Shown: piece by piece, positions 1 to 53,139 of the stretch
Layout of the letters: each line of letters starts with the position of its first letter
Numbering within the stretch: the stretch's first letter is position 1
NCBI GenBank assembly: GCA_021325295.1
Contig: JAJPHM010000036.1
Coordinates: 1 to 53,139 of the forward strand
Origin: Nitrososphaeraceae archaeon
Lineage (GTDB): Archaea > Thermoproteota > Nitrososphaeria > Nitrososphaerales > Nitrososphaeraceae
Direction: 5' to 3'
DNA: 53,139 nt
Position numbers and translations under genes: made by a program
The notes under the pieces: generated by a model
Databases searched by the model: none
Told to the model about the DNA's origin: nothing
The model's input: the letters and a program-made list of their open reading frames with translations, nothing else

Positions 1-169
1 CAGACCTATAAACCCTGCCTAGCCCTCAAGTTGAACTTGTCTCAAGCACTACTTTTTCCGTGCCTAGGCCCTCGAGTCAAGCTAATTTCATAAGGAAATT
101 ACCTTGGATGATTCTTCTATTGTGGAATTACTTTTCTGCATATTAATGATCTAGCTTTCTACTATGTAA

Positions 170-961
170 TTGACCAGACCAGACAATATTATAATCGGAG
201 GAATAGTTACTGCAGCTCTTATTTTACCAGTCTTTCTGGTGATCCTTGCTCCCATTGTATTTGCAAACAATAGCTCTCACAGCATGACAGCAGGTTCACT
301 GTCTTTGAGCACAGGTCCTGGCGTGGATACCGGAAAAATCAAAAAGAGTACTATTTCTGTTGATAGAATAGAGAACAGGTCGCATTCAATTACTGTAATT
401 ACATCAACAAACAATGCGAATGTTAGCAAGGAAAACTCCGGTATTGTGCAGACGGTGTCGGATTACCTGAAAGTAGCAAGCTCGTTCAACTCAACTACCA
501 GCCAAATGTCAGCCATACAGGCTGCAAGCAAATTAGCTGTTCAGTCTGCACTTCCCCAAGCCATATCAGCAAAGGCAAGTCAATCCAATCATACAGAATC
601 GGCAAGCGTAAATGAGACAGCAATTATCTTGAGCATGTATGTGATCCACTACCAGCCAAGCCAGAGGCCGAGCCTGCAACAGATCGAAGAGCAGTACAGT
701 GCACAGCAGGCCTCTGCCAATAATCAACAAAATTTGGCAGAGGAGCCGCAACAGGCCAACCAGCCGCCAAATGTGGCCAAGATAGACAATACTGCAAAGC
801 CATCAAAAAACAACGACATGAGCATCATTGCAGGGTTCAATATGCACTATTCATTCAAAGGCCCCGATAGCCCTTTAGGCATTATTAGCAGTCTCTCTCC
901 CAGCCATCCTAGCCTGTCAGTGCATAATATCCACAAGGAAAAAGAGCACGAAAGGCATTAG
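170..961 (+). CDS. Exported or membrane-anchored protein of unknown function
   Basis: A 263-residue protein opening with a TTG codon. A TATA-like TATTAA lies about 26 bp upstream, which supports a leaderless TTG start. Residues about 9-32 form one hydrophobic segment (signal anchor or signal peptide). The rest is polar and Ser/Asn/Gln-rich, with several N-x-S/T sequons and a Gln/Pro/Ala-rich stretch around residues 165-205 that looks like a disordered linker. I recognise no domain. The layout (one N-terminal hydrophobic segment, low-complexity exterior) fits a surface-exposed archaeal protein. It converges on mntR, with no sign of co-transcription with other genes here. Confidence 0.7.
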   Translation: MTRPDNIIIGGIVTAALILPVFLVILAPIVFANNSSHSMTAGSLSLSTGPGVDTGKIKKSTISVDRIENRSHSITVITSTNNANVSKENSGIVQTVSDYLKVASSFNSTTSQMSAIQAASKLAVQSALPQAISAKASQSNHTESASVNETAIILSMYVIHYQPSQRPSLQQIEEQYSAQQASANNQQNLAEEPQQANQPPNVAKIDNTAKPSKNNDMSIIAGFNMHYSFKGPDSPLGIISSLSPSHPSLSVHNIHKEKEHERH

Positions 962-998
962 GCTAACCCCGATAACAGAGAATTCAGACAGGTTTGAT

Positions 999-1472
999 TC
1001 AGAGCTTTTCATCAGAGCTTGACTTTTTCATAACCCTGACAAATCCTTCCAGTTTCTTGAGCGTCTCTGGATGCAGATGGTGCTCTATTCCTTCTGCGTC
1101 TTTATTTGCCACGCTATCGTCTACCCCTATCATTTTTAGAAATTCCACCAGCAGGATATGCCTCTCTCTCATACTCTTTGCAACGCGAATTCCTTCATCT
1201 GTCAGCACTATTCCTCTGTATTTTTCATAATTGAGGTGGCCGCTTTCATCCAGCTTCTGAACCATCTTGGTCACGCTGGGCGAGCTAACGTTGAGGTATT
1301 TTGATATATCTACGGTAGTTGCGTAGCCTTTCTGTTCTATAAGCTCAAAGATCACTTCAAGATAATCTTCCATTCTATCAGTCCTTATAGCCTGTCCTTC
1401 TGTCACGTGAGCATGGCGGATGGCTTCAAGCCTGTTTTCCTCATTTACCATAGGCCTGAATTTGGTCTTCAA
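999..1472 (-). CDS. mntR: MntR/DtxR-family metal-dependent repressor
   Basis: Winged-helix metalloregulator of the DtxR/MntR family, 157 residues with this start. The MEDYLEVIFELIEQKGYA opening (residues 34-51) and the recognition helix SSPSVTKMVQKLD followed by YEKYRG match the MntR DNA-binding core. Downstream residues typical of MntR metal ligands are visible: D and E around MEDYLE, H near RERHILL, and E-x-x-EHH in the EGIEHHLHP segment. It ends after the dimerisation helices and lacks the SH3-like domain of IdeR/DtxR, as MntR does. The first 33 residues are an unusual extension. The Met at 1373 would give the typical MntR length, but the promoter sits just upstream of 1472. It is divergent from an NRAMP transporter, the classic target, so manganese homeostasis is the likely role. 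Confidence 0.88.
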   Translation of the reverse strand: MKTKFRPMVNEENRLEAIRHAHVTEGQAIRTDRMEDYLEVIFELIEQKGYATTVDISKYLNVSSPSVTKMVQKLDESGHLNYEKYRGIVLTDEGIRVAKSMRERHILLVEFLKMIGVDDSVANKDAEGIEHHLHPETLKKLEGFVRVMKKSSSDEKL

Positions 1473-1480
1473 CTAGCTGT

Positions 1481-1518
1481 AACTAATGCATACCACTCAT
1501 GGGTATATTAACTTAGTT
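1481..1518. promoter_or_regulatory. Divergent mntR-mntH promoter with nested inverted repeats
   Basis: The 89-bp gap between the divergent genes holds a shared TATA element (TATATTAA, 1504-1511) readable on both strands. It would start mntR transcription about 10 nt before its start codon and mntH transcription near 1534. Two nearly concentric inverted repeats overlap it: ATACC (1490-1494) with GGTAT (1502-1506), and AACTAA (1481-1486) with TTAGTT (1513-1518). Placement over the TATA box and start site is what a repressor operator would need. Binding by MntR is inferred from position only. Confidence 0.5.
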
Positions 1519-1561
1519 CAGTTTTGTTAGTGGACTCTATAGAAATTGCCTTACCAAAAGA

Positions 1562-2899
1562 ATGTTAGCCATGGCTAAATTTTATAAGGTGGCCCATCTT
1601 ATTGGAGCACAGGCGATTAACCAAGGTGACCACTTTATGATCTTACCAAGGCTCAGAGCTGCCTATGACAGTAGCCCAATTGGCAGGTTTTTCGCCTACA
1701 TGGGGCCAGCACTAATTGTCAGCGTAGCTTACATGGATCCTGGAAACTACGGCACTGATATTCAAGGCGGTGCTTCATTCAACTACGACCTCCTATGGGT
1801 TGTATGGCTTGCTAGTGCGATGGCAATGCTTCTTCAATACCTCTCAGGCAAGCTCGGAATAGCTACAGACCAGTCTCTAGCCGAAGTCCTGCGAGAAAAA
1901 CTCAGGGAAAGAAAATTCGTAATTCCGTATTGGCTTGCTGCGGAAGCTGCAACTGCAGCAACTGACCTAGCCGAATACCTTGGAACCGTAATTGCTCTGA
2001 ACCTTTTATTTGGCATACCGATGATTTACGCGGCAGTATTTGGAGCGCTTGATGTCATCCTGATACTGGCAATGGCTTCGAGAAGGTTCAGAATCATAGA
2101 GCAGATGTTTATGCTACTTGTGTCTATAATAGGAATTGGATATCTGTACGAGATCTTTATAACACGCCCCGACCCTGCCGCTATTGCATATCATTCCTTT
2201 GTTCCTACCCTTGCCGGCAATAGCGCTCTATTCCTTGCAGTAGGAGTGATAGGAGCCACTGTCATGCCACATGCTCTGTTTGTCCACTCGCATCTAACTG
2301 CAAGCAAGCTGCAAGGCAAACCCATCACAGAAAAAAGAAAGATGCGCAAGATGCACATGTATGAGAATATTGTCTTGCTTACTATTGCTGGCTTTGTTAA
2401 TGCAGCGATAATGATAACGGCAGCTGCAGCCTTTAATCCACACAACTCTGGAATTTCTTCTGTTTCACAAGCTTACAAGACCCTTGTGCCCCTGTTTGGC
2501 GTTGGTGCTGGTGCGATATTTCTTGTAACCCTGTTGGCTTCAGGTATCTCATCTTCAGTTACCGGCACCATTGCAGGGCAATCAGTGATGGAAGGGCTGC
2601 TTGGAAGAAAAGTCAATGTCTGGCTCAGGCGCTTTATCACTAGATTTGTAAATGTTGTCCCGACCACGATTGCATTGCTAATAGGCTTGGACCCATTGAA
2701 CATACTGGTCTACAGCCAGGTCATCCTCAGCCTATTGATCCCATTGCCGATGATACCTCTTGTTCTTCTATCAAAAGACAGGCATCTGATGGGAGAATTT
2801 GTAAACAGACAGAGTACAACCTTTATTGCAGTTGCGTTTGTTGCAGTAATAGTTGTACTGGATTTGTACCTTGTAGCAACCTCACTGCTCCAGAGATAG
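1562..2899 (+). CDS. mntH: NRAMP-family divalent metal (Mn2+) transporter
   Basis: Proton-coupled Mn2+/Fe2+ importer of the NRAMP family with about 11 membrane helices in 445 residues. The DPGNYGTD motif (about residues 57-64) is the metal-binding helix 1 signature. MPHALFVHS (about residues 235-243) corresponds to the helix 6 MPH motif, with His and Met/Ala ligands. The C-terminal helices end in a short polar tail. An alternative ATG at 1637 would give 420 residues and starts closer to the family core; a TTTTATAA at 1580-1587 could serve it. The divergent mntR neighbour makes manganese the most likely substrate. Confidence 0.9.
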   Translation: MLAMAKFYKVAHLIGAQAINQGDHFMILPRLRAAYDSSPIGRFFAYMGPALIVSVAYMDPGNYGTDIQGGASFNYDLLWVVWLASAMAMLLQYLSGKLGIATDQSLAEVLREKLRERKFVIPYWLAAEAATAATDLAEYLGTVIALNLLFGIPMIYAAVFGALDVILILAMASRRFRIIEQMFMLLVSIIGIGYLYEIFITRPDPAAIAYHSFVPTLAGNSALFLAVGVIGATVMPHALFVHSHLTASKLQGKPITEKRKMRKMHMYENIVLLTIAGFVNAAIMITAAAAFNPHNSGISSVSQAYKTLVPLFGVGAGAIFLVTLLASGISSSVTGTIAGQSVMEGLLGRKVNVWLRRFITRFVNVVPTTIALLIGLDPLNILVYSQVILSLLIPLPMIPLVLLSKDRHLMGEFVNRQSTTFIAVAFVAVIVVLDLYLVATSLLQR

Positions 2900-2999
2900 C
2901 ATTGCAGGTTTTGGAGAGCCAGCTGCTAATTATCCTGTCCACCCAGACTAAATTGTATGCAGAATTTTCTCCGAAGTATCGGCAGATCATTACACTGAC

Positions 3000-3467
3000 T
3001 CATGTCCTGTCTGGGGATTGCTTTGCAGCTGAACTAGCAGACTGTATCTCTTCTGCCAGACTTTTGACCGAATCTACCATATACTTGAAATCAGAAGCAA
3101 CACCGGCTAGGTTCTGCAGAGTGCTGCCATTGGGACCCGGCAAAGAAATGTCTTTACCTTGTGGACCTGAATTGGATTTGTGCAATACAGCAACCAACGA
3201 TTCTATCCTGCCGCCTGAGCCTGTCTGTCCCAGCTCTTGCTGGATCCTTTTAATCTTGGCCGACGCCGAGTCAATGGCGGCCAAAGCCAAGCCAATATTG
3301 TCCATGTTTTTTGCCATCTCTTGGGACTTTAGTGCTTCAATTATCCCATCTAGTGATACAGTAATATCTCTAATTATGTCAAATGAATCTATTATTTCTG
3401 GTGTTCCGATATCGCGGATAATCTCCAACGCATTTGAGACAATCGATGAGAGGTTATTCTTTCCCAT
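3000..3467 (-). CDS. Small helical protein of unknown function
   Basis: A 155-residue, mostly alpha-helical acidic protein. Residues about 5-75 contain amphipathic heptad-like segments (IVSNALEIIRDIG, LALAAIDSASAKIKRIQQEL). A Gly/Pro-rich loop around residues 100-113 is followed by a second helix (DFKYMVDSVKSLAEEI). No signal peptide or membrane helix is visible. The overlapping plus-strand frame is rich in Cys and Ser and looks like a shadow, so I prefer this strand. I do not recognise the family. The helical layout suggests an oligomeric or chaperone-like role, but that is speculation. It is convergent with mntH. Confidence 0.6.
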   Translation of the reverse strand: MGKNNLSSIVSNALEIIRDIGTPEIIDSFDIIRDITVSLDGIIEALKSQEMAKNMDNIGLALAAIDSASAKIKRIQQELGQTGSGGRIESLVAVLHKSNSGPQGKDISLPGPNGSTLQNLAGVASDFKYMVDSVKSLAEEIQSASSAAKQSPDRT

Positions 3468-3602
3468 TCTGCAATTGCAATACTCATGATATTAATTTGA
3501 TAGTTTCCTGAAATAGTTAAGGAAAAAAGAGCTGGATAATCCTGCTGTATCCGGTATAAAAGGCAAGTAAACGCTAAAGAGCGATGTAGCCTATCTCGTA
3601 CT

Positions 3603-3968
3603 ATGGGCAGGGTTCTTGGTGTAAATACCCTGAACGAGGCAGAGAGAACTGTCCATCGTGCCCTGTTTATCATGAACATTGTCACCAAAGTCTGTAGGCT
3701 AATTCCCGTTATAGTGATAGCTACTACAGCCCCATCTATCTATGCAGCAATCTCTGGATTCTTGGGCCACAACATAGTCGCTGGCATTTTCTTCTCATTG
3801 CTTGCATGCGGCGGGCTTTTGTTTCTGGCCCAGATATACCAGTCTCACAGAAAGTACAAAAAAGCTCGGGAAGAGTATCGCAAAAGAAAGTCGCGCCAGA
3901 GGCATGCGTTTGAAAGACAGAGACAGACAATATGGACAGAAGAACATGGCCGCACTGATGCTGCCTAG
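3603..3968 (+). CDS. Small membrane protein with basic tail
   Basis: A 121-residue protein with two hydrophobic segments (about residues 31-52 and 56-78) followed by a strongly basic, probably helical tail (HRKYKKAREEYRKRKSRQRH). By the positive-inside rule the tail should be cytoplasmic, giving a hairpin with a short external loop. Nothing in it suggests catalysis. It is followed by another two-helix membrane protein, but the 76-bp gap and the TATA box ahead of that gene argue for separate promoters. Function unknown. Confidence 0.65.
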   Translation: MGRVLGVNTLNEAERTVHRALFIMNIVTKVCRLIPVIVIATTAPSIYAAISGFLGHNIVAGIFFSLLACGGLLFLAQIYQSHRKYKKAREEYRKRKSRQRHAFERQRQTIWTEEHGRTDAA

Positions 3969-4044
3969 TCTACGCTATTGTTAGCAAGCTTGTCCACGAT
4001 ACAAGTTATATTGCATAAGGCCACAACAATAGCAGTCAAGCAAT

Positions 4045-4320
4045 TTGAACAAGGTATTGATCATTGCGGGAATTGTAGTGCTGGCCATTGCCAAGGCTAT
4101 AATCATAAAATCAGCACTGATAGACCAGCCGGCATATGAAAGATGCCTGTCATCTTCGGCTGGCGGCATTGCTAGCAATTTTAACACCATAGTTCCTGCA
4201 GGGGCATGCGGCACAGATCCAATAAATTACTTTATAATTGGATGGATTGTTGTTGCCGCAGGCGGTGTGTTGCTTATTTACGGACTCAAGGCAGAATCTC
4301 CTCGTAAAGTGTGGCGTTAG
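4045..4320 (+). CDS. Two-helix membrane protein with cysteine pair in external loop
   Basis: A 91-residue protein starting at TTG; a TTATATT at about 4006-4012 is placed for a short leader. Helices span about residues 3-22 and 62-82, flanking a loop that carries two cysteines (ERCLSSS and GACGTD) which could form a disulfide outside the membrane. The tail is short and basic. No family recognised. The spacing of the cysteines and the size resemble small exported thaumarchaeal membrane proteins. Confidence 0.6.
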   Translation: MNKVLIIAGIVVLAIAKAIIIKSALIDQPAYERCLSSSAGGIASNFNTIVPAGACGTDPINYFIIGWIVVAAGGVLLIYGLKAESPRKVWR

Positions 4321-4489
4321 ACGCTAAAAGACCCGGCTTTGCATACTCAATCAAAAAAATTGTTACACTACTGTTATTGATGTAAAACAATCATGGCCAG
4401 ACGATATTTACTGTCAGCAGAGGCCCAATATCTTTTCTCGCCGGCTACTGCAGTATACTTAATATCAGATCCATAGCAGTAATAGAAAG

Positions 4490-4831
4490 ATGCCAGAAGT
4501 GACTGTTTATTGCTCTGCCGACAGGGAACTGACAATGTCCTTCCTTGCATTTCTGAAGGCAAATCTAGCCAGCTATGAACTTGCCAGCAGAGATGACGAA
4601 ATTTACATTAGCAAGCCAGATGCGGGTATCAAAAACAACACTGGCCCAAACTGCAAGCAAATAATCAGGCAATTGGCAGAATCATATCTGGCGGCCAACC
4701 ATGCCAAGTATGCAAATTATACTATAACCGAGACAAAAGACACTATTGCCATAGGTATGCCACTGGACAACAAAAGGATGGAAAATGAAGGTATGTATTT
4801 TGAGCGCAGTTTTCGGCGCATGATATACTAG
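4490..4831 (+). CDS. Conserved-looking hypothetical cytoplasmic protein
   Basis: A 113-residue soluble protein with alternating strand-helix character: an N-terminal strand MPEVTVYCSA, a helix around residues 14-28, a second strand DEIYISKP, a helix from the Cys-Lys-Gln segment to about residue 70, then a strand DTIAIGMPL. No membrane segment, metal motif or nucleotide-binding loop is evident. The start ATG has a purine-rich AGAAAG just upstream and an AT-rich ATACTTAATATC element about 30-40 bp upstream that could be its TATA box. Function unknown. Confidence 0.6.
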   Translation: MPEVTVYCSADRELTMSFLAFLKANLASYELASRDDEIYISKPDAGIKNNTGPNCKQIIRQLAESYLAANHAKYANYTITETKDTIAIGMPLDNKRMENEGMYFERSFRRMIY

Positions 4832-4893
4832 CAGACCACTCCATAGGTTGCAGAGTATTGTGCTGCCGACCAGAATATAACTGGACGACTGGT

Positions 4894-5325
4894 CTAGCCG
4901 TAGGCCGACGATATAGGAGATCTAGATCTTGAGCTGGGCTCAAGCGAATATACCTCCTTGATGGCCATGGTCCATACTTTCCTTGGTTTGAGATTTATTC
5001 CGTATTCCTTTAACTTGACCTCTGCCTCGGAGACCAGCTTTGGGTCCTGGACCTCTTCTGCATCACCTTTGAGCTGGTACCCGCTGCGGTTATCCATATC
5101 AAATATGGCAACCGTTACCTTTGGCCATGAATTTATGTTGTGAAAAGTCTTGTTTTCAAAAGCGTCTGCAAAAAGGAGCTTTTCATTTCTGATTACGCCT
5201 AGCACGTACCTTGGGGAGATGTTTGGGATTCCGTTAGAACTGACACTTCCTACAAAGACAATATTGTCGTTTTTTATTATCAATCGGATTACATCTTCAT
5301 CGATCTGAACCAAGGCGGCATCCAC
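4894..5325 (-). CDS. Pyridoxamine 5'-phosphate oxidase-like flavin-binding protein
   Basis: A 143-residue split-barrel protein of the PNPOx-like superfamily. The start (IKNDNIVFVGSVSSNGIPNISPRYVLGV) has the typical first strand pair, where substrate and FMN contacts are made. KLLFADAFENKTFHNINSWPKVTVAIFD is the standard central segment, with the conserved K-T-x-x-N-I pattern. GYQLKGDAEEV forms the closing strands. Such short archaeal members bind FMN, FAD or F420 and usually act as flavin-nucleotide oxidoreductases; the physiological substrate cannot be read from sequence. It is convergent with the gene before it and divergent from the MarR-type regulator. Confidence 0.8.
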   Translation of the reverse strand: MDAALVQIDEDVIRLIIKNDNIVFVGSVSSNGIPNISPRYVLGVIRNEKLLFADAFENKTFHNINSWPKVTVAIFDMDNRSGYQLKGDAEEVQDPKLVSEAEVKLKEYGINLKPRKVWTMAIKEVYSLEPSSRSRSPISSAYG

Positions 5326-5402
5326 CTCTAGATACTACCGCCTTGTTATCAATCCTTCGATGGATACTAAAAGATGGTTGAAATATGTTTCAGCTTGAAA
5401 GA

Positions 5403-5444
5403 TTTATATCATTGATTAGCACGCTAATCATTAGCACACTACAT
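5403..5444 (+). promoter_or_regulatory. TATA box and palindromic operator of the MarR-type gene
   Basis: TTTATAT at 5403-5409 is centred about 40 bp before the ATG at 5445. Between the two lies a perfect palindrome, GATTAGC (5414-5420), AC, GCTAATC (5423-5429), followed by a second half-site ATTAGCAC at about 5430-5437. The palindrome covers the expected transcription start, an ideal place for autorepression by the downstream MarR-family protein. It also shows that the reading frame open further upstream is promoter DNA, not coding sequence. Confidence 0.65.
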
Positions 5445-5966
5445 ATGAGAAACTACGACTACAGGCAAAGCATGGGTTTCATCATCAAAAATACAGCCAA
5501 GTCACTTGAGAGAGCGATGGATTTTGAGCTTGGAAGACGTGCAGGTATTACGGTATCACAATCAAGAGTAATTGGAGCTTTGGCTCTGACTAAAGATGGG
5601 ATGACTCAGCGAGAAATTGCAGATAGACTTGGCATTGAGGGGCCTACACTTGTCCCGATAATAGATAGAATGGAAAAACAGGGGTTGATTCAGCGAAAGC
5701 CTGATCCTGCCGATAGGAGAAATAATCTGATCTTTATGACCAAAAAATCAGAACATGTATGGGATATCATTATTGATTCTGCTCTGCACATAAGAAAAAT
5801 CTCGCAGCAGGGAATACCGGCAGATAATCTGGACATAACCAAGAGTGTTCTTGGCACGATATCACAGAACCTAGGAGAATATCTTGAGAAGAGCGCAAAG
5901 CAAGAAACGGCCAATGTTGATTTGAAAATTCTGCAGCATGCAGAAAAAGCACAGGTCACCAAATGA
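5445..5966 (+). CDS. MarR-family transcriptional regulator
   Basis: Winged-helix repressor, 173 residues from the ATG at 5445. I chose this over the upstream in-frame ATG at 5385 because promoter and operator lie between the two. The HTH is at about residues 50-75 (MTQREIADRLGIEGPTLVPIIDRMEKQG), followed by the wing RKPDPADRRNNLIFMTKK, a textbook MarR signature with the D-x-R-x pattern. Flanking helices would form the dimer interface. The gene ends 12 bp before a drug-efflux transporter, so the pair is probably one operon in which the regulator responds to a small phenolic or lipophilic ligand. Confidence 0.88.
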   Translation: MRNYDYRQSMGFIIKNTAKSLERAMDFELGRRAGITVSQSRVIGALALTKDGMTQREIADRLGIEGPTLVPIIDRMEKQGLIQRKPDPADRRNNLIFMTKKSEHVWDIIIDSALHIRKISQQGIPADNLDITKSVLGTISQNLGEYLEKSAKQETANVDLKILQHAEKAQVTK

Positions 5967-5978
5967 GGCTCTCAGAAG

Positions 5979-7646
5979 TTGGAAGAGCGCAATTACGATA
6001 ACCAATCTCATCCGGAAATTCCGCCAAGAGAGGTTTCAGATCAGGGCAAGTATAGCGACAAAATCAAAATAGTACCAATAAAAGAACACGCCAGAGACTC
6101 GAAGGTTCCGGCTTCTGCATGGAAGACTCTGGTCATTCTAAGCTCTATTGCTACAATGGTCATGTACACAGAGACCATGCTTGTTCCATCACTTCCAAAT
6201 ATCATACGCGAATTTGCTCTCCCGTACAGCGTTTCTCCTTGGATTCTAACCACATACCTTGTTGTAGGCGCCGTAATGACTCCTGTCGCAAGCAGTCTCG
6301 CAGAAATACACGGCAAGAAAAAAGTGCTCCTTGCGATAATGATGGTGTATTCTGCAGGGGTTCTGGCTGGCGGCCTTAGTACTGACTTTTTCAGCTTTGT
6401 TCTTGCAAGGGCAATGCAAGGAGTTGGCATGGCAATGTTTCCAATAGCTTTTAGCATAATCAGGGAGCAATTCCCAAAATCCCGTCTTGCAATAGGTCAG
6501 GGAATAATAACTTCAATGTTTGCCAGCGGGTCCATACTGGGCCTGATTGTGGGGGCCGCAATTGCAGAAAGTGCTGGATGGAAGATGACATTTCTTTCCA
6601 TCTTGCCGATAGCTATATTGCTTCCGGTTATTGTGTGGAGGTTTACAAAAATAGGAGCGGTTCATTCTGACTGGAACATTCAGCAGGCTGCTATTCGACC
6701 GCAAGATCCCAAAAACAAAGAAAACACAGATCCACAAGATACAAAGAAACAGAAGCAGCACCTCGATATACTTGGGGCAATAACTCTTGCGATAACGATA
6801 ACTTTGTTCTTGATCGTCCTTACGCTTATCGAAAGTTCCACTACAAATGCACGGTCATTTTCAGAACTTGTGATCTTGGCTTTAGGTTGTGCTCTGGCAT
6901 TTGCAGGATTTATTGTAGTCGAAAGGAGAGCAGAAAATCCAATAATCAATGCAAGTATATTGAGAAACAGGATCTTGCTTTTCACAAATTCTATGATGAT
7001 AATACTTGGATTTTCCATGTTCATGGTCTTCCAGACAATTCCCATACTGGCTGAAAGCCCCTCACCAGTTGGTTTTGGTGCAGGCATAACAGGCGCTGCA
7101 CAAATACAGCTTCCCTTCTCGATAATACTTTTGGTTTTCGGACCTACGTCTGGGTATATAGTATCAAAGCTCGGCTCCATAAGGCCTGCCATTTTGGGTT
7201 ATCTTGTCAATGCGCTGGGATTTTTCATAATTGCAGCGTTTCACTCCCAGCCTTGGATGATCTCTGTGGGCCTTGCTACAATTTCTACAGGGCTATCTCT
7301 TGGCAGCGTGGGCATAATGAATATAGTACTTCTGGCTACACCGCAGAAGAATATGGTGACTTCTGTTGGCATGACTTCTCTTCTGAGGATAGTTGGAAGC
7401 TCGATAGGTCCGGCTGTTTCCGGGGTCCTTATGCAGATACACCAAGTAAGCCTCAGCGGACATGCCGGCACTTTTCCCTCGTCTGAATCCTATACAACAA
7501 TTTTCCTAATAGCTGCGGTCATGTCAGTTATATCGGTCCTGATGGCATTAAAGATAAAGCAGGAAGTATCTGATAAGAGGAAAAATCAGACTGACCAGTT
7601 GCTTGCTGCAAGGTCTGGGAAAAGTGCAGGCAGGGAAGAGATATAG
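5979..7646 (+). CDS. MFS multidrug efflux transporter (DHA2/EmrB-QacA type)
   Basis: A 555-residue major facilitator of the 14-helix drug:H+ antiporter-2 group, starting with TTG. A polar cytoplasmic N-terminus of about 45 residues precedes helix 1. WILTTYLVVGAVMTPVASSLAEIHGKKKVLL contains the motif A loop (G-x-x-x-E-x-x-G-K-K), and later LARAMQGVGMAMFPIAFSIIREQFP is the motif B region, with the conserved Arg in helix 4. A hydrophilic insert around residues 225-260 separates the two halves. The upstream MarR gene, 12 bp away, suggests inducible export of toxic compounds. The substrate cannot be named. Confidence 0.85.
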   Translation: MEERNYDNQSHPEIPPREVSDQGKYSDKIKIVPIKEHARDSKVPASAWKTLVILSSIATMVMYTETMLVPSLPNIIREFALPYSVSPWILTTYLVVGAVMTPVASSLAEIHGKKKVLLAIMMVYSAGVLAGGLSTDFFSFVLARAMQGVGMAMFPIAFSIIREQFPKSRLAIGQGIITSMFASGSILGLIVGAAIAESAGWKMTFLSILPIAILLPVIVWRFTKIGAVHSDWNIQQAAIRPQDPKNKENTDPQDTKKQKQHLDILGAITLAITITLFLIVLTLIESSTTNARSFSELVILALGCALAFAGFIVVERRAENPIINASILRNRILLFTNSMMIILGFSMFMVFQTIPILAESPSPVGFGAGITGAAQIQLPFSIILLVFGPTSGYIVSKLGSIRPAILGYLVNALGFFIIAAFHSQPWMISVGLATISTGLSLGSVGIMNIVLLATPQKNMVTSVGMTSLLRIVGSSIGPAVSGVLMQIHQVSLSGHAGTFPSSESYTTIFLIAAVMSVISVLMALKIKQEVSDKRKNQTDQLLAARSGKSAGREEI

Positions 7647-7677
7647 ACTCTCAAATATGCACTGCCGGAAGAGCACA

Positions 7678-9180
7678 CTAGTCTGGAGGAGGACCTGCTT
7701 TACCACCTGCAAGCATTCTATCATACAGGTTCTCTGTATAGTATTTTTCATAAAATGAAACATGCTGGTCTTCTATATTCATCAGGTATTCATGTACCCT
7801 TTGTGCAGCTTCTCTTCCTGATGCCATTGCCTTCACTACAAGGCTGTCCCCAGTTGTCACATCGCCGCACGCAAAAACATTCTTGATCGATGTTTTGAAC
7901 TGATCTGTAATTTCTATCGAGCCTTTCTTACCTGTCTTTAACCCGGCCTCCTTGGTGAGAAAAGAGTTTGGAGATCTCCCTACTGCAAGAAGTACACTTG
8001 AGCAGACCATTTTAAACTCGCCGCCAGGTATTGGCTCCGGTTGCCTTCTTCCAGTTTCATCCGGGCCACCCAGCTGCATAGAGTTCATGACTGCAAACGC
8101 GACATGCTTGCTATCTCCGACTTTCGCTTTCCCCTCTTGCGCCTCGTAAGCCTTGGGCTCTGCCAGAAACAGGAACTTTACTCCCTCTTCTTTTGCCTCT
8201 TCGAGCATTATAGGATCAGCCGGCATATCATTTTCTGTCCTCCTGTATACGATGGTGACATTGCCCTGGCTTAGCCTCAATGCAGTCCGCGCGCAATCAA
8301 GTGCTGAATCCCCGCCGCCGATTACGATGATCTCCTTGCCTAGCTCAAACGTTGGGTTTTGCAAATAACTTTGTACACCATTGACAAATACATTTTCAAG
8401 AAAATTGTACCCATTGTATACGCCTTTGAGTTCAATTCCCGGAGTATCCAGCCTTGCAGGGTCTTTGGATCCTGTGGCGATTAAAATAGCATCATTATCG
8501 TCAAGCAGTCCAGAAAATGTCACATCTCTGCCCACTTTAAAACCGGTTTTTATCTCGATTCCCATTTCTTTTATCTTGTCAACTTCAGCCAGAAGCACAT
8601 CTTTGGGCAGGTGGTAATCAGGTATTCCGTACCATGCTGTCCCTCCAGCCTGCGGAAGTTCTTCATAAATGACTACATTGTGACCATATCTTTTGAGAAG
8701 CTCCGCTGCAGCCAAGCCTGCCGGACCGGCACCAATAACTGCCACATTCTTACCCGTGTTTGTGATAGTTGAAGGCGACTGCTGTCGATTTTTCCGTTCC
8801 CAGTCTGCCACATACCGCTGGATTAGCCCTATTCCTATTGGCTGACCTGCCCAGCGCAGCACGCAGGCGTCCTCGCAGAGGCCCTGAAGCTGTGGACAGC
8901 ACCTTGCAGTAACGCCGATAAGTGGGTTTGTTTCCCTTATGCGCTCATATGCAGTCTTGAAGTCCCCTCTAGCGACTGCCTCATTCATACCCCTGACATC
9001 TAGCAGGACAGGACATGCATCGATGCAAACCGGCGTCCCACATAGCAAGCAGCGGTTCGCCTCTTGCATGACCTGCTCTTCCGTGTAAGGCTGCTGGACT
9101 TCAGAGAAATCCTTCTTGCGCTGCTGAGGGTCGGATTTTTTAAAGGGAAAAGCGCCGACCCGGTTTGGCTCGACTTTCAT
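7678..9180 (-). CDS. GltD-like NAD(P)H-dependent oxidoreductase (glutamate synthase small subunit family)
   Basis: A 500-residue FAD/NAD(P)H and iron-sulfur protein. The N-terminal region has a Cys pattern CLLCGTPVCIDACP and a second set CCPQLQGLCEDACV, for the two [4Fe-4S] clusters of the GltD family. The FAD site GAGPAGLAAAELLKRYGHNVVIYE is near residue 150, the NAD(P)H site GGGDSALDCARTALRL near residue 290, and FACGDVTTGDS is the closing FAD motif. The ATG at 9180 is preferred over an in-frame codon at 9195 because a TATATTAT (9203-9210) lies 26 bp upstream. No GltB-type large subunit is nearby, so it may serve another electron carrier, as NfnB/SudA-like members do. Confidence 0.85.
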   Translation of the reverse strand: MKVEPNRVGAFPFKKSDPQQRKKDFSEVQQPYTEEQVMQEANRCLLCGTPVCIDACPVLLDVRGMNEAVARGDFKTAYERIRETNPLIGVTARCCPQLQGLCEDACVLRWAGQPIGIGLIQRYVADWERKNRQQSPSTITNTGKNVAVIGAGPAGLAAAELLKRYGHNVVIYEELPQAGGTAWYGIPDYHLPKDVLLAEVDKIKEMGIEIKTGFKVGRDVTFSGLLDDNDAILIATGSKDPARLDTPGIELKGVYNGYNFLENVFVNGVQSYLQNPTFELGKEIIVIGGGDSALDCARTALRLSQGNVTIVYRRTENDMPADPIMLEEAKEEGVKFLFLAEPKAYEAQEGKAKVGDSKHVAFAVMNSMQLGGPDETGRRQPEPIPGGEFKMVCSSVLLAVGRSPNSFLTKEAGLKTGKKGSIEITDQFKTSIKNVFACGDVTTGDSLVVKAMASGREAAQRVHEYLMNIEDQHVSFYEKYYTENLYDRMLAGGKAGPPPD

Positions 9181-9240
9181 CAATGATAATCTCAAATTTT
9201 TGTATATTATTATTTCGGGCTAAATGAAATAGATCAGCTT

Positions 9241-9777
9241 CTATGCCGCTGAGTACAAAAGATAGGAACTTGCGGCAACAAGCAGACCAATATCATGCAG
9301 CTCTTTGCTTACCTTGACGTTATGTCCATGTATCCCCAGACCAGACAGCTCGCCCACAGGGACTCCCCTGTATCTTCTCAGCCTGTGTTTGCCATGATGC
9401 TCAATGTCTGCAAGGTCAGTATAAGGAAAGTTGACCAGGCGGCAGATGTACCTGTGGCTTTGGAGGTATTCATGAAGGGGCCTACCTTCAGGGTGGTTCA
9501 TGAACATGTAGAACCTGTCATTGTGTTTGAATAGGTGATCTTTTATGGTAAGCACTTCTCTGGACTCATTTCGACTGACATCATGCACAGCGAGCGAGAA
9601 AGGCCTGATTTTTCCATGCACTTTGCTTGAGAGATTCCACTTGTCGCCGGCCCTATTTTGCAGTATGAAGGAAAGCTCTGGTCCCTTTTTTATTTCGGCT
9701 ATTTCGTAATTATTGGAAAAGATCTTGGCTCCAAGTGGATCTCTATCTGTGTCTTTTTTGATTACATAGTGATCCAA
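9241..9777 (-). CDS. Possible Tubby C2/LOR-like (scramblase fold) protein
   Basis: A 178-residue protein with a TTG start. It opens with YVIKKDTDRDPLGAKIF and continues as a series of short beta strands, each ending in charged turns. It closes with a hydrophobic helix ELHDIGLLVAASSYLLYSA. A beta barrel with a buried C-terminal helix is the layout of the LURP-one/Tubby C2/scramblase superfamily, and the closing ELHDIGLL resembles it, but the match is by overall pattern, not a diagnostic motif. An AT-rich (TTTA)n run at about 9811-9828 lies where its TATA box should be. Role unknown. Confidence 0.5.
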   Translation of the reverse strand: MDHYVIKKDTDRDPLGAKIFSNNYEIAEIKKGPELSFILQNRAGDKWNLSSKVHGKIRPFSLAVHDVSRNESREVLTIKDHLFKHNDRFYMFMNHPEGRPLHEYLQSHRYICRLVNFPYTDLADIEHHGKHRLRRYRGVPVGELSGLGIHGHNVKVSKELHDIGLLVAASSYLLYSAA

Positions 9778-10391
9778 TTGCAGGATACCGATCAGGTACA
9801 GTGATGTTGGAAATTTATTTATTTATTTGTGCATTACCTGCGTTTCAGGACTGACCAAGACCCCTGTCAAGATACTGTTGAAATGCGGCAAATGGATATG
9901 CTCCAACTAGCGTGCACAGGCTTTGGCTTGGAATTCTGCCCCGCCGTCGCCATAAAAATGGCAATACCACCTTAAACGGTATCAATTGCTACGGCAGCAG
10001 CTATACTAGTTGGATTCCTCTAACCTGCCACCTTTTTCTTCTTTATCTTTGTCGGCTCGCCGCTTTCTTCTCAATTACAAGTCGCCGATACAATTCCTGT
10101 AAAGGAGATATCTGGAACCGGTTTAAATTGTTACAATTGTATATCAATAATAGAACAGATAGAGATCAATTTATGACATATTTGGTAAGAGATAGTTGTC
10201 AAGTTAACGGAGCCAACAATAACCCAGAAAAGACTATAGATTGAATCGAAAATATGCCATACTTTTCTTGCTGCTTGATGCTAATCCAGCTGCGCTAAAT
10301 TCACGCATGTAGCAAGCATGAACAACCAGAAATTATCCTTTGATTTCTGCTCCAAACGCTTGGGTATTAGCCTTTTTTATATCCTAATTAA
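9778..10391. other. 614-bp gap, possibly with a decayed membrane-protein frame
   Basis: No intact gene is convincing here. One plus-strand frame (9958-10176) reads like a membrane segment followed by a Cys-x-x-Cys (TVSIATAAAILVGFL, then CYNC) but is cut by two in-frame stops and lacks a clear promoter. The longer open frame at 9912-10244 has an odd composition and looks spurious. The short (TTTA)n run at the left end probably belongs to the promoter of the leftward gene. Confidence 0.3.
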
Positions 10392-11975
10392 TCAAGCCTT
10401 ACCATAGACTTTTATCGTCTGCATGCCACCAGACCTGTCTATCTTGTGCCAATGATGACTTTTCCCAAATATTGCCCTAAATGCAGAGACTATGGTTGTA
10501 TAGTCCAGAAACTGCTTGTATATTACTACAAAAAAGGGCGAGTACAGTGCAAGCTTGTATTTCTCGTTATCGATAGAAAGCGCAACCAGAGCAACGAAAA
10601 CCTGGACTGCAAGGAACAAAAGTTCCATCTTTAGAAATACTAGCAATCCTCCAGTGAGTGCAAGGTATATCCCAGCGCCCAGAGCAACAAAACTCGTTAT
10701 TGGATTGAACAAAGATAGCAGGATCATGGGGAAGACAAGCGAATGCAGCAGGCCATACCTTCTGTTCCAAATAGCATCTCTGTGTTTGAAGATTGTCTGG
10801 TACGTTCCGGTGCTCCAGCGCAATCTTTGCTTGTATAGGACTTTCCATGTTGATGGAACTTCTGTAAAACCAAGCCCTGTCGAGCTTGAACCCACTTGCA
10901 GCCCTGTTTTCAAAAGTTTGATAGTAAGGTCAAAATCCTCTGTCAGCGTGTCAGTATCGTACCCTCCAGCCTGAATAGTTTCGTTCCTCCTAAAGGCCCC
11001 GAAAGCCCCGGGCACCACCATTACGGATCCATACAACGCAAATGCCCTCCGTACCACGTTTATACCCATCATGTATTCCAGCTCCTGAATCCGGGTAATT
11101 GTCGATTTGCTGTTGAGTACCCTTATGTTCCCCGCAACAGCCGCCACCTTTTCGTCACCCATGATCCTGACTATTCTATCAATTGCTTCCCGTTCCACCA
11201 TGCTGTCAGAATCTATTGTTATTACTATCTCTCCCCGAGCAAAGAGCAGACCGTAATTTAGAGCCGAAGCCTTGCCGCCATTTGGCTTTCTCAGCACTTT
11301 TACCCCAAGCCGCTTGTACCACGAGGCAATTATTGAGGTCAGATCCGTAGAGCCATCATCGATTACAATTATCTCCTTGTTCTCGTATTTTAGGTTCATG
11401 AGGCTCTCAAGTGTTCTTGATATAACCTCCCCTTCATTGTACGCGGGAACAAGTATAGTTACAAGTGGTCTGTATGAGTATGAGTATGATTCACCGTCTT
11501 GTTGTCGGGATTCTTGAATTTTGAACATCATCGCAAGGGGTAGTGGAAACGTGCCAACGAATATTGAAATGCTAAAGCCCACGGTCATGATTATCCTCAG
11601 AAGTGTCTCAGCCGGTGGTCCCATGTAGCCCAGAGATGAAAGTATTAAAGACCCGACGAGCGGTGCCAGGGCAACAAGCAAAATAGGAGCAAGTCCCCTC
11701 TCTCTTCCAAGTTCCTTCCTTCTGATCTTTCTCTTTGACGTCCATAAAAGCCATAAAGTAGCAGAGAATGCACAACCTGCTGCCATGTACATATCTACTG
11801 TTCCTATCAAGTATATCAGCAAAAAAATAGAGCCGACAGCCACTGTGCTGAACAGTATCGTTGCGCGATTAATCTTTGTCTTTACCTTTACCTTTGTCTT
11901 GCCACTTGATGGTAGATGAGCATTTTCGCCCTTGACATCTGACCTCACCTCAATTGCTCTAGAATCATCTGTCAT
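10392..11975 (-). CDS. Processive family 2 glycosyltransferase (hyaluronan/cellulose synthase-like)
   Basis: Membrane glycosyltransferase that probably polymerises a beta-linked sugar from UDP-sugar and extrudes it. Numbering from an upstream GTG at 11996 (the ATG at 11975 is seven codons in), about four helices precede a GT-A domain with all key motifs: DDGSTD (213-218), DSDS for the metal-binding D-x-D (262-265), TED general base (352-354) and QRLRW (390-394), the Q-x-x-R-W motif of processive enzymes. About three to four helices follow. It lies 54 bp downstream of, and in line with, the TackOD1 gene, suggesting one operon and regulated exopolysaccharide synthesis. No PilZ domain is present. 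The polymer cannot be deduced. Confidence 0.87.
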   Translation of the reverse strand: MTDDSRAIEVRSDVKGENAHLPSSGKTKVKVKTKINRATILFSTVAVGSIFLLIYLIGTVDMYMAAGCAFSATLWLLWTSKRKIRRKELGRERGLAPILLVALAPLVGSLILSSLGYMGPPAETLLRIIMTVGFSISIFVGTFPLPLAMMFKIQESRQQDGESYSYSYRPLVTILVPAYNEGEVISRTLESLMNLKYENKEIIVIDDGSTDLTSIIASWYKRLGVKVLRKPNGGKASALNYGLLFARGEIVITIDSDSMVEREAIDRIVRIMGDEKVAAVAGNIRVLNSKSTITRIQELEYMMGINVVRRAFALYGSVMVVPGAFGAFRRNETIQAGGYDTDTLTEDFDLTIKLLKTGLQVGSSSTGLGFTEVPSTWKVLYKQRLRWSTGTYQTIFKHRDAIWNRRYGLLHSLVFPMILLSLFNPITSFVALGAGIYLALTGGLLVFLKMELLFLAVQVFVALVALSIDNEKYKLALYSPFFVVIYKQFLDYTTIVSAFRAIFGKSHHWHKIDRSGGMQTIKVYGKA

Positions 11976-12029
11976 TGTACAGGTCAACCAACACACTTAT
12001 TTTTTGTCAGTTAGGTATGCTAGGCTAGA

Positions 12030-13589
12030 TTAGGTTCCAACAGGAGGGACGTTCAGCCTTGCCAGTGCTTCGTCTATTGTCCTGCCCTCCACCAGATTTA
12101 TGTTAAAGCCAGCAGCATAATTGCGGACGCTGTCAGATGGTCCAGGGATAGCTACAATGAGAGATTCGCAGCCTATGTCACATATCTTTCCATAGACTCT
12201 GGTGATCTGCTCCAGTTCTACTTGGTTATTTGATACTATAATCTCCACGACCATGTTGTTTTTATTGCCATTGGAGTCAGCAGACATGGTGTAAGGGGAG
12301 CCTGATTCTGAACCGACCCCCTGCAAGCCACCCAAGATAAGGACATCAAAAACGTGCTGCGTTCCTGATCGGCCTATTACAAAAGCAGGCGAGACTACAG
12401 TGTAGCCAAGCGACCTGAAGTGTGCGGTGCAGGCTGCAATAGGCTTTATCTGCTCACCCAGCTTTTGTGCGGCGTGTTCGTTCAGGGTATATGCATATAG
12501 ATACTGCTCATTTTCTTCGTCAACCCCAAATGCAGCGCTGCATTCAGCACACTTCATGATTTGCAGCAAATCTTTGTTTCTCGAATTACATACAATGCAA
12601 ACATACATCTGCGACAGGTTTCGGTAGTCTGAACCTACCATATGCAGCTTGACATGGCACTTTGGGCACACAAGATCGCCACTTGGAGTCTGGAAGTGTT
12701 CCTGCCGCTCAACAAATCCACAGGCAAAGTGCTCCAATACGTTGTGTTTGCTCAAATTCATGGAATTGCATACAGGGCAGAGGTTCTTGAGTTGCACATT
12801 TGGAGAGTCGCATGATTTGCAGGTTAATATCTTGTCCGAGAGCTCTGAATCGAGCAGTCCCCGGCGTGTCAACGAATCAAGAATTTGCTTTAGTCTACCT
12901 GTGTCTAGATTAAGGGCAGCTGCACCCTCAAAAAAATACCCTTCTGGCTTTGTCAAATCTATTCGAGGAGTGATTTTGCTCACTCTGCCAAACAGAAACA
13001 GTTCCATTATAGTCCGCTCTTCTTTGCTCAGGGTATTTGTTGAAGATTTGGATTCACTGGCGTGTTCAATCCCATGGCCAGTGGGATAGTTGAGGATGCC
13101 TTCTTTTTCTTTCCTGTTTATGCTCTGGCTTGTAGTCTGAATGGGAACAGCAGTGCTGCCATTAGTAGAGATAGTGGCAGCCTCAATTTTTGGAGAGGCT
13201 GGTAATCCACTTGACTTCCTTTGCGAATTTTGAGATGAAAGGAATCGGCTAATGACAAAAGTGCCATATCCTGCCAAGATGCCAAGCTCGTACATGCCAA
13301 GCAGGGTAGCTAGTGCTGTCTGCTGAATATCACCATATACCATTGTCGAATACTGTGTATTTTTTATCAAGGAAATAAAGGCGGCAAATGGCGCAATACT
13401 GGATAATTGTGATTTGAAAACCACTGAACCATACCAGATAGCACCCCCAGAGCCTGTAGCCCATACAGTCAGAATCAACTCGCCTAACCTGTACTTTGAC
13501 ATTCTAACAGATGGAAGGCATATGCCAAAGGCAAATCCTACTGCCAGCATGACTGCAGGGGCAACAACCATCGACGGAATGTAGTTCAT
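12030..13589 (-). CDS. Membrane-anchored TackOD1 zinc-ribbon protein with Mrr-like C-terminal domain
   Basis: A 519-residue multidomain protein. Residues 7-117 hold about three to four membrane helices, then a Ser/Thr-rich linker to about 185. A winged-helix-like segment (190-252) leads into the cysteine-rich core: C257/C260, C271/C274, C290, C308/C311, C331/C334, C347/C350. The HFACGFV...LVCPKC...GSDYR pattern matches the thaumarchaeal output domain TackOD1, found at the end of archaeal signalling proteins. Residues 380-510 resemble a restriction-endonuclease-like (Mrr-type) fold: FDVLILGG, then VVEIIVSN, then an alpha/beta stretch ending in NLVEG. The position expected for the catalytic Lys (E-x-K) is Ile451, so the fold is probably not a nuclease but a sensor or binding module. 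It precedes the glycosyltransferase in the same direction. Confidence 0.75.
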   Translation of the reverse strand: MNYIPSMVVAPAVMLAVGFAFGICLPSVRMSKYRLGELILTVWATGSGGAIWYGSVVFKSQLSSIAPFAAFISLIKNTQYSTMVYGDIQQTALATLLGMYELGILAGYGTFVISRFLSSQNSQRKSSGLPASPKIEAATISTNGSTAVPIQTTSQSINRKEKEGILNYPTGHGIEHASESKSSTNTLSKEERTIMELFLFGRVSKITPRIDLTKPEGYFFEGAAALNLDTGRLKQILDSLTRRGLLDSELSDKILTCKSCDSPNVQLKNLCPVCNSMNLSKHNVLEHFACGFVERQEHFQTPSGDLVCPKCHVKLHMVGSDYRNLSQMYVCIVCNSRNKDLLQIMKCAECSAAFGVDEENEQYLYAYTLNEHAAQKLGEQIKPIAACTAHFRSLGYTVVSPAFVIGRSGTQHVFDVLILGGLQGVGSESGSPYTMSADSNGNKNNMVVEIIVSNNQVELEQITRVYGKICDIGCESLIVAIPGPSDSVRNYAAGFNINLVEGRTIDEALARLNVPPVGT

Positions 13590-13595
13590 TGATAC

Positions 13596-13850
13596 TCACT
13601 CTCGACCTGCAACTTCAACTTCGGGTTTTGCAGCAAGCTTCAGTAACGACGACAGGTGGTATGACAGGCATCGAACGGTTCTTTTACAATACGTAAATCT
13701 TTTAGAAATATCAATAGCGAGAGAATTTTTAAAGTACAAACCATCAGTTGACACTACAGTATCAGCCGAATTCTCAACCATTGCCATCGCGGTATTGGCA
13801 TGATATTTAAGAGCAATGTGAGACAGATCTATAGTTTGCTTCTTCGACAA
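13596..13850 (-). CDS. Uncertain small ORF upstream of the TackOD1 gene
   Basis: An 84-codon frame starting at TTG and ending 6 bp before the TackOD1 start, in the same frame, separated by a TGA. An AATAAATAG element lies about 20-25 bp upstream of the TTG, which makes translation possible. However, a good TATA-like TTTAAAAA at 13727-13734 sits inside it and could instead drive the TackOD1-glycosyltransferase operon with a leader of about 115 nt. The predicted protein has no recognisable domain. Either a small protein or a leader region. Confidence 0.35.
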   Translation of the reverse strand: MSKKQTIDLSHIALKYHANTAMAMVENSADTVVSTDGLYFKNSLAIDISKRFTYCKRTVRCLSYHLSSLLKLAAKPEVEVAGRE

Positions 13851-14033
13851 TGGACCCTCGCGCTATTTATTGCGGGCGTAATTGAATTGAATTATTCCGA
13901 CCTTTCAAGAAGTGGCAGAGAAGCAATATTTGATTATTGAAATAAGAATAAACCGAATATGGTAGAATAAATCCGACCCATGGTTAATTTCCGAATCCTC
14001 TGAGCTTCCTGAAGCCTGATTCTATCTCTAGTA

Positions 14034-14062
14034 CCTGATCAGGAAACAAACTGGGTTTGTTT
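14034..14062. promoter_or_regulatory. Two adjacent perfect palindromes upstream of the lytic transglycosylase gene
   Basis: CCTGATCAGG (14034-14043) is a perfect 10-bp palindrome. It is immediately followed by AAACAAAC (14044-14051), TGG, GTTTGTTT (14055-14062), a perfect 8-bp inverted repeat with a 3-nt loop. The nearest TATA-like element for the ATG at 14137 is ACTTAAGAG near 14105-14113, so the palindromes would sit about 45-75 bp upstream of it, fitting an activator or repressor site. As RNA they could form a hairpin if transcription started upstream. Confidence 0.45.
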
Positions 14063-14136
14063 TACTTGATTTGAATACTGCATTTGAAGATATTTGTGAG
14101 CCAAACTTAAGAGCAAGCATTCAATATACAATTGCG

Positions 14137-14937
14137 ATGGCAATCTTTAAGATCATTCTTGCGCTGTCAACTATCGTTTTGTCCACGTTCATTTTATCTT
14201 TATCATCTATTCATGAAACAGCAGATTCCTCTCCATCGACAACATATACTGTACAACCAGGAGATTACCTCTACGAAATCGGACAAAAATTCGGTGTACC
14301 CTGGCATGACATAGCACAGGCAAACAATATTCAATCACCATACACAATATATCCCAGAGAGGTTCTTGTAATCCCACTATCCAACCAAAAAGACACAATT
14401 GCTACGGGCAATTCTGCGTATGATCAGTTTGACCCATATATCCTGAGTTCGTCGGTAAGTTATGACTATGCTGATCCAATGATGATAAAATCAATAATAG
14501 CCGTGGAATCGAGCTTTAACCCACAGGCAGTAAGCCCTGATAGCCCATGTGGTATACCTATAGGATGGATAGATTCTCAGAGCAGATCCTTTGGCTTGAT
14601 GCAGGTTACACCAGCATGCATACAACCACAAGCAGGACAGCCTGACCTTATCACAGATCCAAGTTCACCTAGCTGGTCTTATTCATGGTTCAACCCGCAG
14701 TACAATATTGCACAAGGAATAGAGGTGTTATCGGGCCAACTATCATATATGAAAAGCAAGTTTAATGCATGCACAAGCAACCAGTACATGCTCATGGCAG
14801 TGGGCGCATACAATGCCGGACAGGATGCAGTATATGGCTGTGGTTCTTGGAGTAATAGAGCCAATACGTACATCAACAATGTTTTGTCTCAGTACCAGAT
14901 CTTTGCACAAATGGCAGTAGGACCCTATCCTTATTGA
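14137..14937 (+). CDS. Secreted LysM + SLT-type lytic transglycosylase
   Basis: A 266-residue exported protein that should cleave peptidoglycan glycan strands. Residues 1-24 form a signal peptide (I chose the ATG at 14137 over a TTG at 14071 because it gives one). LysM at about 36-80 (YTVQPGDYLYEIGQKFGV, ending in VLVIP) binds GlcNAc polymers. The goose-lysozyme-like SLT domain at about 110-255 has the catalytic Glu124 in AVESSFNP, SFGLMQV at 151-157 and AYNAG at 224-228, all expected for family 1 lytic transglycosylases. Extra cysteines suggest disulfides outside the cell. This archaeal lineage has no murein, so the target is likely bacterial: antagonism, feeding or defence. Base composition looks like the surroundings. 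Confidence 0.85.
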   Translation: MAIFKIILALSTIVLSTFILSLSSIHETADSSPSTTYTVQPGDYLYEIGQKFGVPWHDIAQANNIQSPYTIYPREVLVIPLSNQKDTIATGNSAYDQFDPYILSSSVSYDYADPMMIKSIIAVESSFNPQAVSPDSPCGIPIGWIDSQSRSFGLMQVTPACIQPQAGQPDLITDPSSPSWSYSWFNPQYNIAQGIEVLSGQLSYMKSKFNACTSNQYMLMAVGAYNAGQDAVYGCGSWSNRANTYINNVLSQYQIFAQMAVGPYPY

Positions 14938-15170
14938 TTAATCTGACAGATTCTTGGGGTTGATCTCAAATTGCCGCCTATCAATTCTGTTCTGTCTTGG
15001 GATAGCGGTTTTACAAGAACACTAATATCCCTTGATGCGTCAATTGGCTCTGTTAACCTAAATGGGCTCAAACTTGTTCACACAGTATTGACGATGTTCA
15101 ATCTTTGTGAAGCGCTCTGCATACCACGATAAAGAAGCAGGTTTACGTCATAAAATTGAGCTTTGTCCAA

Positions 15171-15359
15171 TCAACGTCTGACTTTCTCTTCAATTACGTC
15201 CAAAGCCTTTCGAATATAATCCGTTGTAAATAATGAAGGCAGGCTCAGCCTCAAATGACGTGGTAATCTCAGGTTAATGTCGCGTAGAATTTGTACTTGA
15301 TTACCAATGTCTGATTCTTTTTTGCAAAGATCTATCAACGATTCTAGCTCCTGATACAT
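15171..15359 (-). CDS. Small soluble protein of unknown function
   Basis: A 62-residue protein starting at the ATG at 15359, chosen because CTATAAAG at 15381-15388 is centred exactly 26 bp upstream. It is acidic-helical at the start (MYQELESLIDLCKKESDIGNQ), then has a basic LRLPRHLRLSLPSLF segment and a closing helix DYIRKALDVIEEKVRR. No family recognised. The good promoter and natural composition argue that it is real. Confidence 0.6.
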   Translation of the reverse strand: MYQELESLIDLCKKESDIGNQVQILRDINLRLPRHLRLSLPSLFTTDYIRKALDVIEEKVRR

Positions 15360-15762
15360 AATCAGAATCAAATTGCTCAGCTATAAAGCAATTATGTTAC
15401 TTAACCTCGTCGGTTGAAAAATATTGCTGAGAAGCTTTTCAAATGATTTTGATTTGAATTTTAATGTCGTTTCTCAATACATATTTAGATTGAAGTTACT
15501 GCATTGTCAAATAACTATCAAATTCGCATTATCAATCTGTCTGTAACTAAACGAGCCAACAACTGTTTTTGTAATGCGATATATGTGAATGCAAAGCAGC
15601 TGGAATGGTTGATGATTGCCGAGTAATCGGTTATTCGACAGACCAGAAGTTACCGGCTTTGTGGAAAGTCACCAATTCACGCTCAATTAGCTGGCAAGCC
15701 GCCTGACTTTCTTTTTATGAGTTAGTACTTTTTCCAAAAATCTAAACTTACCAGAACTGCTC
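15360..15762. other. 400-bp AT-rich gap without a recognised gene
   Basis: Apart from the TATA box of the leftward gene at 15381-15388, I see no open frame of protein-like composition, no strong inverted repeat and no RNA signature. The segment is AT-rich with scattered short T-runs. Confidence 0.4.
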
Positions 15763-15888
15763 TTAATAAGCATGCATGACTTGCTTGTGCCTCTTCAGAT
15801 GAGAATATCCACTAAAAATTTGATTGCACTTATCGCAAGGATGTGAGCGTATCAATCCAGTAACCCTTTCTTTCTCTGTGCTTAGCAT
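15763..15888 (-). CDS. C2H2 zinc-finger microprotein (41 aa)
   Basis: A 41-codon gene on the minus strand with one classical zinc finger: Cys18-x2-Cys21-x12-His34-x4-His39, with Phe25 and Leu31 at the usual hydrophobic positions (CDKCNQIFSGYSHLKRH). TTTTAAAATA at 15911-15920 is centred 26-27 bp upstream of the ATG, giving a leaderless mRNA. Single C2H2 fingers of this size are known in archaea and can bind DNA or proteins; the target here is unknown. A second, independent example lies at 31386-31532. Confidence 0.78.
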   Translation of the reverse strand: MLSTEKERVTGLIRSHPCDKCNQIFSGYSHLKRHKQVMHAY

Positions 15889-15910
15889 ACGACCTGTTCT
15901 ATACAAATCA

Positions 15911-15920
15911 TTTTAAAATA
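15911..15920 (-). promoter_or_regulatory. TATA box of the 41-aa zinc-finger gene
   Basis: TTTTAAAATA, centred about 27 bp from the ATG at 15888. Spacing matches the other leaderless promoters in the window. Confidence 0.6.
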
Positions 15921-16081
15921 TTGTGGAAAATGATTCTATGGAAACGCTTTTGCCTGAATATCTCTGATTGCAATTGAGGTGCAGATAGATTCTGGCTTCA
16001 AATTCGATTCCCAGTTAATTCTACAGATACTAGCAACCATTTCACGGACAGCCGATCTATAGTATAGTAGATTAGATTCTA

Positions 16082-16257
16082 TGTCAGAGTACAGCAACAT
16101 ACTCAGCTATTGGCCCATCTTCTGCTACAACAAGCCCTAGAATAGGCACTGCATCGACGACAGGAAAAGTATGACAAGTACTGACACTACAGGTGACATT
16201 ACAGGACCAAGTAGTACCTCAAGTAGTGCTGGCCGAAGTGGCACAACCTCCGGATAG
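16082..16257 (+). pseudogene. Relic of a Ser/Thr-rich low-complexity coding segment
   Basis: Within the 400-bp gap before the amidohydrolase gene, two adjacent plus-strand frames both read as Ser/Thr/Gly-rich sequence. One (16082-16173) reads as ATYSAIGPSSATTSPRIG and ends in a TGA at the point where the other (16171-16257, ATG to TAG, 28 codons) begins with MTSTDTTGDITGPSSTS. Joining them needs one frameshift. The pattern suggests a decayed linker or exported low-complexity protein. Chance cannot be excluded because the stretch is short. Nothing else is visible between 15921 and 16289. Confidence 0.3.
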
Positions 16258-16289
16258 ACTATGGCCAAATAGTCATTTACGCTTCAGAA

Positions 16290-17702
16290 GTGCGCATGTT
16301 ATTGTTAATAGCGATAAAGACCATCAGAATATGGTGGATCCTGGCCAGTCTTGAAATTAAGAACGGTCTTGTGATAACAATGGATCCAGCAAGACGCATA
16401 TTGAAAGGCGCCAGTATAATCGTAGAAGATGACAGGATCTTGAATGTCATTGCCTCATCTGAGAATAGTACTGAAGCGCCTGCAGCCGACAAGGTGATGG
16501 ATGCAGCTGGAATGATAGTAATTCCGGGCCTTGTGGATTGCCATGTCCACACGGTGCAGACATTATTTAGAGGAATATGCGACAATCTTGAACTTTTGCC
16601 GTGGCTGCAGAAATACATCTATCCCATGGAGTCTGCAATGGATTCTGAAGATGTCTATACAAGCTCGCTTGCGGGATATGCCGAGATGATCAAATCAGGT
16701 ACCACAACATGCGCCGACATGCAATCGGTAAGGCATACAGATAGCGCTTTTGAGGCTGCTGGAAAAATCGGCATAAGAAGTTTGATTGCAAAGTCAATGA
16801 TGGATCAGGACATCATCCCAGAAAGCCTTCAGGAAGACACATCAACATCTATAGCGGAAAGCATGAAACTTTACAGAAAATGGCACCAGGCTGAAGATGG
16901 AAGGCTACGGTGCATGCTAGGTCCAAGGTTCCTTCAGGGTTGCTCTGAGAAGCTACTAGGCGAAGTTGCCCAGATTTCAAATCAAACAGGAATGTCAGTC
17001 CACATCCATGCAGCAGAGAATTCTACAGAAGTAAAGAATGATATTGAAAAGTATGGAAAGAGAACGGTAGAGAAGCTGCACGATTTGGGGCTTGTAGGTG
17101 CAAAGAGTCTGCTAGTCCACTGTGTACATTTGAGCGATAGAGAGATCGGCTTGATTGCAGAAGAAAATGCAAATGTAGTCCACTGCCCTTCGTCTAACCT
17201 AAAGCTAGCCTCAGGAATATGCCCCGTTCCCAGATTGATGCAATCACAGGTAAATGTAACAGTTGGAGTCGATGGAGCTGCCTGCAACGATAATCTAGAT
17301 ATGTTCAAAGACATGAAGCTAGCTAGTCTCGTATCAAAAATATCAGGACAACCGCAGGTGCAGGTATCTTCTGTGTCTGCCATGAATATCTTGGAGATGG
17401 CCACTGTAAACGGCGCCAGAGCACTTGGAATGCAGGATGAAATCGGAAGTATTGAAAAAGGCAAAAAAGCTGATTTGACGATATTGAATATGCGGAATGC
17501 AGAGACAACGCCAATGCTAGATGTCCTTAACCAGATTATCTATTCTACTGATGGACATGCTGTGAAAACAGTCATTATTGACGGCAAAATAGTCATGGAA
17601 AATCGACATCTGACAACAGTAGATGAGGATGCCCTTGTACAAAAAGCTCAATCAAGAGCAGAAAAGATAGTAGAAAAAGCAGGTGTCGGAAAGAAAAGCT
17701 AA
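16290..17702 (+). CDS. Amidohydrolase, probable S-adenosylhomocysteine/methylthioadenosine deaminase family
   Basis: Metal-dependent hydrolase of the ATZ/TRZ-MtaD-SsnA group, 470 residues with the GTG used here (an ATG follows two codons later). The beta-sandwich start is LEIKNGLVITMDPARRILKG, followed by the metal motif GLVDCHVHTVQTLFRG (H-x-H). HIHAAENSTEV supplies further ligand and acid residues, LLVHCVHLSD the third His, and GVDGAACNDNLDM the final metal-binding Asp. The family converts SAH, MTA or adenosine-type substrates to inosine derivatives, or acts as chlorohydrolases and guanine deaminases; length and motifs fit the MtaD branch best. The first ~20 residues before LEIKNG look non-native, so the true start may lie slightly downstream at a non-ATG codon. 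Confidence 0.8.
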   Translation: MRMLLLIAIKTIRIWWILASLEIKNGLVITMDPARRILKGASIIVEDDRILNVIASSENSTEAPAADKVMDAAGMIVIPGLVDCHVHTVQTLFRGICDNLELLPWLQKYIYPMESAMDSEDVYTSSLAGYAEMIKSGTTTCADMQSVRHTDSAFEAAGKIGIRSLIAKSMMDQDIIPESLQEDTSTSIAESMKLYRKWHQAEDGRLRCMLGPRFLQGCSEKLLGEVAQISNQTGMSVHIHAAENSTEVKNDIEKYGKRTVEKLHDLGLVGAKSLLVHCVHLSDREIGLIAEENANVVHCPSSNLKLASGICPVPRLMQSQVNVTVGVDGAACNDNLDMFKDMKLASLVSKISGQPQVQVSSVSAMNILEMATVNGARALGMQDEIGSIEKGKKADLTILNMRNAETTPMLDVLNQIIYSTDGHAVKTVIIDGKIVMENRHLTTVDEDALVQKAQSRAEKIVEKAGVGKKS

Positions 17703-17725
17703 CCTGTCTGGCGCCAGTGATTGAC

Positions 17726-18034
17726 TTAAACGCCGGCCAGTTTTACAGTTCCATATGCGCTGGCCCTGTGAAGCTCAATTATTTCTTCTTTTCTGTGTTT
17801 TCTCCTTTCAACAACATAGCCGCTTTTAGAGTGGTAAAAGATAACCATGTCCTTAGGATAGAATGACAGCATCTCGTGGTTGGCTGTATCTGATGCCATG
17901 TGCCTAAGATGTGTTCTTTCCCAGAAAAACAGGCTGTCTATTTTGCCATCAAAATGAAAAGTGCTACCGCATGGGCAATTTACATCGCGCCAGTTTCCCT
18001 TTATATTCCGCAACCAGGGAGTTTTGGCAAGCAT
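17726..18034 (-). CDS. Hypothetical protein with CPCGSTFHF segment
   Basis: A 102-residue soluble protein. A CPCGSTFHFDG segment near residue 20 is followed by DSLFFWERTHLRHMASDTANHEMLSFYPKDMVIFYH and a basic stretch VVERRKHRKEEIIEL. The two cysteines and several His could bind a metal but do not form a recognisable finger. No membrane segment. It converges on the deaminase gene. Function unknown. Confidence 0.6.
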   Translation of the reverse strand: MLAKTPWLRNIKGNWRDVNCPCGSTFHFDGKIDSLFFWERTHLRHMASDTANHEMLSFYPKDMVIFYHSKSGYVVERRKHRKEEIIELHRASAYGTVKLAGV

Positions 18035-18191
18035 CGGGGTACAGCATCATAGCAACGCCTATTATTATATTATTTGTAGATACTGTCTCGTTATGTATTG
18101 GCATAACTTGACATAATATCCATCTGCCTACCTACGAATGACATGAAATAATGGAGAAGCAACTAAAGTGATCGGATAGACCATTAACCGA

Positions 18192-18704
18192 TCAGCCCCC
18201 AGTCAGTTTTGTGAATCTGTTCTTTCTTTTCATGGCTTTGATATAATCAAGATTGGCCAGTGCAGTTTCGGCAGACTCCCTCACTTCGCTGCTTTTGTCG
18301 CTGAGGGCATCGGTAAGCATTGCCCTTGCATCTTCTGAGCCTATTACACCGAGGGCAATGGCAGCTTCGTGACGGACAAAGAGGCTTGGATCTTTTTTCA
18401 TTGCTTCAGATAGGGCCTTTATCCCTTTTGTAAATCCAAGCTGACCAAGAGAAAATGCGGCCTCGTGGCGTACAAGAGCGTTCTTGTCGTTTATCAAAAC
18501 ATTGCTTATTGGATCGATCGCATTCTCGCCTGCGATTTCAGCTAGAATGCATACGGCCCGGGTACGAACTATGCTATCTGGGTGGTCAAGAAGTTTTGCA
18601 AAATAGCCTTCATTTTTTTTATCGAATTCTGCCTCCATTTCCTGAAAAAGGCCAATTCTTGAGCTGGATGAAAACGGTGCAGAAATTGCAGATGATTTGT
18701 TCAT
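18192..18704 (-). CDS. HEAT-repeat (PBS-lyase-like) protein
   Basis: A 170-residue helical-repeat protein. After a Ser-rich N-terminus, three to four HEAT-like units of about 31 residues are visible: SIVRTRAVCILAEIAGENAIDPISNVL, ALVRHEAAFSLGQLGFTKGIKALSEAM, LFVRHEAAIALGVIGSEDARAMLTDAL and SEVRESAETALANLDYIKAM. The V-R-x-x-A-A-x-x-L-G pattern is that of PBS-lyase/HEAT proteins, which act as protein-binding scaffolds. The partner is unknown. Confidence 0.85.
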   Translation of the reverse strand: MNKSSAISAPFSSSSRIGLFQEMEAEFDKKNEGYFAKLLDHPDSIVRTRAVCILAEIAGENAIDPISNVLINDKNALVRHEAAFSLGQLGFTKGIKALSEAMKKDPSLFVRHEAAIALGVIGSEDARAMLTDALSDKSSEVRESAETALANLDYIKAMKRKNRFTKLTGG

Positions 18705-18791
18705 TTATCTGTTAAGGCAGGCTACTGTCTTTCTTTTATTTTTTCGCCTCAACTATTCTGTCCTCGTGACCGATCTGTTCGTTGCGCATCA

Positions 18792-18802
18792 TTATATATA
18801 AA
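18792..18802 (+). promoter_or_regulatory. TATA box upstream of 18830
   Basis: TTATATATAAA at about 18792-18802 is centred some 33 bp before the ATG at 18830. It lies inside the longer open frame that begins at 18782, so it decides the downstream start. Confidence 0.6.
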
Positions 18803-18829
18803 AAGCAGTCAGAATCACTGCTCACCATA

Positions 18830-19291
18830 ATGCGCGTAAGATACTGGCGTCTGGGCATTACAGATGTACTAAAGGCAAAATACCCAGCAGAAAAGGCAAA
18901 TCACTGGGAGATAAAATGCATGCAGGGAGAACATGAGCACTTTGGCGTATTCTGGTTCCGTTATGGCACCCCCTATGACAAAGAACCGGTGCATGGCGTA
19001 TGCTTTTACCATAACGAGATACCTCAAAAGACGGTGGAGGCCATAAGGGACTTTTTGCAGTCAAAGTTCGGAGGCCAAGTGCTCTACAGGCAGAGCAGGG
19101 TATTTCTCCAAGGTTCAAAAGAATTTGCTGACCAACAGACCATAGGAATGCTTGCAAATGAGTTGAGTCTCAAGTTCAATGCTCCAGTGGAGATCACGAT
19201 CGAGTTTGAAAAGGCCACAAAAGAAGAAGTTGACGGAGAGCTTTTTGGCCTTCCTTCCTCAAAGGCATTGCCTATCGTAGGACCAGATTGA
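18830..19291 (+). CDS. Conserved-looking hypothetical protein
   Basis: A 153-residue soluble protein from the ATG at 18830, chosen because the TATA element lies within the longer frame. Alternating strand/helix character: RVRYWRLGITDVLKAKY, NHWEIKCMQGEHEHFGVFWFRYG, QKTVEAIRDFLQSKFGG, VEITIEFEKATKEEV. Several His/Cys/Trp residues cluster in the first 60 positions but form no known metal motif. No membrane segment. The clear promoter and composition say it is real; function unknown. Confidence 0.65.
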   Translation: MRVRYWRLGITDVLKAKYPAEKANHWEIKCMQGEHEHFGVFWFRYGTPYDKEPVHGVCFYHNEIPQKTVEAIRDFLQSKFGGQVLYRQSRVFLQGSKEFADQQTIGMLANELSLKFNAPVEITIEFEKATKEEVDGELFGLPSSKALPIVGPD

Positions 19292-19464
19292 TAGTTGCTG
19301 GTGGTTGTTGGCTGGATTTTAAGCTGATAATTTCATCAGTCTGCATGCTATCTTGGATCTAGTGCAACAAGTGGATCAGAAGGAGAGGTTACGCATGGCT
19401 CTTGACCACGTCCTGTGCGGTAGATGCAATTAAGTTATATTCCGCAGTCACCTAGGTAAGTCAG

Positions 19465-20304
19465 ATGGGCACGGCAGCAGAGATGACCATCTGGGAGCAC
19501 ATAGACGAGCTTCGATCCAGAGTGGTCCGTATTGTAATCTGCATTACCGTGATAACGCTGTTTGTCTCTACATTTGGGCTCAAACCTTTTGACTACAATG
19601 GTCTTCATCTGGCATATCCATTCCCCGACCCCATTAACAACATCTCTACCAAAGTAGCACTTCACATGAAAAATTCACTTCTTCCTCCTGATGTGCACTT
19701 TATCCAGACTGCCCCGGGCCAAGCATTCTTTGCTACAATTTATGTATCAATTCTGATAGGCATCCTAGGCTCGCTTCCAGTAATTGCCAAAGAGATATCC
19801 GGATTCATATCGCCTGCGATAAGCGGCAACACAAAAAAGACTTTTCTCAAATTGCTTTTACCATCCATATTTCTATTTGTTGCAGGAGTTGCCTTCTCGT
19901 ATGCTTTTGTCATCCCATTTACAATCAAGTTTCTATACCAGTATGGTAGTGCACTGGGCGCAGAAAAGTTCTTCAACGTCAACGACTTTGTTTCGTTTGT
20001 AATGCAATTTTTCATAGGATTTGGTCTGGCATTTCAGCTTCCAATTATAATGTATGCAATATCGCTTACTGGCATAATATCTCCCAGATTCTGGCGAAGC
20101 AATTTCAGATATGCTGTAATTATCTTGGCAATTTTTGGCGCTGCCATTACTCCGGATGGCAGTGGTGTCACGATGTGGTTTGTGGCAGGTCCTATGATTG
20201 CACTGTATCTTGTTGGGATGGTAGCAGTTGAAAGAAAGGCAAAAAGGGAAATGGAAAGAGAAAGTGAGAATGGAGAATCTGACCGGGCTGAGCTATCGAT
20301 TTAA
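19465..20304 (+). CDS. tatC: Twin-arginine translocase subunit TatC
   Basis: Six-helix core subunit of the Tat pathway, which recognises twin-arginine signal peptides and exports folded proteins. It is 279 residues, a normal length. The cytoplasmic N-terminus TIWEHIDELRSRVVR carries the conserved E-L-R-x-R signal-peptide contact. Helices 1-6 follow, with a long first external loop. GFGLAFQLPIIM corresponds to the F-E-x-P helix-4 motif, but with Gln in place of the usual Glu. A charged tail closes the protein. No tatA is adjacent, so the small subunit must be encoded elsewhere. A TATA-like run just upstream supports the ATG. Confidence 0.92.
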   Translation: MGTAAEMTIWEHIDELRSRVVRIVICITVITLFVSTFGLKPFDYNGLHLAYPFPDPINNISTKVALHMKNSLLPPDVHFIQTAPGQAFFATIYVSILIGILGSLPVIAKEISGFISPAISGNTKKTFLKLLLPSIFLFVAGVAFSYAFVIPFTIKFLYQYGSALGAEKFFNVNDFVSFVMQFFIGFGLAFQLPIIMYAISLTGIISPRFWRSNFRYAVIILAIFGAAITPDGSGVTMWFVAGPMIALYLVGMVAVERKAKREMERESENGESDRAELSI

Positions 20305-20435
20305 TTCAAGGTAGAATAAGGTAAAGCAAGCTGATATGGAATGATTGCTTTATTATCATTTTCAGCATATGCAGTTTATCTTGGTTTAGTCCTTTTTGCT
20401 CCCTACAGACTGAACTTGAAGAAGTTTGCAACCTT

Positions 20436-20446
20436 TTTATAATATT
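20436..20446 (+). promoter_or_regulatory. TATA box of purP
   Basis: TTTTTATAATA centred about 34 bp before the purP ATG, predicting a leader of roughly 8 nt. Confidence 0.55.
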
Positions 20447-20475
20447 CGCCGGCCTCTACCATCCGCAGACAATAG

Positions 20476-21576
20476 ATGATTACTGCTCAGCAGATTGCCA
20501 GCATAGTGAGCCAGTACAACTCCAAAGAGGTAACCATAGGCACAATCGGGAGCCACTCCGCCCTTGAAATCATGGATGGCGCAAAGGATGAAAAAATGAA
20601 GACCATCTGTATCTGCCAGAAGGGAAGGGACCTACCATACAGGCGATTTAGCCGCCTTGCAGACAGTATCATGGTGCTTGACAAATTCTCTGACGTTATG
20701 AACCGTGAAAATCAGGAAAAATTAAGAGAGATTAATACTATCATTGTAGCTCACAGGTCGTTTACGGCCTATCTGGGCTACGACAATATCGAGAATAACC
20801 TGAAGGTACCTATATTTGGAAATCGCATGCTTTTGCGGGCAGAAGAGCGCTCTACGCCCCGGAATCAGTACTATCTGCTTGAAAAAGCAGGCATACGCCA
20901 TCCAAAAATCTATAGAAAGTCCTCGGATATAGATGGGCCTGCCATCGTAAAGGTTCAGGAAGCCAAACGCAAGCTCGAGCGGGCCTTTTTTCTGGTATCT
21001 TCATATGAAGATTTTAGGAAAAAGGCTGATGCAAAGGTCAAGCAAGGTCTTGTCTTGAAGCGCGATGTCGAGTCGGCAGTGATCGAGGAATATGTCATCG
21101 GCACTTACTTTAACCTCAATTTCTTTTATTCTCCGCTATCAGGCGAGGTTGAGTTTCTTGGCATTGAGAGGAGGCTGCAGACTAACCTGCATGACTTTAC
21201 GACTTCCATGCCTGCAAGGCAACAAATGGAACTGGATCTGCAGATCCAGAACATAGAGGTTGGACATACGCCTGCAAGCATCAGGGAATCTTTGCTTGAA
21301 AAAGTATTCGAGATGGGCGACAGGTTCGCTCACGCAGTGAAAAAAGAATACCCGCCCGGTATTATTGGACCGATATCGCTTCAGAGCATAGTTACGGTTG
21401 ATCTTGATTTTGTAGTATATGATGTTTCGCTGAGGGTGCCCGGTAACCCCATCATGGCAACAACCAGCCCGTACACCAAATACTATTACGGCCAGACTAT
21501 TGGAGTGGGCAGAAGAATTGCCATGGAAGTAAAAAAGGCCGTTGAGGAAAAAAGGCTGGCGGAAGTAGTCACATAG
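20476..21576 (+). CDS. purP: FAICAR synthetase PurP (archaeal IMP biosynthesis)
   Basis: ATP-grasp ligase that formylates AICAR to FAICAR using formate and ATP, the archaeal route replacing PurH transformylase. A length of 366 residues is normal. Family landmarks: VTIGTIGSHSALEIMDGAKDE at the start, ICQKGRDLPYRRF, FGNRMLLRAEERS (ATP-grasp entry), KVQEAKRKLERAFF, VLKRDVESAVIEEYVIGTYFNLNFFYSP, and the closing PPGIIGPISLQSIVTVDLDFVVYDVSLRVPGNP, followed by TSPYTKYYYGQ. A housekeeping gene and a strong archaeal marker for this contig. Confidence 0.93.
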   Translation: MITAQQIASIVSQYNSKEVTIGTIGSHSALEIMDGAKDEKMKTICICQKGRDLPYRRFSRLADSIMVLDKFSDVMNRENQEKLREINTIIVAHRSFTAYLGYDNIENNLKVPIFGNRMLLRAEERSTPRNQYYLLEKAGIRHPKIYRKSSDIDGPAIVKVQEAKRKLERAFFLVSSYEDFRKKADAKVKQGLVLKRDVESAVIEEYVIGTYFNLNFFYSPLSGEVEFLGIERRLQTNLHDFTTSMPARQQMELDLQIQNIEVGHTPASIRESLLEKVFEMGDRFAHAVKKEYPPGIIGPISLQSIVTVDLDFVVYDVSLRVPGNPIMATTSPYTKYYYGQTIGVGRRIAMEVKKAVEEKRLAEVVT

Positions 21577-21610
21577 CATGGTTTGATAGTTTGGCCAAGC
21601 AGCCTGCAGC

Positions 21611-22060
21611 CTATGTAACATTGGTGCCAAGTGCTTCTTCAAACAGGTTCTTTCTGACTTTAATTGGAATATCATAGTAGGCAGCCAAGGCAATCGAATC
21701 AGAGGCACGATAGTTTCTCAGAACGATTTCCTTGTTTCTTCTATTTTTGAAGTAAAGGTTCGACCGCAGCATCGAGCCGCTCTGGTATACTCGAACCTCT
21801 GTTAGCAGCATATCCTGCATTACAGCTATCTCTTCGACCATATTGTATATTGTCGGTATGCTCCCCTTGTCACCTTCTTGGAATCTAGAGATGTGCCTTG
21901 CCACTTCTCCGGAAAATGCGCGCATTGGGAACTCTTTGCCGTCGTCGGCTTTGAGGACGATAAAACCCTCAAGCCCCACCTGATCTACAAACCCGATGTA
22001 GCTTATTCTTGCCTGGACATAATCGTCATTTTCTTCTGAAGCCGGCGGATTGCGTGTCAT
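21611..22060 (-). CDS. BFN-domain (DUF151) bifunctional nuclease family protein
   Basis: A 149-residue protein with the bifunctional nuclease domain. Signature segments are GLEGFIVLKADDGKEFPMRAFSGEVARHI, then EVRVYQSGSMLRSNLYFKN and SDSIALAAYYDIPIKVRKNLFEEAL, the last being the conserved S-D-A/S-I-A-L-A motif. Members have RNase/DNase activity in plants and stress-linked roles in bacteria; the archaeal role is not established. It is convergent with purP. Confidence 0.85.
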   Translation of the reverse strand: MTRNPPASEENDDYVQARISYIGFVDQVGLEGFIVLKADDGKEFPMRAFSGEVARHISRFQEGDKGSIPTIYNMVEEIAVMQDMLLTEVRVYQSGSMLRSNLYFKNRRNKEIVLRNYRASDSIALAAYYDIPIKVRKNLFEEALGTNVT

Positions 22061-22245
22061 TTATCAGATTGCCTCCTTTTGACAAGATCTCCTGCCGGTA
22101 TGCAATTCCACAGCTTCTTTCTACGCGCTGCTAGAAATTAAGGGTTTAGAATATGCAGAGCAGGATGTCAGATAGGTCGAGACCATTGAACTGGCTTACC
22201 GATAAGATTTAATTTGCATTTGCCATCCATGCATCATATCATCCC

Positions 22246-23130
22246 ATGAGCTCCAGAAGCTGGCGGGAACTGAGGGAAAGCGGATTTAGGATACTGCTTG
22301 TCGGGTTGTTTTCTTTGGTTATAGCGTTCATAATCTACTCTAGGCTTTCAACTCCTTTTCAGGACCAGCCCAACATGCCTTCCTCAAATCTTATGAGTCT
22401 GGCATGGGCCATGCTGGCAATAACCGCAGCTTCTATGGTATCCATAGGGTATGGCGCATGGACTATTTTCAGAGCTGGCCAGATTCAGTCCTATGTCAAC
22501 CAAAATGACGGCCTGATGTCATATATTTTTCGCACATTTTCAGAAAGAAAATATTGGAAAATAATGATAGTCTCTGCAGTAGGATACGGGATTCTGTTTG
22601 GCTTTTTGTCGCAGATATTTGTCTACAAGCCAGACGAGTCTCTCACTCAGGCAGGCATTACTGTTCCTTCTTTTAACATTACCCCATGCTGTAACGCACC
22701 AGGATACATGCCGATGTTTACTGCATACATGGCGGATCACTTTTTGATTCTGGTAATACCACTAAATGTTATTCTGGCTATTGTCGTATCGGTATTGTTT
22801 GGCTTCAATGCCGCCTTGGCACTTGCTGCATTCAGACAGAAAAATGATATGAACCAGATGAGTCGGCAGCAGTATAGTGCAAAGATGTCATTTGTGGGTG
22901 GAGTGGGTGCTGCAAGTGGTCTGTTTGCAGGCTGCCCCACGTGTGCAGGCAGCCTCTTTTCCGCATTGCTAGGCTTTAGTGCAGGGACAGGCATTGCAGC
23001 GCTGGCTCAGTTCCAGACGCTGTTTATTCTTCTTAGCATACCAGCTCTTGTCGCAGCTCCATTTCTGTTTGCAAAGCAGATGCGAGCAATGTCAAGCTGC
23101 GAAAGCAGACCAGCCCGGAGCAACAAGTAA
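22246..23130 (+). CDS. Polytopic membrane protein with intramembrane CPTC motif
   Basis: A 294-residue protein with about six hydrophobic helices (roughly 12-30, 47-70, 98-122, 162-190, 215-240, 243-266). Two cysteine motifs stand out: FNITPCCNAPGY in the external loop after helix 3, and GLFAGCPTCAGSLFS in or at the edge of helix 5. A C-x-x-C flanked by glycines at the membrane resembles thiol-redox or copper-handling membrane proteins, but I cannot assign a family. Helix prediction is by eye. The start ATG has a TTTAATTT element about 35 bp upstream. Confidence 0.75.
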   Translation: MSSRSWRELRESGFRILLVGLFSLVIAFIIYSRLSTPFQDQPNMPSSNLMSLAWAMLAITAASMVSIGYGAWTIFRAGQIQSYVNQNDGLMSYIFRTFSERKYWKIMIVSAVGYGILFGFLSQIFVYKPDESLTQAGITVPSFNITPCCNAPGYMPMFTAYMADHFLILVIPLNVILAIVVSVLFGFNAALALAAFRQKNDMNQMSRQQYSAKMSFVGGVGAASGLFAGCPTCAGSLFSALLGFSAGTGIAALAQFQTLFILLSIPALVAAPFLFAKQMRAMSSCESRPARSNK

Positions 23131-23190
23131 AGTAAAACAGGTTCACGGAGAAAAGGCCTCGTCTTTCACAGCTAGCTACCCAGCTGGTGC

Positions 23191-24891
23191 CTACAAGTAG
23201 CCGGGCTTCTTCTTTTGTCCGGCTATAACGTTTTGCTCAAACGTCGGCAGGCTTCTTGATACGCTGTCAAGGTACATCTGCACATGAGGGTCAGCAGTCC
23301 ATATCTTTTGTTCGTCGAAAAGATAGCCGTATCTCTGCGAACTTCCCATTCTTTCTCTACTACTCAAGGCGTTCAGGTATGATTCCGGGATTGTAGATTC
23401 GTCAAAGCCATGCTTTCTTGCAATTGCATCAAGTGTGCCGTGTACGCCAGAACCATGCTGGGCTGCCTCTTTTGCTCTGTATGCGATATCTCGAGGAATG
23501 CCAAGCTTGACTGCAAGTTTTCTGTGTATCTGCTTGCCAAAGCCGTCAGTCGGACCCTTTACATTGAGCCGCAGGTCTATCTGCATAGCTGTCTTGATTA
23601 CTTCAAGGTCAAGGAATGGCTCGCGCAGCTCTACACTCTGTGCCATCGTGATCTTGTCTTCTCTTTCAAGGGTTTCTTTATACAGCAAAAGCAGATCTTC
23701 TATCATGTGCTGGCGCAGTTTTCTGTACCCTTCTTTTGCTGCGACCTTTGCATACCAGGAATATCCACCAAAGAGCTCATCTGCAGCCTGACCTGTGAGC
23801 ATCATCCTTATGCCCTTTTCGTGTGCAAGGCTGACTGCGCCATATACCGGAATGGCCACTTCTACCTGGCCGGCGTTGTTATCCTCAATAATGTTGACTA
23901 TCTCCGGGATCAGAGCCTCGACCTTGTCCTGTGTAAGCTCATTAACAAGAAGCTTCAGCCCAAGATTTTCTGCTATCATTTTGGCGTATGCCACGTCGCT
24001 TGAATTCTGCATTCCGCATGTAAAGCATATGACATCCGGCACCATCTGTTTAGCAAGATAGGCGATGAGGACACTATCAATTCCGCCGGAGAAGATTATC
24101 CCGATCCTCTGAAAGTCCTGAGTTCTTTTTTTCACAGAGTTCAAAAGAGCCTTTTGATAGGCTGCAACAGCAGAAGATACAGTCCTGTAAACGACCCTGG
24201 CCGGCTTTGCCGCTACCGCAACCGGCTCCGCCACAGGGTAAGATTTGACGGCTCCATCCGGAGTTAGAATTACTGCTGATGCAGGTAGAACCCTTTCTGT
24301 TGGCTCTCTTATCTCCACAGCCCAGAGGGCCTTCCTTTCAGATGCAAATGCAATATACCCGGGTGCCTGACCATAATATAGCTGCCTTACCCCTATTCTG
24401 TCCCTGACTAGTGCTATTGTCCCGGTATCTTCGTCCTTTATTGCCAGAGCATATATTCCATCAAGCTGAGAGACAGTTTTTCTTATCGCCTCCAAGAGAT
24501 TGCTGTTCTTGATGTTGTCCTCAAGCAGGTGTACAATGACTTCACTGTCTGTCTTTGTCGTAAATTTATGGCTCTGTTCAAGACTCCTTCTCAGTTCTTT
24601 GTAGTTGTATATCTCGCCATTATGTTCAACTGTGAGCCTCCCATCACAGCTTGAGAAAGGCTGCTTGCCGCAGCTACCTCCTACAATAGCTAACCTTGTA
24701 TGACCAAGTGCGGCCGTGCCGGATAAGTTTTGGTGGCACAGGCTTGCAAGCGAGCCAGATTGCACAATCCTGCCCCCTGCTGCGATGCCCGCTCCGTCCG
24801 GCCCACGCTTTGTCATGCATGAGAGCATTTTGCCGACAACTGGAACAACATTTTCACCTTTTTTGCTCAAAACGCCAGCAATTCCACACAT
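23191..24891 (-). CDS. asnB: Asparagine synthase (glutamine-hydrolysing)
   Basis: Class II amidotransferase making asparagine from aspartate, glutamine and ATP. I set the start at the ATG at 24891 so that Met is followed directly by the nucleophile, MCGIAGVLSKKG; a GTG three codons upstream would bury the Cys. HTRLAIVGG, EHNGEIYNYKELR and KTDSEVIVHLLED complete the glutaminase domain. IGIIFSGGIDSVLIAYLA is the PP-loop of the synthetase domain, with GQAADELFGGY and SVELREPFLDLEVI downstream. The length of 566 is normal. Convergent with the preceding membrane-protein gene. Confidence 0.92.
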   Translation of the reverse strand: MCGIAGVLSKKGENVVPVVGKMLSCMTKRGPDGAGIAAGGRIVQSGSLASLCHQNLSGTAALGHTRLAIVGGSCGKQPFSSCDGRLTVEHNGEIYNYKELRRSLEQSHKFTTKTDSEVIVHLLEDNIKNSNLLEAIRKTVSQLDGIYALAIKDEDTGTIALVRDRIGVRQLYYGQAPGYIAFASERKALWAVEIREPTERVLPASAVILTPDGAVKSYPVAEPVAVAAKPARVVYRTVSSAVAAYQKALLNSVKKRTQDFQRIGIIFSGGIDSVLIAYLAKQMVPDVICFTCGMQNSSDVAYAKMIAENLGLKLLVNELTQDKVEALIPEIVNIIEDNNAGQVEVAIPVYGAVSLAHEKGIRMMLTGQAADELFGGYSWYAKVAAKEGYRKLRQHMIEDLLLLYKETLEREDKITMAQSVELREPFLDLEVIKTAMQIDLRLNVKGPTDGFGKQIHRKLAVKLGIPRDIAYRAKEAAQHGSGVHGTLDAIARKHGFDESTIPESYLNALSSRERMGSSQRYGYLFDEQKIWTADPHVQMYLDSVSRSLPTFEQNVIAGQKKKPGYL

Positions 24892-25001
24892 AATATCCAC
24901 TTGACCAAATTTCTAAAGCCGACAATGCTGCAACTTGTAAAGTCGCAAGCATACAGCATGCCGACCTTTACGATAATTAACCCGCAATAATTTAAAAAAG
25001 T

Positions 25002-25727
25002 TTAGAACCGAAATTCTAATACTTTTGCAAGGTCTGGTTGTTCTACTACATTTTTTGTTGCTTTTGCTATTTTGCTATCCTTTGGCATAAATGCAACGCC
25101 CACACCTGCCGCAGCAACCATGCAGGCATCAGACATTGTATCGCCTACTGCCAGCGTATTTCTAACAGGTATTCCAAACTGTCGTGAATATTTTTCCAAG
25201 TGATACCTTTTGCAGACAGATATTTTGCAAAAGCAGCCTATCTTTTCCCAGCCAAGTGGCATGCGCACTGCGCCCGTAGTCTTGCCCTGTCGGAATTCAA
25301 GGTAGTTTGCAGTAATAAAATCCATCCCCCCAAGACGGGCCGCAACTGACTGCAAGGCTATGGTGTAACTATCGCTTATGATTCCAACCTTGCAGCCTTG
25401 TTCTCTAAGCTGCCTTATTACAGCCTCCGAATTTTTCACAAGAGGAATCGATTCGACAGCAGATTCAATATCCTTTCTTGACAGGTCTGCAAAAAGGCTG
25501 GCTATTGCCTTTGTTTTTTCATAACCCGGAATGCTGCTTGCCTGTATTGCCATTACCTTGTCTGCGTTGCCTAGCGCTTCTGAAAGGGCAAAGACAAGCC
25601 TGCCCTGAATAAGGGTGCCGTCCATGTCAAAGGCAGCAAGGCCCGGCCATGAATGCGACAATGTCTTTGCCGGCTCGGTCTTCCTTGAACCATCTTTTGT
25701 GCCAAGTGCAGGTGAGGAATCAGTCAA
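25002..25727 (-). CDS. HAD-superfamily phosphatase, SerB-like; likely mannosylphosphoglycerate phosphatase by context
   Basis: A 241-residue HAD hydrolase. DMDGT at about residues 34-38 carries the nucleophile and acid Asp. GIISDSYTIAL is motif II and AVGDTMSDACMVAAAGVGVAF is the closing GD-x-x-x-D motif. The helical cap inserted after motif I is of the phosphoserine-phosphatase (subclass I) type. It follows mpgS by 30 bp on the same strand, so the natural inference is removal of phosphate from mannosyl-3-phosphoglycerate. Classical MpgP is a different HAD subclass (C2 cap), so this would be a non-orthologous replacement. Phosphoserine phosphatase remains the alternative. Confidence 0.75.
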   Translation of the reverse strand: MTDSSPALGTKDGSRKTEPAKTLSHSWPGLAAFDMDGTLIQGRLVFALSEALGNADKVMAIQASSIPGYEKTKAIASLFADLSRKDIESAVESIPLVKNSEAVIRQLREQGCKVGIISDSYTIALQSVAARLGGMDFITANYLEFRQGKTTGAVRMPLGWEKIGCFCKISVCKRYHLEKYSRQFGIPVRNTLAVGDTMSDACMVAAAGVGVAFMPKDSKIAKATKNVVEQPDLAKVLEFRF

Positions 25728-25757
25728 GTGTTATTTGTCTGCCTCGCTGCCTGCCCG

Positions 25758-26948
25758 TTATTCTGTATGAGCAAAGCTTGTAGCCTTTGTGAGAACACGG
25801 GCTAGGTGGCGCATATCCACTACATTAAATGGGGTTATCTTTGGCATCTCTTGCGGCTCTTCTCCTTGCGCAAGCATGCCCTTATTGCGAAGGTCTTCCA
25901 GAATCTTTTCTCGAAGCTTGGGGGGACATATCTTGCTGTGATAAATGCAGCCAAGAGAAGCCACGGTCATTTCGCGCAGGTGGTCGTCCCCTTTATCTTC
26001 ATGAAAGTGTGGGTTGCGTGTCTCCACCTGCATTACTTCTACTCCCTTGTCCATGACATCTTGGTGCACAGTTGGAATTATACCTCCAAACTCTTCCAGA
26101 ATGTTTACGACCTCATAAGGCTCTATTGAGTATCCCGACGAATAGCTCAAAAGTTCTGCCAGCCGGATGGACATGCAGTGCTCGCCTGAATTTCCGGTGC
26201 GCATGACTTCAGTTTCAAAGCCTGTATAATAAGAGATAAGTGAATTGAGGTATTGGTTGGTCGTTTCGGATACTCTCCCCCATTTTGAGAAATATAGCCC
26301 GGTTTCGGACATTTTTGGCTTGTAAATCCATGATATTCTGACCATCGTGTATGGAGACTTTGACATTGCAATTCCGGATGCAAATATCTTGACATATTCG
26401 TTGACTGCACCGGGAACATAGTTGTCGGCATCGATAAAGCCCACATATTCTTTGCCTGCCATTTTTGCAAGCAGCATTCCTATTACCATGCCTTCGGCTT
26501 TTCCGCTTCTTACTACACCGTTCTGGTCAAATAGGCCTGTATAGCCTACTTCCCTGAGCGCATCTGATAAGCCAGGGTCGCTCTGGTGAAGTATGAGCGC
26601 GTTTCTGCCTACAAACCTATTGAACTGCTCAAGAGCGTCTCGCTCAAGCTTGTATCTGTCGACGGGTTGCCTTGGGCTGTTTGAGATAATGATGGTCAAG
26701 CAATCGTGTGGAACTCCGCTCAAGACCCCTTCAAGCAGCTTCAATCGCTCTCCTTTAATAGGAATGACAATGGCCATTCTCCTCTCGATCTCTGAAATCT
26801 CTTCGTTGCTGACCCTTCTGATAGTTTCAGATATCGATCTGCCTTCTCTGCCATCGTCAAATCCTGAATCAAGCTCAAATACGCGCTGAACGCCATGGAG
26901 GCTTGTGGCTCCAAACCTTTCGGTGTACCGTGGCAGGTCAAGCTTCAT
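25758..26948 (-). CDS. mpgS: Mannosyl-3-phosphoglycerate synthase
   Basis: GT55-family glycosyltransferase forming mannosyl-3-phosphoglycerate from GDP-mannose and 3-phosphoglycerate, the first step to the compatible solute mannosylglycerate. It is 396 residues, the usual size. Landmarks: MAIVIPIKGERLKLLEGVLSGVPHDC, IIISNSPRQPVDRYK, GKAEGMVIGMLLAKMAGKEYVGFIDADNYVPGAV with the D-A-D metal site, KPKMSETGLYFSKWGRVSE, and RTGNSGEHCMSIRLAELL. GTTATAAA on the minus strand (26971-26978) is centred 26 bp upstream of the ATG, so the mRNA is leaderless. It is followed by the phosphatase gene. Confidence 0.9.
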   Translation of the reverse strand: MKLDLPRYTERFGATSLHGVQRVFELDSGFDDGREGRSISETIRRVSNEEISEIERRMAIVIPIKGERLKLLEGVLSGVPHDCLTIIISNSPRQPVDRYKLERDALEQFNRFVGRNALILHQSDPGLSDALREVGYTGLFDQNGVVRSGKAEGMVIGMLLAKMAGKEYVGFIDADNYVPGAVNEYVKIFASGIAMSKSPYTMVRISWIYKPKMSETGLYFSKWGRVSETTNQYLNSLISYYTGFETEVMRTGNSGEHCMSIRLAELLSYSSGYSIEPYEVVNILEEFGGIIPTVHQDVMDKGVEVMQVETRNPHFHEDKGDDHLREMTVASLGCIYHSKICPPKLREKILEDLRNKGMLAQGEEPQEMPKITPFNVVDMRHLARVLTKATSFAHTE

Positions 26949-26970
26949 CTGATTTCAGACACTTTGATCA

Positions 26971-26992
26971 TTTATAACAGTTAATCAGATTA
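26971..26992 (-). promoter_or_regulatory. mpgS promoter with adjoining palindrome
   Basis: The TATA box (GTTATAAA on the minus strand, 26971-26978) is preceded on that strand by a palindrome, TAATC-A-GATTA at 26982-26992. The palindrome lies where the BRE or an activator would bind, a plausible osmotic-control site. Confidence 0.45.
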
Positions 26993-27094
26993 GCTTTCCA
27001 ATCAGCCTGCAGAATAGAAAATATTAGAACAAGAAGGTCATGAATAGATTTTGTTGCCGCCGTCAGGTATCAGTGCTAATAACATATAGAAAGC

Positions 27095-27742
27095 CTAGTC
27101 GGCCTGTGCTCTGGCCGTTATGATGCTGCTCAGCCGCCGGAAGGAAACGTATGTCAGCAGGCCGGCTGCTGCTTCTATTACAAGCCCATATGCCCTTGGA
27201 ATCATAACCAGGTTAAATGAAAACGGCGCCAAGATAGGAAATAGCGCATGGTCATCCAGTATTGTATCATATGCTATGTGGGCCATAAATGCCGCTAGTG
27301 TGAGAACAAAAAACTTCCAGAAAATCGGGCCTGAAGGCACTAGTCGAGCTGTTGTAAAAGCGTTCTTTGAGCCATTCCTTTTAGGCTGGCCAAGATCAAG
27401 GCGCGCTGCAAGGAAGCCGATGGCTATTGGTGATATTATAGCAAATGGAATTGAATGATCAATTCTGCCCTCTACAGGAATCCGCATGGCATTGAGGATA
27501 TGGTCAGTATCGATTGTTATGGCCATCAACCCGCAGATCAATGCCAGCTTCAGGTTCCTTGAAGGCAAGGCAGCAAGGAAGCCGAATGAAACATGGCCGC
27601 CTATTTCCTGAACAGTCAATGACCTGAAAGGCTCAAGAGAAATCAACGCATTAGGATGTCCAGCAAGGCCAATTAACGAGTAGAGAAATCCCATAGCACC
27701 AAAAATTGCAGGAGCAACGACAATAGTTGATATCCTTACCAA
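27095..27742 (-). CDS. DUF457/YdjM-type membrane-bound metal-dependent hydrolase
   Basis: A 215-residue membrane protein with five to six helices and the His/Asp motifs of the YdjM-like family: EIGGHVSFGFLAALPS, ITIDTDHILNAM, GRIDHSIPFAI and AHIAYDTILDDHALFPILAPFS. These motifs face one side of the membrane and probably hold a divalent metal. Members are linked to phospholipid or membrane-stress functions, but substrates are mostly unknown. Transcribed separately from mpgS. Confidence 0.8.
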   Translation of the reverse strand: MVRISTIVVAPAIFGAMGFLYSLIGLAGHPNALISLEPFRSLTVQEIGGHVSFGFLAALPSRNLKLALICGLMAITIDTDHILNAMRIPVEGRIDHSIPFAIISPIAIGFLAARLDLGQPKRNGSKNAFTTARLVPSGPIFWKFFVLTLAAFMAHIAYDTILDDHALFPILAPFSFNLVMIPRAYGLVIEAAAGLLTYVSFRRLSSIITARAQAD

Positions 27743-27811
27743 ACTTGTTGTAGATAATCTGTGCCTGTATGTAATGTAATCTAATCTGGGCTGAACTAAA
27801 ACTCGCTGCGG

Positions 27812-27819
27812 TTAAAAAG
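27812..27819 (+). promoter_or_regulatory. TATA box of the candidate RNA at 27.84 kb
   Basis: TTAAAAAG centred at about 27816, exactly 26 bp before the first base of the long terminal stem of the candidate RNA. Confidence 0.45.
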
Positions 27820-27840
27820 GATAGTGAAAAGGGAAGTTAA

Positions 27841-27953
27841 TGGCGCTTGGCGATTCTGCATCCACGACCTATACAGCCTTTGCCGTTGAAGTCAAAGCAT
27901 GATGTTGCTTACGTTCTGGGTGCAGTTTTGTTTTGGTTGCCGCCAAGCGCCCA
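27841..27953 (+). ncRNA. Candidate structured non-coding RNA
   Basis: A GC-richer island of about 113 nt in an AT-rich 497-bp gap. A 12-bp terminal stem pairs 27841-27852 with 27941-27953 (one bulged C). Inside it CTGCATCC (27856-27863) pairs with GGGTGCAG (27918-27925). Within that, AAGCA (27895-27899) pairs with TGCTT (27906-27910) around a 6-nt loop. A TATA box lies 26 bp before the first stem base. A partial third copy of the stem sequence (TTGGCGCTTG) follows near 27968-27977. I recognise no known archaeal RNA (not tRNA, RNase P or SRP). A 20-codon ATG frame starts at 27840 but looks incidental. Strand is inferred from the promoter. Confidence 0.5.
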
Positions 27954-27977
27954 AATCAAGCCATGATTCTTGGCGCT

Positions 27978-28239
27978 TGCATCTACTGTATATTGTAATT
28001 TCTAGGATAAAAGAGTTACTGGATAAATTTTATTATATTAAATCTTGATATAAAGAGATTTTTATACAACTATTCATTATAAATCATAAAATATATTCAA
28101 TAACAATTGAGTTTTTCGATCAGCACCAAACTAACAGGTAGAAGCTAGTCTTGGGCCATACGCCTATTGCCTTGTAACACCAATTCCGTTGTTTTATTAT
28201 AGAAATCCGCAGACATTGCAATTGTAGGCATCGCTTTTA
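27978..28239. other. AT-rich spacer between candidate RNA and phosphatase gene
   Basis: Bases 28005-28110 are very AT-rich, with several overlapping TATA-like words, then ordinary intergenic sequence to 28239. No open frame of note. It may hold a transcription stop for the RNA and act as a boundary between converging transcripts. Confidence 0.35.
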
Positions 28240-30384
28240 TCAGGCTGTATTTTCATCAGCTACAGTTTGTCCTACAATACAACCTGAGCTGCTATCCGGT
28301 TTCTTTGCTGTAATGCCTCCTTCTTGTCGCCGTGGCTGGATTAGGGTATTGTAAGGAATAGTATTACCCTGTCTTGTCTTGACCATCAGGCTCTGGCTTG
28401 TTGATCCATCCCTTTCAACAGTAACAAGGCCGATGTTGTTTGCTGCAATAACAAGCTGGGGGATAGCGGACCTTGTGCTGATAATTGACCAGCTAGCAGA
28501 CCAGTCAAGACTTGTCTTTCTATAATTATTTTGGATGATACCCTCATCATTATAGTTGGTGGCATCCTGCGGCAGACTGGGGATTGCGACATGTATCGTG
28601 CCCTTTGCAGCAGATGGCTTCCGAGACAGAATCTGGCGCAAATGACCCAGCACCTTGCCCAGAGCCACCTCTTTTCCAAGGCTGGTGGCCTTTAAAGCAC
28701 TGCTATTTAGCTGTGCTACTTCTAAGGAGATATCGCTTTCCTGAATTGAAAATTTTGCCTTGATGGTAAAACCATAATGAACATCTCCAGAGAGAAATAT
28801 GCACTGTCTTGGCGCAAGAGCTGTGGCGATATGTGATAGAAACTTTACAAAGCCGGTCCTGTTTGCCGACCAAGTTTCAAGATCAACTGAATAAACGTTA
28901 GTAAACCTAGCCAGAAACTGCTGGATTTTTTCGACAAGGTCAAAACCAAATACCGGTGTCGGCACAACAACTATTATCTGATCACCTTTCACATAGTTGC
29001 CCTGAGTTGCTGCTCTTACAAGCGACTGCAGCGCATCGTCGCTTGCAAGCTGCGCAGGACCACTAAAGCTGTCGTACTTGCGCTGTGTACGGCAGTCAAG
29101 AAACACTGTCAGTGGCGACGTTGGGCAGCTGAATGTCCAGTTATGAAAGCCCAGTATATGATTTATGAATAAAGCAGAATCTGCCTTCGAGTTTTCTTTA
29201 TTGGCAAGGTATTTTGTGGTCTTGGAAATAAAATCCTCACTAAACTGGGCAGGATCATTGCCCCAGGCTTGAAATGCCCAGTATGCTGCAAGTCCATTTG
29301 CTATCACTTGGTTGCCAAATTTGCTCTTTGAAACATTCTGCTGCCATTCCATGGATATATTCCAGTCGTCGGTTATGTCATGGTCATCGCAGATCATGTA
29401 TGTAGGAATATTGGCAAGGGCCCGCCTTATCTTCAAAAGCGAGCTTTTAGCGCTTTCTAGTTGCTCAACTTCGACTTCATATTTTCTTTTTCTCCTCTGT
29501 TTACCTCCAGAAGCAGCTGGAAAGCCTGCCGGCCAGTTCTCTGCATTCCACGCTACCAAGTACATTGCTGCAAATTCTCCAAATGAAAGGAGATGGTTAC
29601 CTGCATGGCCTGACGTGAATCCGGCGCTCTTTGCAATTTCCTTGCGTCCTCCCACAGGTATTTCACTCAACCTCGCATTGATTCCGTTGATCTTCTCTTC
29701 GTAGCCGAGCAGTCTTGACCCAAGCCCAGTTATGTGCAGGATAAGAGCATCTGAAACGTCGTCAGCATATATCTGGTCTCCTGTCATAAACAGAGCGCTT
29801 GGCCTTTTGCTCAGATCTATGACAGAGGCAGATATCAGATCGTCAGCCACTTCCAGACAATCCTTTCCCTTTCCATGAAGTTTGCGACAAGATCCATGGA
29901 GTATATTCAGGGGACTATTTTTGCTCTTGATAAAAAAAGTAGGAAGTGACAAGCCCTGAGCAGCATACACTATTGAATTCTTTCCTTCAACAAGTCCAAG
30001 GCTTTTCAAATTTCGGGTCACGCCGGACCGTCCGTCTGTTTCAGCAATTTCTATGTCATATGCAAGAAGCGTATCAGATGGAAAATGAGCTCGGGAATTA
30101 TCGGTGCCTGCTGTGATAGGCCTTGCTATTACAAGCAGTATGTGCAGGTTCTTGCCTAGCTGCAGAGATTTTGAAAGGCCTGTGCCTGCTAAAACAGGTT
30201 TGCTGAAAGCCTCAATGCTATCGATTGATGTTGCTGAACCTTGGAAGGCAAATATATTAGCTCTGGCAGTTACAGGCATGCTGCATGCCATCCAGATGCA
30301 TACCTGAGACGGCTCTACTCTACGTAGAATCGGGCCAGCAAGTATTGCGGGCAGAGCGCGCTCTGCAGCATTGGATTTTTCCAA
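28240..30384 (-). CDS. PhoD-like metallophosphatase
   Basis: A 714-residue cytoplasmic-looking phosphatase of the PhoD-like superfamily. An N-terminal domain of about 150 residues precedes the catalytic part. Metal-site motifs in order: LHGSCRK, FMTGDQIYADD, MICDDHDITDDWN, and FLSGDVHYGF near the C-terminal third. The insertion with FSCPTSPLTVFLDCRTQRKYDSF is also typical of this branch. No signal peptide is visible, so it may act on internal phosphoesters or polyanions rather than as a secreted alkaline phosphatase. Monocistronic, as far as can be seen. Confidence 0.83.
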   Translation of the reverse strand: MEKSNAAERALPAILAGPILRRVEPSQVCIWMACSMPVTARANIFAFQGSATSIDSIEAFSKPVLAGTGLSKSLQLGKNLHILLVIARPITAGTDNSRAHFPSDTLLAYDIEIAETDGRSGVTRNLKSLGLVEGKNSIVYAAQGLSLPTFFIKSKNSPLNILHGSCRKLHGKGKDCLEVADDLISASVIDLSKRPSALFMTGDQIYADDVSDALILHITGLGSRLLGYEEKINGINARLSEIPVGGRKEIAKSAGFTSGHAGNHLLSFGEFAAMYLVAWNAENWPAGFPAASGGKQRRKRKYEVEVEQLESAKSSLLKIRRALANIPTYMICDDHDITDDWNISMEWQQNVSKSKFGNQVIANGLAAYWAFQAWGNDPAQFSEDFISKTTKYLANKENSKADSALFINHILGFHNWTFSCPTSPLTVFLDCRTQRKYDSFSGPAQLASDDALQSLVRAATQGNYVKGDQIIVVVPTPVFGFDLVEKIQQFLARFTNVYSVDLETWSANRTGFVKFLSHIATALAPRQCIFLSGDVHYGFTIKAKFSIQESDISLEVAQLNSSALKATSLGKEVALGKVLGHLRQILSRKPSAAKGTIHVAIPSLPQDATNYNDEGIIQNNYRKTSLDWSASWSIISTRSAIPQLVIAANNIGLVTVERDGSTSQSLMVKTRQGNTIPYNTLIQPRRQEGGITAKKPDSSSGCIVGQTVADENTA

Positions 30385-30550
30385 GCCTACTTTATAATAT
30401 TTTCAAATGTATATTTGGATTGCCAGCAAGACCGAGACCACAAAATTAGATTAGTGTCCAGAGCATACCCATCGGGAAATATGTGACTGAAAAGTCTAAC
30501 ATTACAATAACCAGAAAAATTACAGCACAAAGTCAAGTCTATTGAGAACC

Positions 30551-30557
30551 TTTAATT
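30551..30557 (+). promoter_or_regulatory. TATA box of the hsp20 gene
   Basis: TTTAATT centred 26-27 bp before the ATG at 30581, inside a longer open frame. It decides the shorter start and predicts a leaderless mRNA. Confidence 0.6.
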
Positions 30558-30580
30558 CGATTGTCGGTAAATTTAACACC

Positions 30581-31201
30581 ATGAGTATCCGCGATTGGGA
30601 TATTGACGACTGGTTTAGAAGGTTCATGAGCAGGAGAAGAATGGGGCCTTGGAATGAACCAACTGGAAGAACCATGTTGACCGACTTTGAAGAAATGCGA
30701 AGGGAAATGGAAAGGATGTTTGAAGAAACAATCCAAGATATGGAGCGTGTGCCAAAGGAGCTTGTAAGAGAATACGAGACGCCAACTGGCAAGGTAAGAG
30801 AAGTTGGACCCCTGGTTTACGGTTATACGGCCACAATTGGACCTGACGGCAAACCCAAGATAAAAGAATTTGGCAATGTTAGACCATCACTTGGCCCGGC
30901 GGCATCGCCGATGCTAAGCTCAGAAATGGAACCTTTTGCAGATGTTCAGACATATGATAAGGACATCAAAGTAACAGTGGAAATGCCCGGCATATCAAAG
31001 CAAGATATCAAGGTTAATGCTTATGATGGTTATGTAGAAGTGTCAACTGCCGCAAGTGCCAAGAGGAGATATTACAAGAAAATAGAGCTTCCACCTGAAG
31101 CTGACATAGATACTTCCAAATCAACCTATGCAAATGGAATCCTAGAAGTGACATTTAGCAAAAAGGCCAAGCCAAAGGGCAAAGAAGTCAAAGTAGACTA
31201 G
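30581..31201 (+). CDS. Small heat-shock protein (Hsp20/alpha-crystallin family)
   Basis: An ATP-independent holdase of 206 residues from the ATG at 30581. The N-terminal part is charged and amphipathic (MSIRDWDIDDWFRRFMSRRR, EEMRREMERMFEETIQDM). The alpha-crystallin domain runs from about 118 to 206: EPFADVQTYDKDIKVTVEMPGISKQDIKVNAYDGYVEVST, ending with the conserved ANGILEVTFSKK (A-x-G-x-L motif). A short basic tail follows. The middle segment around PLVYGYTATIGPDGKPKIKEFGNV is typical of archaeal members. Confidence 0.9.
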   Translation: MSIRDWDIDDWFRRFMSRRRMGPWNEPTGRTMLTDFEEMRREMERMFEETIQDMERVPKELVREYETPTGKVREVGPLVYGYTATIGPDGKPKIKEFGNVRPSLGPAASPMLSSEMEPFADVQTYDKDIKVTVEMPGISKQDIKVNAYDGYVEVSTAASAKRRYYKKIELPPEADIDTSKSTYANGILEVTFSKKAKPKGKEVKVD

Positions 31202-31385
31202 GGCAAGGGCTGGGATTCCTTTTCCACACTTCTGACTAGGATTAGCACCTCGAATGGCAACTCGGATTCTGTTTTGAATATATCTATTATTTATTTGTCT
31301 ATCCATCATCCTGATCAATCAATTTACTTGCTCGCATGCAGTTCACTGCATGATTGGCTCCTGTAGTGATGGCAGTTTGTTTCGG

Positions 31386-31532
31386 TTAAGCAACTCCGGC
31401 TAGAGGAGTGTGCTTGACATGCTCCATTTCCTTATGGCTGAAAAGTACAGCTTCAGACTCAAATTCCCTTCCGCACAGGTCACATTTGTAACTATTTACC
31501 TTCGAGCTGCTTTGGTTGGCAGCTGATGACAT
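31386..31532 (-). CDS. C2H2 zinc-finger microprotein (48 aa)
   Basis: A 48-codon gene with one classical finger: Cys17-x2-Cys20-x12-His33-x4-His38 (YKCDLCGREFESEAVLFSH). A Ser-rich N-terminus and a short tail flank it. The ATG at 31532 lies 27 bp from a palindromic TATA element, GACTTAAGTC (31555-31564), so the mRNA would be leaderless. Like the 15.8 kb gene, it is a stand-alone finger that may work as a small DNA- or protein-binding adaptor. The two proteins share the fold but little sequence outside the ligands. Confidence 0.78.
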   Translation of the reverse strand: MSSAANQSSSKVNSYKCDLCGREFESEAVLFSHKEMEHVKHTPLAGVA

Positions 31533-31554
31533 TCCTGTAATATAGTGGTCATAT

Positions 31555-31564
31555 GACTTAAGTC
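31555..31564. promoter_or_regulatory. Palindromic bidirectional TATA element
   Basis: GACTTAAGTC is a perfect palindrome whose centre is 27 bp from the ATG of the zinc-finger gene on the minus strand. On the plus strand it is 29 bp from the ATG at 31589 of a 33-codon basic frame (MKRWFIVLQRFRMGLF). It could drive both directions. Confidence 0.4.
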
Positions 31565-31588
31565 TGTCGGTTTAGACATGGTTAATTA

Positions 31589-31690
31589 ATGAAAAGATGG
31601 TTCATAGTTCTACAGCGGTTCAGGATGGGATTGTTCTTCTACTACCGTTGGATAAAACAATGTCATCTCTCTAATTCACCAGATCTGTAG
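31589..31690 (+). CDS. Possible 33-aa basic hydrophobic peptide
   Basis: ATG to TAG, 33 codons, Arg/Trp/Phe-rich. It is supported only by the bidirectional TATA element 29 bp upstream. No homology recognised. May be chance. Confidence 0.22.
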   Translation: MKRWFIVLQRFRMGLFFYYRWIKQCHLSNSPDL

Positions 31691-32254
31691 AAATACAGAA
31701 CAAAACATATCGTATCTTCTAGCGCTACCTTCAGCAATTCTTTTTGTACAACCTAGTTTCTGTATTCTTTAGGTCAGCGTGACACCAGCTATTTCATTTG
31801 CGTCGCAGGATAATGGCAGCAATGATTTAGAATGGTCAAGTTAATCGGTTGACGCCGATCGGCATTCGAAGGCATGTGGCTTTTCCCTTCGAAACTGCTT
31901 TTCATAGGTTCTGAGCAGCCTCGTGGTTTGCCCTTGTCGTCTTGCGTTTTGATTACCACAACTGTTCCTTTCGGACCAGCTGATGGCACCTACTAGGCGC
32001 AGACGACAGTCGCTGTTTCTTTGGCCAAGCAGGCCTTTACCTGCTAGGCGGCGCCGGACAGCGCATCAGCATTCTATTTCGGCTGATCGGTCGTCTACTA
32101 TACTATAGCATTTCATCTATTTACGCTTTTATGTCAAAATCTATTTCTGCTGAAGGCAACAGTCATGGATAATCCTGACCATAAAGGTCTTCTCGTTTGT
32201 TTGTCTGGTTTTGCTTCGACTCTAGCCGTAATTTGCAGTATCTATCTCTATACG
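31691..32254. other. 564-bp gap with weak coding relics
   Basis: On the minus strand, the frame 31789-31989 begins at a GTG directly after two in-frame TAG stops. Sequence upstream of the stops also reads protein-like (KACLAKETATVVCA, then stops, then VPSAGPKGTVVVIKTQDDKGKPRG). This could be a decayed gene but the family is not recognisable. No RNA-like structure stands out. Confidence 0.25.
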
Positions 32255-32506
32255 TCACCCCATCGGAAGTAACGTGGAACCTTTGCATGCCACCCCGCTT
32301 CGGATTTCTAGGTACAGAATAGAATGTTTGATTTGCTGAAGTGCTACCTGCGATAGTGGAGTTAATGTAATTGTGTCATTAGCCTTGTCCATCAAACCAT
32401 CTTCGATAGTAGTATCGACCGGCACTTTGACAGCAGGAGTAGAGCCAGACTCCAAGACAAAAATTCTGAAGGCATCAACACAGAAAAGAAATCTGAAGCA
32501 GATCAC
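32255..32506 (-). CDS. Doubtful small ORF
   Basis: An 83-codon frame starting at GTG. The second half (DTITLTPLSQVALQQIKHSILYLEIRSGVACKG) has a natural composition; the first part, with several Phe and Cys, does not. No domain recognised. It could be the tail of a decayed gene. It precedes the GNAT gene in divergent orientation. Confidence 0.3.
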   Translation of the reverse strand: MICFRFLFCVDAFRIFVLESGSTPAVKVPVDTTIEDGLMDKANDTITLTPLSQVALQQIKHSILYLEIRSGVACKGSTLLPMG

Positions 32507-32624
32507 TGCATAACTTACTTAAGAGGGAGAGATCGTCTGACTTGAACAAACTTTTACTTTTGGTATTTTATTATATTAACACCTTAATCTGGCTTGTTTC
32601 ATTCATTAACTATCTAAAATCCAG

Positions 32625-33578
32625 ATGACCACGATCACAATAAGAGAGGCCTTGCCTGCAGATAAGGAACAGGTTATTAGCTTCTGTTCCAATACCTTTG
32701 ATTGGGGAGACTATATCGATCAAGTCTGGGACATATGGTACAACAAAAGCAGGCAAGGTCGAACCGAAGGGAAGACAAAGGTCTCAAAGCAGAGCCTCAG
32801 AAATCAATCACTTTTGCTTGTAGCCGAAGAGTCCAAGACCAGAAAGGATCTGAGGCCGATTGCAATTTCTAATGTAACATTGTGCCCTGACAGCCGGAGC
32901 ATCTGGCTTGAAGGATTAAGAGTGCATCCTGATTTTAGGCGATTGAAGGTTGCGACTGCACTTATCAACAGGATGCTCGAGTATGGCAAAAGCCTGGGAG
33001 CAACTGAAGCATATGCAATAGTTGCTGAAGATAATAGGCCTTCGCGCCAGATGATGGAACGAAACGGTTTTGCAGCAATTTCAAGATGGACATATTATAG
33101 TGTTGAGCCCAGAGAAGTTATCGCCAAAGTCGATAGACCCGATAGAGCTGCTAGGCATGCGGATAAAAAAGACCTTCGAAAAATCTGGCTATATCTGCAG
33201 CACTCAGAGGTATTCAAGCTATCTGCAGCAAAGTATGTCAGAGCATGGCACTGGTATCCATTAGACCTTCATACTCTGAAAACCCTAGTGGCGAGTCGCC
33301 AGGTACTGATAACCGGCGACCCTATAACAGGAGTAGCGCTAATCAATAGGCGCGGTTACTGGAACAGGAGAAATATCTTTCAGATAACATACCTTGATTG
33401 CATTTCGAAAAAGTCAGCCATCAGGTTTTTGCTACATGCAGTCAAGTCATGCAAACTATACGGTCTCGAGCGCTTGCAAATACTCTGTTACAAAAATAGG
33501 GCGGTGAATTTAGCTATGATGGAACTAAATATACAAGAGTCGGAAAAATTTATTCTGTATAGCAGCAAAATTGCATAG
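32625..33578 (+). CDS. GNAT-family N-acetyltransferase
   Basis: A 317-residue protein. The N-terminal half is a GNAT domain: ITIREALPADKEQVISFC (first strand and helix), LLLVAEESKTRKDLRPIAISNVTL, IWLEGLRVHPDFRRLKVATALINRMLEYGKSLGATEAYAIVAEDNRPSRQMMERNGFAAIS. The acetyl-CoA loop reads R-R-L-K-V-A, lacking the usual Gly, which may weaken or alter cofactor binding. The C-terminal half (residues about 175-317) is a second, poorly conserved GNAT-like or substrate domain. Substrate unknown (protein N-termini, amines or antibiotics are family options). Confidence 0.8.
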   Translation: MTTITIREALPADKEQVISFCSNTFDWGDYIDQVWDIWYNKSRQGRTEGKTKVSKQSLRNQSLLLVAEESKTRKDLRPIAISNVTLCPDSRSIWLEGLRVHPDFRRLKVATALINRMLEYGKSLGATEAYAIVAEDNRPSRQMMERNGFAAISRWTYYSVEPREVIAKVDRPDRAARHADKKDLRKIWLYLQHSEVFKLSAAKYVRAWHWYPLDLHTLKTLVASRQVLITGDPITGVALINRRGYWNRRNIFQITYLDCISKKSAIRFLLHAVKSCKLYGLERLQILCYKNRAVNLAMMELNIQESEKFILYSSKIA

Positions 33579-33668
33579 GAAGGCCCGTCTACTGAAACAG
33601 CAAGAGCGAGTAGCACCAAGATTTCACTTTCAGCAGGTGGCAATCCTGAAAAGAGAGAAAATATAACT

Positions 33669-34226
33669 TCAGCCGCGCCTTGAGGCAGTTACTGTGTTAT
33701 ACAGACTGCGCTTAACTGCTTCAAGATACAGATCATATACAAATTCCTCGCTCACCGAGGTGGCCTCCTTTCCATCAAATTTTCTGGCTACCTGCAGGAC
33801 AGCTTCTGACAGCCTCCTTGATGCATCGTCTATCATCACCGGATCTGAATTCTTAAATTGTGAAGAGTGTGTCAACTTTAGCGTGGAAATTACACCCCTT
33901 GCTCGCTCCAAGCTTACAGGGTAAAAGTATCTGGCGATGTGTTTAGGAAGCGAATCGAGGTCGTAAACAAAAAGATAAGCAGATGAAGAGTAGAACTTTT
34001 GGACAATCTTGTGTCGCTCAAGTTCTCTTTTTACAAAAACTACCAGCTTTTTTGAACGGAGAATTTGCATATGATAATTCAATGAAGCTCCCGATAAACC
34101 TAATTCCTTTGCAAGCTGAGCCTGAGTCATGGGCTTAATTCTCAGCAAGTCCAGAATAGCTCTTCTCATCGGATCTACTAGGACATTAGCTATATCCACT
34201 CGGTCTACAATATAGACATACTTCAT
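33669..34226 (-). CDS. ArsR-type winged-helix regulator
   Basis: A 185-residue regulator. DIANVLVDPMRRAILDLLRIKPMTQAQLAKELGLSGASLNYHMQILRSKKLV is a standard ArsR/HTH_20 winged helix (residues about 11-62), followed by the wing RELERHKIVQKFYSSS. The C-terminal 110 residues are helical, with no metal-binding Cys motif, so an ArsR-type metal sensor is unlikely; ligand or redox sensing is possible. It starts 104 bp after a low-content gap and has a TTTATATC about 30 bp upstream. No target is adjacent. Confidence 0.8.
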   Translation of the reverse strand: MKYVYIVDRVDIANVLVDPMRRAILDLLRIKPMTQAQLAKELGLSGASLNYHMQILRSKKLVVFVKRELERHKIVQKFYSSSAYLFVYDLDSLPKHIARYFYPVSLERARGVISTLKLTHSSQFKNSDPVMIDDASRRLSEAVLQVARKFDGKEATSVSEEFVYDLYLEAVKRSLYNTVTASRRG

Positions 34227-34398
34227 TTACAAGATAGATATTATTTTGTGTATGATATAAACGGATATAGAAAACCTGCTTTACATCTCACAGTAGCTTA
34301 TACACTTAATGGTTTGCCACATCTAACCAATCAACATTTTTTCTTTCAGCTTTTTGACATGGCGTTAGCTGAAACTGGACTGATGGGTACCAAATTCA

Positions 34399-34956
34399 TC
34401 ATTCATCAAACGTGATTGCTAGCAGAGTATCTGTTGCCTTGACCTCGACTCGCTTTACGAACAATTCGTTAAAGACACCTTCTAGCACTGTCTTGTAATA
34501 AAGTGACCAGTTTTCTCCGAAATCATGCGGAATGATGATAGTATGAGTTCTTCCGCTGACTTTATGATTTACTTCTACCAGCCAGTCCTTCATGCGAATT
34601 TCAAACCAGGCCAGAAATGATTCCAGATCAACTTTGCCTTCTACAAAGTAGGACATGTCAATAACTGCATTCTTGCCTATGCCTTTAGCTATCTTTTCAA
34701 TCTCATCCTTGCTCAGCCGCGCAAACATGTCTGCAACGACCTTTTTCGGGATCGTGACCATCCCGACTTTTGGCTGGAATATGTCCCATTCCGTATACCG
34801 CCTCAAGACATGGTTTATGTATGCGTTTAGAGTTGTCTGTTGGCGATCGGATTCTGAACGGAGCTTTTGCATCACTTTAGAGTCAAGACGAAAAGTCATC
34901 GTAACTGACTCTTTGCCTGTCTTTTCTCCCGGAACGCTGTAAAGCTGGTCTTTCAT
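34399..34956 (-). CDS. Ribbon-helix-helix-like protein with C-terminal ligand domain (paralogue of 52301-52855)
   Basis: A 185-residue protein. Residues 18-53 (SVTMTFRLDSKVMQKLRSESDRQQTTLNAYINHVL) look like a ribbon-helix-helix DNA-binding motif: strand with T-F-R-L, then two helices. It continues with RRYTEWDIFQPKVGMVTIPKKVVADMF and a C-terminal part ending SGRTHTIIIPHDFGENWSLYYKTVLEGVF. The gene at 52301 has the same architecture and shared landmarks (E-W, K-x-G-x-V-T, F-x-R-L, Y/H-x-I-x-H-D, W-S-L-Y-Y). The pair represents a small family likely to act as regulators; the C-terminal domain is not known to me. Confidence 0.72.
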   Translation of the reverse strand: MKDQLYSVPGEKTGKESVTMTFRLDSKVMQKLRSESDRQQTTLNAYINHVLRRYTEWDIFQPKVGMVTIPKKVVADMFARLSKDEIEKIAKGIGKNAVIDMSYFVEGKVDLESFLAWFEIRMKDWLVEVNHKVSGRTHTIIIPHDFGENWSLYYKTVLEGVFNELFVKRVEVKATDTLLAITFDE

Positions 34957-35327
34957 TTAATAGAACGCACCTACCTACTAGCCAAAAATTATGGCTGGCT
35001 GTCGTCATTTATCCTTTTAGTCTCTGAATGAGGCTTGGCTTCTGCGATAGCAGAATAGCAAAATCAAATGCGACATCTGAAGGTTACACTAAGCGTCATT
35101 TGCCAGTTGCCAGCGTGGTACGGATATCTTTGGTTGGCACAAGTCAATGTGCGTGTATTCAGACAGATGATTATAGACTCATTATGCGGTCAGAAATCGA
35201 TACAGACAATACCGAACAACTACAGATAGTGATAATTTAAAAGCATTTTTTCAAATGGAAGATAGGACAAGAGAAAAGAAAAGGAAGGTAGTAGAAAGCA
35301 GCCGCTTTGGCTAGCCGTCTACCACCA
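34957..35327. other. 370-bp gap without a recognised gene
   Basis: A plus-strand frame at 35028-35240 is open for 70 codons but has an unnatural composition and no promoter at the expected spacing. I see no RNA structure or repeat here. Confidence 0.35.
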
Positions 35328-37001
35328 TTATTTCACAGTTACGCTTCCTACCATGGTCGGATGCAGTTCGCAGAAGTACTGGAATGTGCCTGTTGCGTTA
35401 AATGTATGGCTGAATGTAGCTCCAGGTGTTATTATATGTGCATAGCCTGGAGACGAATTAAATTGGCTTCCCATGTTAGGGTCGTTTGGACCTGTACCTG
35501 ATGTTATAGTGTGTCCCTGGCTGTCATTGTTTGTCCATGTGACGGTGTCTCCAACACTGACAGTTACAGCATCTGGAGAGAATGCCTTGTCCGCCAGATT
35601 TGCAGCACCTGCAACAATCGATACATTCGTGGTGCTTCCTGAACTGGATGCTGTCGAGTTGGATGTGGTAGAATTAGATGTTGTCTGACTGGTTGTTGGC
35701 TGTGAAGAAGTCTGGTTGCTAGAAGAAGGTGTGCCTTGCAGCACATCAGACAGGCTGGCCTTCAGTGGTGTGCCCAAGTAGTATGGAACAGTGTCTACTG
35801 GAATACTGTTCTTTCCGGGTGGCGGGATTGCATTGGAAGGATTGTCATAGTTTGTCAACCCCAAGCTCTTTCCTGGTTCTCCGTCGGGCCCGTCCACAAC
35901 TACAAGCCCTGCCTGACCCTTAAAGAGCGAGGCATAGTCGTGGTTTACCATTGCAAATACTCCAGGGGTATTGAATACCACGTCAACAATTGCATCGTCT
36001 GATCCTCCAATGAAATATGTCTGCTTGCCGTATCCGTTAACTACCTGTCCATCAGTGATTCTACCTAGCTGCTCACCTACAATGTGGAAGTATACAGGAG
36101 CATCACCTACATTGAGAAGGAAGAACCTTACATGGTCGCCTTGCTTGAAGTGAAGAGGCATTGCACCCTTTGTCTTTGTGATTACAGGGTCATAGCCGAA
36201 TGGAATTCCGTTGATGGTTGTATATGTTGGCTGGTGATTGAACATCGCAGTCTGATCGTAATCTCCTGACTTTGTAATGTACCACTCTGAGAACACAAGT
36301 GCTACTTCCTTTGCGGCAGGGCTTATGTGCTTTCTCACCAAGCTGGTTGAGTTATTGCCATTGTCCTGCATCTGCCAGTCTGGATATCCGCTATATCCAT
36401 TCTTTGGATCAATTATGAAACCTCCGGCCATTCCAGAGAATACATGCTGATCCATGCCGATCACCGCATTTCCTTCACAGTGATACTTGAAGAATCCAGC
36501 ATTTGTGGCTACGAAGGTATAGGTTTTGTTCTGACCAGGACTTACGGGACCATAGTTTGGTACTGCGCTGATTATGGATGGGTGCATGTCTATGCTGTGG
36601 ATCATCTTGTTGCTCTTGTCATTTATCATGGTAATCTTGATCACATCGCCTTGGGTGGCTCTGAGAGTTGGAGCAGGTATTGTGCCGTTAAAGGTCATTG
36701 CATGAATTACATCCCCCTGTGGCAGTGTTACGTCCTCCTCTTTGGCAACCAGAGTTATCTGGTGAATTTGTGCTCCGGCCTGCACCATGGATTGTGCTTG
36801 TGCATCGCTGACTTGAGCAAACGCAGACGGCAGGGCAAAGCTCAGGTCAATAGGCTGTTGCATAGCTTGTTGCATGCCAGCGCTGGATTGAGAGCTGGCT
36901 GTTGTTTGCTGTGTTAGAACTGACGTTATGTTCAATGCAGGTGCAGTTATGAGTCCCAAAATGAAGACTGCTCCTACAACCGCAAAGAAAATTGGTTTCA
37001 T
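35328..37001 (-). CDS. nirK: Copper-containing nitrite reductase (NirK) with fused C-terminal cupredoxin
   Basis: Periplasm-side multicopper protein reducing nitrite to NO. 557 residues from the ATG at 37001, chosen because TTAAATAG (37024-37031) is 26 bp upstream. A signal/anchor helix (4-22) leads to two cupredoxin domains. Type 1 copper ligands: His135, Cys175, His186, Met191. Type 2: His140, His174 and the His of VFAMVNHDY. Catalytic Asp138 is present in HSIDMH. In the FHIVGEQLGRI segment, the position of the second catalytic His in bacterial NirK seems to be Gln. A Ser/Thr/Asn linker precedes a third cupredoxin with QGHTITSG and YFCELHPTMVG (His, Cys, His, Met), a built-in blue-copper electron donor. 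Typical of ammonia-oxidising archaea. Confidence 0.93.
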   Translation of the reverse strand: MKPIFFAVVGAVFILGLITAPALNITSVLTQQTTASSQSSAGMQQAMQQPIDLSFALPSAFAQVSDAQAQSMVQAGAQIHQITLVAKEEDVTLPQGDVIHAMTFNGTIPAPTLRATQGDVIKITMINDKSNKMIHSIDMHPSIISAVPNYGPVSPGQNKTYTFVATNAGFFKYHCEGNAVIGMDQHVFSGMAGGFIIDPKNGYSGYPDWQMQDNGNNSTSLVRKHISPAAKEVALVFSEWYITKSGDYDQTAMFNHQPTYTTINGIPFGYDPVITKTKGAMPLHFKQGDHVRFFLLNVGDAPVYFHIVGEQLGRITDGQVVNGYGKQTYFIGGSDDAIVDVVFNTPGVFAMVNHDYASLFKGQAGLVVVDGPDGEPGKSLGLTNYDNPSNAIPPPGKNSIPVDTVPYYLGTPLKASLSDVLQGTPSSSNQTSSQPTTSQTTSNSTTSNSTASSSGSTTNVSIVAGAANLADKAFSPDAVTVSVGDTVTWTNNDSQGHTITSGTGPNDPNMGSQFNSSPGYAHIITPGATFSHTFNATGTFQYFCELHPTMVGSVTVK

Positions 37002-37023
37002 TATTCTAGGGTCATGATATGTA

Positions 37024-37031
37024 CTATTTAA
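37024..37031 (-). promoter_or_regulatory. TATA box of nirK
   Basis: TTAAATAG on the minus strand, centred 26-27 bp before the ATG at 37001. Confidence 0.6.
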
Positions 37032-37094
37032 CCATTCTGGATATCTAATGATTGCATGCATCTAATCGCAGGTCTGGAAATGATAGAGCAATAG

Positions 37095-37205
37095 CTCCGG
37101 CTAGCCTCGGGTTGAATAACCCAACGATGCGAGCGAGGCAGAAGGGGGTTGAACAAGGCGATTTACGGCCACCCCTTCTACCGCGACTCTTGCAGCGTAG
37201 GTGCA
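37095..37205 (-). ncRNA. Candidate structured RNA upstream of nirK
   Basis: About 110 nt of GC-rich sequence with three consecutive stem-loops. (a) CTAC-C-GC (37178-37184) with GCGTAG (37195-37200). (b) AGAAGGGG (37140-37147) with CCCCTTCT (37172-37179), a perfect 8-bp stem with a GGC/GCC hairpin inside. (c) GCCTC (37104-37108) with GAGGC (37135-37139), enclosing GGGTT (37109-37113) and AACCC (37118-37122). Stems (a) and (b) share two bases. A minus-strand TATA box, TTTATAAC (37227-37234), lies 26 bp before the 5' end at about 37205. nirK has its own TATA box downstream, so this should be a separate transcript. No protein-like frame. Class unknown. Confidence 0.48.
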
Positions 37206-37226
37206 TCCAGACTGGATAATGTCATA

Positions 37227-37234
37227 GTTATAAA
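37227..37234 (-). promoter_or_regulatory. TATA box of the candidate RNA near nirK
   Basis: TTTATAAC (minus strand), predicting transcription from about 37205, the outer edge of the first stem-loop. Confidence 0.42.
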
Positions 37235-37377
37235 CAAGTAGCAAGCGATTGCAGTCATTGCTAATCTAATGCAATTAATTGCAATTTCCATGGCAAGATT
37301 GTTCAACTATAAACTAGAGCATTGCTGCCCAATTAGCTTATAATAACAGAAACAAAAGCGTATTATGTCAGACAAAC

Positions 37378-38466
37378 TTGGGTGGCACCGGTGTCTGTGT
37401 GATCGTGCTTATCGGCATGATTTTAGCAGGTTGCTATTGTCTGGACATATTAACATCCAAACCTTCATTTGCTGCTGGTTTTGGTGATACTTCCAGCAGT
37501 TTTGTTTTCATAAAGATGGTAACTGACGCAGATGGGAAAAAATACATAATCGGCGAGGTGAGCAACCCGGATATTCACAACAATATCATCTCTACTGTCT
37601 ACTTTAGCAAATCTAGCTACGATTCTGCCTATTATAGCAAAAGAATCGGCGTAGTTCCTTCAGGAATGGGAATTCCTTTCAAGATTCCAGTGCAGGTAGA
37701 TGGTGAGGAGCTGAACCTTTCAGATATTCACGTTATGTCGTTTCAAACGCTGGACAAACCAAATTCGATGCTCCTAGTTGACTATAACTCGTTGATCATG
37801 GATCCACAGACGCATGCAATATCTGGCATTCTAAATAACAAATCTCCATACAATAGCTTTGGGATAAAGGTATTGGCAATAGCCGTGGATAATCATTCTA
37901 ATTATCTGGATGTAGTCGAGAGCAAAACTATTGTCAGCCTTGCTGCAAACAAGTCAGCATCCTTTACTCTTGTCCCTATGAGTTCAATAGCAAATCAGGT
38001 AGTGTACTATAGTTGCTTTGCCCCGACATCGTCGGGATTGAATTACACTATCCCTGCAGAAAACGGCCAGAACCTGCAGCTTGAGGTCGGAGGCGATGCA
38101 GATATAGGAAATGTTCGGTATAATCCAAATACTCATACGGTAAACCTCAGCGCACGCGGAGTATTTCCTATGGGCGGGTTTGTAGATGCCATGATACTAT
38201 CTGGCCCTGACTCATTTATCAATTCAGACCTGGTTGTAAAGGTAGATGGTCGGAATGCCACGAATGCCATTTCTAGCCAGTGGATCGATGGCAGGGTCTA
38301 CAAGCATATTGAATTCTCATTTCCATATGGCGAAAATTCTGTCTCTATCCAGGCGGTTTCTACTGTGCCAGAGTTCCCGGCTCCTGCACCTGCCATGATG
38401 GCAGCATTTGGAGCTGTAATTGTGGTTTCGGCTTTATTTCTAAACAGGATTCGGTTCAATGATTAG
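37378..38466 (+). CDS. Exported protein with C-terminal PEF-type sorting tail
   Basis: A 362-residue surface protein starting at TTG. Residues about 6-33 are a signal peptide. The body is beta-rich (GEVSNPDIHNNIISTVYFSKSSY, AISGILNNKSPYNSFGIKVLAIAVDNHSNYLDV), resembling repeated Ig-like or FxLYD-like folds. The end VPEFPAPAPAMMAAFGAVIVVSALFLNRIRF has the PEF motif, a hydrophobic helix and basic residues, as in archaeosortase/PEF-CTERM-like tails. An upstream ATG at 37365 is out of frame. No archaeosortase gene is in the window. Function: cell surface, otherwise unknown. Confidence 0.72.
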   Translation: MGGTGVCVIVLIGMILAGCYCLDILTSKPSFAAGFGDTSSSFVFIKMVTDADGKKYIIGEVSNPDIHNNIISTVYFSKSSYDSAYYSKRIGVVPSGMGIPFKIPVQVDGEELNLSDIHVMSFQTLDKPNSMLLVDYNSLIMDPQTHAISGILNNKSPYNSFGIKVLAIAVDNHSNYLDVVESKTIVSLAANKSASFTLVPMSSIANQVVYYSCFAPTSSGLNYTIPAENGQNLQLEVGGDADIGNVRYNPNTHTVNLSARGVFPMGGFVDAMILSGPDSFINSDLVVKVDGRNATNAISSQWIDGRVYKHIEFSFPYGENSVSIQAVSTVPEFPAPAPAMMAAFGAVIVVSALFLNRIRFND

Positions 38467-38552
38467 CTGGTAGCTATTTTGCATCGGATGGTAAATGGTA
38501 AATCCAGACAGAGTAAAAATAAGAGCCCTCGAGAGCAATTACTGGCCAAGCT
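38467..38552. other. Short spacer
   Basis: Nothing visible apart from ordinary intergenic sequence between the convergent PEF-tail gene and the small minus-strand frame. Confidence 0.3.
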
Positions 38553-38714
38553 TCAATCAGTCATGCCTGCATAATTTCGAGCAGAAAAGTCCCCTTGACT
38601 TGGCAGACAGGTATTGACAAGCCTAAACTTGACAGCCCTTATCCGCTTTGTCTCGGGGATCTTTGCTTGCACCTTCATGTTTATTAGCAGCGAGTGAGAA
38701 TCTACCAAAATCAA
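38553..38714 (-). CDS. Possible small protein (53 aa)
   Basis: A 53-codon minus-strand frame starting at TTG, with natural composition (HSLLINMKVQAKIPETKRIRAVKF). CTTTTAGAG (38738-38746, minus strand) is centred 28 bp upstream, fitting the leaderless promoter rule. An internal ATG at 38678 would give 41 residues. No domain recognised. Further upstream the same frame stays open with a hydrophobic stretch but without a start codon, so it could also be the end of a decayed exported protein. Confidence 0.4.
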   Translation of the reverse strand: MILVDSHSLLINMKVQAKIPETKRIRAVKFRLVNTCLPSQGDFSARNYAGMTD

Positions 38715-38922
38715 TTTCCGGTCTGCTTTTGAATTGACTCTAAAAGAGCATACGGTTACTATAATTGAAAACAGTATTACTTTGCATTATACCAGTTGAT
38801 AACCACAATCATGGCTTTACCTTGTCGTATGACATTATTGCAAAACAAATTATGCTTTACAAAATGGAGCCTGTAGTAGAGGTGGTAGTTTGAGAGGCAC
38901 GCATAGATTAGATCTATCTTAC

Positions 38923-38930
38923 CTTAAATC
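38923..38930 (+). promoter_or_regulatory. TATA box of the zinc-ribbon microprotein gene
   Basis: CTTAAATC centred exactly 26 bp before the ATG at 38952. Confidence 0.55.
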
Positions 38931-38951
38931 TGACAAGGTCATAGATCAGCC

Positions 38952-39101
38952 ATGATAGAGGTTGACCAATCTTCTTTCAAACACTTCTCATGCCTAAAGT
39001 GTGGAGGCAAAGATTTCATTTTCTCGAACAATTACGGCATATGGACTCTAAAATGCAAAAGATGCAATTTTGGATACTATCAGGCAGAGGTAGAAATCTA
39101 A
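38952..39101 (+). CDS. Zinc-ribbon microprotein (49 aa)
   Basis: A 49-codon gene coding for a minimal zinc ribbon: Cys14-x2-Cys17 (FSCLKCGGKDF) and Cys35-x2-Cys38 (LKCKRCNFGYY), separated by 17 residues, with aromatic residues after each knuckle. The TATA box 26 bp upstream predicts a leaderless mRNA. Ribbons of this size occur as rubredoxin-like, ribosome-associated or transcription-factor-like proteins; the role here is unknown. It ends 63 bp before the next gene, which has its own promoter. Confidence 0.75.
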   Translation: MIEVDQSSFKHFSCLKCGGKDFIFSNNYGIWTLKCKRCNFGYYQAEVEI

Positions 39102-39164
39102 CTGGATGTGGTTAGAGAATCATCTGTTACAATCCTTTTAACCTTTTCCCTGTCGAGATTACCG

Positions 39165-39953
39165 ATGATAGACAGATTTGGCTCCGACCGACATATCATG
39201 ACATATCTGGCAACTTTTGTTGCAGGTTCTTTGCTTCTCTTCATAGGTGCACAGACAGCAAGCTACATGGCTTCTGCACAGATTGGTTCGTCAGGCGAGA
39301 TAACAAGTACAAACAGTACTGGAACTAACAGCACGACTACATCTAGCATGAGTAACAATACTTTGATGTCAAATGCTATGAACATGTCCTCCACCGCAAC
39401 CACGACGTCTACTGTAAATTACAATGGATCTATGATATCCCATGGATACCTTAGAGGGCTGATCTCCAATGTCCAGCTTAACAACAATAGCCAGCCGGCA
39501 TGGATCCAGAGTGGTTACTGGGCATTGAAGCCAGCAACAAATTCGTCGGGTAATGCCACCTGGTTCATGGCGCAGTTTGAAATGATCAAGCCAGACGGAA
39601 CTGCGATGCACACCCACACTATTACAAACTTTACCATGACAAATTCGTCAATGCAAGGCAACTCCACTTATGTCATAAATGGCACTGCAACAGTCTCTCT
39701 TATGGGCAACAATATACCGGATGTGCCTTTGACCATAAAAATAATGCATCAGAATCTGATAGCCCTGTGGATCGGACCGCAAGGGGTGAATGGGCATTTC
39801 GGCACTGGCCCCCTTTATGGGACGGTTCTGCATGGCAATGGGCTATTCATGCGGGGTTTCATGATGAAACATGGCGGCATGTGGAACGGTGCAACCGGCT
39901 CGGCCAATTCTGCATGGCAAAGCGGCCTCAACTCTGCAAACCAAGGATATTGA
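39165..39953 (+). CDS. Exported Ser/Thr/Asn-rich protein
   Basis: 262 residues from the ATG at 39165, set by a TTTTAACC element (39136-39143) about 26 bp upstream; a GTG at 39108 lies before the promoter. Hydrophobic signal segment at about residues 11-33, then a low-complexity Ser/Thr/Asn linker (about 38-82), then a beta-rich domain: GLISNVQLNNNSQPAWIQSGYWALKP, WFMAQFEMIKPDGTAMHTHTITNFTM, TVSLMGNNIPDVPLTIKIMHQNLIALWI. Many N-x-S/T sequons suggest N-glycosylation. His and Met clusters (TAMHTHTI, GGMW, MKHGGM) could bind copper. Function unknown; related proteins seem common in these archaea. Confidence 0.72.
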   Translation: MIDRFGSDRHIMTYLATFVAGSLLLFIGAQTASYMASAQIGSSGEITSTNSTGTNSTTTSSMSNNTLMSNAMNMSSTATTTSTVNYNGSMISHGYLRGLISNVQLNNNSQPAWIQSGYWALKPATNSSGNATWFMAQFEMIKPDGTAMHTHTITNFTMTNSSMQGNSTYVINGTATVSLMGNNIPDVPLTIKIMHQNLIALWIGPQGVNGHFGTGPLYGTVLHGNGLFMRGFMMKHGGMWNGATGSANSAWQSGLNSANQGY

Positions 39954-40247
39954 GTGAATCAATCAATCAATCAAAGACCAGCGTGTTGTGTTTCCAAAGT
40001 TCCTGCCAAAGATAGAGGCATGAACAGTCCTTTTATTGAAGTCTAGGACAGGCTCAGCATTAAACGGGCACGGTGTAAACGATTCGATGGCTACAGCAAG
40101 CCTAGCGAAGGGGGTTCGACTTCCCAAAGGTAAAGGAAGTTGCCGGCAGAGATAGAAGACAAGGCACTGATGGATGCTTCTCATACTTAATCAAGTCTAG
40201 CTAGTCGTCGTTATTCTTCCGGTGAATTTGGATCTGCCTCAGCATAC
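39954..40247 (-). ncRNA. Gap with a second, weaker RNA-like element
   Basis: On the minus strand, ACTTAATC-type TATA (40185-40192) would start a transcript near 40163. The segment to about 40060 has ACTTCC/GGAAGT and GGCT/AGCC stem-loops. Two words, AACGATTCGA (40078-40087) and GAAGGGGGTTC (40107-40117), resemble AACGATGCGA and GAAGGGGGTTG in the candidate RNA at 37.1 kb, in the same order. Stems are short, so confidence is low. The 73-codon frame crossing it on this strand looks spurious. Confidence 0.22.
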
Positions 40248-42011
40248 TCAGGGGCTTTCAATGTGAAATGTAATGATTTTCTCTCGGTTATCAACTGATA
40301 CTGCTATCCGATGTGAAGGCAACCCCCACTTCCAGAGGACCTTCCAGTGTGAATCGCCATCAAATACTGGCCTAGTATCTGAGGCGCAGTTTCTGTTCCC
40401 GTCAAGTGAGTAGTATACGAGGCAACCAAAAGTTAAAGTTTCATTCAGGTTTGACTGATATGCCTTGTCATTTTGTTCAGTTACGCCCAGCTGATAAAAG
40501 TTGGCATTGCCATACGGCGGGTTTGTCAGAGATTGAAGGGCAGTCATATTCAGAACACCTACGTTAAAGATGGGATTTTCTATTGCCGGTGCAGCGAATG
40601 TGCCAAACAGAGAGCCTGCACTGACAGAGGAGCTGTTATGACTGCTTTCCGCCATTACATCAGCAGTTCTATAGTACCATTGAACCATATGGTGTGTATC
40701 TGAACTCCATCTCATTCCGATTACAATATTGGTGACATTGGATGGAAGTGGCATGACATTCTGGTACATCTTTGATTCCCATGGCACGCCAGAACAGGCA
40801 ATATTCTGGTCACAGGTTTCCCATGCTCTTGCGACCAGATATTGCTTGCCTTCGGAGAATAGGACATCTGCCCTGTACCCATAATCAAGCCCATCTTTGC
40901 AGCAGTTGGGTGATTGCACCCCTATTCCAGCCAAAAGTGGGCTAGCCTCGGGAACTGATTCTAACTGTCGTTGCATTGCATTTCCGTATCCTATCTGAAC
41001 CTCAACGGCTTTGACAGAAAAATAATTAGCCGCATGGTATATCCCGCTGTAATATGTTGGCAGAGTGTCATCATCAGCATCACCTTTAACAACATCAGCT
41101 AACAGATTCATGGGTGCATCAAGGTATGGATGGACTGCAAAGATAAAGAAAAAGACCAAGGCGGTGGCGGATGCCAGGATTGCAGATTTGCTATTCTTAT
41201 CCTGTTGTCCTCCAGCCCTGTGAGAAAGCTTTCTGGAGACAGCCATAAAAGTCACCAGAGTAACAGGAAGCCCTGCTGCTAAAATCAGAGATGCAAACGG
41301 AATTTGTCCTTTATCGTGATGGAGTGGAAGAAATAGTAATGCCAGTATTGCAGGTGTTATTGCTGCACAGACAAGAGCAAATCTTGCCCTCCCGGTAAGT
41401 GCGGCTGCAGTTGCTCCTCCAATTACAAAAGGAGCTAGAGATGCAGATGCTAACAGAAGGATGTAGTTTGGGAGCGAAGCAGGTATACCAGAAACCAGTG
41501 CGACTGGGTAATACCCTGCAAAAATTGTGATGATAGAAGGGAAGAACAGTGCTGAAGCTGTGCTATCGCCGAGATTGACATTTTTCTGCTTTGCTGTACC
41601 TGAAAAGGCAAGTCCTACAAACAATCCAGTGCATGCAGCTGCAAATAGTAGCACCCAGAGCCGCAGCCATCCAAACCCATCAGGCCCTGAATAATAACAC
41701 TCACGGCTGTCACATATCTGATACAATACTGCTATGAGAATTACTATCGCAGCGGCTATGCCGGCAACCGGACACCCAAGATCCAGTAGGCGGCCCGATA
41801 CCCTGCTAATGAAGCCAAGCAGGGCTCCGATTGTCAGTAGCGATATGAGGAAGAACCACAGCCGGGCACCAGAATATGAAAAGAATACTGGATCTCTTTT
41901 GAGATAAAGATGAAAAGTATAGAGTTCAAAAATGTAAGGAACAATTATCATTGCTGCAAGTGCAGCCAACGCCAGCATCAGGCCAGAACGAGGGTGCAAA
42001 TCAGGTTTCAT
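40248..42011 (-). CDS. Large membrane protein with extracellular C-terminal domain
   Basis: 587 residues. The first ~310 hold about nine to ten membrane helices in pairs (for example LMLALAALAAMIIVPYIFELY, LWFFLISLLTIGALLGFI, VAGIAAAIVILIAVLY). The remaining ~270 residues are soluble, probably outside, with cysteine pairs (CCKDG, CDQNIACSG, CLVYY...NRNCASD) and aromatic-rich beta segments. No transport or catalytic motif is obvious. Several sequons suggest glycosylation. A conserved hypothetical of the lineage is my best description. Transcribed alone. Confidence 0.7.
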   Translation of the reverse strand: MKPDLHPRSGLMLALAALAAMIIVPYIFELYTFHLYLKRDPVFFSYSGARLWFFLISLLTIGALLGFISRVSGRLLDLGCPVAGIAAAIVILIAVLYQICDSRECYYSGPDGFGWLRLWVLLFAAACTGLFVGLAFSGTAKQKNVNLGDSTASALFFPSIITIFAGYYPVALVSGIPASLPNYILLLASASLAPFVIGGATAAALTGRARFALVCAAITPAILALLFLPLHHDKGQIPFASLILAAGLPVTLVTFMAVSRKLSHRAGGQQDKNSKSAILASATALVFFFIFAVHPYLDAPMNLLADVVKGDADDDTLPTYYSGIYHAANYFSVKAVEVQIGYGNAMQRQLESVPEASPLLAGIGVQSPNCCKDGLDYGYRADVLFSEGKQYLVARAWETCDQNIACSGVPWESKMYQNVMPLPSNVTNIVIGMRWSSDTHHMVQWYYRTADVMAESSHNSSSVSAGSLFGTFAAPAIENPIFNVGVLNMTALQSLTNPPYGNANFYQLGVTEQNDKAYQSNLNETLTFGCLVYYSLDGNRNCASDTRPVFDGDSHWKVLWKWGLPSHRIAVSVDNREKIITFHIESP

Positions 42012-42279
42012 TGGGAATCACAAGTCATTTCGTAATTAAGTGAATTTCAGAAAACTTTCTATGCTTTATTAATTGGCGCCCAGTTTTAACTGTCGTCCAC
42101 CACAAAGCTATCGCTTTTTCAAGCCATTTATGAGACGATTTCTTGTAAGGCCTTTAAATTCTCTGCATTGCGTTGATTATCCTATATGTTTTGCAATAAT
42201 TTGAATTGTATGTGGGAGATTGATTATCTGTGCAGCTTGTGCTCAAAACCCTTATTATCATAATATTACGTGAAAGAGT

Positions 42280-43056
42280 GTGCCAGCGGTATCGAAGACC
42301 ACACAATTTCCAAAATCAGACAGGGTGACAGCATCAGAAATTTCCGATGGAATCTACAGGATTTCTGGTTTTGTGGAATCATATGGGATTACATTCAATC
42401 AATTTTTGATAGTTGATGAGCAACCCATGCTCATTCACACTGGTCCGATTGGTATGTACAAGCAAATTGAAGAAAGGGTAAAAGAGATCGTTCCACTTGA
42501 AAAACTGTCCTACGTTGCATTTCTGCATTTCGAAGCTGATGAGTGGGGAGGAATGGAATTTCTCCAATCCAAAGATGTGCAGCTTGTTTGCAGTGACCTC
42601 AGTTCAAAACTGAATCTTGCTGGTTGGTACGACATCCCTGTCAACCATGTCTCGTTTTGGGATAATGAAACAATGAAAACAGGTAAGCGAAAGTTCAGGT
42701 TCATGATGACACCTCATGTCCACCACTGGGATAGTATGATGGTATATGAAGAATCTACAAAGTCGCTTTTTACATCGGATCTATTTATCCAGCCAAGAAT
42801 CAATACTCCCGTGATTTCGCAGGATTTATCGCAACAGATGATAGAATTGTACCGGGCCGTTGGGATTTTTGCCAGCGAAGGTCCAGTCAGGCAGACTACA
42901 AAGAGGCTTTTGGATTTGCATCCATCGATGGTCTATCCGATGCACGGTTCATGCATAGATAATGGTTTGTTCCAGAATTATGCCAGTGCAATAATGAATC
43001 AAAGCTTTGCTTATTCTGGAAGGCTGCTCGGGCAAAAGCTCGAAACAGTGACATAA
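42280..43056 (+). CDS. Flavodiiron-like (ODP) metallo-beta-lactamase-fold protein without flavodoxin
   Basis: A 258-residue single-domain protein with a GTG start. After the beta-lactamase-fold entry (GIYRISGFVESYGITFNQFLIVDEQPMLIHTG), the metal motif is FLHFEADEWGGMEFL, the H-x-E-x-D pattern of flavodiiron proteins rather than the H-x-H-x-D-H of zinc hydrolases. The ligand segments MTPHVHHWDSM, SLFTSDLF and MVYPMHGSCIDNG follow. Flavodiiron proteins reduce O2 or NO but need FMN from a flavodoxin domain, which is absent. It could bind or sense O2/NO, or receive electrons from a separate flavoprotein. Confidence 0.78.
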   Translation: MPAVSKTTQFPKSDRVTASEISDGIYRISGFVESYGITFNQFLIVDEQPMLIHTGPIGMYKQIEERVKEIVPLEKLSYVAFLHFEADEWGGMEFLQSKDVQLVCSDLSSKLNLAGWYDIPVNHVSFWDNETMKTGKRKFRFMMTPHVHHWDSMMVYEESTKSLFTSDLFIQPRINTPVISQDLSQQMIELYRAVGIFASEGPVRQTTKRLLDLHPSMVYPMHGSCIDNGLFQNYASAIMNQSFAYSGRLLGQKLETVT

Positions 43057-43377
43057 CGTTAATTCTTGTGTGAATATATAGAAAGCAGGCAATAAATCCA
43101 AGTTAGAGAAATTGCAATAACTTTAGCTGCTATCACCATCGACATTCATAGTTAAAAGCACGCTATGAGAAGACAGCAGGAATTTCGTCCTCGATATTGA
43201 GACTGTGACCAAGCTGGATGTCGACCAGTAGCAGACTTTAGATCGGATGCGATATATCAATAGTATGCCAGATAGAATGGCAACGTCAACAGCTAACCCT
43301 TTGCAAGTTGAGAGGCAGCCAAGTAATTTAATTCATTCACAGGGTAAAAGAATCTGACGCATCGTAGTGTACAATAA
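43057..43377. other. 320-bp gap, nothing recognised
   Basis: No open frame with natural composition, no strong inverted repeat and no convincing RNA. The sequence lies between the converging flavodiiron-like and HEAT-like genes. Confidence 0.4.
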
Positions 43378-43719
43378 TTATGGAGGCAGATCAGCCAGCC
43401 TTACTTTTCCTTCTTCTGCCCTGCTTTCTGTTTTTCTTATCTTGTCCTCTGCCGCCTGTTCGTACTTTTTTTTAGCGTCATCGCTGAGCATGACCTTTTC
43501 ATTGGCAGATTTGGCGCCCTTGTTTTCTCTTACTGATTTAATAGCTTCAATGCACGCCGACTTGATGTCATCGTATGCTGTTATAGCAAGAATCTCTTCC
43601 AATGCAGAAATAGCACCCTCGCCGTGTCTGGACAACCCTGAAATCGCGTTTTTCTTCTCTACAAGGTCTGGTGACCATTTGGCTTTTTCTTTCAGTTCCC
43701 ACAAATCTGGTTCAGACAT
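43378..43719 (-). CDS. HEAT-like helical protein
   Basis: 113 residues from the ATG at 43719; an in-frame ATG further upstream (43785) lies before a GTATTTAGG element near 43751-43759. Residues WELKEKAKWSPDLVEKKNAISGLSRHGEGAISALEEILAIT and DDIKSACIEAIKSVREN read as two HEAT-like helical pairs. The C-terminal ~40 residues are highly charged (KKKYEQAAEDKIRKTESRAEEGK). Probably a small scaffold or binding protein; it has no signal or membrane segment. Confidence 0.7.
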   Translation of the reverse strand: MSEPDLWELKEKAKWSPDLVEKKNAISGLSRHGEGAISALEEILAITAYDDIKSACIEAIKSVRENKGAKSANEKVMLSDDAKKKYEQAAEDKIRKTESRAEEGKVRLADLPP

Positions 43720-44183
43720 AGAGACCACCAATTGATAATACAGGCAACCGGTATTTAGGGAGTTTGTTTTGTGCATACCCAGCATATCAAAATTGCATGC
43801 GTACCGCTTTCAAAAGTCATGTACATGTTCTGGCTAAGTAGAAGGAGGAGCAACAGGAATAGTTGCAATTAAAGGCAATGCAATACATTTGAAGAGACTG
43901 CAGACGATCAGAGACCACCCTGTTTTTGCCAACAATCGTCAGTTTATGACAGGTTCCGTTTGATGATTCAGAATCTAATCTAATATGTCGCTATATACAG
44001 TAATAATTGCTATTGACAGGTTTTTGCAATATGCAAACTAAACTGAATTAAACTATGCTGCGCAACAATATCCGGACAGTTTCGCACTGTACCAATACAT
44101 CTGCTTTATTCATGTTTTAGGGAAAAATCGAGTGAATCTTTTCCCCATTTTAGCAAGCGCCCCCTTTAACGGACCGTATTGAA

Positions 44184-44331
44184 ATGAATACACAGATAAC
44201 AGAGCATCCAGCATCGAAAATGAATTTGATAATAGAGTACAAGATCAAATCGTCTGTGATTGAAGCCATATTTGCAATGGACAGATCAGGAATTTGCTGA
44301 CAATATAGGAGAAAGAGCCTGTCAAGGCTAG
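44184..44331 (+). pseudogene. Frameshifted small coding sequence
   Basis: The ATG at 44184 opens MNLIIEYKIKSSVIEAIFAMDRSG after a short N-terminus and stops at 44300. A neighbouring frame continues as DQEFADNIGERACQG to a TAG at 44329-44331. One frameshift near 44285 would join them. A TATA-like CATTTTAGC lies about 34 bp upstream. It could be a decayed small protein or a base error. The rest of the gap 43786-44439 shows nothing else. Confidence 0.35.
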
Positions 44332-44453
44332 AACTTTTCTCAAATCAGTAGGTACTAATCATCGTAGCTTGCAATAACACGTCAATATGGATCATTAAGT
44401 AAAATTCATGTTGGTATTTGTTGATATGTCGGAAAAATAATGATTCGAACTTC

Positions 44454-44465
44454 TTTTAAAATATA
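44454..44465 (+). promoter_or_regulatory. TATA box of the Asn/Gln-rich exported protein gene
   Basis: TTTTAAAATATA centred 26 bp before the ATG at 44485. It sits inside a longer open frame and fixes the start. Confidence 0.62.
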
Positions 44466-44484
44466 CTTTCAGCAAGGTCTTGAC

Positions 44485-44871
44485 ATGATCAGACCAATGT
44501 TTCCGACAATAGGCATCATGGCAGTTGCAGCACTTGCGCTAACGGCGCTGCCAGCATTTGCCTCAACTAACGTAACTGTCACGAACACAAACAACTCGCA
44601 CCAGAACACACACCAGAGTAATTCGCAGGGTGCCAGTCAGCATACGGTAACAAGCACAACACAGGTTTCAGCTAATGTTAACAATCCGGCGGTAGGTGGC
44701 GGCAGTCATAGCACAACTACAGGCGGTACAGGTAACCAGAATAGTCACACAAACCAGTCAAATGAAGTCATTGCAGCCCAGATCCAGTATTCATCACAGT
44801 CATCCACTACAACTAACAATGCCAACCCGCACAACAACATACATGTGAACTGCAGCGGCATCTCATGTTAA
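44485..44871 (+). CDS. Exported Asn/Gln/Ser/Thr-rich protein, possibly fibre-forming
   Basis: 128 residues from the leaderless ATG at 44485. A clean signal peptide (residues 1-26, ending LPAFAST) is followed by a polar, almost Lys/Arg-free body: NVTVTNTNNSHQNTHQSN, SQHTVTSTTQVSANVNN, a Gly-rich hinge, then NQNSHTNQSNEVIAAQIQYSSQSS. Alternating polar residues with Asn/Gln ladders resemble curli-type and other functional amyloids, although no exact repeat unit is present. The tail CSGISC may form a disulfide. Exported and probably structural, but this is inference from composition. Confidence 0.68.
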   Translation: MIRPMFPTIGIMAVAALALTALPAFASTNVTVTNTNNSHQNTHQSNSQGASQHTVTSTTQVSANVNNPAVGGGSHSTTTGGTGNQNSHTNQSNEVIAAQIQYSSQSSTTTNNANPHNNIHVNCSGISC

Positions 44872-45000
44872 ACAAGGCCTCCTTTGAATGGTTGCATCAG
44901 GCAATAACCAGGTGTATGCCACAAGAAAAAGCTTGGCTGAGTTGAACGATCGGATGCTTGCTACCGAAACAGAGAGGTAAGCAAAATCGGAGAGTAGCCG

Positions 45001-45021
45001 TTTCCTTCTTTTTCTTTCTTT
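45001..45021 (+). terminator. Pyrimidine-rich tract, possible transcription terminator
   Basis: TTTCCTTCTTTTTCTTTCTTT, a T-rich run about 130 bp after the exported-protein gene on the plus strand, of the kind that stops archaeal RNA polymerase. The gap 44872-45194 otherwise holds only a 29-codon frame at 44888 of doubtful status and AT-rich sequence. Confidence 0.4.
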
Positions 45022-45194
45022 GAAATGTTTTGATAGACTATGCCATTGGCTCTCCTATACCAAGGTACAAGATAATTGATTTTAATTAATTTATTATTAA
45101 CCAAAATTGATGTTTTGACAATAGAATACATCTACGTTTGGCTGACGCTTGACAAAATTATTATACCTTCTCAATTACGGAAAAGCATTTGATG

Positions 45195-45521
45195 TCAGGC
45201 TGTCTCGCTGGCAAATATTCTGTCGGCATGGTGGTGACTTTCATCTAGCACATGTACTTTCTTTATCTCCCATGTCCTTATTACTGAATTGGTACGCTGG
45301 AGCTTCAAGATTAGTACATCTGATTCGCTATCTCTGAATACTGCCATAACGTCCCCAGGTTGAACTGGCAGAAAATCTCGGATTTTTTTGGTTACTGTAA
45401 ATCTGCACTGCGAATCCACTGTAACTGCATCAAGCACATAGAGGGATCCGGTCTCCTCGGAGGCATTCTGGCTCTTATCAATGCCATTCCAGAGACCCTC
45501 AAAGGATTTGTTAAACCTCAT
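45195..45521 (-). CDS. SpoVT/AbrB-like domain protein
   Basis: 108 residues from the ATG at 45521, chosen because a CTAAAAAA element (45549-45556, minus strand) lies about 30 bp upstream; the longer frame would start before it. The swapped-hairpin AbrB domain is AVTVDSQCRFTVTKKIRDFLPVQPGDVMAVFRDSESDVLILKL, with the typical D-x-x-x-R-h-x-h-x-x-x-h-R pattern. The N-terminal 30 residues are a helical extension and the tail is His-rich (DESHHHADR). Such proteins bind DNA as transition-state regulators or antitoxins; no toxin gene is adjacent. Confidence 0.75.
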   Translation of the reverse strand: MRFNKSFEGLWNGIDKSQNASEETGSLYVLDAVTVDSQCRFTVTKKIRDFLPVQPGDVMAVFRDSESDVLILKLQRTNSVIRTWEIKKVHVLDESHHHADRIFASETA

Positions 45522-45696
45522 GTGCAGCAGACCTACGATATGATAATCTTTTTTAGCATTTCTACACTTAATTCTCACTCTTGATACAATACAAACTTCG
45601 GTCGGAATCTGCAAGCCCAAAACCCAAGATTTGAGTACAATAATCTCTTTACCGGGTATCTAGCCGGCGTAAGGTTATCGCCAGATTCTGCCTTCA

Positions 45697-45712
45697 AATC
45701 CTAATCAGGATT
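45697..45712. promoter_or_regulatory. Perfect hairpin AATCCT-AATC-AGGATT
   Basis: A 6-bp inverted repeat with a 4-nt loop, flanked by CCAGA (45681-45685) and TCTGG (45713-45717), which extend it as an outer stem. It lies in the gap between the AbrB-like gene and the broken gene at 45.8-46.0 kb. Could be an operator or an RNA hairpin; no further support. Confidence 0.3.
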
Positions 45713-45788
45713 CTGGAATGGTTAAAATATCAGGTGCCTGCTCGGGACGTAACTCTGGTTTTGCGCAAGGTCGGCCAAGATTTCAATG

Positions 45789-46035
45789 TTAATACTTGGC
45801 AGGTGAATCGCCCTCCAGATAATACTGACCTTTTTCAGACTCTAGCAAGGATTTGACATCAAGCACATAGCTGAAAGAAACCAAGACTTTGATTATCTGC
45901 CAAATGCCGATAGCCAGATAAAATTGTTAGTATTGCTTGATGATTCTTGGGATAAAAGTCGAGTATCTGTATATTTTCGCCATTGATCTGAACCTTCGCG
46001 CCTGTACAACAAGTTATGCAACGACTTTGGTGCAT
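45789..46035 (-). pseudogene. Frameshifted gene with N-terminal Cys motif
   Basis: From the ATG at 46035 the frame reads MHQSRCITCCTGAKV, then ENIQILDFYPKNHQAIL and TILSGYRHLA before running to a premature stop (45859-45861). A second frame overlaps and continues LAIGIWQIIKVLVSFSYVLDV, then LLESEKGQYYLEGDSPAKY to a TAA at 45789-45791. Joined by one frameshift near 45910-45920 they give a coherent ~80-residue protein with a Cys-rich start and a hydrophobic centre. A TTAATTAA-type TATA box near 46064 fits the start. Either recently broken or a sequencing indel; family unknown. Confidence 0.6.
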
Positions 46036-46154
46036 TAGACGCTTGGTAGAAGCGATATTCTCAATTAATTAATTCTATGCCGGCTTGCTGATATCATCTA
46101 ATGCTTGCATGAGCAAAGGATAAAAACCAAGTCTAACTGTCTAATCAGGCTGCA

Positions 46155-46511
46155 ATGTTCAAGAATGCCCTCCTAACCCTGATAGTTTCAGACATGGAAA
46201 GATCGATAACATTCTATTCTCAAATTCTTGGTTTTCAGCTAGTAAACAGGTTTGGCAATGAGTGGGCAGAGATGCAAGCTAGTGGACTGAAGATCGGGTT
46301 GCATCCGCAGGGAAAATGGCAAAAGGTATCAAAGGCTGAAAGCATGTCGATCGGCCTATCAGTCGACAATCTTGATTCTGCTATGGCAGAGTTGAAGAAA
46401 AGGGGTGTGGCCTTTCAGCACATGATAAATGAAGAATCTGGAAGAATTGCCTTATTCAGTGATCCAGATGGCTACAAGCTGTATTTGCATGAGCAGAGCA
46501 AAAAGAAATGA
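46155..46511 (+). CDS. VOC-family (glyoxalase/dioxygenase-like) protein
   Basis: 118 residues, a single vicinal-oxygen-chelate domain of two beta-alpha-beta-beta-beta units: ALLTLIVSDMERSITFYSQILGFQLVNRFGNEWAEMQASGLKIGLHPQ and SIGLSVDNLDSAMAELKKRGVAFQHMINEESGRIALFSDPDGYKLYLHEQ. The closing F-S-D-P-D-G-Y-x-L-Y-L motif is standard. Metal-ligand positions are only partly kept, so it may be a binding protein rather than a glyoxalase. GGATAAAAAC about 30 bp upstream is its TATA box. Confidence 0.82.
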   Translation: MFKNALLTLIVSDMERSITFYSQILGFQLVNRFGNEWAEMQASGLKIGLHPQGKWQKVSKAESMSIGLSVDNLDSAMAELKKRGVAFQHMINEESGRIALFSDPDGYKLYLHEQSKKK

Positions 46512-46622
46512 CAAAAAGCAAGCCATTACTCCGTTGAAATTTGACCGCCCCGCTAGATGGTTACAAGAAAACATCACCCGATAAATAAAGTCTGAACTGA
46601 TTGACATGGAGAAACTCAAGAG

Positions 46623-46849
46623 ATGCAGAAAATATACAGAAAGTTCCTCCCTAATGTCGACTCCGCACGGTTGGATGAACTTTTGCTTCGAGAAATGGAA
46701 TACGTGCCTGCCAGAACGCTGTCAGCAACACATCTTGCATTTATGTCTTCAAGCCTGAGATGGAAATGTAGTACATGTATGTAGCTGTGAACAAGCTTTT
46801 AGAAAACGATTGGAAAAAATCTATCGAAACAACAAGGAGAACTGAATAA
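46623..46849 (+). pseudogene. Frameshifted small gene
   Basis: The ATG at 46623 opens a 53-codon frame (MQKIYRKFLPNVDSARLDEL, LLREMEYVPARTLSATHLAF) ending at a TAG at 46782-46784. A shifted frame from 46775 continues MYVAVNKLLENDWKKSIETT to a TAA at 46849. One frameshift would restore a protein of about 75 residues. ATAAATAAA about 38 bp upstream may be its TATA box. No family recognised. Confidence 0.5.
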
Positions 46850-46879
46850 TAATGTAGTAATCATGCCAAATCTGGCGAA

Positions 46880-47389
46880 ATGATTCTGGGACCAAATAAA
46901 ACTGCGCTACTTGCCGCATTTGCTCTGGCCTTTGTAATAGTCGTTATCCCGTTCAATGCTCTTGCATCTTTTTACCCATTTTCATATTCATCAGGAGCTA
47001 TAGCACCATCTTTGGTCTATATTCAAACTATTCCAGCTTCTGTGCACGTAGAGGTACCATCAAGATAAAGGCAACAGTAGTTAATAATACTCCAAACATA
47101 CTGCTGTATACAAAAGAGTGTTCGCCACTTGGACTGTCCTGCGTCATTTGACAGCTATGTAACAAGGAAGTTTGTCTCTGCATGCAATATCTATCCAGTT
47201 AAATTTGAATTGAAGCCTGGAAGTTCCGTGGATCTTGTTGTACCACTTACAGAATCATATTACAAATTTGTGGCCTCGTCAGCAGGATCTGTCCATGCAA
47301 TTGTGACATTTACATACGGAATAGAGCATTCAAATTCTCCACCTAACAGCATATCTCAACCCTTCCAATTCGGTATCCATCCTGACTGA
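46880..47389 (+). pseudogene. Exported protein gene broken by two frameshifts
   Basis: Three frames join into one exported beta-rich protein. (1) 46880-47068: signal peptide (TALLAAFALAFVIVVIPFNALA) and IQTIPASVHVEV. (2) About 47055-47130: IKIKATVVNNTPNILLYTKECSPL. (3) About 47129-47389: DCPASFDSYVTRKFVSACNIYPV, ending YGIEHSNSPPNSISQPFQF. The joined product, about 165 residues, has a paired-Cys surface-protein look. Breaks lie near 47060 and 47127. As it stands, neither half would be functional. Confidence 0.65.
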
Positions 47390-47632
47390 CTAGCTTTAGA
47401 ATAGAGTAGAGTAGGTTAGTGTAGGGTAGCCAGCGTAAAATTGAAGATATCGCAAATTATTCATCCATTATGATAAATCTGCAATCATGGTTTTTCCTTT
47501 GATCCATCATTCTTCTGACCTTCTCCCGGCTTGGGTTATCTTACTCGATACTGAGCAGAGTGGCAGAATGTCACTATAGATCTGACTAGCATTTTCTTTA
47601 AATGCTCTTCTAGAAGACACTTCTTGAAGTAC
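47390..47632. other. Gap with TAG-rich degenerate repeat and promoter
   Basis: Bases about 47399-47431 form a degenerate run of TAG/GTAG words. CTTTAAATG (47596-47604) is the likely TATA box of the downstream hydrolase gene, about 32 bp before its ATG at 47633. Confidence 0.4.
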
Positions 47633-48721
47633 ATGTCTTGGATTCTATCGAACAGGATTATCATCTCCTCTGCAATTTCTCTCTTGGCTCTGATGCTTGT
47701 ACTCTCTACAGTTTCTGCAAATTCATACCATGCAAAGGCTGCAACCCCTACTGCAGCAACAGGGATTATTGTTCCTCTCTATACTTATCCGGGTTCTGCT
47801 TGGACTACCCTAGTCCAGACTAAAAACGCAAACCCTGCTGTGCCGGTAGTCGCAATAATAAACCCAAACAGTGGTCCCGGAGTATCTTCAGACACAAATT
47901 ATGTCACAGGTATTCGAAACCTGCAGGCAGCCAACATAGTAGTATTAGGCTATGTCTATACAGGCTATGGTTCAAGAAGCACTTCGGCGGTCGAGGCTGA
48001 TATTAACAGCTACTCTAGCTGGTATCATGTAAACGGGATATTCTTCGACGAGATGTCAAACAAGGACGGATACCAGGGCTATTATTCTAACCTGAATAAC
48101 TATGTCAAGTCAATTGGCATGGCATTTACTGTAGGCAATCCGGGAGCCGATACCCTGCCAAGCTATATCGGGACAGTCGATAATATCATAATTTATGAAA
48201 ATGCTGGCCTTCCACCTCTGTCATACCTGGGAGGATGGCACACAAGCTATGACAAGAAGAACTTTTCCTTCCTTTCTTACGCAGATCCTAGCTTGGACAC
48301 AAGCTATGTTGCAAGCGCATCCAGCGGCGCAGGGTACGTGTATATAACGAATGACAATTTGCCAAATCCCTGGGACACACTGCCACCATATTTTGGCAGC
48401 CTGGTGTCAGCTGTCGGGGTTGCCGATTCTGGAAGCTCCGCAGGTCCTCCGCCGGCTCACTATACAGTTACTGTCAAGTCGGCCAACCTTCAAGGTGTGC
48501 TGTTTGGTGGAATGTTTACTATAGTAAAACGGGATAGTGTAACAGTGCAAACAGGGTATACACCACTGTCATTTGCTGCAAAGCAAGGGTCAACATATGA
48601 TGTGACAGTTCTGAATTATAGGCAGCATATCTTTGATCACTGGGACAACGGAAGCAAAAACCCTTCCCGCACAATCACACCTAGCCAGAGTATAACACTG
48701 GTGGCTTATTACAGGAATTGA
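47633..48721 (+). CDS. Exported spherulin-4-like glycoside hydrolase
   Basis: 362 residues from the ATG at 47633 (a TTG three codons earlier is possible). A signal peptide (about 1-36) is followed by a TIM-barrel domain of the spherulin-4 family (about 45-275): GIIVPLYTYPGSAWTTLV, VPVVAIINPNSGPG, IVVLGYVYTGYGSRS, NGIFFDEMSNKDGY with adjacent Asp-Glu at about residues 139-140, and IIIYENAG. The family includes Sph3-type (GH135) hydrolases that cut N-acetylgalactosamine-rich exopolysaccharide. A Pro-rich hinge leads to a C-terminal beta domain (about 285-362) ending FDHWDNGSKNPSRTITPSQSITLVAYY, a carbohydrate-binding or wall-repeat type. Likely acts on biofilm polysaccharide outside the cell. 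Confidence 0.82.
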   Translation: MSWILSNRIIISSAISLLALMLVLSTVSANSYHAKAATPTAATGIIVPLYTYPGSAWTTLVQTKNANPAVPVVAIINPNSGPGVSSDTNYVTGIRNLQAANIVVLGYVYTGYGSRSTSAVEADINSYSSWYHVNGIFFDEMSNKDGYQGYYSNLNNYVKSIGMAFTVGNPGADTLPSYIGTVDNIIIYENAGLPPLSYLGGWHTSYDKKNFSFLSYADPSLDTSYVASASSGAGYVYITNDNLPNPWDTLPPYFGSLVSAVGVADSGSSAGPPPAHYTVTVKSANLQGVLFGGMFTIVKRDSVTVQTGYTPLSFAAKQGSTYDVTVLNYRQHIFDHWDNGSKNPSRTITPSQSITLVAYYRN

Positions 48722-48773
48722 AAAGCTGTAAAGTCAGGCTGCTCAATGAAAACAACAGATTGCCTAACATATA

Positions 48774-49016
48774 TCAGAAGCTGTAATAAGATGCCAGCCA
48801 CCTGCTCTTCAAGTAAATTAGCATCAATATCGGAAGGATAAAATCAAATACAAATGACATATAATTCGGAATCGGCATGATATGATAGACACCGGGAACT
48901 AGCCTTTCATATAGTCCTGATAACTCAAAGTGGCATGCGTCAAAATCCGTTCGTGTCGTGATTTACGCCCTTTGTCCTGCTAGGTTAACAGTGTCTTTTT
49001 GGGTCTGAATGTTCAC
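48774..49016 (-). pseudogene. Broken membrane-protein fragment
   Basis: A minus-strand frame opens at a GTG (49014-49016) with VNIQTQKDTVNLAGQR, meets a TAA at 48963-48965, and continues in the same frame as TDFDACHFELSGLYERLVPGVYHIMP, then SFVFDFILPILMLIYLKSRWL to a TGA at 48774-48776. The second part has the look of a C-terminal membrane helix. No family recognised. Confidence 0.45.
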
Positions 49017-49035
49017 CGGATGATAACGACAGACA

Positions 49036-49230
49036 TCACAAGTTCGTGGTCTGCAATGCCAGCCCGTCAATGTAACTTAGTGAGTCTTCTTCATTCTCGG
49101 TCATAATCTCTTCAAAACACTTGGGACAAAAGTCCCAGTCTTCTATCAGCCGTTGTTCGAATATCCTCAGACTAATGTCATATTCTGCATCACATTGAAC
49201 GCACCTGCCAGACAAGGGCATGCAAGCCAT
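49036..49230 (-). CDS. Small zinc-ribbon protein (64 aa)
   Basis: A 64-residue protein with Cys10-x2-Cys13 (RCVQCDAEYD) and Cys35-x2-Cys38 (FCPKCFEEI), a two-knuckle zinc ribbon with an acidic tail. A TTTTAA element at 49254-49259 is centred 26 bp upstream of the ATG, predicting a leaderless mRNA. One more member of the small zinc-protein set in this window. Role unknown. Confidence 0.75.
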   Translation of the reverse strand: MACMPLSGRCVQCDAEYDISLRIFEQRLIEDWDFCPKCFEEIMTENEEDSLSYIDGLALQTTNL

Positions 49231-49449
49231 CGAAAAAACTCAATAGCTACTACCTTTTAAGCAAAGAGAAGAATTGTTGAAGAACGCTTGCTCCATCAAT
49301 GGAAAATAGCGACATCTGTTGCCCAACAAGCAGCCAGCATCTTATTTGCTTCATTGTAAGATGAATTCTATTTCTCTCTTTTGGCCGATAGAGAACAGGA
49401 TAGAGCAAAGGGGAAATCAAATATACAATATATGTGAAACTATCTGCAG

Positions 49450-49845
49450 ATGTTGAGCACTCAAAAGGCTCCAACCTCGAGGTACGAGATCAGGATACTG
49501 GAAGCACTACAAGCAACGTCAAGGACAGAAAAGGCAATTGCAAAAAACACAAGATTGCCAGCCTCCATTGTATCTGAGTTGCTGACTGAGCTTATTGCTC
49601 GGGGTTATGTGCAGAGCAAAAGTGAGCGGAAATTCCTGTTCTTTCACAGGCAGCATTTCTCGATAACCCTTGCCGGACTTGATGCTCTGGAGAACGCCAA
49701 GGATGGCAGGCTAACAGAGCTGCTATTACAAATGCTAAGAGGAACCGCCTTGACCTTGGATGGAGCAATTCCTCGGCTCGGAGCCGCATTCATTCCGCTT
49801 GCAATTCTCAAGGTGATAATCAGGATCGTCAGGTACGTTCTATAG
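49450..49845 (+). CDS. Winged-helix protein with hydrophobic C-terminus
   Basis: 131 residues. YEIRILEALQATSRTEKAIAKNTRLPASIVSELLTELIARGYVQ (about 12-55) is a winged helix, followed by a basic wing and FSITLAGLDALENA. The C-terminal 35 residues are hydrophobic (IPRLGAAFIPLAILKVIIRIVRYVL) and may anchor it to the membrane. ATATACAATATATG about 25-30 bp upstream provides the TATA box. A membrane-tethered regulator is plausible; target unknown. Confidence 0.72.
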   Translation: MLSTQKAPTSRYEIRILEALQATSRTEKAIAKNTRLPASIVSELLTELIARGYVQSKSERKFLFFHRQHFSITLAGLDALENAKDGRLTELLLQMLRGTALTLDGAIPRLGAAFIPLAILKVIIRIVRYVL

Positions 49846-49904
49846 CTCTGCCAAAATTCCTGTCAGGTTGGCATTTGCAGAAATCCAAAGCATTGAAAAA
49901 AGAA

Positions 49905-50066
49905 TCAGAGGTCGCGCTTGAGGTCTCTGGCTGCATCTCTAGCCTTTATCTTTGCTCTATTTAGTGTATCTGAACTTGGCTTTCCTTCCGCATGGTCTTT
50001 TGCTGTCTGCGCCTTTGCCTCGATGTTCTGCTCTACGTTCTTGAGGTCCTTTCTCAGGTCTGCCAT
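49905..50066 (-). CDS. Small charged coiled-coil protein (53 aa)
   Basis: 53 residues from the ATG at 50066: MADLRKDLKNVEQNIEAKAQ, then a short Gly/Pro break, then LNRAKIKARDAARDLKRDL. Almost entirely charged amphipathic helix. A GCTTAAG element near 50088-50094 lies about 25 bp upstream, which supports this start over a longer frame from 50150. It resembles small stress-response helical proteins in style only. Confidence 0.6.
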   Translation of the reverse strand: MADLRKDLKNVEQNIEAKAQTAKDHAEGKPSSDTLNRAKIKARDAARDLKRDL

Positions 50067-50192
50067 CAAGCTGTATTGGCAGACATTGCTTAAGAATGGT
50101 TTATTGAATCCATCAGGTACTATAACATCCATGCAGGCTGCTTTTATCATAGATTGTGCACAATTAGTAATTGTTGTCCGGCAGAAGCGCGG

Positions 50193-50436
50193 ATGATTTT
50201 ATTGTCAATTCTGCAGGCTGCAGACAATGAAAGCAGAGGGAGCCACCAAGACCGAGATAATGTACAAAAGTTATCTATCACACGATGCAACATAACGGTT
50301 TCTTGCAGTTCTGGCCTGTAAAGGCATTCTTGAGTATCTGCATGGAGCGAAAAGGTACAGGCCCACCTCTAAAGGATTGCAGCTTTTAGAGTCATATAGA
50401 AAAGATGGATGCTTGTGCCATCCTAAGTCTAGATAA
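50193..50436 (+). pseudogene. Remnant of an archaeal winged-helix regulator (HTH_45 type)
   Basis: ATG at 50193 gives MILLSILQAADNES. The next frame continues GATKTEIMYKSYLSHDAT, which is the signature helix-turn-helix of the archaeal HTH_45 family. A TAA (50293-50295) interrupts it, then RFLAVLACKGILEYLHGAKR and YRPTSKGLQLLESYRK follow in the same frame. One frameshift near 50235 and a stop (or a compensated indel) are needed. The complete family protein is about 90 residues and binds DNA as a dimer. The remnant converges on, and partly overlaps the antisense tail of, the broken nuclease gene. Confidence 0.75.
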
Positions 50437-51053
50437 TTTCCTTTCTTTGCCTCAAATACAAAAACAGAATCTTTTGTCCAAATTGTGTAGTCCAAGTCAA
50501 CCTGACCGGTATAGGTATCAATTAGTTGAATACCACTGTTTCTGTTCTCAAGGTAGATGTCGAATGTCCTTGAGGTTTACCTCATTCCAACAAAACATTC
50601 TTGTTTCCTTCCTGTTACAAGTTCAATCATCTTCTCATATATTCCATTGAACCTAAGTTCTTCCAGCACAGCATTTTCCAATACATTTTCAGAAAATGCA
50701 TCTTCTAAATATTGAAAGCCCTCTGGGCTATTGCCTGTCAGTTCAATGACATTTTCATGATATTCTATTCAGGTTCAAATAGGGACGGGGAAATTCTTTT
50801 TCATTAAATATGGCAAATGTACCTTCTCCAGTTCTTATTAGATATTTTTGGTCATCCTGGAGCACACGAGACTGCTGGTGCCAAAAATCGTGACAAATAT
50901 GCCGCGGTATTTTATGTTGGAATTATTTGCCATTCTTTAGAACAATATTTTCCAAATGGGATATCTTTAGGACTTCGCTAATTGCCTGAACATGCTGTCT
51001 AGTTTGCTATTCGAATTTTTATGACTTGATGAAAGGTTGAGAAGATCAATTGT
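50437..51053 (-). pseudogene. Remnant of a PD-(D/E)XK nuclease-like gene
   Basis: Reading right to left, four protein-like blocks join into one frame-broken gene of about 200 residues: LLNLSSSHKNSNSKLDSMF; AISEVLKISHLENIVLKNG; a long block SRVLQDDQKYLIRTGEGTFA with EKEFPRPYLNLNR; then ENVIELTGNSPEGFQYLEDA and LEELRFNGIYEKMIELVTGR. The last block is TFDIYLENRNSGIQLIDTYT, followed by VDLDYTIWTKDSVFVFEAKK. The D-x-D plus E-A-K spacing is the catalytic core of a restriction-type nuclease fold. Breaks: frameshifts near 50975 and 50765, and stops at 50923-50925 and 50577-50579. The sequence after EAKKGNYLDLGWHK is antisense to the regulator remnant. Confidence 0.68.
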
Positions 51054-51112
51054 TCACGACCTAGCTAACACACAGGGAAAAGCCTCTCCGAGATGTGTAC
51101 ATCGCCAATTTT

Positions 51113-51514
51113 TTAATTTATAGACAATAGTTTGTGGAGATTATCAGCCAACTGCCTGACAGACATTGGCTTTGTCAAAAAGCAGGAGCCGCTCCAAGTT
51201 GGGAACATTTGGTTATAAGTATCTAAATAGCTAGTAAAAGCTGTAAAAAAGCACATCTTTGTTTTTGAAGAGCTTATCCTGTCTTTTATCATAGAGTAAA
51301 GCATAAAGCCATCTATGTTGGGCATCCTCAGATCCAAGACAATCAAATCGTATTCGCTCAGGTCTTTCATAGCCAAAATTTCCTCGGGGTTTGAGACAAT
51401 ATCAACAGAAAAGCCATGACGTTGAAGGCCTTTCTGGACAACATTTAAGATGTCAGGTTCATCATCCACATAAAGCAATCGCACTACTTTCTGAGCTGTT
51501 GAAGTCAATCGCAT
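51113..51514 (-). CDS. Stand-alone response-regulator receiver
   Basis: 133 residues, essentially one receiver domain. LLYVDDEPDILNVV provides the acidic pair, LIVLDLRMPNIDGF the phospho-acceptor Asp, FFTAF the switch Thr, and FLTKPMS the conserved Lys. No output domain. It may act CheY-like by protein contact or phosphorelay. It is transcribed in the same direction as a second receiver gene 106 bp upstream. No histidine kinase is in the window. Confidence 0.88.
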   Translation of the reverse strand: MRLTSTAQKVVRLLYVDDEPDILNVVQKGLQRHGFSVDIVSNPEEILAMKDLSEYDLIVLDLRMPNIDGFMLYSMIKDRISSSKTKMCFFTAFTSYLDTYNQMFPTWSGSCFLTKPMSVRQLADNLHKLLSIN

Positions 51515-51620
51515 AATCTCCTATATTGTTTCCTTGCGGTTTTCTTTTGAACCATATCAATCCACACTTGTAATAATCAATAGCTTCAGTAACTAAAAAT
51601 CTGGCAAGCTGAGAATCCTG

Positions 51621-52088
51621 CTAATAAGGCACAAAAGGAATGCCTTGAAGATAATCCTTTCTAAGCAGAGAAGCGATGGTGCGAGTGGATACTGGCTTGA
51701 CTATGATGCAGTTGCCATTCCAATTAGGATATCTCTCATTTACCAAGTTTGAGTAGCGGTCCGTTGCCGTGACAAAATACACACGAGCGATATCGTCCAT
51801 CTTACGTAATTTTTCATATAACTCTATGCCATCCATCTTTGGCATCTTTACATCCAACAGTAGAAAGTCGTAGGTATCGGCAGAGAATAGTTTCAGAGCC
51901 TCTTCAGGGTCATTGTATATGTCGACTTCAAAGCCTTCCTTCTCTAGTCCCATCTTTATGACCCTTGTTGTGTCAGGCTCGTCATCTACTACAAGGACTG
52001 ATAACGCAGAACTCCCGCCGTAATTATTACCATTATCATCGATATTTGGTCTTGCTCTTGGCTGCTCAAGCATAGAAGCACTTTTCAC
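51621..52088 (-). CDS. Stand-alone response-regulator receiver
   Basis: 155 residues: a disordered ~28-residue start (Asn/Gly-rich), then a receiver domain with VLVVDDEPDTTRVI, FLLLDVKMPKMDGIELYEKL, YFVTAT and CIIVKPVS for the acidic pair, phospho-Asp, Thr and Lys. It ends without an output domain. It is similar in layout to the next gene downstream (both have a P-x-W-x-G-x-C segment before the Lys), so the two probably arose by tandem duplication. Confidence 0.88.
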   Translation of the reverse strand: MKSASMLEQPRARPNIDDNGNNYGGSSALSVLVVDDEPDTTRVIKMGLEKEGFEVDIYNDPEEALKLFSADTYDFLLLDVKMPKMDGIELYEKLRKMDDIARVYFVTATDRYSNLVNERYPNWNGNCIIVKPVSTRTIASLLRKDYLQGIPFVPY

Positions 52089-52234
52089 AATCCTAGTTAA
52101 CCGCCTAACTACTTAACTAGTTGGAATTCTTTGTAATATTCTGAACATACTGTACAACTTTCTCCCAATATCTAAAATCTGCATCAGTATCAAACTCTGC
52201 ATTAATGTTTAAAACTCTCCGAGGTCATGGCTGT

Positions 52235-52278
52235 TTGTATACACTGTGTTCATTTTATGACATTGTATACTTAAATAA
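52235..52278 (+). promoter_or_regulatory. Promoter with TTGTATAC direct repeats
   Basis: TTAAATAA (52271-52278) is centred 26 bp before the TTG start at 52301. TTGTATAC occurs twice, at 52235-52242 and 52263-52270, 28 bp apart and abutting the TATA box. A repeated word one turn-multiple apart next to the TATA box is a reasonable operator for a ribbon-helix-helix autorepressor, but that is inference. Confidence 0.42.
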
Positions 52279-52300
52279 TCGATTGAACAGTAAGCTTTGA

Positions 52301-52855
52301 TTGCCCAAGGCCAAATCTATGAACAAATCAGAGCGGAGGGTTCAGAGTAAGACTGCTACTTTTAGAATCGATGAGGCTCTCTTGAATGCTTTACAGCATG
52401 AAGCTGATATGAAGCAGATAAGTCTAAACACGCTGGCAAACCAGCTCTTTAGGGAGTATATTGAATGGTATGCCAATGCACCGAAGGCAGGGTATGTTAC
52501 GCTCAGAAAATCACTAGTCAATTTGATGTTTGATCGTCTAACAGACGATGAAATAATAGAGCTTGCAAAGGAAACTGCCAAAGAAACTAGGGACATTGTC
52601 ACTCTTATGACAAGTGAATATACGCTAGAATCTGCCCTGAACGTAATTGAGCATAAAGTAAGAATCTCCGGCTTTACATATAGAAGACAAGTGAGCGGCG
52701 ATCAATATACCTACATAATACACCACGATATGAATAGAAAGTGGTCGTTGTATTATGCAGGGTTATTCAAAGCAGAGTTTGAGCAATTAGGCAAGACAGA
52801 TTCAGAATTTACAGTTTCTGACAAGTCTCTGATATTTAAGGTAAGAGTAGATTAG
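52301..52855 (+). CDS. Ribbon-helix-helix-like protein (paralogue of 34399-34956)
   Basis: 184 residues with a TTG start supported by a TATA box 26 bp upstream (an ATG follows six codons later). The SKTATFRIDEALLNALQHEADMKQISLNTLANQLF segment is ribbon-helix-helix-like. The middle and C-terminal parts (EWYANAPKAGYVTLRKSLVNLMFDRLTDDEI, then YTYIIHHDMNRKWSLYYAGLFKAEF) align by eye with the 34.4 kb gene at Trp, Gly-x-Val-Thr, Arg-Leu, His-Asp and Trp-Ser-Leu-Tyr-Tyr. The conserved C-terminal half probably binds a ligand or partner. DNA binding is inferred from the N-terminal pattern only. Confidence 0.7.
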   Translation: MPKAKSMNKSERRVQSKTATFRIDEALLNALQHEADMKQISLNTLANQLFREYIEWYANAPKAGYVTLRKSLVNLMFDRLTDDEIIELAKETAKETRDIVTLMTSEYTLESALNVIEHKVRISGFTYRRQVSGDQYTYIIHHDMNRKWSLYYAGLFKAEFEQLGKTDSEFTVSDKSLIFKVRVD

Positions 52856-52948
52856 CGATATCATATGTCATAACATTATTTTGCGCGCCAGACTAACTTT
52901 GGTTGAGGTTGATCTTTACTCAACCTATTCTTTTTGCTCTGATCAGTT

Positions 52949-53139
52949 TCAATTGCGGCTCACATTACAAGCATTACAAACAATCTCTCTTCTGATAAGT
53001 CCCTTCCTCTGAAAGCACCTGTTGCAGACTTTTCTACTGCACAAACCACACATAGCACTATGAGCGGTACATGCAAACGAATTGCATATTTCGCACTTTA
53101 TGCTGTGATTTGAACAAAAGATAGCATTGCAAATATGAC
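52949..53139 (-). CDS. Cys-rich zinc-binding protein, partial (runs off the right edge)
   Basis: At least 63 residues of a minus-strand gene whose start lies beyond the window. It is packed with zinc-knuckle pairs: HICNAIFC, IKCEICNSFAC, MCGLCSRKVCNRC and IVCNAC, with His residues between. The C-x-x-C/C-x-x-H/C-x-x-C succession resembles cross-brace or treble-clef arrays such as RING, LIM or B-box fingers. The terminal codon is TGA (52949-52951). The long Cys pattern cannot arise by chance. The gap 52856-52948 shows nothing. Confidence 0.7.
   Translation of the reverse strand, partial: HICNAIFCSNHSIKCEICNSFACTAHSAMCGLCSRKVCNRCFQRKGLIRREIVCNACNVSRN

Follow-up and report, generated by a model that had tools for sequence, protein, structure and literature searches.

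Why would a soil ammonia-oxidising archaeon that makes no murein of its own carry a gene for an enzyme of the type that cleaves it? The question is raised by a gene at positions 14137..14937 (+ strand) of the window, by which we mean the whole stretch of DNA analysed, an entire contig (C59) of 53,139 bases from a Nitrososphaeraceae genome that is 99.7% complete. The original prediction saw in it a peptidoglycan-cleaving enzyme, probably used on bacteria rather than on the host's own surface.

The gene, its protein and its host

The ORF runs from an ATG start to a TGA stop, with an in-frame TTG 66 bases upstream of the ATG, and encodes a protein of 266 aa (P0001) that combines a LysM domain with an SLT domain of the GH23 type. 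It is the sole SLT gene and the sole LysM gene in the genome. Its hydrophobic N-terminus (residues 1-28; 14137..14220, +), a probable export signal or membrane anchor, contains a stretch of about 20 residues with a mean Kyte-Doolittle value above 2 near residues 1-22. On this hydropathy profile, the signal peptide proposed at the outset is likely. Next come the LysM domain, a glycan-binding module (residues 37-80; 14245..14376, +; PF01476, 52 bits, E 6.5e-14), and the SLT/GH23 catalytic domain (residues 112-232; 14470..14832, +; PF01464, 54-55 bits, E 1.3e-14). Both matches lie far above the curated Pfam cut-offs; that for SLT is 21.3 bits, and P0001 scores 54.2.

The set of SLT/GH23 motifs (Glu in the ES motif, GLMQ and AYN-G) is intact, as had been claimed together with the LysM domain. 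The presumed catalytic acid, Glu124 in VESSFNP (codon 14506..14508, +), is invariant in alignments of archaeal relatives and falls at the position of the catalytic Glu in both goose lysozyme and MltC. GLMQ (residues 153-156; 14593..14604, +) is likewise invariant, as are the Tyr, Asn and Gly of AYNAG (residues 224-228; 14806..14820, +). P0001 has four Cys, two of which flank GLMQ (138 and 161) and two of which lie further on (212 and 235); all are kept in the relatives from genomes G026 and G041, which suggests disulfides and hence an extracellular life of the protein.

Several observations place the gene in an archaeon. It is surrounded by archaeal-type genes, such as those for a TackOD1 protein and a mannosyl-3-phosphoglycerate synthase, and an orthologue 61% identical to P0001 is found in G026, a Nitrososphaeraceae genome assembled as a single contig. 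Comparison of the two copies gave pN 0.22 and pS 0.70 (0.20 and 0.67 for the catalytic part); the ratio, about 0.13, is a rough value since dS is near saturation. The gene is thus under purifying selection. Bacterial contamination as its source is ruled out by the archaeal flanks and by this orthologue, because a selected copy in a single-contig genome marks the gene as archaeal. In base composition it differs little from its surroundings (GC 42.5% vs 43.8% in the window), with a GC3 of 39% slightly under the 43-49% of its neighbours. We also searched for the PBP transpeptidase domain PF00905, which was absent from all seven genomes tested, namely that of the window and six relatives carrying either the SLT family or a LysM-3D analogue; 10 of 14 control genomes were positive. 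By this test the host has no murein of its own, in agreement with the premise of the original prediction.

Relatives, fold and origin

A profile built from the alignment of the archaeal catalytic domains was used to search 400 genomes of the order. Ten were positive, seven of them strongly (>95 bits): G000 (the window's genome), G026, G041, G282, G406, G411 and G316. G151 gave a weak match (35.6 bits). Of the 70 genomes of the window's family (f1), only 3 carry the SLT family. Matches in G192 and G220 were left out of the count on account of their bacterial or phage-like look; these two loci (G192:C327 and G220:C5; L008 and L006) may be contaminants in MAGs assigned to family f2.

In a second family, f12, two genomes carry several paralogues, four in G282 and five in G406. 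Their architectures vary (SLT followed by one or two LysM domains, three LysM domains followed by SLT, or SLT alone), and the majority begin, as P0001 does, with the motif I[AS]TGN..xDQ[YF]D or one of its variants. One f12 LysM is identical to that of P0001 at 33 of 45 positions, which is as near as the orthologue's own LysM. Elsewhere, SLT is joined to CBM32-like F5/8C and Big_7 domains (G041) or forms the C-terminal, SLT-like part of a 1008-aa protein that also contains phosphoesterase and chitobiase-type domains (G316; 132 bits, with the archaeal profile only); in the latter the third motif is lost, reading AHRNS in place of AYNAG. The G411 copies carry in-frame stops. In G042, F5/8C (CBM32) and LysM are joined to a 3D domain instead, and further 3D genes occur in G029 (two F5/8C (CBM32)-3D genes) and G021 (one). 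Judged by sequence, the window's SLT domain belongs to an archaeal cluster with shuffled modules (LysM, CBM32, Big_7 and phosphatase).

We also noted that the secreted proteins with 3D domains (L089/L091 in G029, L088 in G021 and L005 in G042), most of which have CBM32, display MltA-like QGSG and DTG-I-GKH-D-YTG motifs and would constitute a second lytic-transglycosylase-like family in murein-free Nitrososphaeraceae. G041 additionally encodes a secreted protein with LysM and a GH26-type glycosidase domain (L078:6638-7969).

For the SLT domain, an AlphaFold model built from a 12-row alignment reached a pLDDT of 77 and a pTM of 0.75, with low confidence in the insert and loops around the active site; an earlier 3-row model (pLDDT 55) was unusable alone. 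All top PDB matches to the model were lysozyme-fold proteins, with goose-type lysozymes ranking best (1gbs, E 7e-4, TM 0.56), followed by MltE, MltC, MltF and a Ralstonia GH23 chitinase. A family profile search likewise placed a goose-type lysozyme first (3gxk, 3.4e-15), with MltC at 4e-15. The catalytic Glu and the GW-D...FGLMQ segment of goose-type lysozymes align with P0001, whereas overall identity is only about 20-24% and P0001 has a fused LysM. Goose lysozyme has an extra Asp pair, Asp86 and Asp97, which we take to position water in the hydrolase. P0001 has Asp146 at the first of these positions (kept in G026, not in G041) and Thr158 at the second, after GLMQV. Because of this Thr, both lysozyme-like hydrolysis and lytic transglycosylation may be the reaction catalysed.

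With the bacterial enzymes MltC, MltD, MltE and Slt70, P0001 has in common the SLT domain, the Glu and the GLMQ/AYNAG motifs; MltD also bears LysM. It differs from these lytic transglycosylases by an extra insert with four Cys, and scores far under the NCBIfam equivalog cut-offs (32 against 375 bits for MltC; about 28, or 27.7, against 508 bits for MltD). The Ralstonia GH23 chitinase (3w6b-3w6f) is an extracellular glycan cleaver of the same family and fold, with a weaker match (profile E 2e-4, TM 0.41-0.45). Architecture and motifs are thus those of a peptidoglycan cleaver, as originally proposed, but the enzyme may be a lysozyme-like hydrolase rather than a transglycosylase, goose-type lysozymes being the best match.

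A horizontal origin had also been suggested. In whole-protein tblastn searches, P0001 had no plasmid match, and the phage sequences recovered were only LysM pieces of Streptomyces phage endolysins (at most 57% over 44 aa), so that a phage or plasmid origin was rejected. Scans with short peptides found no SLT relatives in viral contigs, and a scan of genome contigs with two patterns from the window protein (LMQ[VFI]TPAC and [WI][FY]NP[QN][YK]NI) confirmed no bacterial donor; as such scans require near-exact matches, absence is weak evidence here. The same kind of scan with f12 sequences returned archaeal MAGs only. In a small tree with five outside rows, the archaeal SLT domains lie to one side of a modestly supported branch (80/76), and no donor is indicated. 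Horizontal acquisition long ago is plausible, but every direct relative recovered is archaeal, and neither a bacterial nor a viral donor emerged from these searches.

Bacterial peptidoglycan as the proposed target

Our best reading, to which we give a probability of about 0.48, is that P0001 is an exported LysM-GH23 cleaver of murein-type glycan aimed at bacterial peptidoglycan. The N-terminus would carry the protein across the membrane and the LysM domain would bind GlcNAc-containing glycan. With Glu124 serving as general acid, and probably with two disulfides, the lysozyme-fold domain would then cleave the beta-1,4 linkages between MurNAc and GlcNAc in the peptidoglycan of bacteria, outside the archaeal cell. 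What the archaeon would gain is antagonism of nearby bacteria or nutrients freed from bacterial walls; both, as originally put forward, are plausible roles.

This reading is favoured because a catalytic SLT and a wall-binding LysM domain, each well over its Pfam cut-off, stand in one protein, because the catalytic motifs are kept in archaeal relatives under purifying selection, and because the closest relatives of known structure are goose-type lysozymes, MltC and MltE. The host, moreover, lacks a murein crosslinking enzyme of its own, and the sister genomes G042, G029 and G021 fill the same slot with 3D, another murein domain of the lytic-transglycosylase type; murein is the substrate common to the SLT and 3D folds. 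Finally, the patchy distribution and the bursts of paralogues in G282 and G406 resemble those of the weaponised hydrolases described in Strock et al, 2025 (PLoS Biol, PMC12352652). Against it, neither LysM, which can bind chitin, nor GH23, which includes chitinases, is specific for murein; genes for immunity, toxin delivery or muropeptide uptake were not observed next to the SLT gene; the model has its low confidence precisely at the active-site insert; and the GT2 neighbourhood and co-distribution described below favour a role on the host's own glycan.

That archaea can encode peptidoglycan hydrolases as such is already known. According to PMC12352652, modular peptidoglycan hydrolases, defined as proteins with at least one Pfam murein-cleaving and at least one wall-binding domain, occur in 175 of 3,706 archaeal genomes, and three archaeal enzymes were shown to kill. 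With SLT plus LysM, P0001 falls within this definition, and like those enzymes, which are often exported, it joins a catalytic to a wall-binding domain in a family that is patchy in archaea; its hydrophobic N-terminus would suit export. The focal pair there, Woldo and Danwoldo of Halogranum salarium, differ from P0001 in being M23 peptidases with PG-binding-1 domains, and Nitrososphaeria go unnamed in the main text (PMC12352652). Metcalf et al, 2014 (eLife, PMC4241558) described an antibacterial GH25 enzyme from Aciduliprofundum boonei, likewise of the muramidase type and in a murein-free archaeon; its fold is unrelated, and it was traced there to horizontal transfer from bacteria, whereas no donor was found for P0001. 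The literature that we searched, of partial coverage, contained no report of the SLT family in ammonia-oxidising archaea. The interest lies in the distinct archaeal subfamily and its unexpected synthase neighbour. Ammonia-oxidising archaea are abundant in soils and usually viewed as inoffensive autotrophs. If P0001 cuts murein, some of them can attack or mine bacteria with a distinct enzyme subfamily, which bears on competition among nitrifiers.

The neighbouring synthase and other possible targets

Close to the SLT gene lie two genes on the opposite strand. The first encodes a processive GT2 glycosyltransferase resembling PgaC and NodC (10392..11996, −; TIGR03937 PgaC_IcaA, 211 bits), and the second a membrane protein with TackOD1, the thaumarchaeal output domain (12030..13589, −; PF18551, 126 bits). 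The GT2 score of 210.9 bits is below the PgaC equivalog cut-off of 422.3, and NodC is also among the best matches, so we regard the protein as a putative PgaC-like synthase of an amino-sugar polymer. At least three archaeal genomes, namely G000, G026 and G406, have the TackOD1-GT2 pair, which resembles a conserved module for exopolysaccharide. Identity to the window copies is 73-74% (G026), 54% (G282) and 52% (G406) for GT2, and 57% (G026) and 39% (G406) for TackOD1.

The original prediction held self-remodelling to be unlikely. This stands for murein, but turnover of the host's own GlcNAc-type exopolysaccharide is a serious rival, because the SLT gene adjoins GT2 in two genera and GT2 tracks the SLT family. 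Here P0001 would trim or release the polymer made by the adjacent GT2, for biofilm turnover or dispersal, and we regard this as a real possibility. PgaB, BcsZ and AlgL play such a part beside bacterial exopolysaccharide synthases. The window has the SLT gene on the TackOD1 side of the pair and G026 on the GT2 side, where it is convergent at a distance of about 50 bases; adjacency has outlived a rearrangement of gene order, which hints at a functional link. Among the genomes of f1 and f12, a GT2 match of at least 350 bits was found in five of six SLT-positive and in none of 73 SLT-negative genomes (Fisher p 2.7e-7; 1.8e-5 in f1 alone), values that are uncorrected for kinship and rest on a line set after the scores had been seen; a 300-bit line in f1 gave p 1.8e-4. 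Within f1, the strongest GT2 matches come from exactly those three genomes that carry SLT. A GT2 paralogue of G406 is followed on the same strand by a secreted LysM protein (L079:10110-11453), in which Pfam found no GH18 match, only the motif 'NGYNIDFEPS' being reminiscent of that family. A broader enrichment of biofilm and EPS genes in Nitrososphaerales (PMC7554672) fits the same role.

Other observations weigh against cleavage of the host's own coat. No LysM gene was seen near the GT2 loci of G282, G041, G032, G034 and G008 or near two in G406; conversely, G411 has SLT remnants and G042 a LysM-3D analogue without GT2, and the independent events are few. Polymers of the PgaC type are beta-1,6-linked, whereas the bonds known to be cut by lysozyme-fold enzymes are beta-1,4; this role therefore requires a beta-1,4 product of GT2, as in NodC or chitin. 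The fuller scenario, in which a lysozyme-fold family diversified within Nitrososphaerales and was recruited to cleave the amino-sugar exopolysaccharide of the adjacent PgaC/NodC-like synthase, so that a murein-type enzyme would serve a coat that contains no murein, is slightly more tentative. If the host's own coat is cut, the enzyme offers a handle on the chemistry of archaeal biofilms, of which little is known, and the SLT-GT2 gene pair makes the choice between this coat and murein directly testable.

A general scavenger of GlcNAc polymers, taking nitrogen or carbon from fungal or arthropod chitin or from other environmental amino-sugar polymers, appears improbable. It would account for the GH23 chitinase structures among the matches and for the arrangement in G316, where the SLT-like domain is fused to both a phosphoesterase and a C-terminal domain of chitobiase type and the adjacent gene encodes a phosphoesterase with a polysaccharide deacetylase. 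It is also in line with the G282 locus, where a LysM x3-SLT gene (L073:8731-9831) is followed on the same strand by a LysM x2 gene (L073:10271-11761) with a sub-threshold GH18 match (24 bits against a cut-off of 29.6), and with a secreted Spherulin4/GH135-type protein encoded on the window itself (47624-48721, +; PF12138, 166 bits). Enzymes of the GH135 family act on the polymers of fungal walls. However, ammonia oxidisers are autotrophs with few such polymer-degrading enzymes, genes for GlcNAc uptake were not seen next to the SLT gene, and the goose-lysozyme-like features suit murein at least equally.

A binding protein or remnant without useful catalysis, as the lost third motif in G316 and the stops in G411 might suggest, is very unlikely for P0001, since both the window copy and that of G026 retain every motif and are under purifying selection.

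Among minor observations, secreted GH135 proteins have been reported in Gagatemarchaeaceae (PMC10640624). The two adjacent genes of G316 (L110:9266-12292 and 6183-8990, −) encode large secreted proteins, the first with the phosphoesterase, chitobiase-type and degenerate SLT domains, the second with the phosphoesterase and polysaccharide deacetylase, and their combination suggests scavenging of phosphate or wall polymers. On the window, a 714-aa ORF (28240-30384, −) has a weak Pfam match (31 bits) to PhoD-like phosphatases.
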